From: Granulicatella elegans | GTDB lineage: Bacteria; Bacillota; Bacilli; Lactobacillales; Aerococcaceae | NCBI RefSeq assembly: GCF_020735385.1 | Contig: NZ_CP085953.1 | Coordinates: forward strand, 248,001-312,000 | Length of the DNA: 64,000 bases | Direction of reading: 5' to 3' | In this document: positions 1-64,000 of the stretch, piece after piece | Layout of the letters: each line of letters opens with the position of its first letter | Position numbering within the stretch: the stretch's first letter is position 1 | The notes under the pieces: model-generated | Seen by the model: only the letters and a program-made list of their open reading frames with translations | The model's database searches: none | What the model was told of the DNA's origin: nothing | Translations under genes and position numbers: made by a program

Positions 1-47
1 GATGATAATAAAACAGCTGCTGTTGCTAATGATTTTTTGATTGTCAT
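1..47 (-). CDS. N-terminus of an exported protein (partial, runs off left edge)
   Basis: Only 15 codons are inside the window. They read MTIKKSLATAAVLLS, a lysine-containing n-region followed by a hydrophobic stretch, so a Sec signal peptide is likely. Whether a lipobox cysteine follows cannot be seen. A good promoter lies at 101-128 and a weak SD (AGGATG) precedes the start. The gene follows the NADH dehydrogenase/polyprenyl synthase genes on the same strand, where EET loci of Firmicutes often carry an FMN-binding lipoprotein (PplA). That identity is a guess from context only. Confidence 0.6.
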   Translation of the reverse strand, partial: MTIKKSLATAAVLLS

Positions 48-100
48 TTGATTCATCCTTTTCTATTTAATTTTAGAATTTAGTAAATCCTTTTGGTATT

Positions 101-128
101 ATTATACCATGTTCCATTTTCTTTGCAA
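101..128 (-). promoter_or_regulatory. Promoter of the left-edge exported protein gene
   Basis: On the minus strand a TTGCAA -35 box and a consensus TATAAT -10 box are separated by 16 bp. A TG one base before the -10 makes it an extended -10. The predicted start is about 55-60 nt upstream of the ATG at 47. Confidence 0.6.
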
Positions 129-230
129 ACTTAAACTGAAAGAACCATTTATCAGGCCCTATCTTCTACATCTCCCCAAAATTTCTATACGATCGACATC
201 TTCTATTTTCAAGATGCCTCTTATACAATA

Positions 231-271
231 AAACTCCAATCAACAGTCTATGCCACTATCAATTGGAGTTT
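231..271 (-). terminator. Rho-independent terminator after the polyprenyl synthase gene
   Basis: A perfect 10-bp inverted repeat (AAACTCCAAT / ATTGGAGTTT) lies just past the stop codon at 281. On the minus strand it is followed by a short T-rich run. Confidence 0.7.
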
Positions 272-280
272 ATTTTACGA

Positions 281-1258
281 TTACATCGTGCGTTCTAATA
301 ATTGTTTCGTTAATTGCGTTACTGTTGCCTTCATATCACTTTCAGGCAAACGTTCAATTTGAGACAACGCTTGTTTCGTATATTGCATTGCTAATTGTTG
401 TGCTTTTTGCAGCCCACCAGAATCATGCACTAATTTCCTTAGTACCAATCTTTCTTCTTCAGAAATTTCTTGTTTTTTTTCTAGCAAAGGAATAATCTTT
501 TGAGAGTTATTTTCCATTGCATAAATTAGCGGCGCTGTATAAATCCCTTGCGCAACATCTTCTAGAACAGGTTTTCCAAATTCTTGAGGAGTTACTTGAT
601 AATCTAAGATGTCATCTAAAATTTGAAACGCCATGCCAATTTGCTGACCAATTTTCTTTGCTCTGAGTGCATCATCCATTTCTCCTAATGTTGCGCCCAT
701 ATAACAACTAATCATGAATAACTGGGCTGTCTTTCCCTCAATTCGTTTCAAATATTCTTGAAGTCCTAAATCATAGCGATAACAATTTCTCATTTGAGCT
801 AATTCGCCTTCTAGAACTCGAGCCATACCATTTGTTGGAAGGACAATCCCTTCTAAATCTTTCACATATTCTGATAAGAGTTTATAACAACTCGTTAAAA
901 TAAAATCTCCTGCATAAATTGCTACACGATTTCCATAACGAGAGTTAATCGTTTTTTGACCTCTTCTCATATCCGCTTCATCAATCACATCATCATGGAG
1001 TAATGTTGCAACATGTAACAGTTCTAACGCCGCTGCAACGGCTCTTACTTGTTGCTGTTTCCCATTGTTACTCCAATTAGCAAATAATGTTAGATACGCT
1101 GGACGAATCATTTTCCCACCTTGTTGTAGCATCGTTACAATTGCTTGATGAATAGCTTGATCTTCCATTTCAACACTGTCTAACATTAACTGACGAATAG
1201 CTGATAATTCTTGTTTTAAAAACGGGTATTCATTCCACATTGAATGAATCATTTCCAT
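281..1258 (-). CDS. Polyprenyl diphosphate synthase (HepT/DmkB-like)
   Basis: This trans-isoprenyl diphosphate synthase of 325 residues elongates farnesyl-type primers with isopentenyl diphosphate to make the prenyl tail of (demethyl)menaquinone. Both Asp-rich motifs are present: LLHDDVIDEADMRRG around residues 87-100 and FQILDDILDY around 211-220. The ATG at 1258 is chosen because GGAG lies 8 nt upstream; a longer reading from a TTG at 1285 would start inside the terminator of the preceding gene. It follows the type II NADH dehydrogenase gene, so a role in supplying the quinone for that enzyme is likely. In Listeria-type EET loci the equivalent gene is dmkB. Chain length cannot be deduced from sequence. 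Confidence 0.88.
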   Translation of the reverse strand: MEMIHSMWNEYPFLKQELSAIRQLMLDSVEMEDQAIHQAIVTMLQQGGKMIRPAYLTLFANWSNNGKQQQVRAVAAALELLHVATLLHDDVIDEADMRRGQKTINSRYGNRVAIYAGDFILTSCYKLLSEYVKDLEGIVLPTNGMARVLEGELAQMRNCYRYDLGLQEYLKRIEGKTAQLFMISCYMGATLGEMDDALRAKKIGQQIGMAFQILDDILDYQVTPQEFGKPVLEDVAQGIYTAPLIYAMENNSQKIIPLLEKKQEISEEERLVLRKLVHDSGGLQKAQQLAMQYTKQALSQIERLPESDMKATVTQLTKQLLERTM

Positions 1259-1282
1259 AATTTTTTCTCCAATCACTATAGA

Positions 1283-1304
1283 CAAAAAGCCGGCAAAGCC
1301 GACT
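1283..1304 (-). terminator. Terminator between ndh and the polyprenyl synthase gene
   Basis: A short GC-rich hairpin (AGTCGGC / GCCGGCT, one G-T wobble, 3-nt loop) is followed by TTTTTG on the minus strand. It sits about 10 nt after the ndh stop codon and 25 nt before the next start, so it may act as a partial terminator that lowers expression of the downstream gene. Confidence 0.6.
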
Positions 1305-1314
1305 TTTATCTTAT

Positions 1315-3231
1315 TTAACGTTCTTGTTTATCTGCACCGAAACCATAAATATGTTTCGAAGTTCCATACCACCATTTACCAGCAGTTTTTTGGAACCATG
1401 GAATGAAGTAGTAATCTAAACCAAATGCACGTCCTGATCCGTTCATTAAAGCAATAGCTGCTGGGATAAACCACATATTTACCCAGTAGAACATACCTGA
1501 CAATACAAATGTTGTGACTAATCCAACGGTTACTGCATTGACAATCCACGTTAAGAATCCAGCCATAATTGCTAAACCGATGGCTAATTCTACAAATGAC
1601 ATAATTGTTTGCATAACATGAGCTACTTCAACGTTTGGAATCATGATTTGCATAATTGAAGCAAACCAGTCTGGCATTTTATCTAATACCATCATTGGCT
1701 GTTCCCCATATGAATAGTTAAATCCAAATGAAGTTGCTACTTCCGCTACTGTTTGAGTTGCTGCTCCACTTGCTGCTGCTACTGTTTCAGCTGCTCCACT
1801 TGCTGCACTTGTTGGTTCAACTAACCAAGGGAATGGGAATGCTAAATGCGTTCCATCAATCCAACTATGTGCACCCCAAAGACCAAAGATTTTCTTCAAT
1901 CCCTCGATTGTCCACATTCCACCATAGAATAAGCGTAATGGTAATGCCCAAAGAACATTCCCGTAACGAGATAAATGTCCACGGAAGATATTACGACGAT
2001 CTTTAATGTGGAAGAATTCGTGGAATACATATTGAATGGCATAATATAATGAGAAGATTTCTAAGAAGTATTTGATATTTACTAAATGTTTCATCAACAT
2101 TGCAAAGAATCCACTCAAGTGATATTTGCCCATTAAGAAGGCTACACCATAATGAGATCCAATTGAAACCATGAATCCATCATATTTCCCTTTATAAGCA
2201 ACTTTTGCATCATTTTCTACATCTGCAATAATATTTTCCGCTGCTGTATGTCCAGTTTGTTCAGCTGCTTGAACGATTTGTGGAGTTGGACAATTTTCTT
2301 TATCAGGTTCTTCATAATAAGCTAAGTCCCCGATAGCATAAATGTATTCTTCTCCATCTACTTGCATGAATTCATTTACGACTAAACGACCTGCACGAGC
2401 AGATTTGAATCCAAATACTTCAGATTCAGTATTCGCTTTAACACCAGCTGTCCAGAATAATGAGTAAGTTGGAATAACAGTCCCGTCTACTAAACGAATG
2501 CTGTTTTCTTTTACTTCTTCAATTCCGTTGCCTTTAATCACTTTAATGCCACGGCTAGTCATGAATTTCTCAGCTTTAGCAGCATCTTTTTCATCCAACA
2601 TATTTAAAATCGTTGGAACGGCTTCAACGATGTATAGTGAGAATTCACTTTCATCTAAGTTATATTGTTTTGCTAACACTGGAACCCAGTCCATAATTTC
2701 ACCGACTAATTCTACCCCAGTAAATCCAGCACCACATACTGTAAATGTTAATAAAGCACGGCGTTTTGGAGTTACATGCTCTTTCGCTGCACGTTCTATA
2801 CAGTGAATAATGTGTTCGCGCATTTTAATCGCATCTTCCATTGACCATAATGTAAATCCGTGTTCTTTCACACCTTGTACACCAAAGTCATTCGCTTCTC
2901 CGCCCATACCGATTACTAAATAATCATATCGGAAAGATTTATAAGTTGTTGATACAACTTTTTTAGTTTTATCTAAGCTTACTACTTTGTCTGTTACTAA
3001 TTGAACATTTTTTGAACGAGCAAATAATTTTTGTAAATCATATTGAATTGATTCTGGTTCTACACGACCTCCAGCTACTTCATGTAACTCCGTCATGTAT
3101 GTTAAATATGGATGTTTGTCAATTAATGTAATTGTAACATCTTTATCTTTTCTGAAATGACGTGATAATTTCTTCGTTGCTGCTACTCCTGCAAATCCTG
3201 CACCGATAACAACAATATTTTTTTTCGTCAT
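1315..3231 (-). CDS. ndh: Type II NADH dehydrogenase with C-terminal membrane extension
   Basis: This is a 638-residue FAD enzyme that oxidises NADH and passes electrons to a membrane quinone. The N-terminal FAD-binding motif is GAGFAG (residues 10-15) and a second Rossmann motif (CGAGFTGVELVGE) lies around residue 170. Classic NDH-2 enzymes have about 400 residues. The extra 230 or so residues include an Ala/Ser/Thr-rich linker around 480-505, then several hydrophobic segments resembling a DoxX-type membrane domain. This long architecture matches the Ndh2 of flavin-based EET loci. A strong promoter lies at 3271-3299 and the SD is GAGAGGGG. Neighbours are a quinone-tail synthase downstream and a Gx-transporter family protein upstream. 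The dehydrogenase assignment is secure; the EET role is inferred from architecture and context. Confidence 0.9.
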   Translation of the reverse strand: MTKKNIVVIGAGFAGVAATKKLSRHFRKDKDVTITLIDKHPYLTYMTELHEVAGGRVEPESIQYDLQKLFARSKNVQLVTDKVVSLDKTKKVVSTTYKSFRYDYLVIGMGGEANDFGVQGVKEHGFTLWSMEDAIKMREHIIHCIERAAKEHVTPKRRALLTFTVCGAGFTGVELVGEIMDWVPVLAKQYNLDESEFSLYIVEAVPTILNMLDEKDAAKAEKFMTSRGIKVIKGNGIEEVKENSIRLVDGTVIPTYSLFWTAGVKANTESEVFGFKSARAGRLVVNEFMQVDGEEYIYAIGDLAYYEEPDKENCPTPQIVQAAEQTGHTAAENIIADVENDAKVAYKGKYDGFMVSIGSHYGVAFLMGKYHLSGFFAMLMKHLVNIKYFLEIFSLYYAIQYVFHEFFHIKDRRNIFRGHLSRYGNVLWALPLRLFYGGMWTIEGLKKIFGLWGAHSWIDGTHLAFPFPWLVEPTSAASGAAETVAAASGAATQTVAEVATSFGFNYSYGEQPMMVLDKMPDWFASIMQIMIPNVEVAHVMQTIMSFVELAIGLAIMAGFLTWIVNAVTVGLVTTFVLSGMFYWVNMWFIPAAIALMNGSGRAFGLDYYFIPWFQKTAGKWWYGTSKHIYGFGADKQER

Positions 3232-3270
3232 TAGAAATCCCCTCTCATTTTATAAATTTTTCACTTAAGC

Positions 3271-3299
3271 ATTATAGTATAAAATCCATGTTTTGTCTA
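3271..3299 (-). promoter_or_regulatory. Promoter of ndh
   Basis: On the minus strand TAGACA and a perfect TATAAT are separated by 17 bp, upstream of the ndh SD and start. Confidence 0.75.
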
Positions 3300-3359
3300 A
3301 TTTATTTTTAACTTTTCATAAATTTTTATAAATTTTCACAAATTTACATTTCCTGTTTT

Positions 3360-3881
3360 TCACGATAATTTTTTTAATATCTTCACATGATTTAATGCAT
3401 AATTTGCCGCAATCCCAATCGCAATACCTGCAAAAATTCCTACAATCGACATGGCTGGTAAATATAAAAGTACTGTCCAAGATTTTGCGATAAAACTCGC
3501 AATCACTAATTGCCCAAAATTATGTAAGATTCCTCCTGTCGCACTCACACCAATCAGACTCACACGTTTTGGACCTAATTGTTTAATCAGTAACATTCCT
3601 AACAAACTAAACGTAGCACCAGCACTACTGTACAATAAAGTAGAGAAAGTCCCCCCTAACAAAGCTGCTAATAATGTTCTGAGTAACACTACTAATACCA
3701 CTTCTTGTAAGGACAATGTATATAAACCGATGACCGTAATGATATTCGCAACTCCTAATTTAGCTCCTGGTGCAAACGCAAAAGGAAAAGGAATCGCTTG
3801 TTCTAGCAAACTCAAAATAATTCCTTGAGCTGTTAATAACGAAATAAATAACATTTTTTTCAACGTTAAATTTTGTTTCAT
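3360..3881 (-). CDS. Gx transporter family membrane protein (EetB/heptaprenyl synthase component I-like)
   Basis: This 173-residue, very hydrophobic protein has about five predicted membrane segments and an early PFPFAFAPGAKLGVANI motif. That motif is typical of the Gx-transporter/'heptaprenyl diphosphate synthase component I' family (PF07456), whose members resemble small S-component-type carriers. In EET loci of Listeria and lactobacilli a member called EetB is needed for electron transfer; its biochemical role is not well defined. Start ATG 3881 has a strong SD (GAGGAGGT). The gene heads the ndh group but a promoter lies between it and ndh. No eetA-like (NusG domain II) partner is seen next to it. 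Confidence 0.75.
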   Translation of the reverse strand: MKQNLTLKKMLFISLLTAQGIILSLLEQAIPFPFAFAPGAKLGVANIITVIGLYTLSLQEVVLVVLLRTLLAALLGGTFSTLLYSSAGATFSLLGMLLIKQLGPKRVSLIGVSATGGILHNFGQLVIASFIAKSWTVLLYLPAMSIVGIFAGIAIGIAANYALNHVKILKKLS

Positions 3882-3969
3882 TTATCTACCTCCTCTCTTC
3901 AAACTCGTCTTATAATTGTACCATAACTCTCAAAAATCTTAAAAAGATATCTAAAACCGAACACGAAAA

Positions 3970-4006
3970 TGCCCCAAAAGCAGCTTTTATTCTTACTTTT
4001 GGGGCA
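3970..4006 (-). terminator. Terminator after the FemX-like gene
   Basis: An 11-bp perfect inverted repeat (TGCCCCAAAAG / CTTTTGGGGCA) lies 10 nt after the stop codon at 4016. On the minus strand it is followed by TTTTC. Confidence 0.75.
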
Positions 4007-4015
4007 GTACGCCAG

Positions 4016-5317
4016 TTATGAACGACGCATCAATAAATTTCTCTTCCATTCCATCACTTTTGGTGCAACATCTTGGAATATTGTAAACCAAAAGCGATTA
4101 ATCGGTAAATCAAATTCTCCAATATACTCGACTAATATTGGGGCAAAAGACTGTTTGAATTTTGTAATACCCGTATGATCTTCCGCATTACTTGAAACAC
4201 CAAACATATCATAGTGGCGAATACCTTTTTCATCATACAGTTGTTGCATAATCCATGTTTGCAAAGCTTTATTTGCATTTAAGCCTGCATCATCTGTAAT
4301 ATTCGCTCCATATAAATAATACGCCGTTTCTTTATACGTTGCGACAAATGCACCGCTTAAGACTTTTCCATTTGGATATTCTTTACATAACGCTTCTAAC
4401 TCAACCACTTCTTGTTCATATTTTGAAATATTTTTCAACAAGCTTTCTCTTTGATTCAATAAATTAGCTCTCTTTTTCTCATTTTGAGTACTTTCAACTT
4501 GTGACGCAATTTTTTCCACCTCTGCTTTGGCTTGGTGAATTCTATTTTCTGTTGATTCTTTTGCGACATGATAATCAATTTTTGCAAAATATAAATCCAT
4601 CATATCGTGAGTATGTAATGTTTCATAAATCGTTGTTAAATACTCTTTACTTCTCGCAATATATTGATCACGCTCAGCAGTAATACGATTTAACACTTCA
4701 TAATCATCAATATCTTCGATACTCCCTTTATAACAAACAACTCCACGTTTTTGTGCCATTGTGACTTTATATCTTTCCTTAGAAGAGAAAGTGTCTAAAA
4801 TCCCTTTCCCTTTATCTTCCAGTTCAACAATCATCGTCATTCTTGGTTGAATGCCATCAAAACCTAAATCTAGTGGCTGACTTACAAATCCTGATTCTAA
4901 CAATAATTGACGAACGGATTCTTGATTGATTCCATCTTCTACAATTGAAAAGTCATTGCATCGTTCTCTCCACATAATTTCTGGGTCAATTTTCAACCCA
5001 AACACTCGTTTTTGTTTTAAATAAGCCTTCAAAGCTTGAATCACTTCTTTAAATTGTTCTGCATGATGATAATCCGTCACAATTCCTCTAGGAGCATACG
5101 CTAAATATCTTTTCACAACAGGAAGGGCACGATATAAAATCATCGTCGCTGCAACTGGTTCATCTTGATCATTCATCACAAAAAGAATGTCATTACTCCA
5201 TTCTCCTCTTGTTTTCACTTCTCCCCATTCCGGAGTTTGAAAAAGAGTACAATTTCCTTGAGTTTGTAAAAACTCATGATATTCTGCAATAGAATTTCTC
5301 ATATCTTTAATATACAT
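4016..5317 (-). CDS. FemAB/MurM-type aminoacyltransferase (peptidoglycan branching)
   Basis: This 433-residue FemABX-family enzyme transfers amino acids from aminoacyl-tRNA to the lysine side chain of lipid II to start or extend the interpeptide bridge. Visible marks are the N-terminal LFQTPEWGEVK segment, the two GNAT-like halves, and a long charged helical insertion around residues 245-310 (AKAEVEKIASQ..., ISKYEQEVVELEAL). That insertion corresponds to the coiled-coil tRNA-synthetase-like arm of FemA/FemX. The ATG at 5317 is preferred because AGAGG lies 9-10 nt upstream; an upstream in-frame extension starting at 5359 lacks a visible SD. It is monocistronic with its own promoter and terminator. 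The amino acid transferred cannot be told from sequence. Confidence 0.88.
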   Translation of the reverse strand: MYIKDMRNSIAEYHEFLQTQGNCTLFQTPEWGEVKTRGEWSNDILFVMNDQDEPVAATMILYRALPVVKRYLAYAPRGIVTDYHHAEQFKEVIQALKAYLKQKRVFGLKIDPEIMWRERCNDFSIVEDGINQESVRQLLLESGFVSQPLDLGFDGIQPRMTMIVELEDKGKGILDTFSSKERYKVTMAQKRGVVCYKGSIEDIDDYEVLNRITAERDQYIARSKEYLTTIYETLHTHDMMDLYFAKIDYHVAKESTENRIHQAKAEVEKIASQVESTQNEKKRANLLNQRESLLKNISKYEQEVVELEALCKEYPNGKVLSGAFVATYKETAYYLYGANITDDAGLNANKALQTWIMQQLYDEKGIRHYDMFGVSSNAEDHTGITKFKQSFAPILVEYIGEFDLPINRFWFTIFQDVAPKVMEWKRNLLMRRS

Positions 5318-5349
5318 CTCTAACTTCCTCTCACGTGTTGTCATTAAAT

Positions 5350-5378
5350 AGTATGACACTTATATAGTGGATTGTCAA
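5350..5378 (-). promoter_or_regulatory. Promoter of the FemX-like gene
   Basis: A perfect TTGACA -35 box and CATACT -10 box are 17 bp apart on the minus strand, about 35 nt upstream of the chosen start. Confidence 0.65.
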
Positions 5379-5414
5379 AAAATGTTGGAAGGGATGTTGT
5401 TGAATTTTTCCTTA

Positions 5415-5444
5415 TAAAAAAACCGAGCTTTCGCTCGGCTTTTC
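5415..5444 (-). terminator. Terminator of glnRA
   Basis: A GC-rich stem (AAGCCGAGC / GCTCGGTT) just after the glnA stop is followed by TTTTT on the minus strand. Confidence 0.8.
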
Positions 5445-5451
5445 TCATCTA

Positions 5452-6786
5452 TTAAAACAGTTTTAAATATTGATCTAATTCCCATTGTGTGACTTGTGAA
5501 CGATACGCTGCCCATTCGAATTTTTTCGCTTCTACAAAGTTGCTGTAAATATGTCCACCTAATGCATCTTTTACAACTGTGTCAGCTTTCAAGCAATCAA
5601 TTGCTTCTGCTAAACTACTTGGAAGATCATCAATTCCTACTTCTTTTCTTTCAGCTGTTGTCATTGCATAAATATTGCGATCAACTGGATCAGGAACTGG
5701 TAATTTTTCACGAATTCCTTCTAAACCAGCACGTAAAATAGCTGCCATTGCTAAATAAGGATTTGCCACTGGATCCACACTTCTTAATTCGATACGAGTA
5801 GAAAGTCCTCTTGCTTCAGGAATACGAATTAATGGAGAACGGTTTTGAGCTGACCATGCAATATATACAGGCGCTTCATATCCTGGCACTAAACGTTTAT
5901 AAGAGTTGACTGTAGGATTACAAATCGCTGTTAAAGCTTTCGCATGTTTCATAACACCTGCAATGAAATAACGACAACTATCACTTACTCCATGTTCATC
6001 CGTTGGGTCATAGAAAGCATTATTCCCTTCTTTATCAAATAATGATAAATTGAAGTGCATTCCACTTCCTGCAATTCCAAACACTGGTTTTGGCATAAAG
6101 GTTGCATGCAATCCATGTTTGCGTGCAATTGTTTTGACGACTAATTTAAAGGTTTGAATATTATCACAGGCTGCTACTGCAGGAGCATATTTCCAGTCAA
6201 TTTCATGTTGACCTGGTGCTACTTCATGGTGACTGGCTTCAATGTCAAATCCAATTTTTTCTAATTCTAGTACAATTTCACGACGACATTCTTCTCCTAA
6301 ATCGACTGGAGCTAAATCGAAGTAACTTCCTTGGTCATTTCCTTCAAGCGTTGGTTCTCCATTTTCATCTAATTTGAATAAGAAGAACTCTGGCTCTGGT
6401 CCTAAGTTAAAATTAGAAAATCCTAAGTCTTCCATTTCTTCTAAAATACGTTTTAAGTTTGAACGTGGATCTCCCGCAAATGGTGTTCCATCTGGTTTAT
6501 ATACATCACAAATTAATCGCGCGATTGTTCCGTGTTTACTACTCCATGGAAATACAACCCACGTATCTAAATCAGGATATAAGTACATATCACTTTCTTC
6601 AATACGAACAAAACCTTCAATAGATGAACCATCGAACATCATTTTATTCGATAATACTTTTTTTAATTGAGTAATTGGCACTTCCACATTTTTAATCGTT
6701 CCTAAAATATCCGTAAAAATCAAACGTAAATAGCGAACGTCCATTTCCTCAACTTGTTTTAAAATTTCTTCTTGTGTGATTGTCAT
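5452..6786 (-). CDS. glnA: Glutamine synthetase, type I-alpha
   Basis: This 444-residue enzyme makes glutamine from glutamate, ammonia and ATP. The FDGSSIEGF segment (residues 51-59) is followed by Arg61, which matches Arg62 of Bacillus subtilis GS, the residue involved in feedback inhibition of the GlnR-partner class. Active-site stretches include the [12 protein letters not shown] region and [11 protein letters not shown]. Length is normal for GSI-alpha. It follows glnR after 12 nt, so the two form one operon from the promoter at 7200-7228. In this class feedback-inhibited GlnA acts as co-regulator of GlnR, which closes the nitrogen control loop. Confidence 0.97.
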
Positions 6787-6798
6787 CTTTCTCCACCC

Positions 6799-7164
6799 CT
6801 ATAGTAATTTCTCTTGTCCAGATAATCTTCCAATATGCATAATTTCGTTATATAAAATTCGTCGAACGTCTTCATCCGTTAAACCATCATTTGATGAAGG
6901 TTTTTCTAACGGATTCTTTTTCACATTCGAATAAATTTTTTGAATCGCAACAATGGTCAATCCATCTGCCAAGTAGTCTTTGATTTCTAATAATCGATCT
7001 ACATCGTTTAACGAATACATTCTACGATTAGTGTCTGAACGTTCCGGTGAAACTAAACGTTGTTCTTCATAGTAGCGAATTTGTCTTGCTGTTAAATCCG
7101 TTAATTTCATGACTGTTCCTATTGGAAACACTGCTAAAGAACGTCGTAATTCCTTTTCTCCCAT
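6799..7164 (-). CDS. glnR: GlnR, MerR-family nitrogen regulator
   Basis: This 121-residue repressor has an N-terminal MerR winged helix (TARQIRYYEEQRLVSPERS) and a C-terminal tail (RLSGQEKLL) of the type that mediates autoinhibition in GlnR. It represses glutamine synthetase and ammonium uptake genes when nitrogen is plentiful. The ATG at 7164 is used because AGAGG lies about 9 nt upstream; a TTG two codons earlier is possible. It is the first gene of glnRA. Two GlnR boxes at 7202-7218 and 7247-7263 flank its promoter, so autoregulation is likely. Confidence 0.95.
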   Translation of the reverse strand: MGEKELRRSLAVFPIGTVMKLTDLTARQIRYYEEQRLVSPERSDTNRRMYSLNDVDRLLEIKDYLADGLTIVAIQKIYSNVKKNPLEKPSSNDGLTDEDVRRILYNEIMHIGRLSGQEKLL

Positions 7165-7199
7165 CGTCAAACACCTCTCTTATCCTATATGATAGCTGT

Positions 7200-7228
7200 A
7201 TTGTAAAAATAACGCACATAAAAGTCAA
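7200..7228 (-). promoter_or_regulatory. Promoter of glnRA
   Basis: TTGACT and TACAAT are separated by 17 bp on the minus strand, about 35 nt upstream of the glnR start. Confidence 0.75.
7202..7218 (-). promoter_or_regulatory. GlnR box 2 (one mismatch), over the -10 and spacer
   Basis: The minus strand reads TGTGC-N7-TTACA. Against the GlnR/TnrA consensus TGTNA-N7-TNACA it has a single mismatch. It covers most of the -10 box and spacer, a position expected to block RNA polymerase. Confidence 0.6.
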
Positions 7229-7246
7229 GGATTCTCTTACTTTTTA

Positions 7247-7263
7247 TGTTATATTTTCTAACA
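7247..7263. promoter_or_regulatory. GlnR box 1 (perfect consensus)
   Basis: TGTTA-TATTTTC-TAACA matches the GlnR/TnrA consensus TGTNA-N7-TNACA exactly. It is 19 bp upstream of the -35 box, with its centre 45 bp from the centre of box 2, roughly four helical turns, so dimers would sit on nearly the same DNA face. Confidence 0.8.
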
Positions 7264-7317
7264 TGATTTTCTTTTCAATAAAAAAGACTAGGTTTCCCCA
7301 TCCTTTCCATTTCGTTA

Positions 7318-7549
7318 TTAGTTTTCAGTTCCCAAAACTTCTTTAATTAATGCTAATTTTGCCCATTGTTATTCTTCAGTTAAGATATTTCCTTCTTCAG
7401 TGGAAGCAAATCCACATTGAGTACTTAATGATAATCTCTCTAATGGAATATATTGGATCGCTTCTCTAACTAACGTAATGACATTGTAACTGACGGATCC
7501 GTTATTTTCACACACTAATTTAATATCGATATCTATAGTTTTTAACTAT
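7318..7549 (-). pseudogene. Remnant of a cobalamin-independent methionine synthase-like gene (YxjG/MetE C-terminus)
   Basis: Reading the minus strand gives a continuous family signature: REAIQYIPLERLSLS, then TQCGFASTEEGNILTEE, an in-frame TAA, then QWAKLALIKEVLG and a final stop. YxjG/MetE-type methyltransferases end with this pattern, including the zinc-ligand cysteine in QCGF. Only about 75 codons remain, the N-terminal 80% is absent and a stop replaces a residue inside the last helix. It is a clear decay product with no function expected. Confidence 0.8.
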
Positions 7550-7560
7550 GTTAAAATGCT

Positions 7561-7597
7561 AAAAAAACTCTTATAGAACATCCATTCTACAAGAGTC
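7561..7597 (-). terminator. Terminator of thiT
   Basis: A 12-bp stem (GACTCTTGTAGAA / TTCTATAAGAGTT, one mismatch) is followed by seven T on the minus strand, 15 nt after the thiT stop. Confidence 0.8.
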
Positions 7598-7611
7598 TTT
7601 CTATATGCAAC

Positions 7612-8163
7612 TTATTTTTCTTTATAAATTTTTGGAGATTTCAATAATAAAATTGCTACCACAATTGTTACAATGAGCGTTTGCAATCCAGCAACTCCAT
7701 TAACAGTGAAAGAATACCAATATGGAGATACTCCTTCTGGTGCATATTTCCCCCAGAATAAAAATCCTGCTACAAAATGCCAAAAATAGCGAATACCAAC
7801 ACCGATGATCGAAGAAATAAAAATATAAACAATTGCTAACGCTTGTTTTTCACTACGAATAGCAGATTGGAATTGATGATGAAGTAATCCAGCAAATCCC
7901 ATCACTCCAAACGCAACAATATATTCTAAAAGTACTTGAGAGAATGACAAGTAAACAACTTTTCCAAGCACAAAATGTAAGATTCCCCACACTAGACCTG
8001 AAAATAGCGCTGGATACAATCCTCTACGCAACGCGAACACTACTAAAACAATCGCACCAAACGATGGAGAAAACCATCCCATAAAATGAGGAATAAATGA
8101 TAACGCCATCGCTAAAGCTGCAACAATTGCTCCCTCCACCCATGCAATTCTTTTGATTGACAT
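7612..8163 (-). CDS. thiT: ThiT, thiamine-specific S component of an ECF transporter
   Basis: This is a 183-residue, six-helix membrane protein that binds thiamine and partners with the shared EcfAA'T module, not encoded here. Family marks are the start IAWVEGAIVAALAMALSFIPH and the C-terminal YWYSFTVNGVAGLQ segment, near the aromatic thiamine-binding residues. The ATG at 8163 is preceded by a strong SD (AAGGAGG). The upstream reading frame to 8232 is only riboswitch RNA. Control by the TPP riboswitch at 8172-8295 independently supports thiamine as substrate. Confidence 0.95.
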   Translation of the reverse strand: MSIKRIAWVEGAIVAALAMALSFIPHFMGWFSPSFGAIVLVVFALRRGLYPALFSGLVWGILHFVLGKVVYLSFSQVLLEYIVAFGVMGFAGLLHHQFQSAIRSEKQALAIVYIFISSIIGVGIRYFWHFVAGFLFWGKYAPEGVSPYWYSFTVNGVAGLQTLIVTIVVAILLLKSPKIYKEK

Positions 8164-8171
8164 AAAAAAGC

Positions 8172-8295
8172 CTCCTTGTTTTTTTACAAAGAGACCCTGT
8201 TGCAGACAATAATTCATACAATCCCTACGCACGTATTAACGTAACAGGTTCTAAGAGTTTGTAAACACATCTCAGCCAACGGCACCTCTTTGTAT
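8172..8295 (-). promoter_or_regulatory. TPP (THI-box) riboswitch with SD-sequestering expression platform
   Basis: The minus strand carries the THI-box landmarks in order: GAGGTGCC, GGCTGAGA, TTACA, CTCTTAGAACCTG and GCGTAGGGA. The closing helix P1 is ATACAA (8290-8295) with TTGTAT (8216-8221). The expression platform is visible. CTCTTTGT (8186-8193) can pair with ACAAGGAG (8172-8179), which contains the thiT SD, or with ACAAAGAG (8286-8293), which overlaps P1. TPP binding should keep P1 and free CTCTTTGT to cover the SD (off). Without TPP the long-range helix forms and frees the SD (on). No terminator is seen, so control is predicted to be translational. Confidence 0.92.
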
Positions 8296-8316
8296 CTTTT
8301 TTTGAAATATGAATTT

Positions 8317-8345
8317 AGTATACGCCCTTATAAAGATAGTTTCAA
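8317..8345 (-). promoter_or_regulatory. Promoter of thiT riboswitch transcript
   Basis: TTGAAA and TATACT are 17 bp apart on the minus strand, about 20 bp upstream of the aptamer. Confidence 0.7.
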
Positions 8346-8562
8346 CACTGATTTCTTCATAAACAGTCTATTTTCTTGAAATTTCCTTAATTTTTATAGG
8401 TCTTCGGAATATATAGTGGAATTACTTTCTTAATAGTTTAAAAACAACTGGTGTTTAAATCGGATTTTCTGGTGGGATGTTAGGATAATCAATAGTATTA
8501 TATAAAAGTATCAATCACATACGAGTGATACTTTAGGAAAAAAATAAAATAGTCCAATTTAC
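8346..8562. other. AT-rich intergenic stretch at the left edge of the mer block
   Basis: No gene is seen. The only structure is an inverted repeat at 8505-8534 (AAAGTATCA / TGATACTTT) with no clear T-run on the plus strand. It separates the thiT promoter from the divergent mer promoter and may mark the edge of acquired DNA. Confidence 0.4.
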
Positions 8563-8594
8563 TTGACCGTGTACTATGGTACATGGTTTATAAT
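8563..8594 (+). promoter_or_regulatory. mer promoter/operator (MerR-type, long spacer)
   Basis: TTGACC and TATAAT are separated by 20 bp (19 if TTATAA is used). The spacer contains a dyad centred on GTACTATGGTAC. MerR-family activators use such over-long spacers, untwisting the DNA when the metal binds. It drives merR and merA together. Confidence 0.8.
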
Positions 8595-8613
8595 ATTCAG
8601 GGGGTGAAATAAG

Positions 8614-9006
8614 ATGATTTATCGCATTAGTGAGTTTGCAGATAAATGTGGAGTTAATAAAGAAACGATCAGATATTACGAGCGAAAAAATTTATTACAA
8701 GAACCTCACCGAACGGAAGCTGGTTATCGGATATATTCATATGATGACGTTAAGCGTGTTGGGTTTATTAAACGAATACAGGAACTTGGTTTCTCTTTAA
8801 GCGAGATTTATAAATTACTTGGTGTTGTAGATAAAGATGAAGTTCGTTGTCAAGATATGTTCGAATTTGTTTCTAAAAAACAAAAGGAAGTGCAAAAACA
8901 AATAGAGGATTTAAAACGAATTGAAACTATGTTAGACGACTTAAAACAACGATGTCCAGATGAAAAGAAATTACATTCGTGTCCAATAATAGAAACATTA
9001 ACATGA
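8614..9006 (+). CDS. merR: MerR, mercury-responsive regulator
   Basis: This 130-residue MerR has an N-terminal winged helix ([17 protein letters not shown]) and a long dimerisation helix. Three cysteines are at residues 79, 114 and 123, the positions of the Hg(II)-binding cysteines in Bacillus RC607 MerR, so this is a true mercury sensor and not another MerR-type factor. The SD (GGGGGTG) is strong. It represses and, with Hg(II), activates the shared merR-merA promoter at 8563-8594. Unlike most Gram-negative operons it is co-directional with merA. Confidence 0.95.
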
Positions 9007-9034
9007 GAGATTAATTAACGAAAGGAGCTTTTTT

Positions 9035-10675
9035 ATGAATAAATTTAAGGTAAACATTTCAGGAATGACTTGTACGGGTTGTGAAAAACACGTAGAATCA
9101 GCACTTGAAAAGATAGGTGCTAAAAATATTGAGTCTAGTTATCGTCGTGGTGAAGCAGTATTTGAACTGCCCGATGATATTGAGGTTGAAAGTGCAATAA
9201 AGGCGATTGATGAAGCAAATTACCAAGCCGGAGAAATTGAAGAAGTATCATCACTAGAAAACGTGGCGTTAATTAATGAAGACAATTATGACCTTCTTAT
9301 TATTGGTTCTGGTGCTGCTGCCTTTTCTTCGGCAATTAAAGCTATAGAATACGGTGCAAAAGTTGGAATGATTGAGCGTGGAACGGTTGGGGGAACCTGT
9401 GTGAATATTGGCTGTGTTCCGTCAAAAACTCTTCTTAGGGCAGGGGAAATCAATCATTTATCAAAAGACAATCCGTTTATAGGTTTACAAACATCCGCTG
9501 GAGAAGTGGATTTAGCTAGTTTAATCACGCAAAAGGATAAATTGGTGAGCGAACTTCGGAATCAAAAATATATGGATTTAATTGATGAATATAATTTTGA
9601 TTTAATTAAAGGTGAAGCAAAATTCGTTGATGCTAGTACGGTTGAGGTCAATGGGACAAAGTTATCTGCAAAACGCTTTTTAATTGCAACAGGTGCATCG
9701 CCTTCGTTGCCCCAAATTTCAGGACTTGAAAAAATGGACTATTTAACTAGTACAACACTTCTTGAGTTAAAGAAAATACCAAAACGATTAACTGTAATTG
9801 GTTCAGGATACATTGGAATGGAGCTTGGACAACTATTTCATCATTTAGGTTCAGAAATAACGCTTATGCAAAGAAGTGAGCGACTTTTAAAGGAGTATGA
9901 TCCTGAGATTTCAGAGTCAGTTGAAAAAGCGTTAATTGAACAGGGTATAAACCTTGTCAAAGGGGCAACTTTTGAGCGTGTTGAACAAAGTGGAGAGATA
10001 AAAAGGGTTTACGTAACAGTAAATGGCAGTAGAGAAGTCATTGAATCAGATCAGTTACTTGTTGCCACTGGAAGAAAAACAAATACGGATTCTTTAAATT
10101 TAAGTGCAGCAGGTGTTGAAACTGGAAAAAATAATGAAATCCTGATCAATGATTTTGGTCAAACAAGTAATGAAAAGATTTATGCAGCAGGAGATGTGAC
10201 TTTAGGACCACAATTTGTATATGTAGCAGCCTATGAAGGTGGAATTATTACTGATAATGCTATTGGTGGATTAAACAAAAAAATAGATTTATCGGTAGTT
10301 CCTGCTGTTACGTTTACGAATCCGACGGTTGCAACGGTTGGTTTAACAGAAGAACAAGCAAAAGAGAAAGGGTATGATGTGAAGACATCTGTATTACCTT
10401 TAGATGCTGTTCCAAGAGCAATTGTAAACCGTGAAACAACCGGTGTATTTAAACTAGTAGCAGATGCAGAAACACTAAAAGTATTAGGGGTTCATATTGT
10501 ATCTGAAAATGCAGGAGATGTCATCTATGCAGCATCATTAGCTGTTAAATTTGGCTTAACGATAGAAGATTTAACAGAAACCCTAGCACCATATTTAACA
10601 ATGGCTGAAGGGCTAAAATTAGTTGCACTTACGTTCGATAAAGATATTTCGAAATTATCTTGTTGTGCAGGCTAA
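9035..10675 (+). CDS. merA: MerA, mercuric reductase
   Basis: This 546-residue flavoenzyme reduces Hg(II) to volatile Hg(0) with NADPH. It has one N-terminal heavy-metal-associated domain with GMTCTGC (Cys13, Cys16), the FAD motif GSGAAA around residue 91, the redox-active [13 protein letters not shown] (Cys122/Cys127) and the C-terminal Cys543-Cys544 pair that hands Hg(II) to the active site. All key residues are present, so it should be active. It starts 28 nt after merR with SD AAAGGAG. No merT, merP, merC, merE or merB gene follows; the next gene is an ISL3-family transposase. Confidence 0.97.
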
Positions 10676-10740
10676 GGGAACTTTTTTACAACTCCCTATT
10701 CAAGTGAACCAGCTAATGCTTTAAGGGATTTTCTAAGTGC

Positions 10741-12202
10741 ATTTGTGGTCACAAAAATAATTTAACACTGATGATTTCGACATCAAATCTATAATTGATA
10801 CCTTAACACCGCAGAGTAATAAAGGATGAATAATATGTCAGACTTATTATCCCTACCAGACATTAAAACAATAGAACCGCCACAAGAAAATGAAACCGAT
10901 ATGATGTTTAAAGTTGAAGCAGTCGGACCACCTGAACGTTGTCCTGAATGTGGTTTTGACAAGTTGTACAAACACAGTTCAAGAAATCAACTAATTATGG
11001 ATTTGCCCATTCGTTTAAAGCGAGTGGGCTTACAATTGAACCGTAGACGATACAAGTGTCGTGAATGCGGATCTACCTTCTGGGAACGCCTAATATCTGT
11101 AGATGAAAAGCGTAGTATGACCAAAAGGCTTTTAAAGTCCATTCAAGAGCAATCCATGTCTAAGACCTTTGTAGAAGTCGCAGAAAGCGTTGGTGTTGAC
11201 GAGAAAACCATTAGGAACGTTTTTAAGGACTATGTGGCACTCAAAGAACGTGAATACCAGTTTGAAACTCCTAAGTGGCTTGGGATAGACGAGATACATA
11301 TTATCCGTAGACCTCGGCTTGTATTGACTAATATTGAACGCAGGACTATTTATGACATCAAGCCTAACCGTAACAAGGAAACAGTCATCCAACGTCTTTC
11401 AGAAATCAGTGACAGGACTTACATTGAGTACGTCACAATGGATATGTGGAAGCCCTACAAAGACGCAGTGAACACTATCCTTCCACAAGCTAAAGTTGTC
11501 GTAGATAAGTTTCATGTAGTTAGAATGGCTAATCAAGCCTTAGATAACGTCAGAAAGTCTTTGAAAGCCCATATGAGCCAAAAAGAAAGACGTACCCTTA
11601 TGCGTGAAAGGTTTATCCTTCTAAAGCGTAAACACGATCTAAATGAACGTGAATCATTCCTCTTAGATACTTGGTTAGGTAATCTTCCTGCTTTAAAAGA
11701 AGCCTATGAACTCAAAGAAGAGTTTTACTGGATATGGGATACTCCTGATCCAGATGAAGGTCATCTTCGTTATAGTCAATGGAGACACCGTTGTATGTCC
11801 AGCAACTCTAAAGACGCATATAAAGACCTCGTGAGAGCCGTAGACAACTGGCATGTTGAAATATTCAACTACTTTGATAAAAGGCTCACTAATGCTTATA
11901 CGGAGTCAATTAACAGCATTATTAGGCAGGTAGAGCGAATGGGTAGAGGTTACTCGTTTGATGCCTTACGAGCCAAAATCCTTTTCAATGAGAAGCTCCA
12001 TAAAAAGCGTAAGCCACGATTTAATTCAAGTGCTTTCAATAAAGCTATGTTATACGATACTTTCAATTGGTATGAAGTGAATGATCACGACATTACAGAC
12101 AACTTAGGTGTCGATTTTTCCACACTTATTAAGAATTTGGAGAAGGGTGATTTATAAGCCCTTTTCCACCATAAAATCCGAATACCCATTTTTATTTGTG
12201 GT
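10741..12202 (+). mobile_element. Candidate extent of the ISL3-family insertion, bounded by a 9-bp direct repeat
   Basis: ATTTGTGGT occurs at 10741-10749 and again at 12194-12202, on either side of the transposase gene. ISL3 elements usually leave 8-bp target duplications. Removing one copy and the DNA between would extend fruK in frame by PQMHLENPLKH and a stop, a sensible C-terminus. Against this, I do not see convincing terminal inverted repeats just inside the repeats, so the boundaries are tentative. Confidence 0.35.
10826..12157 (+). CDS. ISL3-family transposase
   Basis: This 443-residue protein has an N-terminal zinc finger with cysteines 39, 42, 78 and 81 (CPEC, CREC) as in IS204/IS1001/IS1096/IS1165 transposases. 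A helix-turn-helix region (SVGVDEKTIRNVF) follows, then the DDE core: WLGIDEIHI, VVDKFHVVRMAN and NAYTESINSIIR with the catalytic glutamate. Length is normal and there are no internal stops, so it is probably active. It lies between merA and the 3' end of fruK, and its last 73 bp overlap the fruK reading frame on the other strand. Confidence 0.93.
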   Translation: MNNMSDLLSLPDIKTIEPPQENETDMMFKVEAVGPPERCPECGFDKLYKHSSRNQLIMDLPIRLKRVGLQLNRRRYKCRECGSTFWERLISVDEKRSMTKRLLKSIQEQSMSKTFVEVAESVGVDEKTIRNVFKDYVALKEREYQFETPKWLGIDEIHIIRRPRLVLTNIERRTIYDIKPNRNKETVIQRLSEISDRTYIEYVTMDMWKPYKDAVNTILPQAKVVVDKFHVVRMANQALDNVRKSLKAHMSQKERRTLMRERFILLKRKHDLNERESFLLDTWLGNLPALKEAYELKEEFYWIWDTPDPDEGHLRYSQWRHRCMSSNSKDAYKDLVRAVDNWHVEIFNYFDKRLTNAYTESINSIIRQVERMGRGYSFDALRAKILFNEKLHKKRKPRFNSSAFNKAMLYDTFNWYEVNDHDITDNLGVDFSTLIKNLEKGDL

Positions 12203-13092
12203 ATTAATGCTTCAATCAACTCTCTAGTTGCAATCCCTACAGAAAAGGCAGTGGCACTACCTGATGCCGCCCCTTGTTTAAGGCTCTCTTTAAAATCATT
12301 TGTTTCTATATATTTCGCCATAAAACCTGCTAACATCGAATCTCCAGCACCGACAGAATTGATTAGGATACCTTTTGGAGTATTGGAAGTCAATACTTGT
12401 CCTGTTTCACTGACTAGAAATGCTCCTTCACCTCCACAAGAAATCAAAACATTACGTGCGCCCTTTTCTTGTAATTTAAACGCATAGGCTATCATTCCTT
12501 CTTGCGTTTTAATTTTCACTCCAAATAATTCTTCTAATTCATGTTGGTTCGGCTTAATAATAAACGGTTGATAAGGTAAACAGGCTAATAATGAAGCTTT
12601 TGTTGTATCTAGTACTAATTTTACCCCTCTTGCATGACAAAGCTTTGCAATTTCAACATAAGACGTCTCATCTAATCCTGGAGCAGCATTACCAGCTAAA
12701 AATACAACATCCTCTTCTTTCACCTTGTCTTCCAAATAATTCACTAATTCTTGAAACTTCTCTTTCCCCACAGCAGGGCCAGCTGCATTGATTTCTGTTT
12801 CTACTTCTCCTTTAACTTTGACATTAATTCTTGTTGTACCTTCTACAGAAATAAACCTCGGGTTAATCCCTTCGCTTTCTAGAAACCCTTCAATATACTT
12901 CCCTGAAAACCCTCCAATAAAACCTGTAGCAACATTATCAACTCCTAGTCGTTTTAACACAACCGACATATTAATCCCTTTGCCACCTGCTACATATTCC
13001 TCACCCATTGAACGATTTAATTTACCTAATTGACAATTTGGAACTTGGATGACTAAATCCACTGCTGGATTAAACGTAATGGTGTAAATCAT
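12085..13092 (-). CDS. fruK: 1-phosphofructokinase (PfkB family), C-terminus altered by adjacent IS
   Basis: This PfkB-family sugar-phosphate kinase has the N-terminal motif VAGGKGINMSVVLKRLG (residues 34-50) and the catalytic GAGDS (248-252, base Asp251). Start SD AGGTGAG is good. The sequence looks most like FruK, which phosphorylates fructose-1-phosphate after PTS uptake; tagatose-6-phosphate kinase (LacC) is the alternative. Up to residue 300 (ALIPQI) it is a normal full-length kinase. The last 35 residues are encoded by DNA of the neighbouring ISL3 region and are not family-like. IS1182 lies 30 bp upstream of its start codon, so the usual fruR and promoter are gone, and fruA is not seen. 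Expression is doubtful. Confidence 0.8.
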   Translation of the reverse strand: MIYTITFNPAVDLVIQVPNCQLGKLNRSMGEEYVAGGKGINMSVVLKRLGVDNVATGFIGGFSGKYIEGFLESEGINPRFISVEGTTRINVKVKGEVETEINAAGPAVGKEKFQELVNYLEDKVKEEDVVFLAGNAAPGLDETSYVEIAKLCHARGVKLVLDTTKASLLACLPYQPFIIKPNQHELEELFGVKIKTQEGMIAYAFKLQEKGARNVLISCGGEGAFLVSETGQVLTSNTPKGILINSVGAGDSMLAGFMAKYIETNDFKESLKQGAASGSATAFSVGIATRELIEALIPQIKMGIRILWWKRAYKSPFSKFLISVEKSTPKLSVMS

Positions 13093-13121
13093 ATTCTCAC
13101 CTACTTTCTAATGTAAAAAAT

Positions 13122-13160
13122 AGAGGCTGGGCAAAAAGTCTCAAAAATAGAAGAAAGCAC
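13122..13160 (+). repeat. IS1182 left terminal inverted repeat
   Basis: All 39 bp match the reverse complement of 14933-14971. Confidence 0.95.
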
Positions 13161-13198
13161 TATAAAATTCTGAAACAGGATTTTATAGTGCTTTTTAG
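13156..13198 (+). terminator. Terminator just inside the IS1182 left end
   Basis: A long stem (AGCACTATAAAAT / ATTTTATAGTGCT with inner CTG/CAG) is followed by TTTTT on the plus strand. It would stop transcription entering the element from outside. Confidence 0.75.
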
Positions 13199-13211
13199 TC
13201 TTATAAATTAA

Positions 13212-13278
13212 ACATAGGAGTCTACCTCTGTTATAATAAGTTTGAATGAAATAAAATAAGAAAGGGTGACTCCTATGT
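13212..13278 (+). promoter_or_regulatory. Transposase promoter and start-sequestering inverted repeat
   Basis: ACATAGGAGTC (13212-13222) is the exact reverse complement of GACTCCTATGT (13268-13278), which overlaps the transposase ATG. A TATAAT (13232-13237) with TAAACA 17 bp upstream lies between the arms. Transcripts from this promoter lack the first arm, while read-through transcripts contain both arms and would hide the start codon. Confidence 0.65.
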
Positions 13279-14975
13279 ACAAAAATTATACCACACCAAC
13301 AGATACTTTAGAACTAAATTTTACATTAACCGTCCCTAAAAACCACATTGCTCAATTTATTAATCAGTTTGTAGATTCTATTCCAGATTCTATTATCTTT
13401 CCTAATACAACATCAAAAATGGGTAGACCTGCTCATCATCCTCGTATGTTATTAAAAATGATTCTCTTCGCTTATACTCGTTCTACGTATAGTGGTAGAA
13501 AAATTGTTCAATTAAATGAAGAAAATATTCCGATGCAGTGGCTTTCTCAACAAACTTATGTCTGTTACCATGTTATTAATAATTTTAGAAGTAATGAACA
13601 GTTTTCCTCTATCATTAAAAACATTTTCGTATACTTTACTTTATTACTCCAACACTATCATATTATTGATTCAGATAGTTTATTTATTGATGGTACAAAA
13701 GTTCAAGCAGATGCCAATCGTTATTCATTTGTATGGCGTAAAGCTATTGAAAGATATGATGAAGCTTTAAATGAAAAAATTAGTACATTATATGATCAAT
13801 TAATTCAAAATCAAGTGAATATTGCTTTATCAGAAGAAGAAAAAATTACTGAATATGGTGTTCATGCCATGATTGAAGCTACTAATAACTCTCTAGAACA
13901 GTTAGAAGAACTCATTGAAGAAGAACCTAAACATATTGTTGGTGGTTCTAAAAACAAACAGAAAAAACGCTTGTTAAATTCTTTTAAACGTCAACTTGAA
14001 AAAGATTTTCTGCCTCGTAAAGAAAAATATACGATAGCTAAGGAAACATTTGATAACCGGAATAGTTATTCTAAAACAGATAACGATGCTACTTTTATGT
14101 GTATGAAAGAAGATGCCATGAAAAATCGAGAATTAAAACCTGGCTATAATCTTCAAATCGCAACGAATCATCAATATGTTTTAGGTTTTGATGTATTTCC
14201 TAATCCTACAGATATGCGTACTCTTAAACCATTTTTAAATTCATTTAAACTATTAGACAAATTTTCTATTATTATTGCGGATGCTGGATACGGTAGTGAA
14301 GAAAACTATCAATTGATTCTTGAAGAGTATGAAAAGACACCTTTGATTCCTTACACAATGTACGAAAAAGAACAAACGAAGAAATTTAAAAATGATCCAT
14401 CTAATAGACAAAATTGGTATTACAATGAAGAGGAAGATTATTATATTGATCATTTAGGTGTAAAATTTAGTTTTAAATATTATTCAACAAGAAACGATAA
14501 GAATGGATTTACTCGTAGATTTAAAGTGTATGAGACAGATTCAATTCAAGAAACAGAAGCATTGGATGAATTAGCGAAAACTCCTACTGGACAACAACGT
14601 CAAATCCGTGTAAACCAAGTTTGGGAATCTTATAAAGAAACGATTAAAGAAGCGTTACATAGTGACCGTGGAAGTAGTATATATGCTCAACGAAAAATTG
14701 AAGTTGAGCCAGTTTTCGGTCAAATGAAGCGCAATTTTGGCATGCGCAGAACTCATGTTAGAGGTAAAAATGCAGTTCATAATGACATTGGTCTGCTCTT
14801 TTTAGGGATGAATTTGCAGAGATTAAGGAAATATATCTTAAATAATATGAATCAAGGGTGGTTTATCCCCCTTGATTTTACTGAATTTATTAAAAAGCAC
14901 GTCCTAATTTTGATTTCAGTCAAAATCGGGACGTGCTTTCTTCTATTTTTGAGACTTTTTGCCCAGCCTCTCTAA
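13275..14975 (+). CDS. IS1182-family transposase
   Basis: This 566-residue DDE transposase has the family order: an N-terminal region with GRPAHHPRMLLKMILFAY, the first catalytic Asp in DSDSLFIDGTKVQADANRY, the second in IIIADAGYGSEENY, and the glutamate in RKIEVEPVFGQMKRNFGMRR. The ATG at 13275 is used because AAAGGGTGA lies just upstream; a GTG at 13266 falls within that SD. The frame reads through the right inverted repeat, and its TAA (14973-14975) is in the flanking DNA outside the element. The C-terminus therefore depends on the insertion site. Otherwise it is intact. Confidence 0.95.
   Translation: MYKNYTTPTDTLELNFTLTVPKNHIAQFINQFVDSIPDSIIFPNTTSKMGRPAHHPRMLLKMILFAYTRSTYSGRKIVQLNEENIPMQWLSQQTYVCYHVINNFRSNEQFSSIIKNIFVYFTLLLQHYHIIDSDSLFIDGTKVQADANRYSFVWRKAIERYDEALNEKISTLYDQLIQNQVNIALSEEEKITEYGVHAMIEATNNSLEQLEELIEEEPKHIVGGSKNKQKKRLLNSFKRQLEKDFLPRKEKYTIAKETFDNRNSYSKTDNDATFMCMKEDAMKNRELKPGYNLQIATNHQYVLGFDVFPNPTDMRTLKPFLNSFKLLDKFSIIIADAGYGSEENYQLILEEYEKTPLIPYTMYEKEQTKKFKNDPSNRQNWYYNEEEDYYIDHLGVKFSFKYYSTRNDKNGFTRRFKVYETDSIQETEALDELAKTPTGQQRQIRVNQVWESYKETIKEALHSDRGSSIYAQRKIEVEPVFGQMKRNFGMRRTHVRGKNAVHNDIGLLFLGMNLQRLRKYILNNMNQGWFIPLDFTEFIKKHVLILISVKIGTCFLLFLRLFAQPL
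14893..14940. terminator. Bidirectional terminator inside the IS1182 right end
   Basis: The stem AAAGCACGTCC / GGACGTGCTTT with inner ATTTTGA / TCAAAAT ends the transposase transcript. On the minus strand it is followed by TTTTTA, so it can also end eno transcription arriving from the right. Confidence 0.75.
14933..14971 (+). repeat. IS1182 right terminal inverted repeat
   Basis: It is the perfect partner of 13122-13160 and lies 23 bp from the eno stop codon. Confidence 0.95.
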
Positions 14976-14993
14976 AAACATCCTAAAATGAAA

Positions 14994-16295
<1,302 letters not shown>

Positions 16296-16329
16296 TTATT
16301 AACTCCTTTATATTTATTTGTACGTTTCT

Positions 16330-16358
16330 ATTTTAATTGAAAAATGCTTTATATGCAA
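16330..16358 (-). promoter_or_regulatory. Promoter of eno
   Basis: TTGCAT and TAAAAT are 17 bp apart on the minus strand, about 40 nt upstream of the eno start. It overlaps the gpmI terminator hairpin. Confidence 0.6.
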
Positions 16359-16384
16359 TCTTTTCCTGAAGTTGAAAGCATTTT
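16341..16384 (-). terminator. Possible terminator after gpmI
   Basis: A perfect 10-bp stem (AAAATGCTTT / AAAGCATTTT) with a 24-nt loop, followed by TTC on the minus strand. The large loop makes it weak, so partial read-through into eno is likely. Confidence 0.45.
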
Positions 16385-16391
16385 CTTAAGA

Positions 16392-17920
16392 TTATTTTTG
16401 AATTAAGCTTTCGCCTGTCATTTCTTCAGGTTTTGCTACATTCAATAAGTCTAACATTGTTGGAGCAACGTCTGCTAAACGACCACCTTCACGTAAGGTA
16501 ACACCTTTTTTCGTTACAATAACTGGTACTGGTACTGTTGTATGAGCAGTATGTGGTGTACCTTCTGGTGTAATCATTGTTTCTGAGTTACCGTGGTCAG
16601 CAAAGATAATTGCTGTACCGCCTTTAGCTAAAATAGCATCCACTACTTTACCTAAGTTTTCATCCACTGCTTCGATTGCTTTAATCGTTGGTTCTAACAT
16701 CCCTGAGTGTCCAACCATGTCTGGATTTGCGAAGTTTAAGATGATTGCATCATTTTCATCATTTTGAATCGAATGATATAATGCATCTCCAACTTCATAA
16801 CAACTCATTTCAGGTTTTAAGTCATATGTTGCAACTTTTGGAGAAGGGATTAAAATACGGTTTTCTCCTTGGAACTCTTCATTACGTCCACCATTCATAA
16901 AGAATGTAACATGTGGATATTTTTCAGTTTCTGCAATACGTAATTGTGCAAGCCCTGCTTTTGATAAAACTTCTCCTAAAACATTTGTCATTGGAATTGG
17001 TGGGAATGCAACTTCTGCATCTACACTTGGATTGTATAATGTCATTGTCACAAATTTAACATTTGCAGCATGTTCACCACGATCAAAGTTTGTCCACTCT
17101 TTATCTGTAAATGCATTTGATAATTGAATCGCACGGTCAGGACGGAAGTTAAAGAAGATAACTGCATCATTTTCTTCAATTTTCGCAACTGGTTGTCCAT
17201 CTTTCACAATTACTGACGGAATAACAAATTCATCTGTTACATTTTCAGCATAGCTATGTTCAATGACTGCTTGAGCTGATTCGAATTGAGGTCCTTTTGC
17301 ATGCGCAATGGCATCATAAGCTAATTGAACACGTTCCCAACGTTTATCACGGTCCATTGCATAGTAACGACCTGATACAGTTGCGATTTGACCTACTCCA
17401 ACTTCTGCAATTTTTTCTTCTAAAGTCTTAATGTATGATGGACCAGCTTTTGGATCCACGTCACGTCCATCCATAAATGCATGAACATACACTTTAGAAA
17501 TTCCTTTTGCCTTTGCTGTTTCAATTAATGCTAATAAATGATTAATATGGCTGTGTACCCCACCATCAGATAATAATCCGAATAAGTGTAATGCTGAACC
17601 ATTTTCTAATACATGATTAAATGCACCATTTAATGCTGGATTTGTATCGAATTCACCATCTAAAATTGCTTTATCAATACGAGTTAAACTTTGGTATACG
17701 ATACGACCTGCACCGATATTTGTATGACCCACTTCTGAGTTCCCCATTTGTCCATCTGGAAGACCTACATCTAATCCAGAAGCTTTTAATGTTGTATGAG
17801 GAAATTCATTATAATAACGGTCAAAATTTGGTTTCTTTGCTTGTGCTACAGCGTTACCTTCTACTTCTGGTCTCCATCCGAAACCATCTAAGATAATAAT
17901 CGCAACTGGTGATTTAGACA

Positions 17921-17921
<1 letters not shown>
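16392..17921 (-). CDS. gpmI: 2,3-bisphosphoglycerate-independent phosphoglycerate mutase
   Basis: This 509-residue Mn-dependent mutase interconverts 3- and 2-phosphoglycerate. The alkaline-phosphatase-fold motifs are visible: LDGFGW near residue 11, the phosphorylated Ser62 in [11 protein letters not shown], and the metal ligands in FADHGNSE. It overlaps the tpiA stop codon by one base (TAATG), so translation is coupled. A second, cofactor-dependent mutase gene (gpmA at 28951-29645) is frameshifted in this window, which would make gpmI the working mutase. Confidence 0.97.
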
Positions 17922-18697
<776 letters not shown>

Positions 18698-18705
18698 TTA
18701 TGAAG

Positions 18706-18742
18706 CAGACTCACAAAAATGAACATTCATTTCAGTGAGTCC
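18706..18742 (-). other. Stem-loop in the pgk-tpiA spacer
   Basis: GACTCAC and GTGAGTC form a perfect 7-bp stem with an inner AATGAACATTCATT palindrome. No T-run follows on the minus strand, so it is not a terminator. A role in mRNA stability or processing inside the operon is possible. Confidence 0.45.
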
Positions 18743-18759
18743 TTTTCAATATTTTTTAA

Positions 18760-19950
18760 TTATTTATCACTAATTGAAGCTACACCAGGTAATTCTTTAC
18801 CTTCTAAGTATTCTAACGAAGCTCCACCACCAGTTGAGATATGAGTGAATTTATCCGCATATCCTAAAGAAATTGCTGCTGCTGCAGAATCTCCACCACC
18901 GATGATTGTTGTAGCTCCTTGTAAATCTGCAATCGCTTCACAAACACCAATTGTTCCTTTAGCAAAGTTAGGTAATTCGAATACACCCATTGGTCCATTC
19001 CATACAACAGTTTTTGCATCTTTCAAGTAGCTAGCAAATAATGCTACTGTTTTAGGACCTACGTCTACCCCTTCTTGGTCAGCAGGGATTTGATTAGATG
19101 CTACAATTGTTGCAACTGCATCATTTGAAAATTCTTTAACAACAACGTTATCGATTGGTAACACTAATTTATCGCCAGCTTTTTCCATAATTTGTTTTGC
19201 TAATTCAATACGATCTACTTCTAATAATGATAGACCTACTTCACGACCCATAGCTTTAAAGAATGTATAAGCCATTCCTCCACCGATTAACACTTTATCA
19301 GCTTTATCAATTAAGCTTTCAATTACACCGATTTTATCTGAAACTTTCGCTCCACCTAAAATAGCTACAAATGGACGTTCTGGTGTATCTACTGCTCCAC
19401 CAATGAATTTAATTTCTTTTTCCATTAAGAAACCTGCAGCTGATTCTAATTGACTAGCAATCCCTACGTTTGATGCGTGAGAACGGTGAGCTGTACCAAA
19501 TGCATCATTTACAAACAACTCTCCTAAAGATGCCCAATATTTGCCTAACTCAGGATCGTTTTTAGATTCTTTTTTACCATCTAAATCTTCGAAACGAGTA
19601 TTTTCAAATAATAAAACATCTCCTTCAGCTAAACCATTAATAGCTGTTTCTAATGCTTCTCCACGTGTTTCTGGAACAAATGTTACTTCTTTTTTCAATA
19701 ATTCTGATAAACGTTCAGCAACTGGACGTAAGCTTAAACGAGCTTTATCTTCTTCAGATTTTACTTTTCCTAAGTGAGAGAAAAGAATTACTTTAGCATG
19801 ATTATCAATTAAATATTGAATAGTTGGTAATGCTTGTACAATACGGTTGTCATCTGTGATTACACCATTTTTTAATGGAACATTAAAGTCAACACGTACT
19901 AATACTTTTTTTCCTCCAACAGATAAATCTGTTACAATTTTTTTAGCCAT
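18760..19950 (-). CDS. pgk: Phosphoglycerate kinase
   Basis: This 396-residue enzyme makes ATP from 1,3-bisphosphoglycerate. It shows the N-terminal [11 protein letters not shown] substrate motif, AHRSHASN, and the C-terminal GGGDSAAA nucleotide loop with the [13 protein letters not shown] helix. Length is normal. The SD is TTAGGAGG. It follows gap after about 128 nt; a terminator-like hairpin at 20004-20041 lies in this gap and may adjust the gap:pgk ratio. Confidence 0.98.
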
Positions 19951-20003
19951 AGAATAGCCTCCTAAGTTTTATATATTTGGAGCGAGTGTAATACCCACAT
20001 TAT

Positions 20004-20041
20004 GAAAACAGGGCGAGGAAGCGAATGCTCCCATCGCCCTG
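20004..20041 (-). terminator. Terminator-like hairpin between gap and pgk
   Basis: The minus strand reads CAGGGCGA...TCGCCCTG with a nearly continuous stem and then TTTTC. It should stop part of the cggR-gap transcript, leaving high gap mRNA. Confidence 0.7.
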
Positions 20042-20078
20042 AAAAATTCGATACGATTAGCTTTATCAAAACTTTAAA

Positions 20079-21110
<1,032 letters not shown>

Positions 21111-21116
21111 TTATTT

Positions 21117-22145
21117 TTAGCGGGTTTCCCCGTTCAAAACCATATTTGCTAAACTCTCATCAATCACAAACCATGTTCGATCAATAGGAGCTAATTTTGC
21201 ATAAGCTATTAAAGCTTCTGCCTTTTGAGCACCTTCCACAATAGCAATACTATGCGGAATAGACTCTAAATCACTAAGATGCAAACCTACTCGTGGAAGT
21301 TTAAAAACAACCTTTCCTTTTGCATCGAAGAAACAACCAAATGCTTCACCTACAGCGCGCCTGTTCGCAATAAATTGACTTTCTTGAGGTAACAATCCTC
21401 TTCTTTCAGCCATGACACTTGCATTCCCAACACTGTACAATAAACAATTAGCTTGTTTCATCATTGTTAATGTTTGCGAAACTAATGGTTCTTGTAATAA
21501 AGGTAAATACGTTTCTTTACTTACATGTTCTGGAACATATAATGAAAAATGTTCTCCACCTATTTTCGTCGCCATCTTTTCACTCACACTATTTGCTTGG
21601 ATTAAAGTGGAACCTCCCACTCCTCCTCTAGCAGGGACAAAAGAAATCTCTCTTTGTTGTAAAATCTCTTTTGAAAAATATTCTGCTACCATTGCCATCG
21701 TTCTTCCACCCGTTACTGTAACGATTGATTGATCCACCGGCAACATCCATTTCATCAATTCTTGAACTTGATTACTAATCTGCATTCCTTTATGCAATTC
21801 GCTTTCAGCGACCACTTTACAAAATCTAATGCCTAACTTTTTCGAAACTTCTTTTTCAAAAGCAGTCATCTCAATATATTGTTGAATAATAGACGTTAAT
21901 CCTAAATAAGTTTCTTCCCCTAAATCCGTGATTAACATTCCTTTTGCAGAATATGTAATTAAACCTTGTTCTTTTAGTATATCTGTTTCAGAACGAAGAA
22001 TGCGTTCTGATATTTCCAATTGCTTTGCAAGCCCTCTTCTACCAATCGGTTGTGTTCGTTGTATCGCTCGCAAAATTTGGAAACGAATTTTTAACAATTG
22101 ATTGCTTTCGGGGACTAGAAGTTGCATCAATGTCATACAATCCAT
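21117..22145 (-). CDS. cggR: CggR, central glycolytic genes regulator
   Basis: This 342-residue SorC/DeoR-type repressor has an N-terminal winged helix (RRGLAKQLEISERILRSETD) and a C-terminal sugar-phosphate-sensing domain that binds fructose-1,6-bisphosphate in the Bacillus protein. The ATG at 22145 is chosen because AAGGGAA lies about 10 nt upstream; an ATG six codons earlier has no SD. The length agrees with Bacillus CggR (340). It heads cggR-gap-pgk-tpiA-gpmI-eno. Two imperfect palindromes with GGGAC/GTCCC arms flank its promoter. Confidence 0.95.
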   Translation of the reverse strand: MDCMTLMQLLVPESNQLLKIRFQILRAIQRTQPIGRRGLAKQLEISERILRSETDILKEQGLITYSAKGMLITDLGEETYLGLTSIIQQYIEMTAFEKEVSKKLGIRFCKVVAESELHKGMQISNQVQELMKWMLPVDQSIVTVTGGRTMAMVAEYFSKEILQQREISFVPARGGVGGSTLIQANSVSEKMATKIGGEHFSLYVPEHVSKETYLPLLQEPLVSQTLTMMKQANCLLYSVGNASVMAERRGLLPQESQFIANRRAVGEAFGCFFDAKGKVVFKLPRVGLHLSDLESIPHSIAIVEGAQKAEALIAYAKLAPIDRTWFVIDESLANMVLNGETR

Positions 22146-22172
22146 AATTACGATTCCCTTCATTTCATTACT

Positions 22173-22189
22173 GGGCTAAAAACCGTCCC
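22173..22189. promoter_or_regulatory. Possible CggR half operator, proximal
   Basis: GGGCTAAAAACCGTCCC lies between promoter and start codon. It has a GTCCC arm and an imperfect GGG-rich arm 7 bp away, like the site at 22305-22321. CggR operators in Bacillus contain repeated GGGAC elements, so this is a reasonable but unproven assignment. Confidence 0.45.
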
Positions 22190-22236
22190 TAAAAACTAGC
22201 TATCTATACGTAGAAAACTTTTTTAATTACAAAAAT

Positions 22237-22265
22237 ATTGTACCAACAATCTTTGTAAAATGCAA
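22237..22265 (-). promoter_or_regulatory. Promoter of the cggR-gap operon
   Basis: TTGCAT and TACAAT are 17 bp apart on the minus strand, about 90 nt upstream of the cggR start. Confidence 0.65.
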
Positions 22266-22304
22266 CTTGAAAGTGTTTAATATTTTTAAAAAAAGAAATC
22301 GATA

Positions 22305-22321
22305 GGGACGTTTTAAGTCCC
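22305..22321. promoter_or_regulatory. Possible CggR operator, distal
   Basis: GGGACGTTTTAAGTCCC is a dyad with perfect GGGAC/GTCCC arms, about 40 bp upstream of the -35 box. Its centre is 132 bp from the proximal site, which would allow looping over the promoter. Confidence 0.5.
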
Positions 22322-22405
22322 TAGCTTTTCCTTATTTCCTTTTCCTAACATCCTCTTTCCTATCTATCCCTTATCATTTCTAGTCTTTTTTGTAAGAGTT
22401 TCTTC

Positions 22406-22434
22406 TTGTTTTTTTATACGAATTTGGATAAAAT
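22406..22434 (+). promoter_or_regulatory. Promoter of tRNA-Arg
   Basis: TTGTTT and TAAAAT are 17 bp apart, 15 bp upstream of the tRNA. Confidence 0.5.
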
Positions 22435-22449
22435 ATTCTTACATTGTTA

Positions 22450-22521
22450 GCCATCTTAGTGTAATGGATATCACATAAGATTCCGGTTCTTATAATGGGG
22501 GTTCGATTCCCTCAGGTGGCG
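22450..22521 (+). tRNA. tRNA-Arg (anticodon CCG)
   Basis: All four arms fold: acceptor GCCATCT/AGGTGGC with a T-G wobble, a D stem of 3 bp, anticodon stem TAAGA/TCTTA with loop TTCCGGT, and T arm GGGGG-TTCGATT-CCCTC. The anticodon CCG reads the CGG codon. The CCA end is not encoded. tRNA-Arg(CCG) genes are frequent integration sites for mobile elements in Firmicutes, and short direct repeats follow this one. Confidence 0.93.
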
Positions 22522-22604
22522 TTGTTAATAATTTCCGACAAATACCACAAAGTGCAAAGCATTGTCAAATCAACATTTCTAACATTTCCTCAAATTGCCA
22601 ATTT

Positions 22605-22652
22605 CACGGAACATTCACGGAACATTTACAGAACATTTACGGTACACGGAAC
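22605..22652 (+). repeat. Short direct repeats after tRNA-Arg
   Basis: The unit CACGGAACATT is repeated with variation: CACGGAACATT, CACGGAACATTTA, CAGAACATTTA and CACGGAAC. The rest of 22522-22657 holds no gene. Such repeats beside a tRNA 3' end resemble integrase arm-type sites, so this may be a scar of an excised or decayed element. No second copy of the tRNA 3' end is seen in the window. Confidence 0.5.
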
Positions 22653-22657
22653 AAAAA

Positions 22658-22684
22658 AGGTGCTATTTTAAGTAGCGCTTTTTT
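22658..22684 (+). terminator. Terminator downstream of tRNA-Arg
   Basis: AGGTGCTA / TAGCGCTT forms a stem with G-T wobbles followed by six T on the plus strand. Confidence 0.6.
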
Positions 22685-22875
22685 ATTTACTAAGTTTTTA
22701 AATTTAAGATAGTTGCTGACTCTATTTCATCGCTGTCTAGCACTTCATTTTTTCAAATTCAATCTTTTTCTACCTCAATTTTTCTTAAATTGCGTTTTTC
22801 AGATGCAAATAAGCCAGAGCTGAAGCTCTGGCTTATTTACAGTTTTATAGCTCACCATACTATTAGACTGCTTAA
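22685..22875. other. Intergenic stretch with terminator of the metal ABC operon
   Basis: No gene is seen. A perfect hairpin AAGCCAGAGCT / AGCTCTGGCTT at 22811-22834 probably ends the minus-strand ABC operon. The T-run is weak on both strands. Confidence 0.55.
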
Positions 22876-23820
22876 TTATTTTTCTAAACCTTCAATAATT
22901 TTTGTTAAGTTCCATTTCATCATGCTTAAGTAGCTATCTCCATCTTTACCTTTTTCAGCAATTGAGTCAGTAAAGATTGTTGAGTAAATTGGCTTACCTG
23001 ATTCTTTTGAAACTGTCTTCATTGGACGATCATCAACACTTGATTCAACGAATAATGAAGGAACTTTAGATTTTTTAAGAATTTCTACTAAACGAGTTGT
23101 TTGTTCAGGAGTACCTTCTTCTTCAGTGTTAATTTCCCAGATGTAAGCTGATGGAACTCCATAAGCTTTAGAGAAGTACTTGAAGCATCCTTCACTTGTA
23201 ACAATTAATTTTTTCTCTTCTGGAATTTTAGCAAGACGTTCTTTTGCATCTTTATCTAATTTATCCAACTCAGCAACATATTTATCAAGATTCTTTTGGT
23301 AAATATCTTTATGTTCTGGATCTTTTGCAATTAATTGTTTTGCAATGTTTTTAGCATAAATCACACCATTTTCGATGTTTAACCATGCGTGAGGGTCTTC
23401 TTTACCTTTTTCTTTTTCTCCTTCAAGGTAAATCACTTCTACTCCATCACTTACTGCAAAGTAGTCTTTATCAGCTACTTTACCTGCATTTTTAACCATT
23501 TTTGTAAACCATGCATCATCTGAATTTTCTAAGTTAATTCCATTATAGAAAATTAAATCTGCATCATGACTTTTTTGAACATCTTGTGGTAATGGTTCAT
23601 ATTCATGTGGATCTTGTCCAACTGGAACAATACTGTGAATGTCCGCTAAATCCCCAGCAACATTTTTAGTAATATCATAAATGATAGAGTTTGTTGTTAC
23701 GACTTGTACTTTTTTTGGTTCATTACTTTTTGTTGTAGTTGAAGAAGATGAATTACTTGCACATCCTGCAAAACCTACAAATGATAATAAACCGACTGTT
23801 AATAATTTCCCGATTTTCAT
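22876..23820 (-). CDS. Mn-type ABC transporter substrate-binding lipoprotein (PsaA/MntC-like)
   Basis: This 314-residue cluster A-1 metal-binding protein has a signal peptide ending in FAGC, with Cys20 as the lipid anchor. Metal ligands can be assigned as His72 (QDPHEYEP), His144 (EDPHAWLN), Glu210 (TSEGCF) and Asp285 (FTDSIAEK). They match the 2His-Glu-Asp set of pneumococcal PsaA with a constant offset of five, which favours Mn(II) over Zn(II). No His-rich loop, typical of Zn-binding AdcA, is present. It overlaps the permease stop by four bases (ATGA). The operon order on the minus strand is ATPase, permease, binding protein. Confidence 0.92.
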
Positions 23821-24647
23821 GCTTTTTTCCTACCTTCCCTTTGTTTTGGTGATACAATAAAACTAATCATAAAGAATGCTGCAGCAGTTAATATAATCGT
23901 AGAACCTACCGCAATATTAAACGTATAACCAACTACTAATCCAACAATCGAAGAGAGCGAGCCAAACATTGCTGACAATGCAAGCATTGTTTTTAAACTC
24001 TTCGAATATAAATATGCTGTTGCCGCTGGTGTAATCAGTAACGCTACAATCATAACTGTTCCGACACTTTGCATTGCTGTAATCGAAACTAATGCTAAAA
24101 GAAACATCAATAAGTAATGATAAAATGATACATTCAATCCTGCTGAACGAGCAAAGACTGGATCAAAACTCGTTACTTGTAATTCTTTAAAGTAAGAAAT
24201 AATTGTTACAAAAACAAATATTCCCACAATTGCTGTAATCAATAAATCAAAATCTTGTACCGCTAAAATATTCCCGAATAAAATATGGAATAAGTCAGTC
24301 GAACTTTTCGCAACACCGATTAAAATAATCCCTAAAGCTAAAAACGAACTAAAGGTAATTCCTATCGCAGTATCACTTTTTACGACACTATTTCGATTAA
24401 TAAAAGCAATAATAAATGATGCAAATAATCCAAATGCTAGTGCTCCAAAGAAGAAATTAATACCGAGAATAAAAGATAATGCTACCCCCGGTAACACCGC
24501 ATGAGAAATCGCATCTCCCATTAACGACATTCCACGAAGAATGATAAAACATCCAATCATTCCCGCAACCGCTCCAATTAAAACAGAAGAAATTAATGCA
24601 TTTTGCACAAAATGGTAATCCATCAATCCTTGTAAGAAATTATTCAT
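23817..24647 (-). CDS. Metal ABC transporter permease (MntB/PsaC-like)
   Basis: This 276-residue ABC-3 family membrane protein has about eight hydrophobic segments. The family signature [24 protein letters not shown] is visible near residue 30 (quoted here in shortened form: [13 protein letters not shown]), together with the [18 protein letters not shown] segment. The ATG at 24647 has a strong SD (AAGGAGG). An upstream extension to 24668 would include this SD and is rejected. It overlaps the ATPase gene by 8 bp and the lipoprotein gene by 4 bp, so the three genes are translationally coupled. Confidence 0.93.
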
Positions 24648-25374
24648 GTTGTGATCCTCCTTGTGCAACGAAAACTTCTCCTCCGTAAGTTTTTCTTATT
24701 TTATCTGGAACAAAAGTAGTTTCTGTAGAACCGCTATCTACAATTCCTCGATTCACTAAAATGACTTGATCAAAATAATCACGCACCTTAGATAGATCAT
24801 GATTCACCATTAAAATAGTCTTACCTTCTTCTTTCCACTGACGAATTAAAGACATAATCACTTTTTCACTCAGCATATCAATCCCAACAAATGGTTCATC
24901 TAAGAAAATATAATCAGCTTTTTGCACTAAGCAACGTGCTAATAATACCCTTTGGAATTGTCCACCCGATAGAGCTCCTATTGGACGATGAGCTAATTCT
25001 GTTAAACCAACTTCTTCAATAGCCTCATCTACATCTTTCCAATCTTGAGCTTTTAATCGATGAAATGGTTTCATTTTAACTGTTTTTCCTAATGCTACAC
25101 ATTCACGAATTGTAATTGGAAATGTAAAATCCAAGTTACTTTTTTGTTCTACATAAGCAATTCTCCCTAGCGACTGACTTGCTTCTTTCCCATCGAACGT
25201 CACTTTTCCAGTATGTGTAATTAATCCTAACATCGCTTTTAATAAAGTTGATTTTCCCGCTCCATTAGGACCAATGATTCCTAAAATCGTTGGACCATTT
25301 ATCTCTACATGACAGTCTTTTAACACATTCGGTTGCATCGCATATGATACACCTAGATTTTCGACTTTAATCAT
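24640..25374 (-). CDS. Metal ABC transporter ATP-binding protein (MntA/PsaB-like)
   Basis: This 244-residue ABC ATPase has Walker A GPNGAGKST near residue 36, the signature LSGGQFQRVLLARCL, Walker B YIFLDEPF and the H-loop MVNHDLS. It powers the Mn-type importer encoded by the two downstream genes. It is the first gene of the operon; its promoter region contains the palindrome TTTAGG-N4-CCTAAA. Confidence 0.95.
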   Translation of the reverse strand: MIKVENLGVSYAMQPNVLKDCHVEINGPTILGIIGPNGAGKSTLLKAMLGLITHTGKVTFDGKEASQSLGRIAYVEQKSNLDFTFPITIRECVALGKTVKMKPFHRLKAQDWKDVDEAIEEVGLTELAHRPIGALSGGQFQRVLLARCLVQKADYIFLDEPFVGIDMLSEKVIMSLIRQWKEEGKTILMVNHDLSKVRDYFDQVILVNRGIVDSGSTETTFVPDKIRKTYGGEVFVAQGGSQHE

Positions 25375-25415
25375 AAATCTATCCCCTTCTTTCTCTCATA
25401 ATTCCTATACTAATG

Positions 25416-25431
25416 TTTAGGTTACCCTAAA
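25416..25431. promoter_or_regulatory. DtxR/MntR-family operator of the metal ABC operon
   Basis: TTTAGGTTACCCTAAA is a palindrome with perfect 6-bp arms, of the kind bound by DtxR-family metalloregulators (MntR, TroR, ScaR). On the minus strand TTGACG lies a little upstream, and a 17-bp spacer would place the -10 inside the palindrome. Repression by Mn-loaded regulator is expected; the regulator gene is not in the window. Confidence 0.65.
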
Positions 25432-25526
25432 TAAATACTCTCGTCAAGAGTTTTTTAGGGATTCCAAAATATTTTTGAAAAAGGTGAAGAATGCAACGCT
25501 TTCATGTCCTTTACCTTCTTAAATTC

Positions 25527-26357
25527 CTATTCTTTTTTATCTTCCTTCGCTCCTAAAGCGGATAATGTATTCGAGAATAAGTGATGCTTATAATCCTTAT
25601 CAATTTCTTTATAGTAACTATAAAAAATATCTACCATAACTAAAATTGGAAATTGTGGTGAAATAAGTCCGCCTTGATCCAAGGCATTTTTCATTGCAAT
25701 TAAGACTAATTCGTCACAAACTTTTTCACTTTCTTCACTCCGTTTTGAAGTAATTAAAACGGTTTTAGCTCCTTGTTTTTTCGCCTGACGAACTGCTTCT
25801 ACTACACTCGCATTAGCAGAAACTGAAATCCCAATGACTAAACACTGCTCATCAACTAGTACCCGATTCATAAGCATTGTATGCAAATCCGTAATCGCCT
25901 CACAAATCATCCCCAACCTCATAAATCGAAACTTCATCTCATGAGCTGCTAACCCTGAACTCCCTTGTCCATAAATATAAACTCGTTTAGCATTATTCAA
26001 CAACCCACACACCTTAATGACTTGGCTCTCATCAATTAACGAAAAAGATTTGGATAGTAGTTCTTCATAGTCCGATAAAACCGTCTTCGTTAAATCGTTA
26101 TGAATCACTTGCCCCTCTTTTTTACTTTCTTGGAAATCATAAATAAATTGTCGATAGCCTTTATAACCACATTTTTGTGCAAACCTCGTCAATGATGGAA
26201 TAGACACAAACAACCTCTCTGATACGGCTCTTGCTGACAAAGATTCTTCAGCTGAACTTTGTTTCAAAAAATATTGCGCAATTGTTTTTTCATTAGGGGT
26301 TAATGCATCATAAATCGATTCAATTAATGGTGTGACTTTTTTCTCAAAAGATATCAT
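25527..26357 (-). CDS. RpiR/MurR-family regulator with SIS domain
   Basis: This 276-residue regulator has an N-terminal RpiR helix-turn-helix (SARAVSERLFVSIPSLTRFAQ) and a C-terminal SIS sugar-phosphate-binding domain (VYIYGQGSSGLAAHEMKFRF). It follows the PTS EIICB gene on the same strand after nanE-EIICB, so it probably senses an amino-sugar phosphate from that pathway. The three GAAA-N4-TTTC boxes upstream of nanE are the natural target. It could be called NanR-like, but no ligand can be proved from sequence. Confidence 0.88.
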   Translation of the reverse strand: MISFEKKVTPLIESIYDALTPNEKTIAQYFLKQSSAEESLSARAVSERLFVSIPSLTRFAQKCGYKGYRQFIYDFQESKKEGQVIHNDLTKTVLSDYEELLSKSFSLIDESQVIKVCGLLNNAKRVYIYGQGSSGLAAHEMKFRFMRLGMICEAITDLHTMLMNRVLVDEQCLVIGISVSANASVVEAVRQAKKQGAKTVLITSKRSEESEKVCDELVLIAMKNALDQGGLISPQFPILVMVDIFYSYYKEIDKDYKHHLFSNTLSALGAKEDKKE

Positions 26358-26421
26358 ATCTTTACTCCCTTAACCTTTTTGATTACTGCTAGTGTATCAT
26401 ATTTTTCAACTCTCGTGTTTC

Positions 26422-26460
26422 AAAAAAATAAAAAGCTAGAAGACATTCATCCCCTAGCTT
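26422..26460 (-). terminator. Terminator between EIICB and rpiR
   Basis: AAGCTAG / CTAGCTT forms a 7-bp stem with a 14-nt loop, followed by TTTATTTTTTT on the minus strand, 20 nt after the EIICB stop. Confidence 0.7.
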
Positions 26461-26479
26461 GAAAGTATTTAGACAACAA

Positions 26480-27985
26480 TTAGTCATCTACTCCTAAAAT
26501 TTCGTTAATATTGTTTTTATAAAGAATAGCTTTTGCACCGTAGATAGCTTGAACTCCACCTTTAACTTCTAATACATCTACCGCACCAATTGCTTTTAGT
26601 GTTGCTTTATCTACTTTATCGACTGAACGAACAGCTACACGTAAACGAGTAATACATGCATCTACATCTTCGATATTTTCAGCTCCACCTAAAGCTTCGA
26701 TAATACGAACGCTGTCTTGTTTTAATGAATCTTTTGTTTCTACAACAGGTTTTGCATCATCTACTAAATCTTCATCTAAACGTCCTGGAGTTGCAACGTT
26801 AAATTGAACGATAAACCATCTGAATACTACATAGTATAGAACACTCCATACTAAACCAAATGGAATTTGTAATAACCAATTAGTTTTATCATTACCTTGT
26901 AATACCCCAAATAATGTAAAGTCGATAACCCCGCCTGAGAATGTATTACCAATTGAAATATTTAAGATATCAGCAATAAAGAAGCTTACACCATCTAAGA
27001 ATGCGTGAACAACATAAAGTACTGGACTTACGAATAAGAACATAAATTCAATTGGTTCTGTAATACCTGTAATGAATGATGTTAAAGCTACCCCAAAGAA
27101 TAAACCTGCATATTTTTTACGACGATCTTTTGGAACACAGTGATACATTGCTAAGCAGGCTGCTGGAAGACCAAACATCATTGTTGAGAAACGACCAGCG
27201 AAGAAACGAGTTCCTTCAGTAAATAAACCAACATGTGTTGGATCCGCTAATTGAGCAAAAAAGATTTTTTGAGCTCCTGCTACAGATTGACCCGCAACAG
27301 TTGCAACGCCACCTAATTCTGTATACCAGAACATTGGGTAAATCATATGGTGTAACCCAACAGCACCACATAAACGCATTAAGAATCCATATAAGAATGT
27401 TCCAAATGGTCCAGCTTGAGAAATATAACCACCAGTTGATACTAATAATTGTTGGAATGGAGGCCAAACTACGAAGAATACGCCACCTACTAAAATAGAA
27501 GCAAATGAAGTTACGATTGGAACAAAACGGCTACCACCGAAGAATCCTAAAAATTGAGGTAATTGAATATTGCTGTAACGATTGTGTAAATATACTGCTA
27601 CAGAACCTACTACGATGGCACCAATTACACCTGTATCAATAGCAGAACCTTCAGCCATATATAATTTCACAAGAGCTTTAATCGTTGCTGTCATTACGAA
27701 AAATCCAGTAACACCAGCAAGTGCTGCTGTACCTTTATCACGTTTTGCTAAACCAATACATAATCCTACGCAGAGTAGTAATGCTAAATTCGCAAAAACT
27801 ACTTCCCCTGCTGAACTCATCACTGTGAAAATAGCTTGTAATGCACTATTTTTTAATACTGGATAAGTAGCTACTGTTGTTGGATTTGACAACGCACCAC
27901 CAATCCCTAATAACAAACCAGCTGCCGGTAAAATAGCAATCGGCAACATAAAGGCTTTACCAATTTTTTGTAATACTTTAAACAT
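26480..27985 (-). CDS. PTS EIICB component, glucose/GlcNAc superfamily, linked to nanE
   Basis: This 501-residue membrane PTS protein has a ten-helix IIC domain (residues 1-395, including GAVGLHHMIYPMFWY and the GITEPIEF substrate-site motif) and a C-terminal IIB domain with the phosphorylated Cys444 in DVDACITRLRV. No IIA domain is fused, so a IIA partner must be elsewhere. It starts 31 bp after nanE, matching the nanE-PTS pair of the pneumococcal sialic acid region. N-acetylmannosamine or another N-acetyl amino sugar is the likely substrate; glucose-type specificity cannot be excluded from sequence alone. Confidence 0.9.
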   Translation of the reverse strand: MFKVLQKIGKAFMLPIAILPAAGLLLGIGGALSNPTTVATYPVLKNSALQAIFTVMSSAGEVVFANLALLLCVGLCIGLAKRDKGTAALAGVTGFFVMTATIKALVKLYMAEGSAIDTGVIGAIVVGSVAVYLHNRYSNIQLPQFLGFFGGSRFVPIVTSFASILVGGVFFVVWPPFQQLLVSTGGYISQAGPFGTFLYGFLMRLCGAVGLHHMIYPMFWYTELGGVATVAGQSVAGAQKIFFAQLADPTHVGLFTEGTRFFAGRFSTMMFGLPAACLAMYHCVPKDRRKKYAGLFFGVALTSFITGITEPIEFMFLFVSPVLYVVHAFLDGVSFFIADILNISIGNTFSGGVIDFTLFGVLQGNDKTNWLLQIPFGLVWSVLYYVVFRWFIVQFNVATPGRLDEDLVDDAKPVVETKDSLKQDSVRIIEALGGAENIEDVDACITRLRVAVRSVDKVDKATLKAIGAVDVLEVKGGVQAIYGAKAILYKNNINEILGVDD

Positions 27986-28016
27986 ATAGTTTCCTCCTAA
28001 AAAATTTATTTTCCTT

Positions 28017-28697
28017 TTATGAATGAATGGCCTCTACAAATTTCTTTGTAATTAATTGAGGTCTTGTAATCGCTGAACCAACTACTACACTATATGCACC
28101 TAATTCTAGTACACGTTTTACCTTTTCAGGTGTATCAATATTTCCCTCTGCAATGAGAGGATGTTTAATGACTTTTAAGACTTCTCGAAGAATTTCAAAA
28201 TCGTTTGCTTCGATTTCGTCTCCTTTACTTTGTTCGGTATATCCTACTAACGTACTACCAATATAATCAAACCCTAATTCATCTGCATGAATCATTTCAT
28301 CTACCGTTGAACAGTCTGCCATTAATTTTTGTTCTGGATATTTTTGACGAATTTCTTTATAAAACTCATCTAAACTTTGTCCATTTGGACGAGTAGAAAT
28401 GGTTGCATCTAATGCAATAATCTCTGGTTTTGCTTCCATTAATTCGTCTACTTCTTTAATAGTAGCTGTAATATAAACATCTGCATCATTATAATCTCTT
28501 TTAATAATTCCAATTACTGGTAAATCAACTGCTTGTTTGATTGCTTTGATGTCGATAACAGAATTTGCCCGAATCCCTTTTGCTCCTCCTTCCTTCGCTG
28601 CGGCTGCCATACGAGCCATAATAAAATCGCTATGCAACGGTTCATGTGGCAGCGCTTGGCAAGATACAATTAATTGCCCTTGAATACTCATATTCAA
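28017..28697 (-). CDS. nanE: N-acetylmannosamine-6-phosphate 2-epimerase
   Basis: This 226-residue TIM-barrel enzyme converts ManNAc-6-phosphate to GlcNAc-6-phosphate. Marks are [17 protein letters not shown] near residue 38, the catalytic lysine region VIGIIKRDY, the acidic MADCSTVDE segment, and [10 protein letters not shown] with [10 protein letters not shown] at the phosphate-binding end. The SD AAAGGAGG is strong. It heads nanE-EIICB-rpiR from the promoter at 28735-28763. Its product would flow through NagA (not in the window) and NagB (29700-30407). Confidence 0.96.
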
Positions 28698-28734
28698 CCT
28701 CCTTTATAGTTTTATAAAAGCCTTTACAGTGATT

Positions 28735-28763
28735 AGTATAATTGCTATAGAAAGCATTTTCAA
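28735..28763 (-). promoter_or_regulatory. Promoter of nanE operon
   Basis: TTGAAA and TATACT are 17 bp apart on the minus strand. The GAAA-N4-TTTC box at 28750-28761 covers the -35 edge and spacer. Confidence 0.75.
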
Positions 28764-28843
28764 TAAAAGGTGTTATTTTAGAAAGTAATTTCACTTTTCT
28801 ACAGTTTACTGTCCCATTTCCTTTAAAATTAGAAATTACTTTC
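28750..28843. promoter_or_regulatory. Three GAAA-N4-TTTC palindromes, probable RpiR-family operators
   Basis: Boxes are GAAAGCATTTTC (28750-28761), GAAAGTAATTTC (28781-28792) and GAAATTACTTTC (28832-28843). The second and third are exact reverse complements of each other. Centre spacings are 31 and 51 bp, close to three and five helical turns. Several RpiR-family repressors bind GAAA/TTTC dyads, and the regulator is encoded in the same operon. Confidence 0.65.
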
Positions 28844-28950
28844 ACAATTTTTAGAGATTATGAACTATTCTTACATCAAATAATGAAGGACTTACCATTC
28901 AATCGATAAGTCCTAAGGGTATAACTATTCAGTTTTAAAGATTTAGAAAA

Positions 28951-29645
28951 TTATTTTCCTAAATAATATTCTGAAACAACTTGTAAGTCTTCATCAAATT
29001 CAAAAACTAAAGGTGGGAAATTCGGAATTTCCACTCCCATAATTTCATCATCTGACAATCCTTTAATATGTTTTACTAATGCACGAATAGAGTTTCCATG
29101 TGCACCAACAAAAATATTTTTACCAGCTTTTAAATCTGGAGCAATTTTATCCTCCCAGAATGGAAGAACACGTTCCAGAGTCACTTTAAGATTTTCTGCA
29201 TCTGGAATTACTGAATCATCCAATTTTGCATACCGACGGTCGCCATGTGCTGAATATTCATCATCGCGATCCATTTTTGGAGGTAACACATCATAAGAAC
29301 GACGCCAAATATGAACTTGTTCCTCTCCAAATTTTTCAGCAGCTTCTGCTTTATTTTCCCCGTTAATCCACCATAATGACGTTCATTTAAACGCCATGTT
29401 TTTTCAACAGGAATCCATAATTGATCACAAGCTTCCAACGCCAAATCCGTTGTTTTAATAGCACGTTTTAGCACTGAAGTATAGGCTTGATCAAATTCAA
29501 TCCCTGCTTCTTTGATTAATTTCCCGGCATCAATTGCTTGTTGAATCCCCTTTTCAGACAAATCAACATCCGCCCAACCAGTGAAGAGATTGGCCTTATT
29601 CCATTCTGACTGGCCATGGCGAGCAAAAACTAATTTTACCATCAT
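28951..29645 (-). pseudogene. gpmA: 2,3-bisphosphoglycerate-dependent phosphoglycerate mutase, frameshifted
   Basis: The N-terminal half (from ATG 29645) carries the catalytic [18 protein letters not shown] and ends normally at [12 protein letters not shown]. The rest ([14 protein letters not shown] to the stop at 28951, including the second catalytic His in GAHGNS) is in another frame. One base is missing near 29354-29361, in a GGGGAAAA run where the family needs GGNAAAAAT to read [14 protein letters not shown]. Otherwise the gene is well preserved, with SD AAGGAG and normal length (about 231 residues). Either the mutation is recent or it is a homopolymer sequencing error. Confidence 0.85.
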
Positions 29646-29699
29646 ATCGCTCTCCTTTTCTTCCAAACCTTTTCCCGAGTAAATGTATACCCTATTTCA

Positions 29700-30407
29700 T
29701 TATCTAGTTAATAATGCAGCTGCAGCTTCATCAACGATAATGGTTACATTTGGATGTTTTTGTAAAATACTTGCAGGTACATCTGTTGTAATTTCCCCTT
29801 TTACCGTATCTAAAATTGCTTTTGCCTTCTTTTCCCCGAATGCAATTAATAGAATTTGTTTTGCATCCATAATCGATTGTAATCCCATTGAATAAGCAAA
29901 TCTTGGTACATCTTCTTCATGTTCAAAGAAACGTTTATTTGCTTCAATTGTTGCTTGTGCTAAAGCCACTTTATGCGTTCTTTGTGTAAATGGTGTTCCT
30001 GGTTCATTGAATCCAATATGGGCATTACTCCCTATCCCCAATAGTTGGAAGTCAACGGGATTGTCTTGTAAAATTTTTTCATAACGTTCCACTTCAGCAT
30101 CAATATCTTCTGCTAAACCATCTGGTAAATAACTGTTTGAAAATGGTTTTGCTTCAAATAATTGCTCATTCATAAAATAGTGATAACTATGTTCATCTTC
30201 ATTTGATAATCCTGCATATTCATCTAAGTTTACAGAGACTCTATCCGAAAAATCTAATGAACTTTGACGAATTTGTTCATATAAACCAAGAGGACTAGAA
30301 CCTGTTGCTAATCCGAAAACTTTTGCTCCGTTTTCATAAGCTTGTTTAAAAACTTCAAATGCAACTAATGCGCCTTCTTCTTGATTTTTTACAATTTTAA
30401 TGTCCAT
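29700..30407 (-). CDS. nagB: Glucosamine-6-phosphate deaminase
   Basis: This 235-residue enzyme converts glucosamine-6-phosphate to fructose-6-phosphate and ammonia. Marks are [15 protein letters not shown], the catalytic [10 protein letters not shown], and [16 protein letters not shown] with FTQRTHKV. The short length is that of the monomeric Gram-positive type without the allosteric GlcNAc-6-P site of the E. coli enzyme. The SD GGGAGGAAG is strong. It links amino-sugar uptake at nanE-EIICB to glycolysis. Confidence 0.97.
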
Positions 30408-30528
30408 ACTACTTCCTCCCTCAACTTGTCATTACCAGTATTGTAACAGATTTTTTTTGAAATGAATATAGCTATTTAACGATTTTCAATTTTACCTAAT
30501 TCTATCATCCTTTTTATTCTATAAATGA

Positions 30529-31100
30529 TTAAATCCATTCACCAGTTCCATTGACAGTATATCCATCAATTGTTGTGTTAACAGCTAATGCTCCTGAAGG
30601 TTGTAAGTAATACCAGTTACCATTGTCTTGAATCCAACCCGTCATCATTAGATTTTTTTATCTAAATAATACCAATTGTTTCGGTAATTAAGCCATCCAT
30701 GAGTACCATGTCCTATTCTACCCTCAAAAATTATATAGCGCCATCCTTGATCTTCTTTTTGCCATATTCCGTTTATGTTAACCACTTTACTTAGCTCCTT
30801 AAGAGCATTATTTCTATACTTATCCAATTCTTCCTTTTTCAATCCAAGACGTTTTTCATATTCAGAAAAAGGTACTTCTTTTAATCTTTCTGGGACTTTA
30901 ATTTTTATTTTTCCTCAATCAATAACAGCTTCTGGATTTGTTTGGTTTTTATTAAGAAAAGCATATTCCAAAATTAATTGAGAAAACTTATCCCCTTTCG
31001 TCTTATAATAGAGTACAGTTGTATTTAACATTTCCTCTTTAGCAGAAACACTCGACATATTTGATACTGCTAACATTGCAATTTTCTTTTGTAGTTTCAT
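30529..31100 (-). pseudogene. Secreted cell-wall-binding-repeat protein, broken
   Basis: A start with SD (AGGAGATG) at 31100 is followed by a signal peptide (MKLQKKIAMLAVSNMSSVSA). The frame reads AVID, then TGA, then continues in the same frame (PERLKEVPFSEYEKRLGL) into repeats of the choline/glucan-binding type: GWLNYRNNWYYLDKK. After a frameshift near 30655 it continues as MMTGWIQDNGNWYYLQPSG and TVNGTGEWI. An in-frame stop plus a frameshift show that the gene is dead. The original product was a small exported protein with two or three wall-binding repeats. Confidence 0.8.
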
Positions 31101-31246
31101 TAGAAACATCTCCTTTTATTTTGACTTCTTACAATTGCAGTATAACGAATTTATTGATCAATCATTTAAAAGCGTAACTATGTTTACCTTGTTAAAATAT
31201 CTGTTCACATTTTTATTCTAAAAAAAGAAACTATACATACACTTTC

Positions 31247-31275
31247 TTTAAAAACACTTGCATAATTGTTATAAT
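31247..31275 (+). promoter_or_regulatory. Possible promoter of the small plus-strand gene
   Basis: TTTAAA and a perfect TATAAT are 17 bp apart, about 40 bp upstream of the candidate start. Confidence 0.5.
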
Positions 31276-31316
31276 CAAGAAAACAACGCATACATTTAGA
31301 AGGAATAAGGAGGAAA

Positions 31317-31526
31317 TTGACACAATTTATTGTTCTGTCTATGGAGCACTCCTGGAATTTCCTTCGTCAAAATGATGTCTATAGTTTAGAACTTGCTAAA
31401 CATATCTTTGCAACTCTAGACTATCTAGAAAAGACGTTCCAAAATCAATTAATTATTCGTTTGAGGGAAGATTTCTTTTCAAAAGTTACTCAATTGAATA
31501 AAACAGGTCATCCTTTAGAACAATAA
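31317..31526 (+). CDS. Small hypothetical protein (69 aa)
   Basis: I do not recognise this protein. It is hydrophilic and helical in character, with aromatic and basic residues (LDYLEKTFQNQLIIRLREDF). It has a plausible promoter (31247-31275), a strong AAGGAGG and a terminator. The spacing from AAGGAGG to the TTG start is only 3-4 nt and the first ATG (31341) is too far away, so the start is uncertain. It runs against the main gene direction of the region and could be a small regulatory or remnant protein. Confidence 0.45.
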   Translation: MTQFIVLSMEHSWNFLRQNDVYSLELAKHIFATLDYLEKTFQNQLIIRLREDFFSKVTQLNKTGHPLEQ

Positions 31527-31536
31527 AACAACATAC

Positions 31537-31583
31537 AAAAAACTCTATTAGACTAGGAATCATCCTATCTAATAGAGTTTTTT
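31537..31583. terminator. Bidirectional terminator between the small gene and nadE
   Basis: A perfect 14-bp stem (AAAACTCTATTAGA / TCTAATAGAGTTTT) is followed by T-runs on both strands. Confidence 0.85.
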
Positions 31584-31585
31584 GA

Positions 31586-32413
31586 TTATTTCCAAAAATC
31601 ATCATAAATTGTAATCGGTAAACGACGTTTATGTTCTGATTTGATATACCAATTTTCGATGGTTTGAGCATCTTTTTCTGCAACTTCTTTTCCTTCAAGA
31701 TAGTCATCAATTGCTTCATAAGTCACGCCTAAAGCAACTTCATCTGGAAGTGATGGACGTTCTTCTTCTAAATCTGCCGTAGGTTGTTTTAAATATAAAT
31801 GTTCCGGAGCTCCTAAATATTCTAGCAACTGACGTCCTTGTCGTTTATTCAAACGCCATAATGGTAAAATATCTGCTCCACCATCTCCAAATTTTGTATA
31901 AAATCCTGTCACAGATTCCGCTGCATGATCCGTACCGATTACCGCACAACCTGTTTGACCTGCAATCGCATATTGGGCAATCATCCGTTCTCGAGCTTTA
32001 ATATTTCCTTTATTAAAGTCACTAATCGATAATCCTAAACTTGTAATACTATTCATAGAAGCATCCACTGCTGGTTTAATATCCACTCGTAATATATCGT
32101 TTGCTTGCATAAATTCAATAGCATCCATCGCATCTTGTTCATCTGCTTGAATTCCATAAGGTAGACGAACTGCATAAAAATGATAATCTTTTTCTGGATA
32201 TTCTTGGTTTAATTCATCAACCGCTAACTGAGCTAATTTACCCGCTAGAGTAGAGTCTTGACCGCCACTAATGCCTAATACATATCCTTTTAAAAAAGAG
32301 TGTTTGACTAAATATTCTTTTAAAAATTGAATTGTTCTGTGAATTTCTTGTTGAACATCAATTGTCGGTTGTACTTTTAATGTTTCAATAATTTTTTGTT
32401 GTAATGGTCTCAT
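31586..32413 (-). CDS. nadE: NH3-dependent NAD+ synthetase
   Basis: This 275-residue enzyme amidates nicotinic acid adenine dinucleotide to NAD using ammonia. The PP-loop [15 protein letters not shown] near residue 48 and [18 protein letters not shown] are visible. There is no glutaminase domain, so free ammonia is the donor. It lies 22 nt after pncB in a two-gene NAD salvage operon. Confidence 0.97.
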
Positions 32414-32435
32414 GATTGTTTCCTTTTCTATCTGA

Positions 32436-33911
32436 TTACCCTAAACGATTTGCTTTCTCTTTCACTTCTGCACGAATCGCTTCAATACTGGCTAGTTTTT
32501 GTTGATAAGTTTCTGTAGATAAGTCGACTGGATATTGTTCTGGATTTAAGATACGTTTATATTCATCCCATAACGCTTCTAGTCGTTCATCTTTATACGC
32601 TTTAATCTCATTTAATGATGGTAATGTATAGACTAATTTCCCTTGTTCAAAAATAGATTGTAAAATTGGACGAGCATCAAAATCCGTCACTGTTTTATTA
32701 ATGTATGTGTAAACTGGATGGAACATATATAGTTCTTCTAATTCGTCTGGACGTTCATGCCATAGTGCAATATAATCCCCTTCAGATTTCCCATCACTCT
32801 TGCGTGTAATACGCCATACTTGTTTTTTACCCGGTGTTGAAACTTTTTCAGCATTATTAGAAATTTTTACCGTTGGAACCATTTCACCATTTTCATCTTC
32901 AATCGCTACTAATTTATAAACACACCCTAATGCTGGTTGATCATAAGCAGTAATTAATCGTGTTCCAATTCCCCAAACATCAATTTTAGCACCTTGCATT
33001 TTTAAGTTTAAAACTGTTTTTTCATCTAAATCACTTGAAGCATAAATTTTAGCTCCCGTAAAGCCGGCATCATCTAATTGCTGACGAACTTTTTTCGACA
33101 TATACGCCATGTCTCCACTATCTATACGAACGCCTAAGAAATTAATTTTATCTCCAAATTCCTTCGCTACACGAATCGCATTTGGGACACCGGAACGTAA
33201 AATATCATACGTATCGACTAAAAATACACAATCACGATGAGTAGAAGCATAAGCCTTAAACGCTACATAATCATCACGATACGCTTGGACTAAAGAATGT
33301 GCATGAGTTCCTGAAACCGGAATTCCAAACATTTTCCCTGCACGAACATTACTTGTCGCATTACATCCCCCAATATACGCTGCTCTTGTTCCCCAAAGTG
33401 CCGCATCTAATTCTTGTGCTCGTCTTGTTCCAAATTCTAATACCGGATCATCTCCTGCTACTGTCCGAATACGTGAAGCTTTTGTGGCAATTAGCGTTTG
33501 AAAATTAATAATATTTAATAGGGCTGTTTCAATTAACTGGCATTCTGCAAGAGTTCCTTCCACTTGAACTAATGGCTCATTTGCAAATACTAATTCTCCT
33601 TCAACAGCAGAATGAATATTCCCTTTAAATTTAAAATTTTTCAAATAGTCTAAAAATTCTTCTGGATAAATGTCTAAACTTCTTAAATAGTCTAAGTCTG
33701 TTTGGCTAAATGTTAAATCTTCCATATAGTGAACGATACGTTCTAAACCGGAAAAAATCGCATATCCATTTTCAAACGGTAACTTTCTAAAATATGCTTC
33801 AAAAATCGCTTTTTTCTCATGAAGACCTGTTTCCCAATAAGTCTTCATCATATTAATTTGATACAAATCAGTATGTAGCGTTAAACTATCATCTTGATAA
33901 CGGAAATTCAT
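32436..33911 (-). CDS. pncB: Nicotinate phosphoribosyltransferase
   Basis: This 491-residue enzyme makes nicotinate mononucleotide from nicotinate and PRPP. It has the N-terminal [20 protein letters not shown], the [12 protein letters not shown] catalytic stretch and the [15 protein letters not shown] phosphate-binding region. The length fits the long Gram-positive NAPRTase type. It is the first gene of pncB-nadE. No de novo NAD genes are seen nearby, so growth may depend on nicotinate salvage, which is inference. Confidence 0.96.
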
Positions 33912-34201
33912 GGTTCCATAACCCTCTTTTCATTGTAGTTACATTCATTGTACACCAGTTTTCATAGTTTGTACAAATTTCTAAACTCTTTTTTTCACAA
34001 AGTAGCAAGAGTTTTTTGAAAAAATCCTAAAAATTTCCACTTTAAATAAAATGGTTGCGGTATAGAAACAGACTCCTCCTTGTAGCATTAAATATAACCG
34101 CAGAATTACAGCCATCTAATACTCCTTTGGAGAAGTCTCCTGTTAAACAAACTACTTAGAATTTCACTTCTAATTTAGAAATATTATTTTAATTTTTCAT
34201 T

Positions 34202-35914
34202 TTAGATGTACGCATCCAAATCTTTTTGGAATTTTGCTAATTTTTCTTCCGCTTCCTCTTGAGTGGCAGCTTTCACACCCATATAGAACTTAATTTTTGG
34301 TTCTGTTCCACTTGGTCTTACTGCAATCCATGAACCATCTTCTAAAATATATTTCAATACATTTGAAGTTGGTAAGCCGATTTCAGATACAACGCCTTCT
34401 GCATCTACTTGTTGATTCACCGCAAAGTCTTGCGCTACAGCTACTTTAATACCACCAAAGTTAGAAGGAACTTCTTTACGTAATCCATCTAATAAAGCTT
34501 TAATTTTAGCAGGGCCTTCTAAGCCTTGGACGGTTACAGAAATTGTTTTTTCTAAGAAATAACCATATTTTTCATATAAAGCTTGAAGTCCGTCATATAA
34601 AGTTTTACCTTCACTCTTGAAGTGAGCTGCTACTTCTGTTAATAACAATACTGCTTGAATCGCATCTTTATCACGAACAAACGGTTGAACTAAATAGCCA
34701 TAACTTTCTTCAAATCCAAACATAAATGTATGAGCATTTGTTTCTTCATAGTTTTTAATTTGTTCTGCAATAAATTTGAATCCAGTTAATACATTTACCA
34801 TTTTCGCACCATAATGTTCTGTAATGACTGTTGGTAATTCACTAGATACAATTGATTTTACAGCAGCAGCATTAGCTGGTAATGTTCCTGCTTTTTGATG
34901 GGCAAATAATAAGTAATCTAATAAGATTGCTGCAATTTGGTTTCCTGTAATGACTTGATAAGTTCCATCAGGTTGGCATACGGCTGCACCCATTCTATCT
35001 GCATCTGGGTCTGTTGCTAATAATACATCCGCTTTAGTTTCTTCTCCTAAACGAATCGCATATTCAAATGCACCAGCTTCTTCAGGGTTTGGAGATTTCA
35101 CCGTTGTAAAGTCTCCATCTGGCACAGCTTGTTCTGATACAACATGTAATCCTGTAAATCCAGCTTGATCTAATGCACGTTTTGTTAACATTAATCCTGT
35201 TCCGTGTAATGGAGTATACACAACTGATAAATCTTTTATATCTGATAATAAGGCTGGATTGACAGAAACAGATTTAATTTCTTCTAAATATGCTGCATCT
35301 ACTGCTTCACCAATCCATTCAAATAATGCTGATTGTTCTAATTCTTCTTTTGTCACTACTTCCACTACTAATGGATTTTCAACTTGACGAACATATTCTG
35401 TTAAAGCATCCGCATCTTTTGGAGGCATTTGTCCTCCATCTTCACCGTATACTTTATATCCATTATAAGCAGCTGGATTATGACTAGCTGTAATCATAAT
35501 TCCTGAAAATGTATGCAAGTGACGTACGGCATAAGATAACTCAGGTGTTGGTCTTAAATCTTCGAACACATAGGCTTTAATCCCATGTTTTACTAAAACT
35601 TTTGCAGACTCTAATGCAAATTCAGGAGAGAAATGACGAGAATCATGAGCAATTGCAACCCCACGTTTTTTCGCTTCTTCTCCATATGTTTCAATTAAAC
35701 GCGCTAACCCTTCTGTTGCTTGACGAACCGTATAAATATTCATACGATTAATCCCAGGTCCAACAATCCCACGCATTCCTGCTGTTCCAAATTCTAATGG
35801 AGCGTAAAATGCTTCTTCTTTTTCTTTCTCAGAAAAGTTTTTTAATTGTGTTTTTAAATAATCTTCTAACCCTTCAAACTTTTCCCATTTTAATGCAACA
35901 TCTTGCCAATTCAT
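34202..35914 (-). CDS. pgcA: Alpha-phosphoglucomutase/phosphomannomutase (PgcA-like)
   Basis: This 570-residue alpha-D-phosphohexomutase interconverts glucose-6-phosphate and glucose-1-phosphate, feeding UDP-glucose, wall glycopolymer and glycogen synthesis. It has the phosphoserine loop ITASHNPAAYNGYKVYG around residues 142-158, the metal loop DPDADRMG and the C-terminal phosphate-binding RPSGTEPKIKFY. The length matches PgcA of Gram-positives. The 290 bp upstream of pncB to its stop hold no other gene. A LysR gene lies 31 bp upstream on the same strand. Confidence 0.95.
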   Translation of the reverse strand: MNWQDVALKWEKFEGLEDYLKTQLKNFSEKEKEEAFYAPLEFGTAGMRGIVGPGINRMNIYTVRQATEGLARLIETYGEEAKKRGVAIAHDSRHFSPEFALESAKVLVKHGIKAYVFEDLRPTPELSYAVRHLHTFSGIMITASHNPAAYNGYKVYGEDGGQMPPKDADALTEYVRQVENPLVVEVVTKEELEQSALFEWIGEAVDAAYLEEIKSVSVNPALLSDIKDLSVVYTPLHGTGLMLTKRALDQAGFTGLHVVSEQAVPDGDFTTVKSPNPEEAGAFEYAIRLGEETKADVLLATDPDADRMGAAVCQPDGTYQVITGNQIAAILLDYLLFAHQKAGTLPANAAAVKSIVSSELPTVITEHYGAKMVNVLTGFKFIAEQIKNYEETNAHTFMFGFEESYGYLVQPFVRDKDAIQAVLLLTEVAAHFKSEGKTLYDGLQALYEKYGYFLEKTISVTVQGLEGPAKIKALLDGLRKEVPSNFGGIKVAVAQDFAVNQQVDAEGVVSEIGLPTSNVLKYILEDGSWIAVRPSGTEPKIKFYMGVKAATQEEAEEKLAKFQKDLDAYI

Positions 35915-35945
35915 AAAATCATTCTCCTTTTACTTCTTTTTATAT

Positions 35946-36878
35946 TTATTCTAATACAGTTGCTACTTCAAATCCATATCCACGAATATGAGTAATTAAT
36001 AGTTCTAAAAAGATATGTGCTACCGGTGATAATTCCATTTGATGATGTTTTAAGTATCCTATTTCTAATTCATCTTCAACAGCTAATGGAATTGCCACAA
36101 TTTTATCGTCATTTAGTTCACTACTAATAATTCCTGAACTAATCGTATAACCATTTAATCCGACCATTAAGTTAAAAATTGTTGCTCGATCACTTACCTT
36201 AATGCTCTTCTTATGTTCCATTGTACTTAAAATCTCTTCAGCAAAATAGAAAGAATTCTCTTCCCCTTGTTCATAAGATAAGTAAGGATAGTCTTCTAAT
36301 TCTTCTAGAGTAATACTAGTTTGAGATGCCAAAGGATTATCTCTACTAATAAACACGTGCGGTTTTGCTGTGAAAAGTGGCTTAAATTCTAAATTTTTCT
36401 CTTTAAATAATTTCTTCATGACTTGACGATTAAAATTATTTAAATATAAAATCCCTAATTCACTTTTGAATTTCATTAAGTCTTCTAAAATATTTTGAGT
36501 TTCTGTTTCTCTTAACGTAAATTGATATTCATCTCCAGCTTCTTGTCTGATTAATGCCACGAACGCATGAACGACAAATGCATAATGCTGAGCTGAAACT
36601 GAAAAATCCCGTTTCCGTTTTGTTTTACGTTTATACTTTTCTTCCATCAAGTTTACTTGATCCAATATTTGCCTAGCATAGACTAAAAACTCTCGACCTT
36701 CTTCTGTTAAAGTAACTCCATTTTTATGCCGAACTAATAATTGAATATTCATTTCTTGCTCTAAATCTTTCATGGCATTTGATAGACTTGGTTGAGTTAA
36801 AAATAAATCTTTTGCGGCTTCATTAATGGATCCTTTTTCTGCAATTTTTTCTAAATAAACTAATTGTTGAATACGCAT
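35946..36878 (-). CDS. LysR-family transcriptional regulator
   Basis: This 310-residue regulator has an N-terminal winged helix (GSINEAAKDLFLTQPSLSNAMKDLEQE) of which LFLTQPSLSNAMK is the recognition region. A PBP2-like effector domain follows. It is similar in layout to CpsY/MetR-type streptococcal regulators, but the ligand is not known. It is co-directional with pgcA (31 bp) and separated from the upstream EIIC gene by a terminator. Confidence 0.9.
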   Translation of the reverse strand: MRIQQLVYLEKIAEKGSINEAAKDLFLTQPSLSNAMKDLEQEMNIQLLVRHKNGVTLTEEGREFLVYARQILDQVNLMEEKYKRKTKRKRDFSVSAQHYAFVVHAFVALIRQEAGDEYQFTLRETETQNILEDLMKFKSELGILYLNNFNRQVMKKLFKEKNLEFKPLFTAKPHVFISRDNPLASQTSITLEELEDYPYLSYEQGEENSFYFAEEILSTMEHKKSIKVSDRATIFNLMVGLNGYTISSGIISSELNDDKIVAIPLAVEDELEIGYLKHHQMELSPVAHIFLELLITHIRGYGFEVATVLE

Positions 36879-36952
36879 ATTTTTTCTCCTTTGCTAGCGT
36901 ACTCTTATTATAAATGAGTTTTTCATTTCTTGCTAGCCTATAGTTTTCGCAA

Positions 36953-36982
36953 ATAAAAAAACTGAGCTTAATGCCCAGTTCT
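36953..36982 (-). terminator. Terminator after the EIIC-like gene
   Basis: The stem AACTGGGC / GCTCAGTT (one mismatch) is followed by TTTTTTA on the minus strand. Confidence 0.75.
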
Positions 36983-36997
36983 TTTAAATGATTCATA

Positions 36998-38041
36998 TTA
37001 TTGTTGGAATTTAAATACCACATTAGAATCGTATAATTTTAATACTTTTTCATAAACAAATTTCGTTGCTAAGGCTGCAACAATTGGTACAACTAACCAC
37101 GCAACGACTGCTAAAACAACGCTTAATCCAGCATCAATAGAAGCTAGAGGACCTACTAAACCTACTAAACCAAAACCTGCAGATTGAGGAGTACCACTGA
37201 CACTAAATAAGGCAACCGGAATTGCAGAAATAACAGCTGTTGTTAAAGTTGGTACTAAAATAATTGGATACTTGAATAAGTTTGGCATCATTAATTTCAT
37301 AGCTCCTAAAGCAATCGCTAAAGTAACCCCTGAATTATTTACTTTCCATGAATGAACCACTAATACTACTGCTGTAACAGCTACACCCATCGCTGCTGCC
37401 CCTGCAGACACACCATTTAATTGAATCGCTAAACCAATCGCAACTGTTGAAATTGGTGAAATAATTAAGAATGCAAATGAACATGCAATTAAAATAGACA
37501 TTAAAATCGGTTGTAAATGAGTAAATTCATTAATGAGTGCTCCAATTGCTGCTGTTAATTTTGCAACGAATGGTAATAATTGTAATCCAATAAATGCAGC
37601 CCCTACACCGACTACGATTGGCATCGCAACTACAGCTGTAGAACCGAATTTATCTTTAATCCACATTAATGCTAATACCGCAATTGCAGCTGTTAACATT
37701 GTATTAATTAAGTCCCCAGTACCAGCTCCAACATATTTTCCTAGTTCTGGATTGAATTTTACAACACCTGATGCTACAAAACTTGCCCCGGCTGTCACCA
37801 TCATTGGCATTGGTTTAAAACCAAATTGTATTCCGATTAAAGCACCGATAATTAATGGTGTTGCTAATTGGAAAATCACAGCAATTTGTGTGATTTGAAC
37901 TGCTAGTGGATATTGACTAAAATATTTTAAAATAGCAGATAATACAGCGTTCGGAATTAATCCGATAATCACCCCTAATGCAGTTCCTTGTAAGATTTTA
38001 TTCATAAAGACTTTTGCAGTCATTTTTTCTTGAGTTTCCAT
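36998..38041 (-). CDS. PTS EIIC_2-type integral membrane protein
   Basis: This 347-residue membrane protein has about ten hydrophobic segments and belongs to the PTS_EIIC_2 family (PF13303), recognised from the GVIIGLIPNAVLSAI start and glycine-rich loops such as SGTPQSAGFGLVGLVGPL. No IIA or IIB partner is near, so whether it is a real PTS transporter or an unrelated carrier is unknown. SD AAGGGG is good. It lies 73 bp downstream of panE on the same strand and may be co-transcribed; a link to pantothenate-related metabolism is only context. Confidence 0.8.
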   Translation of the reverse strand: METQEKMTAKVFMNKILQGTALGVIIGLIPNAVLSAILKYFSQYPLAVQITQIAVIFQLATPLIIGALIGIQFGFKPMPMMVTAGASFVASGVVKFNPELGKYVGAGTGDLINTMLTAAIAVLALMWIKDKFGSTAVVAMPIVVGVGAAFIGLQLLPFVAKLTAAIGALINEFTHLQPILMSILIACSFAFLIISPISTVAIGLAIQLNGVSAGAAAMGVAVTAVVLVVHSWKVNNSGVTLAIALGAMKLMMPNLFKYPIILVPTLTTAVISAIPVALFSVSGTPQSAGFGLVGLVGPLASIDAGLSVVLAVVAWLVVPIVAALATKFVYEKVLKLYDSNVVFKFQQ

Positions 38042-38114
38042 ATAACCCCTTCTTTCTTTTTGTCTACCCCCTTATAAAAGCTGTTGAAACTTTTCACAAT
38101 TTCACTACCTTTTA

Positions 38115-39056
38115 TTAGTGAGCTTTCAAAATTTGCTCTTTACAATGAATCAATGATGTTAAAAAGGCACAATAAGGTGTTGGAACTCCGTATTTCTTAC
38201 CTTTTCTTACTACTGCTCCATTAATATAATCAATCTCCGTCAAACGATTATTCAAAATTAAATCTTGATGCATCGATGGATGATGAAGACCGATTGTGTC
38301 ACGATTATAACAATTCATTTCAATGTAATCAACAACTTCTTTCACGTTTATTTCAACGTTTTCATGTTTTGCAACTGATGAAAATTCTGTGACAATAGCT
38401 TCAACGATTTCATGAGCAGTCGTTGTTTCCCCGAAATCAGCCATATTCGAATCTAAAATGGTACAAAGACCATTCATTGTTCCATTAACACAAGCTTTTT
38501 TATAAATAGCAAATAAAATATTTTCAGAATAAGTCGCATTGAGTCCACCAGAATTTAATACGTCCACTACTTCTTTAGCATCCTCGACTCCCTCTGGCGC
38601 TAAATTTTTCAAAGCAACTGTTCCATTTCCAAATAACGTTACTTTTCCAGGTCCATTCATTCCGGATGTCCACATTGTATTACCTAATAAAATATGAGTT
38701 GGTGCAACATATTTTTCAATAATTTCTTCATGTCCAATTCCATTTAATAAGCATAAGATTTTTGTATCCGAACGAATCAACGACTGAATATCTTGCAACA
38801 TTTGATCTAATTGCATTGCTTTTGTAAACAAAATAATTAAATCAGCTTGCGTATCCTCTTTTACTTTTGATTGTAATACTGCGGGAATATGAAATACTTT
38901 CTCCTCTCCATTATCATTTACTTGAAGCCCTTGTTCATTGATTGCTTGAACATGACTTTCCCAGCCGTCTACAAATAACACCTCGTGTCCAGCTTGATGT
39001 AACATCACTCCGAAACGACTTCCCATCGCTCCTGCTCCTGCAATTACAATTTTCAT
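38115..39056 (-). CDS. panE: 2-dehydropantoate 2-reductase (ketopantoate reductase family)
   Basis: This 313-residue NADPH-dependent reductase of the ApbA/PanE family has the Rossmann motif GAGAMGSRFG at residues 7-16, the catalytic lysine in FAIYKKACVNGTMNGLCTI, and a C-terminal helical domain with the TEIDYINGAVVRKGKKYGVPTP motif. It would make pantoate for coenzyme A, although many PanE paralogues act on other 2-keto acids. SD TAGGAGG is good. A decayed LysR regulator is transcribed divergently 84 bp away. Confidence 0.9.
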   Translation of the reverse strand: MKIVIAGAGAMGSRFGVMLHQAGHEVLFVDGWESHVQAINEQGLQVNDNGEEKVFHIPAVLQSKVKEDTQADLIILFTKAMQLDQMLQDIQSLIRSDTKILCLLNGIGHEEIIEKYVAPTHILLGNTMWTSGMNGPGKVTLFGNGTVALKNLAPEGVEDAKEVVDVLNSGGLNATYSENILFAIYKKACVNGTMNGLCTILDSNMADFGETTTAHEIVEAIVTEFSSVAKHENVEINVKEVVDYIEMNCYNRDTIGLHHPSMHQDLILNNRLTEIDYINGAVVRKGKKYGVPTPYCAFLTSLIHCKEQILKAH

Positions 39057-39140
39057 ACCAATTCCTCCTATTTTTTATTATTCTCCATTGAAGTTCAGAA
39101 AGCCTCTTGTTAAAATGATAACAAAAAACCAGAACGGAGA

Positions 39141-39920
39141 ATGATTATAGACATTAATCAACTCATGTACTTCATTAGCATCGTTGAACATCATAGCTTT
39201 TCCGATGCTGCAAAAAGTCTCTTTATCACGCATCCTACCCTTTCTCAAACGGTTAAAAATTAGAACAAAAATTTAATACCCGTTTATTTGTTCATAATTC
39301 CACTAAAAAACAACTAACGACTAGTGGAGAATTACTGTATAAGGAAGGATTAATTTTAGTAAAATAGTTTGAACAATTAACTCAACAAATGCACCAACTC
39401 CAAACAACTTCAAAAAAATCCATTCGAATTGGACTTCCAACACTATTTGCAATGGAATTTATGCCTCTTTTTTCTGAATTATATGTTTTCCCACCCTAGT
39501 GTAGAACTTACTATGGTACAAGGTGGTTCTTATGAATTACAACAAAAACTAGCAAAAGGAGAGATTGATTTAGGAATCTTATCATTCCCGAAATATGAAG
39601 CTACTATCACATTAGAGCCCTTTTTAAATCCGAAACTTGGCTATGATATTAGTATTGTCGTTTCAAAAAATCATATTCTAGCAAACCGAAACTCTCTCAC
39701 ATTTGAAGAGTTAACGAATCAATCCTTTTCTACTTTACCAAACCAATATATTCTTGGACAATTTTTACATTCTCAAGCAAAGAAATAAAATATTCATCCT
39801 CGTATTTTATATACTGATAATCATTGGGAAGTTGTTTTATCAAGTGTGAAAACTTTAAACACTGTCTGTTTAATGGCAACTCAATACCAACAATATTATA
39901 TCGTTACTGAATTGGCAGTG
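39141..39920 (+). pseudogene. Decayed LysR-family regulator divergent from panE
   Basis: The N-terminal helix-turn-helix is clear: MIIDINQLMYFISIVEHH, then SFSDAAKSLFITHPTLSQTV. Decay follows: a frameshift near 39253-39260, a TAG at 39365, a second frameshift near 39480, and a TAA at 39786. The effector domain is still readable in pieces: IRIGLPTLFAMEFMPLF, VELTMVQGGSYELQQKLA and HPRILYTDNHWEVVLSSV. Similarity to a LysR protein fades after about 39900. The divergent position suggests it once controlled panE and the EIIC gene. Confidence 0.85.
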
Positions 39921-40180
39921 TCAAGAATTTTGTGTAAACTGAATCATTTACCCTGTAACCCTTTCTTTACATAAAATAGCAGTTTTATTATTTTTGAAAA
40001 GAAAATCGATTCTCGAAACAAAAAAATGATTCCAAAAACGGAAAATTATTTCGGAAAACCTTTTTGATTTTCATTTTCGGACATCCTTATTCAATATGAA
40101 CCTCTGTTCCTAAAAAAGGGCAGACTATCCCCTTTAAATTCCCACTTTTGTACATTTTTAGATTGACGTTTATAATTTAT
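39921..40180. other. Gene-free AT-rich stretch at the left edge of the pullulanase block
   Basis: No gene is seen. GGCAGTGTCAAGAATTTTGT at about 39915 interrupts the LysR remnant and looks like an insertion-sequence end (IS256-type elements have similar termini), but no partner end was found. Confidence 0.3.
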
Positions 40181-40285
40181 ACTCTTAGAAAATCTAATTC
40201 AAACCACATCAGCTACGCATTGCCGTACTCAAGTATTGTCTGTGGCTAGCTTCCTAGTTTCCTTTTTGATTTTCATTGAGTATTA
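40181..40285 (-). repeat. Streptococcus-like dispersed intergenic repeat
   Basis: The segment contains phrases from a repeat widespread in mitis-group streptococcal genomes: ACTCTTAGAAAATC, CAAACCACATCAGCTACGC, TTGCCGTACTCAAGTAT, GTGGCTAGCTTCCTAGTTT and TTTGATTTTCATTGAGTATT. I recognise this pattern from memory of pneumococcal intergenic DNA, without an alignment. It lies just downstream of the pullulanase gene. Confidence 0.65.
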
Positions 40286-40331
40286 ATGATTCACAACTTA
40301 AAACCCCCACATTTTTATCACCCTTAAACTC

Positions 40332-40361
40332 GAAAAGGAGAAGACCAAACTGGTCCTCTCC
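40332..40361 (-). terminator. Terminator of the pullulanase gene
   Basis: The stem GGAGAGGACCA / TGGTCTTCTCC with a 3-nt loop is followed by TTTTC on the minus strand, 60 nt after the stop. Confidence 0.75.
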
Positions 40362-40420
40362 GAATCTTAGTTTTTATGAATCTATCTATAGTTGACAAAG
40401 AGCGAAAGTTTTCTAAACTT

Positions 40421-43400
40421 TTATTCTTCTTTTTTCTTCATCAAGACTACTCCTGTCAATGCCATTAGGAGACTGAGAAGGAAAGCTGAATCCAATGTCG
40501 TTCCTGTATTTGGTAACGTTTCGGCTTTCTTGTTTACCTGCTCTTGGGTAGAAGCTTCTGTTTTACCTTTCTTCACTTGTTTCACAGTTGGCTTGTTCAT
40601 TTGGTTCTGTGTAGGGGTTTCTGGTGTGCTTGGCAGTGTTGGTTTTTCTTCCTTAGTTCCCACTTCTACAATCTGATCCACTGGAGCTTTGGAGATAAAG
40701 CTATCACGTATCACACGCCCTATTTCTTGATCATTCTTAACAGTAATTTCAACCAAAGTCGTCTTCTCACCAACCTTACCTTCTTGAACAACTTTTCTTG
40801 TTCCTTTAGGCAATTGTGGATTTTCTCGTTCTATGGTCTTGAATGGAACTTCTTCCGTTACTACATCCAAGCGTGGCTTCTCTACTATCGGCGCTGCCTT
40901 TCCCTCATCTGGAGTAACCTGTCCTACTATCTTCTCATAGGTTACCGTGATTTCGACATTTGTTTTTGTGCTTTGAACTGGAACTTCAGATAGGTTATTG
41001 CTTGGTTCGCTAGTCTGTTTGACCTTATATCCTTCCACTTGTGGATGCGGAACTGCTTTGAAGTTATCTTCTGATTCTAATACCCACTTGACATTCTCTG
41101 TATCTACAGGTTTTCCATCATCGCCAAGTGTCACTTCATCCTTCGCAACTGTCAATTCTCCTTGAGCGTTAGTCGCAATGTAGTTTTTCTCGATGATCTT
41201 ATCCTCTTGTGAAACTCCATCAAGGATGTTTTGACGGTAACCCAGTACCTTTTCATCCTCAGCACCAATACCAGATTTTACATAGCTGAATTTCTTTTGA
41301 GGGTCTGTTTGCTCTACTGTTACACGTGTTGTTTCTTGGACTTTATCAGGAGAAACTGTTTCTCCATTGGTATTGACATAGCGGATGGTTTCGCGGACAA
41401 CACTCTTGTTTGTAATCTTAGCTTTTGGTATGTACAAGATTGTCGCAGATAACTTATCCATCGTGATGGTCTTACTACCGTTAGCCCTGCCAATCTGGTC
41501 ATACAAGTTCTTAGAGTTAGTAGCAACCACATAGGCGTTGCTAAAGTCATTAATATCACCACGGCTCTTATCAGAGCCATAATAGTAACTGTTTCCTCCT
41601 AAAGTTAGACTAGAGTTGTTATCTGAGAAGGTATTGTTATTAAAGACTGCAAGATAGCAATCGCCGTTTTCCTTGGTCAATTCATAAGTCACGATACCTG
41701 ATCCTTTTTGGGCATTGGTGATTTTCATGTGTTTGAAAATCTCATTTTGATAGTCAGACAAGTGCCACAAGGGGTCATTTTTTCGCAAGCTGATCAGTGA
41801 TTTAGTAAAGTTTACCGCATCAGCATTTTTATTGACAAGTCCCCAATCAATCTTATTTTTCTCGTCCCCAGCATTATAGGTGTTATGTGAGTTTGACTTA
41901 GAACGGAGAAATTCTTGACCATGTTGTGAAAAATGAATCCCTTGAGAGAGAGCACTCATGGCTGTGGCTAACTCGACACGATTCATGTGTTCTTCTTCCG
42001 TGTCGTTAGGATTATAATGTTTGAGCAAGTCACTTAAAGTCATGCCATCATGTACTTCTACATAGTTGAGTTGTTGAGAAGCATTGACAAAACTACGACC
42101 GTGACCACCCATGAGGCTATCAACTAAGGTTTTTATTTTCCCTTCATCGTGTTTATAGTCTGATTGATGGTTAACGAATCCTGGAGGGTTACCATTATCA
42201 TAATGAGAACCTGCGATGGAATCACGTCCGACACTGTCAAAATATCCGACTTCTGGGGTGTCTTTGGCATTGCTGACACTAGCTGGCTTGTCACCGTCTT
42301 TTTCTAAATATTTACCCATGCTGTCCCAACCTTCGCCGTAGGTTACGATGTTAGGGTCAATCTTGTTGATTGCTTCACGAACAGCTTCCATCGTTTTCAC
42401 GTCGAGATCGCTCATGGCATCAAAACGGAACCCATCCATTCCGTATTCCATCGCCCAGTAAGCAACTGAGCGGACGATGTACTGACGCATCATTTGGGAG
42501 TTGGAACGGACAGCATTTCCTACACCGACATCATTATTCATCTTTCCATCTCTATTGATGGCATAGTAGTAGCCAGGGACTGTGTATTCAAATGGATTGT
42601 TTTGCCCATCGTACAGGTGATTGTAGACGACATCCATGACGAGATTTAAGCCTTCATCGTGGAGTTTTTGAACCATAGTCTTGACTTCACGGATACGATT
42701 TTCAGGATCGCTTGGATCCGTCGCATAAGAACCTTCTGGGACATTATAATTTTTAGGATCATAACCCCAGTTTTGTTGGTCTTTAGCTGAGAATTCTTTA
42801 GAAATTTCGTTATTTTTCGGATCGTTCTTTTCTAGTTCAGGAACAGTTTGATAGTCATAGATAGGCATGATTTGGAGATAGTTTACTCCGAGATAGCGGA
42901 GATAGTCTAATCCTGTCATTTTGCCTGTTTGCGGATCAGTTGTCCCTTTCTCAACGAGTCCAAGATAGTTCCCTTTATTTGCTTCTATCACACCCGAGCT
43001 CTTATCGATAGAGAAGTCACGTACGTCAACTTCAAGTACACTAAGCTTTGTTTTAGAGTTAACACGCTTGTTCTGACTAACAGTAACCTTGTCTCCAACA
43101 GTACTTGGATCTAAAATAACAGAGCGTTTCCCGTTTTTGACAACTGCTACTGAGTAAGGATCCTGGGTGGTAACTGTTTCGGCAGGACCGTTGTACATTT
43201 TAGCAATCTCTGCGTGAGAAGCAGTGGATGAGAGTTCTTCTTTTATGCCTTTAGATGCAGAAGCAGAGTTGACATATTTATCACCCTTCTGAATAAAGTA
43301 AGCTTTCGGTATGGTGAGGGTGTAATCGTAAGCGACTTTATTGAGAGTTTCCAATGTTGATGCTACTTCACTTGGTTTTAGGTGATAACTCCAAAGTCCA

Positions 43401-44374
43401 ATGGTATTTTTTGTATGGTCATTTTGATTTTCATCAGTTCCACGAGTCATTTCAAATTGTTTCAGAAGAGGAGCATTTTCTGCAGTCGATTGATAAACAT
43501 TTAAAGTGACTTTCTCTGCGGTCGGCGCCCAGACATTGATAGTTGCACTACCGTCAGCATGGAGGGTAGCACCCAATGCTCCTTTAGAACCGACAACATC
43601 AAATTTACCTTGCTCATTTACGACCTTATCAGTATATCCATGCTTTTTATCAAATTCTGGAGTTTGAACATTCAAAAACTGTGAATACCAGCCATCTGCA
43701 CCATGATAGATGTCAACAGCACTTGCTTTGAGGACAGTTGCCGTCATGTCTCCTTCACCGCTAACCTTATTTGCTCCTTCCCATGTATCCTTATCAGTAA
43801 TGATATATTGGAAAGATTTTACATCTGCGTCTGGTTTGACTGTTAAGACACGTTCCCCACCTTTGTTTTCCATTTTTAAGAAACGTCCGTCGGTCTGGTG
43901 TTGAGCAGTATCTCCCCAAACCCATGCATAATACTCCCTTGTATCACCATCTGCTGGTTTATAGTGGATGCGTACATCTTGAGCGACCTGAGCTATTGGT
44001 TTTGCTTTATCCGCTGTTGAAACAGCATTCTTGACTATCTGTTCGTTTACAGCATTATCCGTTGTATGTTCTTTGTTTTCAGTGTTGACTGATGTTGGTT
44101 CGGATTGTTCGTTAGTAACTGCCTTTACTTTTTCGATAGCCTCTTGTTCATTATTCTCTTTCCCAGTTTGCTCACCAGATGTTGCTACAACTGTGGAAGA
44201 GATAGCCTTCACCTCTTCTATCACTGCCGGATTTGTAGGTTGAGGACTGTCTGCAAACGTTTGCAATTGACCGCCTAATAAAACACTGGCGGTAACAGCA
44301 ACACCAAATAACCAGTGTTTTCCTGATTTCCACATCCTAAACCCACGCAAGTTTTTCGTCTCTTTAATAGCCAT
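40421..44374 (-). CDS. pulA: LPXTG-anchored secreted type I pullulanase
   Basis: This 1317-residue surface enzyme cleaves alpha-1,6 branches of pullulan, glycogen and starch. Order: a KxYKxGKxW-like signal (FRMWKSGKHWLFG) and membrane segment to about residue 41; a Ser/Thr/Glu-rich stalk; CBM41 (VRIHYKPADGDTREYYAWVWG) around 130-225; CBM48 (ATINVWAPTAEKVTLNVY); the GH13 core with type I motif NWGYDPKNY near 535, nucleophile Asp about 650 (DGFRFDAM), acid Glu about 680 (YGEGWDS) and VHDGMTL near 775; then MucBP-like repeats, a G5 domain around 1165-1245, and LPNTG at 1287 with a hydrophobic tail and KKKEE. A sortase should anchor it. Higher GC than neighbours, a streptococcus-like repeat behind it and an IS30 remnant before it suggest transfer from a streptococcus. 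Confidence 0.95.
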   Translation of the reverse strand: MAIKETKNLRGFRMWKSGKHWLFGVAVTASVLLGGQLQTFADSPQPTNPAVIEEVKAISSTVVATSGEQTGKENNEQEAIEKVKAVTNEQSEPTSVNTENKEHTTDNAVNEQIVKNAVSTADKAKPIAQVAQDVRIHYKPADGDTREYYAWVWGDTAQHQTDGRFLKMENKGGERVLTVKPDADVKSFQYIITDKDTWEGANKVSGEGDMTATVLKASAVDIYHGADGWYSQFLNVQTPEFDKKHGYTDKVVNEQGKFDVVGSKGALGATLHADGSATINVWAPTAEKVTLNVYQSTAENAPLLKQFEMTRGTDENQNDHTKNTIGLWSYHLKPSEVASTLETLNKVAYDYTLTIPKAYFIQKGDKYVNSASASKGIKEELSSTASHAEIAKMYNGPAETVTTQDPYSVAVVKNGKRSVILDPSTVGDKVTVSQNKRVNSKTKLSVLEVDVRDFSIDKSSGVIEANKGNYLGLVEKGTTDPQTGKMTGLDYLRYLGVNYLQIMPIYDYQTVPELEKNDPKNNEISKEFSAKDQQNWGYDPKNYNVPEGSYATDPSDPENRIREVKTMVQKLHDEGLNLVMDVVYNHLYDGQNNPFEYTVPGYYYAINRDGKMNNDVGVGNAVRSNSQMMRQYIVRSVAYWAMEYGMDGFRFDAMSDLDVKTMEAVREAINKIDPNIVTYGEGWDSMGKYLEKDGDKPASVSNAKDTPEVGYFDSVGRDSIAGSHYDNGNPPGFVNHQSDYKHDEGKIKTLVDSLMGGHGRSFVNASQQLNYVEVHDGMTLSDLLKHYNPNDTEEEHMNRVELATAMSALSQGIHFSQHGQEFLRSKSNSHNTYNAGDEKNKIDWGLVNKNADAVNFTKSLISLRKNDPLWHLSDYQNEIFKHMKITNAQKGSGIVTYELTKENGDCYLAVFNNNTFSDNNSSLTLGGNSYYYGSDKSRGDINDFSNAYVVATNSKNLYDQIGRANGSKTITMDKLSATILYIPKAKITNKSVVRETIRYVNTNGETVSPDKVQETTRVTVEQTDPQKKFSYVKSGIGAEDEKVLGYRQNILDGVSQEDKIIEKNYIATNAQGELTVAKDEVTLGDDGKPVDTENVKWVLESEDNFKAVPHPQVEGYKVKQTSEPSNNLSEVPVQSTKTNVEITVTYEKIVGQVTPDEGKAAPIVEKPRLDVVTEEVPFKTIERENPQLPKGTRKVVQEGKVGEKTTLVEITVKNDQEIGRVIRDSFISKAPVDQIVEVGTKEEKPTLPSTPETPTQNQMNKPTVKQVKKGKTEASTQEQVNKKAETLPNTGTTLDSAFLLSLLMALTGVVLMKKKEE

Positions 44375-44407
44375 GACAGCCTCCTTTGATATATATTATT
44401 TTTTTCT

Positions 44408-44436
44408 ATTATGCAATCGTTTTCGAAAAGTGTCAA
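44408..44436 (-). promoter_or_regulatory. Pullulanase promoter with LacI-type (cre/MalR-like) operator in the spacer
   Basis: A perfect TTGACA and CATAAT are 17 bp apart on the minus strand. Within the spacer CGAAAACGATTGCA (44412-44425) differs from the cre consensus TGWAANCGNTNWCA only at the first base. CcpA catabolite repression or a MalR-type repressor would suit a starch-degrading enzyme. Confidence 0.75.
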
Positions 44437-44510
44437 GTTTTTTTAATGATTCATTTTTATAGTGTTCTTGACCTGTTTCAGCAAAATATTCCTTATATTA
44501 AATAACCTTT

Positions 44511-44786
44511 TCATTTTTGATTCTTCATTTGTGTAACAGTTCCACGTTTTAGTTCACGACTAATCGTAGAACGATTTCTACCAAGTTCTCATGCAATTTC
44601 TGATTGAGATTTTCCTTGTTTATAAAGCACCTCAAATTTTCCTCTTTCGATAGCTGAAAGATGATTATAAGATGATTTTGTGGTACTATTTTCTTTAGAC
44701 ATAACTATCACTCCTATGCTTTGTTTTCATCGACTTAAGTATATCAAATAGTTATGTCTTTTTGTTGCACTTCATTTTACAATTCA
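44511..44786 (-). mobile_element. IS30-family remnant (transposase N-terminus with in-frame stop)
   Basis: From ATG 44702 the minus strand reads YNHLSAIERGKFEVLYKQG, then KSQSEIA, a TGA at 44589-44591, then ELGRNRSTISRELKRGTVTQ. This is the N-terminal helix-turn-helix of IS30 transposases. The protein ends after about 63 codons and the catalytic part is missing. Upstream, AATTGTAAAATGAAGTGCAA at about 44760-44783 resembles an IS30 terminal repeat. The fragment lies directly upstream of the pullulanase promoter and probably marks how that gene arrived. Confidence 0.75.
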
Positions 44787-44807
44787 GCTTTTTCTTTTTA
44801 CAAAACA

Positions 44808-44848
44808 AAAACTCTTCCTTTCCTACTTTCATAGAAAAGAAAGAGTTG
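44808..44848 (-). terminator. Terminator of the O-methyltransferase gene
   Basis: AACTCTTTC / GGAAGAGTT forms a stem followed by TTTG on the minus strand, directly after the stop codon. Confidence 0.55.
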
Positions 44849-44852
44849 AATG

Positions 44853-45557
44853 TTATAATAATGCTTCAATTATTGGAAGATAATCTTTTTCTTCTATCTT
44901 TTGAATCATAATAATACCATCTCCTAATGGAACTAGAGTGGATTTCAACGCTTCATCTTTTTGAACAAAGTCTAAAAACAAGTTTAGACGACGATGAATT
45001 TTTCGAACTTTTCTTGGAATTTCACTTTCATCTTGTAAAATTGTTCCCCCTTGGAAAATATCATCTACCACAAGTACTCCACCTGTTTTTAATACTCGCA
45101 TACAATGAGGGAAAAATTCAATATATTTCGCTTTTGCACTGTCCATAAAAATAAAGTCATATTGTTGTTCTAATGTTGGTAATACATGTGCTGCATCTCC
45201 CTCAATTTGAGTGACAATATCATCAATCCCTAATTTTTTAAAATTCTCTTTTGCTCTTGAATACATCAATTCATATCGATCAATCGTTGTCACAGAACCG
45301 CCTTTTGGTACATATTGCGCCATTAAGCTCGCAGAAAAACCTATTGCTGTTCCAATTTCTAAAATATGAGTCGGACGATACAATCCTAATAAGAAATCTA
45401 AATATACTGCTGTTTCATGGGGAATAATTGGAATTCCTAAATCATTCGCCATTTGTTCTAGTTCTCCTAATTTTCCAGGAAAGAAACGTTGACTTTTTCT
45501 CATATATTCGACCACTTCAGGTTTAACAACTGGTCGAAACATCATTTCATTTAACAT
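44853..45557 (-). CDS. SAM-dependent O-methyltransferase (YrrM/caffeoyl-CoA type)
   Basis: This 234-residue methyltransferase has the SAM motif ILEIGTAIGFSASLMA around residues 66-81, FIFMDSAKAKY with the metal-binding Asp, and VVDDIFQGG. It belongs to the class I divalent-metal O-methyltransferases. In Firmicutes a close family member (TrmR/YrrM) methylates 5-hydroxyuridine at tRNA position 34, so a tRNA role is attractive. The window also contains a U32 peptidase of the type linked to that modification at its right end. The substrate remains inferred. Confidence 0.85.
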   Translation of the reverse strand: MLNEMMFRPVVKPEVVEYMRKSQRFFPGKLGELEQMANDLGIPIIPHETAVYLDFLLGLYRPTHILEIGTAIGFSASLMAQYVPKGGSVTTIDRYELMYSRAKENFKKLGIDDIVTQIEGDAAHVLPTLEQQYDFIFMDSAKAKYIEFFPHCMRVLKTGGVLVVDDIFQGGTILQDESEIPRKVRKIHRRLNLFLDFVQKDEALKSTLVPLGDGIIMIQKIEEKDYLPIIEALL

Positions 45558-45590
45558 ATTTACTCCTTTTATCTATTTATCATGAAGCTT

Positions 45591-47420
45591 TTAGAAACCT
45601 CCACCGCCTGATCCTCCACCAGATCCAAACGAGCTTCCACCACTAAATCCTCCACCAAAACCACCACTATTTGGTGAATCTGAACTTGAAGTAATTTCAT
45701 CCATTGCTGAATTGTAACTATCAAAGAATGTATCTTGTAAAATATTATGATACATTGCTAACTGCCAACCATATGTCGGTGAATAATAAATACTTTCTTG
45801 AATCCATTCAGGGAATTTTTCTTCTAATACTTCAATGACTTCTTCAGCAACTCCTAAAGAAATCGCATAAACAAGCAAATGATCCCAAATTTGAATACTT
45901 GGTAAATCAGCTCTATCTAAACTAGAAATATCGACTAACATTTTACGGAACGCTTCCCAACGTCGATATTCATATTCACCTTTAATACTTCTCTGTTTAG
46001 AAGTTATTAAGCTTAAACGCAAAATAACCAAATAGAGAACAACACTAATCGCTACTGCTATAATGAGTGATAGTAGATCCTTCGTTGCCCAAAATACACT
46101 GACAACAATTAAAATACAACCTAAAAGCCCTAAAATAGGAGCTCCTATCGCTTTTGGAATTTTTTCTCCTTTTTCTAAACGATAAGCACTATATTCTTTC
46201 GCATCATCTGCTACTTGATCAAACCAATCTTGCATCATATCTGCATATTTCTGAGGACAATTCTCTGCATAGTCTTGAACATCCGCTAAATCTAATTGAT
46301 TTCCTTTCGCAATTTTTTCAAATAAAATCTCTACTAATAATTGTTCATGAGGAAGTAAAGACTTCGTAGAATCTTTCAATCCTAAAATATATGGCTCATG
46401 ACTTGTTAATATTAAGACCTTTTTGCGGACCAAATTCATCACTGTTGCACTAAAATCATCCATATCTACACCATAATAAATGGCATCTGACATCACTGCT
46501 GGTGACATATCTTGAGGTAATTCAAATAAATGTTCTGGAACAAATGGAACTTTGGCTAAACGTTTTTTATTGGCTAAATATCCTTTCAACCATGCCCATA
46601 CTACTGAAATCAGACTAATAATTGCTCCAATTCCAACAACCGTCCACTTCGTTTGTTGCTCTTCTACTTGTTTTTGTACAAGGCTCTCTTCCATTTCTAC
46701 AATTCTTTGGAAGGCATCCATATTTTCTGTCACAGGATTATCCTTTGTGATGTATGTTGGAAAAACCATATGTGTTTCTACAAAACTTCCTGGATGATTT
46801 CTCTTTGCTGTAAAAGTAGCCCCTTTATAATCCGGATCAATTTCTACTGTACCACCAATTCCACCATGACCCCAAGCTCTTAATGTTTCTTTCGTTGCAG
46901 CTTCTGGTAAACTTACATGAATTTGAATATTTTTTTGATCAATTTCCCAATTTTGCCCAACAACTCTTCGATTTAATTCAGCAGTATCTCGATAATTTTT
47001 AATCATATGCGGAATCGTATAATTAAAAACGACTGTTCTAGAATCATTTGCAAAAGGTAAGAAAACTTTGAATTTCAATACTTTTCCACTATTTTCTGAA
47101 TAATAAGTACTATTATTTCCTGTATCTCTTTTGGCTAATGGGACGACTTCTCCCTCACTTGTTTTAAAAGCAACAGATACATCTTTTGGCTCTTCTTCTC
47201 CTAAATAATCTAAATGATAGAAAACACCATTATAGCTACCCTTCGCTTGAAACGTAATTTCTTCTTTAAAACGAACATCACCATTTGCACTTACACTTGC
47301 ATCAATATGATATTGACTAACGATTAAACTTTTACCTTTCGCTTCAATTTTTGAAGTGAAAAAGAATAGAGATACCATCAAAAACATGAACCAATATAAA
47401 ATTTTTCGTAATGATTTCAT
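45591..47420 (-). CDS. DUF2207 membrane protein with Gly/Ser-rich C-terminus
   Basis: This 609-residue protein of unknown function has an N-terminal signal (MKSLRKILYWFMFLMVSLFF), an extracellular beta-rich DUF2207 domain (DASVSANGDVRFKEEITFQ), a membrane segment around residue 265-285, a cytoplasmic part, and a second hydrophobic pair around 430-470. It ends with the glycine-serine run GGGFSGGSSFGSGGGSGGGG, which is typical of the family. The start is placed at 47420 or 47423, close to GGGGG; the longer reading to 47492 covers only the intergenic leader. It follows the DUF1129 gene on the same strand. Confidence 0.85.
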   Translation of the reverse strand: MKSLRKILYWFMFLMVSLFFFTSKIEAKGKSLIVSQYHIDASVSANGDVRFKEEITFQAKGSYNGVFYHLDYLGEEEPKDVSVAFKTSEGEVVPLAKRDTGNNSTYYSENSGKVLKFKVFLPFANDSRTVVFNYTIPHMIKNYRDTAELNRRVVGQNWEIDQKNIQIHVSLPEAATKETLRAWGHGGIGGTVEIDPDYKGATFTAKRNHPGSFVETHMVFPTYITKDNPVTENMDAFQRIVEMEESLVQKQVEEQQTKWTVVGIGAIISLISVVWAWLKGYLANKKRLAKVPFVPEHLFELPQDMSPAVMSDAIYYGVDMDDFSATVMNLVRKKVLILTSHEPYILGLKDSTKSLLPHEQLLVEILFEKIAKGNQLDLADVQDYAENCPQKYADMMQDWFDQVADDAKEYSAYRLEKGEKIPKAIGAPILGLLGCILIVVSVFWATKDLLSLIIAVAISVVLYLVILRLSLITSKQRSIKGEYEYRRWEAFRKMLVDISSLDRADLPSIQIWDHLLVYAISLGVAEEVIEVLEEKFPEWIQESIYYSPTYGWQLAMYHNILQDTFFDSYNSAMDEITSSSDSPNSGGFGGGFSGGSSFGSGGGSGGGGF

Positions 47421-47507
47421 CATATTCCCCCTTATATAGTAAATGTGGGCAAGAAAATTTTCATTTCTACGCCCACAATAACATCTCTTCATCAGTAAAC
47501 AGATGTC

Positions 47508-48185
47508 TTATAAAATACCGCCACGAATATCCAAGGTTTTTTTCAAATACCATTTTAAAACAAGGGAACCTGAACCGATAAATAAGTACACAATAGCTGG
47601 GAAGACATAGTTAATGCTTGTTGGAATCAATAATTGTGTTCCCATTACAATGACTAACCATGCAAGCATCACTAATGAACTCACCACTAAATAGCGAATA
47701 TAGCCACGTTTACCTTTTGGTCGATTAATATCTGGTGTTACTTTAGATAGAGCTAATAATGCTAATCCACCTGCAATAAAGTTCATGATTAATGAGATAA
47801 CGCCCATCGCTTCGGATTGTTCTGGATTTAAGAATAATGTAACTCCAGCGATTAAAGCGAAGAATCCTCCAACCATTAATCCTCCATCTACTGCAATTTG
47901 CCAATCTGGTGATTTTACCATTGGATCTTTTTTAGGCCCTTCCAATACAGATTGAGTTTGTTGTGTCACGGTACCAAATAGTTGGCGAGCTGTTAAGCCT
48001 TTTTTCTGTTTTTCTACTATAACCGGAAGCATTTCTTCTAAAGTTGAAGCAATTTTCGATTTAGACACTTGAGCTTCTTTTAATGAACGTTCTAATTGTA
48101 AAATATATTGTTCATTTTTTTTCGTTAATTGACTACGTAATGTAGCAACATCTACTTTTTTTACTTCAGTTTGATTTTCTGTCAT
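47508..48185 (-). CDS. DUF1129 family membrane protein
   Basis: This 225-residue protein has a hydrophilic N-terminus (LRSQLTKKNEQYILQLERSL, then RQLFG) and four hydrophobic segments, the layout of PF06570 proteins in lactic acid bacteria. The function is unknown. In several Lactobacillales this gene lies directly after ychF, as here (28 bp), so co-transcription is likely. Confidence 0.85.
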   Translation of the reverse strand: MTENQTEVKKVDVATLRSQLTKKNEQYILQLERSLKEAQVSKSKIASTLEEMLPVIVEKQKKGLTARQLFGTVTQQTQSVLEGPKKDPMVKSPDWQIAVDGGLMVGGFFALIAGVTLFLNPEQSEAMGVISLIMNFIAGGLALLALSKVTPDINRPKGKRGYIRYLVVSSLVMLAWLVIVMGTQLLIPTSINYVFPAIVYLFIGSGSLVLKWYLKKTLDIRGGIL

Positions 48186-48212
48186 GATTCAATCCCCCAC
48201 AAAATATGATGA

Positions 48213-49313
48213 TTACACGTTAAATCTGAAAAGCATAACATCGCCATCTTGTACGATATACTCTTTTCCTTCTTGACGAACTTTCCCATTTTCTTTTGCA
48301 GCAGCCATACTACCAAATTCTAATAAGTCTGCATACGCTACTGTCTCAGCACGAATAAATCCTCTTTCAAAATCAGAGTGAATAATCCCCGCACATTGTG
48401 GAGCTTTCATTCCTCTACGGAAAGTCCAAGCACGAACTTCTTGTTCTCCAGCAGTGAAGTAAGTGGCTAATCCTAATAAATGGTAAGCCTTTTGAATTAA
48501 ACTATCTAAACCTGAAGTTTTAATTCCCATTTCTTCTAAGAAAACTTGTTTTTCTTCTTCTTCTAATTCAGCGACTTCTTCTTCTACACGTGCACAAATA
48601 ACAACTACTTCTGCATCCTCTTTTGCAGCGTATTCTTCTACTAATTGAACATATTGATTATGTCCACCTTCTGCTACATCATCTTCTGAAATATTAGCAA
48701 TATATAACATAGGTTTTGTTGTTAATAAGAATAAACCTTTCACGATTGGTAATTCTTCATCTGTAAATTCAATCGTACGCGCTAATTGACCATCTTCCAA
48801 TACTGGTTTAATTTTTTCTAAAACCGCTAATTCTGCTACTGCATCTTTATCTTTTGTTTTAGCAATTTTAGCAACACGAGCAATTCGTTTGTCAACAGAT
48901 TCTAAGTCTGCTAATACTAATTCTAAATTAATCGTCTCAATATCCGCAATTGGATCTACTTTACCAGCAACGTGTGTAATATTTTCATCTTCAAAGCAAC
49001 GAACAACTTGGCAAATTGCATCTACTTGGCGAATGTGGCTTAAAAATTTATTTCCTAAACCTTCTCCACGACTAGCACCTTTTACAATCCCTGCAATATC
49101 CGTAAATTCAAATGTTGTTGGAACTGTCTTTTTTGGTTTTACTAATTCTGTTAATTTTTGAAGTCTTTCATCTGGAACTTCTACTACCCCAACGTTTGGG
49201 TCAATAGTCGCAAACGGATAGTTTGCTGCCTCTACTCCAGCTTTTGTAATTGCATTAAATAATGTCGATTTCCCAACGTTTGGTAATCCAACGATTCCTG
49301 CTGTTAACGCCAT
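48213..49313 (-). CDS. ychF: YchF (OLA1-type) redox-regulated ATPase
   Basis: This 366-residue Obg-related P-loop protein has GLPNVGKSTLFNAIT at residues 8-22, switch region FEFTDIAGIVKGAS, and a nucleotide site with the Asn-containing variant (YIANISEDD) that makes the family prefer ATP over GTP. The C-terminal TGS domain has AWTFRRGMKAPQCAG. It binds ribosomes and is linked to stress responses. It lies downstream of the DUF951 and parAB genes, a common order in Firmicutes. Confidence 0.97.
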   Translation of the reverse strand: MALTAGIVGLPNVGKSTLFNAITKAGVEAANYPFATIDPNVGVVEVPDERLQKLTELVKPKKTVPTTFEFTDIAGIVKGASRGEGLGNKFLSHIRQVDAICQVVRCFEDENITHVAGKVDPIADIETINLELVLADLESVDKRIARVAKIAKTKDKDAVAELAVLEKIKPVLEDGQLARTIEFTDEELPIVKGLFLLTTKPMLYIANISEDDVAEGGHNQYVQLVEEYAAKEDAEVVVICARVEEEVAELEEEEKQVFLEEMGIKTSGLDSLIQKAYHLLGLATYFTAGEQEVRAWTFRRGMKAPQCAGIIHSDFERGFIRAETVAYADLLEFGSMAAAKENGKVRQEGKEYIVQDGDVMLFRFNV

Positions 49314-49331
49314 GTATTTTTCACACTCTTT

Positions 49332-49535
49332 CTATTCATTATTTTCTTTTTTAAAAGTTACTTTTTTCATTTTGCGTTCAAATTCTCGTCTTGGCATTAA
49401 GACCATTTGCCCGCAATGATTACATTTGATACGAATATCCATTCCCATTCGAATGATCGTCCATGAATTGGTTTGACATGCATGAGGTTTTTTCATTTCA
49501 ACACTATCTCCAAGTGCATATTCCATAACAGCCAT
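49332..49535 (-). CDS. DUF951 family protein (YyzM-like)
   Basis: This 67-residue protein has the family pattern YALGDSVEMKKPHACQTNSW and CNHCGQMVLMPRREF. The CxxC and nearby cysteine suggest a small zinc ribbon. The function is unknown. The ATG at 49535 is preferred because TAGGAG is 8 nt upstream; three extra N-terminal residues are possible. The gene sits between parB and ychF, its usual place. Confidence 0.9.
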   Translation of the reverse strand: MAVMEYALGDSVEMKKPHACQTNSWTIIRMGMDIRIKCNHCGQMVLMPRREFERKMKKVTFKKENNE

Positions 49536-49546
49536 TCTATTCACTC

Positions 49547-50449
49547 CTAATCATCTAATTCAATTTCTAATACATCTAAAATACGAGTTAAATCTTTTTG
49601 AGAAAGGTATTCAATCTCGATTTTCCCACGTTCTCCTTTCGGAGTGATTTGGACAGATGTTCCAAATTTATCCATTAATCTTTCTTCAGACTCCACAATG
49701 TAAGCTGGTTTTTCTTGAATCTTTTTGATTTTTTTGACTTTTTCAACAGGCTCATTCATTGTTTGAATCAATTCTTCTAGCGCTCGAACCGTCATTCCTT
49801 CTTCAATTACCTTTTTAGATAAAGGAATTATTTTGTCTGCTTTTTTTAATCCTAATAAAGAACGAGCATGCCCTACTGATAATTGACCTTCTTGTAATTG
49901 TGTTTGAACTTCCAATGGTAATGATAATAATCGAAGGAAGTTCGCAATATACGGACGACTTTTCCCAATTTTTTTTGCCACTTCTTCTTGGTTTAATTTT
50001 AATGCATCCATTAATGTTTTATAAGCTAGTGCTTCATCAATTGGTCGTAAATCTTCCCTTTGTAAATTTTCTACAACGGCTACTTGAATCATAATTTCTT
50101 CGCTATATTTACGAATAATAGCTGGAATGGTTTCTTTTCCCGCAAGTTTAGAAGCTCGTAATCTTCTTTCTCCTGCTACTAGTTCATAGCCTTTAATACT
50201 TGACTTACGAACGATGATTGGTTGAAAGACTCCTTGTTCTCGAATAGAATTAGCCAATTCTTGTAAAGCTTCTTCATTAAACTCTTTTCGAGGTTGATAC
50301 GGATTTGGACGAATTTCACTAATTAGAATTTCTTCAATTGTTTCATTTTTTGTATCTACTTTTTCTAAATTTTCGATACTATCAAAATTCCCACCAAAAA
50401 GTGCATCAATTCCACGACCTAAGCCTTTTGATTTTTGATTTTTAACCAT
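49547..50449 (-). CDS. parB: ParB/Spo0J-family chromosome partitioning protein
   Basis: This 300-residue protein starts with KSKGLGRGIDALFG and has the CTPase motifs RPNPYQPRKEFNEEALQELA and VAGERRLRASK, then the helix-turn-helix (NQEEVAKKIGKSRPYIANFL). It should bind parS sites near the origin and slide as a CTP clamp. It overlaps parA by 8 bp. No parS sequence (TGTTTCACGTGAAACA) is seen in the window. Confidence 0.96.
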   Translation of the reverse strand: MVKNQKSKGLGRGIDALFGGNFDSIENLEKVDTKNETIEEILISEIRPNPYQPRKEFNEEALQELANSIREQGVFQPIIVRKSSIKGYELVAGERRLRASKLAGKETIPAIIRKYSEEIMIQVAVVENLQREDLRPIDEALAYKTLMDALKLNQEEVAKKIGKSRPYIANFLRLLSLPLEVQTQLQEGQLSVGHARSLLGLKKADKIIPLSKKVIEEGMTVRALEELIQTMNEPVEKVKKIKKIQEKPAYIVESEERLMDKFGTSVQITPKGERGKIEIEYLSQKDLTRILDVLEIELDD

Positions 50450-51203
50450 TTGATAACACTTCCTTTGCTAATTCGAGATACACTTCTGCTCCTCTTGAAC
50501 GAGGATCATAATCCACAATGGCTTGTCCATAACTTGGTGCTTCTGATAAACGAACATTTCTTGGAATAATGGTACGATATACTTTTTCTCTGAAGTATTT
50601 AATGACATCATCTTTTACTTCATTTCCTAAGTTTGTTCGTGCATCAAACATTGTTAGTAAAACACCTTCAATTTTTAATTGAGGATTAAAGTGTTTACGA
50701 ACCATCGTGATCGTATTCATTAATTGAGATAATCCTTCTAATGCATAATATTCACATTGCACAGGAATTAATACTGTATCACTAGCAGTAAATGCATTCA
50801 TTGTTAAATGTCCTAGTGAAGGTGGACAATCAATAAAAATATAATCATATTCATCACGAATCGTTGTTAAAGAACGTTTCAATCGTTGCTCACGATGAGT
50901 CTGATTTGTTAATTCGATTTCAGCTCCAGCCAACTGAATCGTTGAAGGTACAATCATTAAATTTTCTCTAGTAGTTGGTACAATCACTTCATGAACATCG
51001 ACTTCATTTACAATTACATCATAAACATCATAAGCTAACTCTGCTTTTTGTACCCCTAATCCACTTGTTGCATTTCCTTGAGGGTCACTATCAATAATTA
51101 AAACTTTTTGACCAAGTTTTGCTAGGGAAGCTGCTAAACTCACCGTTGTTGTTGTTTTACCAACTCCACCCTTTTGATTCGCAACCGAAATGATTCTTCC
51201 CAT
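50442..51203 (-). CDS. parA: ParA/Soj-family ATPase
   Basis: This 253-residue Walker-type ATPase has the deviant Walker A KGGVGKTTTTVSLA near residue 10, IDSDPQGNATSGLG and IFIDCPPSLG. It works with ParB in origin segregation. The ATG at 51203 follows GGAGG by 8 nt; longer readings run into a terminator-like hairpin. The gene ends inside the parB start. The parA-parB-DUF951-ychF order together with the rrn operon suggests an origin-proximal region, which is inference. Confidence 0.95.
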   Translation of the reverse strand: MGRIISVANQKGGVGKTTTTVSLAASLAKLGQKVLIIDSDPQGNATSGLGVQKAELAYDVYDVIVNEVDVHEVIVPTTRENLMIVPSTIQLAGAEIELTNQTHREQRLKRSLTTIRDEYDYIFIDCPPSLGHLTMNAFTASDTVLIPVQCEYYALEGLSQLMNTITMVRKHFNPQLKIEGVLLTMFDARTNLGNEVKDDVIKYFREKVYRTIIPRNVRLSEAPSYGQAIVDYDPRSRGAEVYLELAKEVLSNG

Positions 51204-51223
51204 TCTCTTACCTCCAATCTTCA

Positions 51224-51252
51224 TAAAAAAAGGAGAATGCAAGCATTCTCCC
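51224..51252 (-). terminator. Terminator-like hairpin directly before the parA ribosome-binding site
   Basis: A perfect 8-bp stem (GGAGAATG / CATTCTCC, 4-nt loop) is followed by seven T on the minus strand, ending 20 nt before the parA ATG. It may terminate the lipoprotein transcript or act as an attenuator for parA. No clear promoter fits between it and parA. Confidence 0.65.
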
Positions 51253-51390
51253 TCTCGCATGTCTACAAAATGTTTTCCATTTCTCGCAATTGTTAAAATT
51301 TATCCATTCCTATTGTAACAAAAAAACAAGAATATGAGTAGTCTTTTCCTTGGAAATCCATTGAGAGCATGACAAAATATATGTACTATT

Positions 51391-52059
51391 TTACAATGGT
51401 AATGCTTTTTTATGTTGTTGATTCATTCCGTTAAACATTACTTCATAAGTCTTCTGAATGGTTTCATCTTCTTCATTTAATACTAAAGAAAAACTTTGAA
51501 TGACGTTCGTCTTTCGATCAGCTTTCATTTTTATCGTGATTTTAGTATTCTCATGCACCTGAATATTAATCGAAGATAATGCTAAACGTACTGCAGAATC
51601 ACTTCCTTGGTAAGTGAATGTTCCATCCGTTTGCCATGTAGCAAAAGTAGCAATATTTTGAGCTAATTGCAATACACTATGATAAGAAAAACCTATAACA
51701 TTTTGTAAACTAGATTGTGCAGAAATCGTTGGCTCCCAGCGATCTTGATAATATCGAATAGCTCCTTTACTGCCTTCACTAATGACTTCAATTTGATTCG
51801 TTGCTTTTCCATCCGTTTTATCAATACGAGTCCCAAATCCTGTACCATCACCCCAGACAGAAGCATTCGCAATGACTTGAGTTGAACTTGTACTATCCTT
51901 TTTCTTCACTTCATTTTGCTTCAATGTTAAATGGTAATTTTTAATTTGTGTTTCTTGTTGAACTAATTTATCTTGAAATTCTTTATCATCAATCGCTTTA
52001 CTACACGCAACAAAAAAAATTGCTATAAAGCTTAAAAGAAATAAATGTATTTTTTTCAT
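51391..52059 (-). CDS. Putative lipoprotein of unknown function (222 aa)
   Basis: A short signal peptide (MKKIHLFLLSFIAIFFVACSK) with lipobox FVAC and Cys20 (counting from the ATG at 52059) indicates a lipid-anchored protein. The rest is hydrophilic and beta-rich (TKITIKMKADRKTNVIQSFS), reminiscent of LolA/DUF6612-type lipid-binding folds of Gram-positive lipoproteins, but the similarity is too weak for a name. GGAGAATG gives the SD; the upstream extension to 52098 has none. It lies between the rrn terminator and parA. Confidence 0.75.
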   Translation of the reverse strand: MKKIHLFLLSFIAIFFVACSKAIDDKEFQDKLVQQETQIKNYHLTLKQNEVKKKDSTSSTQVIANASVWGDGTGFGTRIDKTDGKATNQIEVISEGSKGAIRYYQDRWEPTISAQSSLQNVIGFSYHSVLQLAQNIATFATWQTDGTFTYQGSDSAVRLALSSINIQVHENTKITIKMKADRKTNVIQSFSLVLNEEDETIQKTYEVMFNGMNQQHKKALPL

Positions 52060-52095
52060 TTTGCATTCTCCATTACTGTTTATAGAAATAGTATA

Positions 52096-52127
52096 CAAAA
52101 AAAGAGAATTTCCTTCCAGAAATTCTC
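52096..52127 (-). terminator. Terminator of the rrn operon
   Basis: GAGAATTT / AAATTCTC with an 8-nt loop is followed by TTTTTTT on the minus strand, just after the 5S gene. Confidence 0.8.
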
Positions 52128-52139
52128 CTTCTAATCAAA

Positions 52140-52256
52140 AGCGTGGCAACGTCCTACCCTCACAGGGGGAAACCCCCAACTACTATCGGCGCTAAGAAGC
52201 TTAACTTCTGTGTTCGAGATGGGAACAGGTGTATCCTTCTTGCCATCGTCACCACA
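52140..52256 (-). rRNA. rrf: 5S ribosomal RNA
   Basis: The minus strand begins TGTGGTGACGATGGCAAGAA, contains CCCATCTCGAACACAGAAG and ends GGACGTTGCCACGC, a standard Firmicutes 5S of about 116 nt. The ends are estimated from the terminal helix. Confidence 0.96.
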
Positions 52257-52330
52257 CTTCTCTCTTGAAAAAGCTCTCGCTCTCTCAAAACTGAATCTAT
52301 ATCCAATTCCTTCCTCATTTACCTTCAACC

Positions 52331-56998
<4,668 letters not shown>

Positions 56999-57167
56999 AA
57001 TACATTCATGAGCTTTTGAAAGCTCATTTTAATTACTGACTTATTGTTTTTCTCCTTAGAGAAAAGAAATTGTTGTTTCTTCATTTTTGTGAAGTCCCTA
57101 CACATTTGGTTTGTCTTCTTTGTTTAGTTTTCAAAGGTCAACGTCGCTTTATCGCGACAACTCCTAT

Positions 57168-57196
57168 ATATTATCACAGGTGTTTTTTTCTGTCAA
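57168..57196 (-). promoter_or_regulatory. rrn promoter P2
   Basis: A perfect TTGACA and TAATAT are 17 bp apart on the minus strand, about 170 bp upstream of 16S. Confidence 0.75.
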
Positions 57197-57261
57197 CTAC
57201 TTTTTTCATATTTTTGAAAATTGTTTCAGAGTTGACTTGTTGTTTCGCAACAACGTTTAAT

Positions 57262-57290
57262 AATTTATCACAGATATATGTTATCGTCAA
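57262..57290 (-). promoter_or_regulatory. rrn promoter P1
   Basis: TTGACG and TAAATT are 17 bp apart, 94 bp upstream of P2. Both promoters have the same CTGTGATAA context at the -10 box. Confidence 0.65.
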
Positions 57291-57309
57291 CCCCATTTTT
57301 CAAAAAATA

Positions 57310-57318
57310 TGTTATAAT
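57310..57318 (+). promoter_or_regulatory. Extended -10 promoter of the pseudouridine synthase gene
   Basis: TGTTATAAT is a perfect extended -10, about 30 bp upstream of the gene's start. It is divergent from rrn P1, whose -35 box is only 20 bp away. Confidence 0.6.
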
Positions 57319-57346
57319 TTTTCCGATTACAAAATTGGAGGTTTTT

Positions 57347-58060
57347 ATGCGTCTTGAACATTTAATGATGAAGCATTTTGATATTTCACGAAAGCAAATG
57401 AAAAAATTAATTTCTTCTGGAGAAGTTCTTATTGATTCAATTCCCGCAACTCACGTAAGTAATAATGTCGATCCACAAATTCAATTCATTACAGTACAAG
57501 GAAAACAAATCGAGGATTCTTCTCAAAAATATTTTATGTTGAATAAACCTAGTGGCCTCATTTCCGCTACAAAAGATGAACATCTTCCAACAGTCATTGA
57601 TCTTTTTTGTAAGGAAAACGTTAAAGATCTTTATCCCATTGGACGTTTAGATAGAGATACTGAAGGTCTTTTAATCATTACCAACAATGGGCCTTTAGGA
57701 TATCGACTTTTAAATCCCGTTCAACATATTGAAAAGGAGTATTATGTCGAAGTCAACGGATTTTTAGACGGTTCTTGTATTCAAAGTTTTCAAGATGGAA
57801 TTATGTTTCATGATGGAACGATTTGTAAACCTGCTAAATTATCAATCCTTGAATCATCTCCATCATTTAGTAAAGCTAAAGTTGTTATTTCAGAAGGGAA
57901 GTTTCATCAAATCAAAAAGATGTTTTTATGTGTCGGGGTAAAAGTTACTTTCCTAAAACGAATACGGTTTGGTAAATTTGTTTTAGATTTATCCCTTGCA
58001 CCAGGTGAATATCGTCTTTTAAATACAGAAGAACTTCAAATTATTAAACAATATTTTTAA
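57347..58060 (+). CDS. RsuA-family 16S rRNA pseudouridine synthase
   Basis: This 237-residue enzyme has an S4-type RNA-binding start (MRLEHLMMKHFDISRKQMKK), the KYFMLNKPSGLISA motif and the catalytic aspartate in YPIGRLDRDTEGLLIITN. It modifies uridine in rRNA, most likely 16S position 516 by family. SD TTGGAGG fixes the ATG at 57347; the longer frame from 57278 runs through the promoter. It is transcribed away from the rrn operon, a suggestive pairing of an rRNA gene and its modifier. Confidence 0.92.
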   Translation: MRLEHLMMKHFDISRKQMKKLISSGEVLIDSIPATHVSNNVDPQIQFITVQGKQIEDSSQKYFMLNKPSGLISATKDEHLPTVIDLFCKENVKDLYPIGRLDRDTEGLLIITNNGPLGYRLLNPVQHIEKEYYVEVNGFLDGSCIQSFQDGIMFHDGTICKPAKLSILESSPSFSKAKVVISEGKFHQIKKMFLCVGVKVTFLKRIRFGKFVLDLSLAPGEYRLLNTEELQIIKQYF

Positions 58061-58063
58061 CAC

Positions 58064-58100
58064 AAAAAGAGGCAAGCAATCCTCTCGCTTGCCTCTTTTT
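58064..58100. terminator. Bidirectional terminator between rsuA-like and flavin reductase genes
   Basis: A 14-bp stem (AAAAAGAGGCAAGC / GCTTGCCTCTTTTT) has T-runs on both strands, serving two convergent genes. Confidence 0.85.
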
Positions 58101-58105
58101 TAAAA

Positions 58106-59341
58106 TTAGTTACTTGCACTTGAAGTTGCGTCTGCTGAACCATGACTTGGAGTATCAGATGAAGCACCTGAAGTTGCATCCGCGCTTCCGTGAGAACCAT
58201 GTCCTGCTACAGCTGGAGCATTTCCTCCAACTAAACGTTGACCAGTTGTTTCTAAATACCAATCTAACCATGGTTGGAAGTTAAAGATAATTTCGTTAAT
58301 TCCTGCATATGAACCATCTGGATAGTACATTGCTTTATAGTTATGAGTATTAATAACTCCTTCTGGTTGTCCTGGAACAATTGTACGAACGTACTCTTGA
58401 TCACCATTACGTAATACGCCTACAACCCACTCAACGTTTTTCATTCTTGCTGGTGGTAATGAAGCGTGCACAGTTCCTAATCTGCTACCCGCTTGGACAC
58501 GTACACGTTTACCAAACATTGTGCTTGGTTCTTGGTGAGCGTTATTATAATACAAGAATTGGTTGTTATCATCTGCATATGTTAACTCAAATGGCATTGC
58601 TTTTAAGAACATATCAATTTGGTTAACTGTTAAGATACCGTGGTCTAATTTTACATAAGTATCTCCTGAAACAGCGCCAACGATTTCTGCTGCTTTTTCT
58701 ACCCAATCTGGATCATCTGGGTCAACGCCTTGAATCGTTGTTGCAATTGGATTTGTACAATATAAATCTTCTGGAGCAATTGGTTTTGGTTTTTTCAATT
58801 TAGAAACTACCTCCACATATTTTACAAAGTTATCTAAACAAGATTCTAAGAATTTCACTGTTCCTTCATTTGTGATATTCCCGTTATTATCAAATGCTTC
58901 TTTAGCTTTTCCTAATAAAAATTCATTTCCTGGTAATGTATAAGCATTTACACCTGGAGCATCTAAAATTTTACGTAAATGTACTTGCGCACGTGATGTT
59001 CCTTGATCGTGATAGGAAGCACCTACAATCATAACTGGTTTGTTTTCAAATGGGTGTACTTTATAAGATAACCATTCTAAAACGCTTTTTAGTGATGCTG
59101 TAATTGTATGATTGTGTTCTGGTGTTGCAATAATAACACCGTCAGCACGTGTAATTTTGTTATATAAATAACGTAATTGGAAACTGTCATCCCATTTTTC
59201 ATCTTGATTAAATACTGGAACTTCATCGATTTCCAAAACTTCTAATTCAAATTTTAATTTAAATTCACGTTGAATGAATTGTAATAATTTACGGTTATAA
59301 GATAGTTCAGCATTTGAACCTACAATCCCTACAAATTTCAT
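58106..59341 (-). CDS. NADPH-dependent FMN reductase fused to a PAS-like domain, with tandem flavinylation-motif tail
   Basis: This 411-residue protein has three parts. Residues 1-185 are a flavodoxin-like FMN_red domain (GIVGSNAELSYNRKLL, IIATPEHNHTITASLK). Residues about 225-375 resemble the PAS_10/DUF438 sensor domain (LDHGILTVNQIDMFLKAMP, FLYYNNAHQEPSTMFGKRV). Residues 380-411 are a His/Gly/Ser/Ala tail with a 16-residue repeat GSADATS. It contains DATSGAS (388-394) and DATSSAS (404-410), which resemble the sites where ApbE links FMN to Ser/Thr. An apbE gene starts the operon. The ATG at 59341 (SD GAGAGG) is used; the longer frame overlaps the upstream gene. The reductase part is probable; covalent FMN on the tail is a prediction. 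Confidence 0.88.
   Translation of the reverse strand: MKFVGIVGSNAELSYNRKLLQFIQREFKLKFELEVLEIDEVPVFNQDEKWDDSFQLRYLYNKITRADGVIIATPEHNHTITASLKSVLEWLSYKVHPFENKPVMIVGASYHDQGTSRAQVHLRKILDAPGVNAYTLPGNEFLLGKAKEAFDNNGNITNEGTVKFLESCLDNFVKYVEVVSKLKKPKPIAPEDLYCTNPIATTIQGVDPDDPDWVEKAAEIVGAVSGDTYVKLDHGILTVNQIDMFLKAMPFELTYADDNNQFLYYNNAHQEPSTMFGKRVRVQAGSRLGTVHASLPPARMKNVEWVVGVLRNGDQEYVRTIVPGQPEGVINTHNYKAMYYPDGSYAGINEIIFNFQPWLDWYLETTGQRLVGGNAPAVAGHGSHGSADATSGASSDTPSHGSADATSSASN
58109..58204 (-). repeat. Tandem 16-codon repeat encoding the flavinylation-motif tail
   Basis: The last 32 codons hold two copies of a 16-residue unit beginning GSADATS. Both keep Asp, Ser, Ala and the terminal Ser of the presumed ApbE motif (DATSGAS and DATSSAS). 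Confidence 0.8.
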
Positions 59342-59367
59342 AATGTCTTTTCCTCTCTTATTGTGGT

Positions 59368-59976
59368 TTAAATATTTTCCCAATCAAAGTTTTCTGCTTC
59401 TTTGTGTAATAAATCTTGAGCACTTCTTAATTTTTGAGTAATTTTCACAAATAAACGGAAATCATCAAATAATGCATCTAATTTTTTGATTGTATCTAAA
59501 TCGATTAAATCACCTTTTTTATCAAATGCTTGAAGTGAGTGAGATAATAAGAACTCAGATCCTGGCATAACATTTGCTTTTAATTCTGGAGAGTCCAAAA
59601 TTTGGCGTAATTGTAATTGAGCACGAGATGAACCTAATGTTCCATAAGATGCTCCTGTAATCATTACAGGTTTATTTAATAATGGATGAATGCCATATGA
59701 TAACCATGCTAAAGCGCTCATTAATACAGCTGGAATAGCGTGGTCATATTCTGGAGTACCAATAATTACTCCTTCAGATGCTTCAATTTTAGCAGCAATT
59801 TCTGTTACAAGTTCTGGAACTTGTTTGTTTGCTGGTTTGTTGAATAATGGAATATCTTTAATTTCCACTAATTCAATTTCAACTTTATCTGCAAAATGTT
59901 TTTGCATATATTGTAATAAAGTACGGTTTGTAGAACGTTGTGAGTTTGTTCCTACAAGTGCAATAAATTTTGTCAT
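59368..59976 (-). CDS. NADPH-dependent FMN reductase family protein
   Basis: This 202-residue flavodoxin-fold protein (LVGTNSQRSTNRTLLQYMQ, VIIGTPEYDHAIPAVL, PVMITGASYGTLGSSRAQ) is similar in sequence to the N-terminal domain of the next gene, so the two are probably ancient duplicates. It lacks the PAS-like domain and the tail. It probably binds FMN and NAD(P)H; the electron acceptor is unknown. It lies between apbE (26 bp) and the fusion gene (26 bp). The two reductases may form a heteromer. Confidence 0.88.
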   Translation of the reverse strand: MTKFIALVGTNSQRSTNRTLLQYMQKHFADKVEIELVEIKDIPLFNKPANKQVPELVTEIAAKIEASEGVIIGTPEYDHAIPAVLMSALAWLSYGIHPLLNKPVMITGASYGTLGSSRAQLQLRQILDSPELKANVMPGSEFLLSHSLQAFDKKGDLIDLDTIKKLDALFDDFRLFVKITQKLRSAQDLLHKEAENFDWENI

Positions 59977-60002
59977 AATAATTCCTTTCTATACATCTCT
60001 GA

Positions 60003-60947
60003 TTAAACGAATTGAATTCCAGATGTATACATCATTTTTTGATTTTTTGTAATCACAAATGCTTCCAGTCCAGGTTGTTGTTCAATTTCTTCGATAATGT
60101 CGTATGGATTTTTTCCAAATAAACGCGTCGTCCATATTTCGCAATCTACTGATTTTTCAGCCACAATCGTAATACTTGCTACCTCTGTTTCCATTGGATA
60201 CCCGCTGGTTCTATCAAATATGTGATGATAGGTTTTTCCATCTATCACTAATTGACGTTCATAAATCCCTGAAGTTACAACAGATGCATCAGATACAGCT
60301 ATCACTGCAACATGTTCTCCTCTATCCAACAATGGATTTTGGATACCAATTCTCCATGGTCTTTGATAGGTTGGATTTTCTCCAATCGTAAGAATATTGC
60401 CCCCTAAATCAATGATTCCTGATTGAACACCTTGTTCTACCAAAAATTCTTTTAACTTGTCAGCAATATATCCTTTCGCTAAAGCTCCTAAATCGATTCG
60501 CATTCCAATTTTTGATAAATAAACTTCCTGTTTCGAGTCTTCTAAGACAATTTCCTCTGGATTCGTTATTGGTAATAAAGTTTGAATCTCTTCTTTTGAA
60601 GGGAGTTTAGCATCCGAAAAACCAATTCTCCATGTTTGAACTAAAGGTCCAATCGCAATATTAAGATAACTATTCGTAGCAATACTATGTTTCTTTCCTA
60701 ACGCAATTAATTCAAACAATTCCGGATGAACTCGAACTGACTTCTTTCCGGCTTGTAAATTAATCGCCATTAGTTCTGAATCAGCATCATTCGCACTGAA
60801 ACGATTTTTATAAAGATGCAACAGTTGTTCACTCTGTAACAATAAACTTTGCGCATCCTCATGGAATATCGTTAATGTAATAGAGGCCCCCATTAATCGA
60901 AGACTGTGACTAGCACTTTGCAAGCAATTTCCTCTTTCCTTTTGCAT
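60003..60947 (-). CDS. apbE: ApbE family FAD:protein FMN transferase, cytoplasmic type
   Basis: This 314-residue enzyme hydrolyses FAD and attaches FMN to a Ser/Thr of a target protein through a phosphoester. Family motifs include LRLMGASITLTIF near the start, RFSANDADSELMAIN, IDLGALAKGYIADKL, IDLGGNILTIG and the Mg-site SDASVVTSGIYER with HHIFDRTSGYP. There is no signal peptide or lipobox, so it should act in the cytoplasm, unlike the exported FmnB of EET loci. An in-frame TTG at codon 9 with AGAGG is an alternative start. The best local target is the tail of the fusion protein two genes downstream. Confidence 0.93.
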   Translation of the reverse strand: MQKERGNCLQSASHSLRLMGASITLTIFHEDAQSLLLQSEQLLHLYKNRFSANDADSELMAINLQAGKKSVRVHPELFELIALGKKHSIATNSYLNIAIGPLVQTWRIGFSDAKLPSKEEIQTLLPITNPEEIVLEDSKQEVYLSKIGMRIDLGALAKGYIADKLKEFLVEQGVQSGIIDLGGNILTIGENPTYQRPWRIGIQNPLLDRGEHVAVIAVSDASVVTSGIYERQLVIDGKTYHHIFDRTSGYPMETEVASITIVAEKSVDCEIWTTRLFGKNPYDIIEEIEQQPGLEAFVITKNQKMMYTSGIQFV

Positions 60948-61065
60948 TTGCCTCTAATATACCAAACCGTTTGAGTTTTCACAAGTATTTTAGCTCATTT
61001 TATCACATTGCTTTTATATAAAATAAGTACACATTTTCTCAACTGTTCCTGTAACTAAAAAGAAA

Positions 61066-61107
61066 AACACCGTTATAAACAATCCTTCAACTATCTATAA
61101 CGGTGTT
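61066..61107 (-). terminator. Terminator of the acyltransferase gene
   Basis: AACACCGTTATA / TATAACGGTGTT forms a perfect 12-bp stem followed by TTTCTTTTT on the minus strand. Confidence 0.85.
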
Positions 61108-61112
61108 ACATT

Positions 61113-62966
61113 TTATTCATTCATCTTAATCTGAGTAATAGACTCTAGTAAATATTTTGCTAACTCTTCACCACCTTGATTATTCGGATGTATCTTATCT
61201 TCATAAAACCATTCTGCATGATTTTTCGCTAATTCATACCAATCAATGATGTGTACATTTGCGTGACGAGTTTTCGCTTCATGCAATTGCTGATTCACTT
61301 CATTATTCCATTTCACTGGAGCAAAAATTGTCACAAAGTATAACTCTCTATCTTCTCCAAGAATACGAATATATTCATCTAATTGTTTTTGAGAAAATGT
61401 ACCATTTGTTCCCAATAACGTTACTACTCTGTCAGACATTTTTCCTTTTGAAATTAAATCTTCTAAAGTTGCCGGACTAGAATATAATTGTCTGCCTATT
61501 TTCCCGTCAATCATCGCTTTAGGGAATAACTCTTGAACTTTATCTGCTGCTGCTAATAAAATCGAATCTCCTACAAAAGTAATCGGTTCTTGAGCAATTT
61601 GTTCTTTTAATTCGATTTCTTTATTCGGATCTACTGTTGTACTTTCTTCCTGTGTTGTTTGTTCAATGAGTTCTTGATTCCGTTTAATGACGTTCTCTAA
61701 CTGTTGCGCTACTAAATTCGTTTCCGTTGAAGATTGGAAAAATCCAACAAATGCTAACCCTATTAAAATAACATAAGTAAATGAAAAGGCCATCCCCATC
61801 ATTTTCTTAACCGGCGGTAATTCCTTTACAGAAAAATGATGAATGCTCATCAAACTAAAGGTTTGTCCAAAAGGAACCATCCATTTTTTCGTTTCAAACA
61901 CTTTATAAGTAATTTCTGCTAATAAAATAATCCAAAGCATTTGAACACCTACAGATACAATGCTAGACTCTTCTCCAATTTGGAAATACGGTGCAAACAT
62001 ATGCACTGGATAAAACCATAAATAATAAGAAAAAGTTCTTCTTCCCAAAATTGTAAATCCTCTAAAACGTAAGAAGTAATTTAACACAGAATTTTCATGT
62101 AATATACTCCATAAAAATACAATAGAAATTACAGAGAATAATTGCATTCCATATAAATATGTTTCATCTTGCACACCATTAAAGCTTAATATCATCCAAA
62201 TCATTATTAGAAAACTACCAATACCCATTAACTGAGTCAGTAATGCTGTAGATTTATTTTTTGGCAATGCTAACGATAATTGCCCTTCAGTAAGATAACT
62301 TAAGAATCCCCCTAATAAAAACGAGAAAATTCTTGTTGAAATTGCATAATAGATATACGAAGGATCCTTTTGTATCACATACATGACAGTCATGAAAATT
62401 GCTGAAAGGACACTTAGAATCAATAGCACTAAACTTTCTTGCATTCGTAATAAGTTTAATCGATTGAGTAACTTTCTAATTCCAACAGCAATTAACATTA
62501 ATTGTAAATAAAGAGATACATACCATAAATGAACAAACGGACTTGGGTTAATTGATTGCACAAAATAAGATTGTTGATTAATAATTTGATAATAATTATT
62601 GAAAAATACTAACGACGATAAAGACATCATCCGAATATTTTTTAATTGTTCCGGTAATGCAATAAATAAGAACGAGACTGTCCCAATAATCATAAACAAC
62701 ATGGGAAGCCATAATCGAGCTAACTTTGAAGACAACTGCCATTCAACTGGCTTTTTATGAAATAAATGCTTGTTATCACGAAATGCTAAATAACCACCTA
62801 TCGCAAAAAATGCATTTACCGCAAAAAAACCACCTGGTAAATAATTTTGAAAATAATAATATCCTATAATTGCAAGAATCATCATCCCTTTAAAGCCATC
62901 AATGGCTGCTACACGTTTATATTTAGGATTTTTGTGAGATTCTTGTATCGTATTTTGTTGAGCCAC
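61113..62966 (-). CDS. OatA-like membrane acyltransferase with SGNH domain
   Basis: This 617-residue protein has an N-terminal acyltransferase-3 domain of about ten membrane helices (RVAAIDGFKGMMILAIIGYY; NAFFAIGGYLAF) and an extracellular SGNH esterase-type domain from about residue 450. The catalytic Ser is in FVGDSILLAA and the Asp/His in DKIHPNNQGG. Members O-acetylate peptidoglycan MurNAc (OatA) or wall polymers, giving lysozyme resistance. The start is a GTG with AAGGATGG upstream. A good promoter lies at 63003-63031. The exact acetyl acceptor is unproven. Confidence 0.9.
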   Translation of the reverse strand: MAQQNTIQESHKNPKYKRVAAIDGFKGMMILAIIGYYYFQNYLPGGFFAVNAFFAIGGYLAFRDNKHLFHKKPVEWQLSSKLARLWLPMLFMIIGTVSFLFIALPEQLKNIRMMSLSSLVFFNNYYQIINQQSYFVQSINPSPFVHLWYVSLYLQLMLIAVGIRKLLNRLNLLRMQESLVLLILSVLSAIFMTVMYVIQKDPSYIYYAISTRIFSFLLGGFLSYLTEGQLSLALPKNKSTALLTQLMGIGSFLIMIWMILSFNGVQDETYLYGMQLFSVISIVFLWSILHENSVLNYFLRFRGFTILGRRTFSYYLWFYPVHMFAPYFQIGEESSIVSVGVQMLWIILLAEITYKVFETKKWMVPFGQTFSLMSIHHFSVKELPPVKKMMGMAFSFTYVILIGLAFVGFFQSSTETNLVAQQLENVIKRNQELIEQTTQEESTTVDPNKEIELKEQIAQEPITFVGDSILLAAADKVQELFPKAMIDGKIGRQLYSSPATLEDLISKGKMSDRVVTLLGTNGTFSQKQLDEYIRILGEDRELYFVTIFAPVKWNNEVNQQLHEAKTRHANVHIIDWYELAKNHAEWFYEDKIHPNNQGGEELAKYLLESITQIKMNE

Positions 62967-63002
62967 GTGAATTTTTCCATCCTTTAACTAGTATTCCTCT
63001 TC

Positions 63003-63031
63003 ATTATATTCTCTGGAAAATTTTCCGTCAA
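63003..63031 (-). promoter_or_regulatory. Promoter of the OatA-like gene
   Basis: TTGACG and a perfect TATAAT are 17 bp apart on the minus strand. Confidence 0.75.
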
Positions 63032-63061
63032 ACCTCTTTTGAAATATTTTTAAGGAATCAT

Positions 63062-63087
63062 AAAAAAAGCTGGAGATAATCTCCAGC
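63062..63087 (-). terminator. Terminator after yjdM
   Basis: GCTGGAGA / TCTCCAGC forms a perfect stem with a 3-nt loop followed by seven T on the minus strand. It overlaps the end region of yjdM. Confidence 0.85.
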
Positions 63088-63088
63088 C

Positions 63089-63433
63089 TCACTTAAACTC
63101 GTTAGATTTTTTAACGAATTCTGATTTTAATTTCATCGCACCAAAACCATCAATTTTACAATCAATATTATGATTGCCTTCTACGATACGGATATTTTTC
63201 ACACGAGTTCCTTGTTTAATATCTTTTGAAGCACCTTTAACTTTTAAGTCTTTAATGACTGTTACAGTATCTCCATTTTCTAAACGATTCCCATTCGCAT
63301 CAATGGCAACTACTCCATCTTCTTCAACTTCTTGTCCTGGTTCCCATTCATGAGCACATTCTGGACAAACTAATAATACACCATCTTCATATGTGTATTC
63401 TGAACTACATTTTGGACAATTTGGTAATGCCAT
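63089..63433 (-). CDS. yjdM: YjdM/PhnA zinc-ribbon family protein
   Basis: This 114-residue protein has an N-terminal zinc ribbon (CPKC and CPEC, residues 5-8 and 26-29) and a C-terminal SH3-like domain ([19 protein letters not shown]). It was named PhnA for a supposed link with phosphonates, but its function is not established. AAGGAG before ATG 63433 fixes the start; an upstream in-frame extension of seven codons contains the SD. It follows the U32 peptidase gene by 36 bp. Confidence 0.93.
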
Positions 63434-63469
63434 AACCGTCTCCTTTTCTATCAAATATTTTTATTTATT

Positions 63470-64000
63470 TTACCTTCTTTTTCTTATCATGTCTAATGGT
63501 TTCACTGGTTCAGTTACTTTCATCTTGCAAATCATCATCGCATGAGGAGCCGCTTCGATTTCTTCACCATTTTCATCCCATAGAGTTGTTAACACTTCTT
63601 CATGATGACGCATTCCAGGACCATAAAACTCAATATGATCTCCAACTTTAAAGTTATTTCTTTGTTGAATCGTTGCAATTTGAGTTTCTGGATCATACGC
63701 TAACACTTGACCTACGAAGGCATATTGTGGAATTTGACGACGGGCACCAAATAATTGCTCTTCTTCTGTAGGGATTTGATAATAGAATCCAGTTGCTAAC
63801 TCACGTTGAGCTGCTTTCCATAATTCATCAATCCATTCTTGTTTACATACATAATTATCTGGATCGTCACAATAACTATCTACTGCAGCACGGTATACAT
63901 TCGCTACTGTTGAAACATAGTGAATAGACTTCATACGTCCTTCAATTTTCAAGCTATCTACTCCTGCTTCAATTAAATCAGGTAAATTATGAATCATGGA
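63470..64000 (-). CDS. U32 family peptidase, C-terminal part (runs off right edge)
   Basis: About 176 codons are visible. They contain the family motif GVDSLKIEGRMKSIHYV followed by VYRAAVDSY, then a C-terminal beta-barrel domain (AFVGQVLAYDPETQIA, NNFKVGDHIEF). U32 proteins of this length class include TrhP (YrrO), needed for tRNA U34 hydroxylation, so a role in tRNA modification rather than proteolysis is likely. The N-terminal half lies outside the window. Confidence 0.9.
   Translation of the reverse strand, partial: SMIHNLPDLIEAGVDSLKIEGRMKSIHYVSTVANVYRAAVDSYCDDPDNYVCKQEWIDELWKAAQRELATGFYYQIPTEEEQLFGARRQIPQYAFVGQVLAYDPETQIATIQQRNNFKVGDHIEFYGPGMRHHEEVLTTLWDENGEEIEAAPHAMMICKMKVTEPVKPLDMIRKRR

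Follow-up and report, generated by a model that had tools for sequence, protein, structure and literature searches.

An apbE-linked FMN reductase–PAS fusion with a putatively flavinylated tail in Granulicatella elegans, and related motif carriers in Lactobacillales

On the minus strand of a 64,000-nucleotide stretch of Granulicatella elegans DNA (the window), three genes are transcribed in the order apbE (60003–60947), FR1 (59368–59976) and FR2 (58106–59341). Read from its ATG, apbE encodes a cytosolic-type FAD:protein FMN transferase of 314 residues (PF02424, E 1.6e-75); a TTG at 60923, preceded by a Shine-Dalgarno-like stretch (GGAAAGAGGAAA), is a possible alternative start. The ApbE domain begins at residue 19, so a signal peptide would not fit, there is no lipobox, and an N-terminal hydrophobic segment is absent both here and in the ApbE proteins of linked homologues. 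FR1 is a FRedA-like FMN_red subunit (PF03358, E 1.5e-34). FR2 has 411 residues when read from its ATG, which we prefer because initiation at the TTG at 59383 would create an overlap with the preceding gene. It joins a FRedB-like FMN_red domain (58901–59341, residues 1–147; PF03358, E 2.3e-34) to a PAS_10 domain (58277–58618, residues 242–355; PF13596, E 9.2e-20), a region similar in sequence to chain A of PDB 2qkp as well (E 1e-8), and to a low-complexity C-terminal tail (58109–58225, residues 373–411). The initial annotation had described an apbE without a signal peptide, an FMN_red gene and an FMN_red/PAS-like fusion; the open reading frames and Pfam matches agree, and the PAS-like part proves to be a solid PAS_10 match. 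An AlphaFold2 model of FR2, built from 47 alignment rows of close homologues, had a mean pLDDT of 44.6 and did not resolve the PAS domain and tail. A promoter-like site with an extended −10 element (TTGTGA-17-TATATT, 60956–60984, minus strand), identified by consensus match only, lies just 5′ of apbE; a terminator-like hairpin is predicted 3′ of FR2 (58067–58086, minus strand), and another ends the gene upstream of apbE (61107–61066). Because of these flanking signals, the three genes probably form a self-contained unit.

Elsewhere in the window are an rRNA operon (16S, 23S, 5S; 52141–56999, minus strand), past a pseudouridine synthase gene, and a TPP riboswitch (8205–8299). A second ApbE of this genome, encoded to the left of window position 1 (L001), is a lipoprotein and itself contains VVSSAS close to the N-terminus; next to it are encoded a small lipoprotein and a membrane protein, the latter maybe a prenyltransferase, and this second locus probably serves extracytosolic electron transfer.

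The FR2 tail contains two putative flavinylation motifs, DATSGAS (58160–58180, minus strand; residues 388–394) and DATSSAS (58112–58132, minus strand; residues 404–410), with Ser394 and Ser410 as putative acceptors, each invariant in the 47-row alignment. As first annotated, they sit in a 16-residue tandem repeat, and the residue numbering given then was exact. The repeated units, HGSADATSGAS and HGSADATSSAS, lie 16 residues apart and agree at 10 of 11 residues, and their DNA is identical at just 21 of 33 positions (12 bases differ). This level of DNA divergence with a single residue change rules out a recent duplication and argues that the repeat is held by selection. For the window tail alone, shuffling at equal composition yields two or more motifs with a probability of 1.2e-4. 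Across 109 distinct homologous tails we observed 239 motifs where 1.4 were expected from shuffled tails of equal composition, which excludes the motif as a chance product of low complexity. At least two motifs occur in 106 of these tails: two in 77, three in 23 and four in 6. Among the three tails with one motif, two have a second, slightly altered copy that falls outside the search pattern, and L078 has one clear motif. The consensus is D-A-[TV]-S-[GS]-A-S, with Ser in the acceptor position in 242 of 250 copies; the linkers between motifs vary from 2 to 25 residues, whereas the motifs themselves are kept. A sister genome whose FR2 is 99% identical (L085) has DATSNAS where the window has DATSSAS. 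The second motif may thus be weakening in this lineage, and we regard the Ser410 motif as less certain than the first.

The initial annotation considered a doubled flavin tail unusual, a view that did not survive comparison. In a sample of 395 Lactobacillales genomes, FR2 finds matches in 228 (cut-off E 1e-20), and the full-length form, defined as a match to residue 390 or beyond, is present among the matches listed in at least 150 genomes, that is, at least 150 of the 353 that carry apbE; proteins of this kind were, moreover, described in 2024. That annotation also proposed checking whether such tails co-occur with apbE, and named conserved tails in apbE-free genomes as contrary evidence. We sought such cases in the 42 genomes without apbE by comparing both lists genome by genome: among the matches listed, none of the 42 has the PAS-plus-tail form, and four retain FMN_red genes or a fragment with the tail absent. 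FR1 lies directly upstream in 155 of 172 full-length loci. In 155 of the 172, apbE is encoded on the same strand no more than 1.5 kb upstream, and six more have it elsewhere in the locus. For the remaining 11 loci, ten genomes have apbE elsewhere (L071 was left out of this check).

Because shared ancestry inflates such counts, repeated losses are better evidence. In the tree, the tail-less FR2 proteins of G044, of G130/G188/G244 and of G202 nest within the tailed clade, suggesting that tail and PAS domain were lost repeatedly. In G044, G130, G188 and G244, tail, PAS domain and cytosolic apbE appear to have been lost together; in G244 the N-terminus of the sole ApbE is signal-like. The exception is G202, which keeps a cytosolic-type apbE elsewhere in the genome and yet has a tail-less FR2. 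In a phylum-wide sample of 398 genomes, the PAS part was found in two genomes only, both Lactobacillales, with no wider spread at that sensitivity. The operon is also plasmid-borne: in Lactococcus lactis it is accompanied by a gene for a Crp/Fnr-type regulator, and in Enterococcus faecium it is flanked by IS1216 copies (L114/L115, L117). FR2 shares 94% identity with Streptococcus-type homologues versus 71% with those of other genomes of its own genus, the corresponding values for apbE being 58% and 52%; this contrast could reflect intergenus transfer or replacement of part of the operon. Literature searches on the Streptococcus counterparts, including S. pneumoniae loci assigned tentatively by synteny, returned nothing on their function.

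There is direct precedent for such tails. Huang et al. (2024, mSystems; PMC11334425) showed that apbE-linked FMN_red proteins of Lactococcus lactis and L. taiwanensis carry FMN covalently at motifs in their C-termini, and that Ala mutants lose it. Like FR2, those Firmicutes proteins combine a PF03358 head with a C-terminal extension bearing one to two motifs (two in FR2) and a linked apbE (in the same operon here); compared by description, they differ in that the main text names no PAS domain and discusses no FR1 partner. Conservation of the motifs, their co-occurrence with apbE and this flavinylation with Ala-mutant controls together make it very likely that the linked ApbE attaches FMN covalently to the FR2 tail. 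The original suggestion of one or two covalent FMN groups therefore stands well for Ser394 and less surely for the second site.

FR1 and FR2 appear to be two distinct subunits of the FRedA/FRedB kind, a point beyond the initial annotation. In a tree of FMN_red domains they fall into two clades, and nearly every operon, including that of the window with its adjacent paralogues, supplies one member to each; a few deep forks are modestly supported, and for some Lactobacillaceae rows the BLAST-based name disagrees with the clade. The Lactobacillus-like pair of L280/L281 likewise has one member in each clade. FR1 has Thr in the phosphate loop and Asp after a conserved Glu, as in FRedA, and the FR2 head has Ser9, Ser14, Phe44 and Glu75, as in FRedB, so that the types at residues 9 and 75 agree with the tree. 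In Lactobacillus johnsonii, FRedA and FRedB are the partners of an obligate heterodimer, which binds FMN non-covalently at two sites and needs no tail for activity; it oxidises NADH, reduces FMN (Km 20 uM) or FAD and forms H2O2 (Valladares et al. 2015, PMC4500961; for lj0548/lj0549 that paper refers to Hertzberger et al. 2014). The heterodimer, its NADH oxidase activity and its H2O2 formation have been demonstrated for L. johnsonii only.

The L. johnsonii system also includes a PAS protein, LjPAS, which would be of the kind seen here, as its two FMN_red subunits are; PAS is a separate protein in L. johnsonii and is fused to FR2 in the window. Homologues of LjPAS fused to FMN reductases, such as EF1227 and Lp2732, were already noted in other species (PMC4500961). 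In our sample, separate PAS_10 proteins of the LjPAS kind (L221, L222, L224, L256–L272) have 216–292 residues, and almost all of them carry one to three flavinylation motifs at the C-terminus, as in DATTGAT...DTATGAS...DTSSGAS; two copies (L256, L268) have frameshift-like tails. Where checked, their genomes have a cytosolic-type apbE, which in G009 and G236 lies close to the FMN_red pair, and Lactobacillus-like genomes of this architecture combine two to three motifs on the PAS protein with a cytosolic apbE near the pair. The PAS region of the window is 38–47% identical to the separate PAS-tail proteins of Lactobacillus-like genomes. By architecture and size (246 residues here, 28 kDa in PMC4500961), the PAS-plus-tail unit, which also exists as a separate protein, would correspond to the LjPAS type. 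Valladares et al. contains no occurrence of flavinylation or ApbE, and our literature search found no paper joining LjPAS with either.

Around the same head, the motif is thus found at the C-terminus of FR2 and on separate PAS proteins, and also at the end of FR1-clade subunits, in FMN_bind domains, in multi-PAS FR2 proteins and on PAS-less tails. It ends the FR1-clade subunit in L217 and L226; these were considered as PAS-less forms and rejected, since Pfam finds PAS_10 in both. PAS-less tails are instead those of L218 and L219 (the latter judged by its length of 294 residues) and of a Lactococcus type (L297–L312), in which a single FMN_red protein with one to four DADTGAS-like motifs in a C-terminal extension, some of them degenerate (DADTGST), directly precedes apbE, with neither FR1 nor PAS. 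The proteins of Huang et al. (WP_021723379.1, WP_205872264.1) may be of this type; their L. lactis protein was not found on the plasmid records searched. At the other extreme, FR2 proteins with up to three PAS_10 domains carry motifs between and after them, in loci that keep the apbE-FR1-FR2 order: seven to nine motifs in proteins of 882–901 residues (L209 5296–7998, L210 5000–7645, L211 5610–8282) and six in a 717-residue relative (L212 5278–7428). Judged by sequence, these are possible soluble multi-flavin relays. In L179, a 176-residue FMN_bind protein (3384–3911) with DATTSAT and DAVSSAT and no obvious signal peptide lies beside an FR1/FR2-PAS pair with a single tail motif, and is perhaps a flavin carrier in trans.

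Two further systems offer parallels. The hydroxycinnamate reductase HcrA/HcrB of Lactiplantibacillus plantarum likewise pairs an FMN_red partner with a large subunit headed by FMN_red, and passes electrons from NADH through enzyme flavin to an acceptor (PMC10295242). HcrB-type proteins of 809 residues in our sample (L215 3985–6411, L216 5243–7666), beside an FR1-type gene, differ from FR2 in carrying FMN_bind, with one D-x-I-S-G-A-S, and FAD_binding_2 in place of PAS_10 and the tail; Pfam finds no FAD_binding_2 in FR2. The soluble fumarate reductase of Klebsiella pneumoniae also combines a cytosolic ApbE with a soluble target, but of another family and with Thr rather than Ser as acceptor (PMC12052999).

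From gene content, motif conservation, co-occurrence with apbE and the subunit clades, we infer flavinylation of the FR2 tail, electron flow through it, a final acceptor and a role for the PAS domain. FR1 and FR2 would form a soluble NADH-oxidising FMN reductase with FMN bound non-covalently in two pockets, like FRedA and FRedB. The cytosolic ApbE would attach FMN to Ser394, and probably also to Ser410, and these tail flavins would replace the free FMN or FAD otherwise reduced by FRedA/B. Electrons would then pass from NADH to the pocket FMN, to the tethered FMN and on to a final acceptor, either O2 to give H2O2 (the default, taken from L. johnsonii) or another partner, with PAS_10 positioning the tail and/or binding a partner or signal. 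Because FRedA/B uses free FMN as a substrate, we propose that tethering makes the enzyme independent of free flavin, with additional motifs providing additional tethered acceptors. This model accounts both for motifs outnumbering pockets and for the occurrence of the motif on either subunit or in trans. We assign the whole reading a probability of roughly 0.6, and the acceptor role of the tail flavin, taken by itself, seems probable. Retention of a cytosolic-type apbE with a tail-less FR2 in G202 speaks against it.

An alternative is that the covalent FMN is the active-site flavin itself, with the tail folding back to fix FMN in the FMN_red pockets and prevent cofactor loss, and two motifs serving two pockets. 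Huang et al. place the tail of the L. lactis protein close to the flavin pocket in their model and read its covalent FMN as secured there (PMC11334425), which counts against a tethered acceptor, and two is the commonest motif number (77 of 109 tails). However, three or four motifs in 29 of the 109 tails, and six to nine in the multi-PAS proteins, exceed two pockets; separate PAS proteins carry the motif too; and FRedA/B functions with non-covalent FMN and no tail. We consider an active-site anchor unlikely, at something under one chance in four. Still less probable is that PAS and tail act chiefly as a regulator, whose flavin senses oxygen or redox state and which slows assembly or activity of the heterodimer in response. 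LjPAS did slow the heterodimer in vitro, pre-incubation with FRedB lowering the initial rate, a result that also weighs against the acceptor role; and the LjPAS gene is repressed without oxygen. The LjPAS assayed was, however, produced in E. coli without co-expressed apbE (PMC4500961) and was therefore presumably flavin-free; in addition, PAS-less tails occur (L218, L219, L297–L312), and a sensor does not need up to nine flavin sites. That the motifs stay unflavinylated in G. elegans and the tail is only a linker is very improbable, given motif conservation, apbE linkage and the Lactococcus experiments (PMC11334425).

Flavinylated FMN_red tails, PAS–FMN reductase fusions and cytosolic ApbE were each already known. 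The connection between the literatures on FMN_red flavinylation and on FRedA/B-LjPAS was absent from the papers searched, as were the multi-PAS forms. More broadly, and tentatively, at a little below even odds, Lactobacillales as a whole may possess a family of soluble NADH dehydrogenase heads (FR1/FR2) that are wired through FMNs which ApbE attaches to interchangeable carriers: a simple tail, a fused or separate PAS with tail, an FMN_bind–FAD reductase, or multi-PAS relays with six to nine motifs. LjPAS-type ‘regulators’ would then be flavoprotein electron acceptors studied only in flavin-free form, and cytosolic ApbE would control H2O2 output or another reduction. Such a scheme would join ApbE flavinylation of FMN_red tails to the FRedA/B-LjPAS peroxide enzyme of lactobacilli. 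If it is correct, the LjPAS results would need to be revisited with flavin attached, and apbE would be an easy target for altering the H2O2 output or redox balance of lactic acid bacteria by genetic means. The multi-PAS proteins, in turn, would be candidates for soluble multi-flavin relays inside the cell, whereas most described ApbE targets lie outside it.
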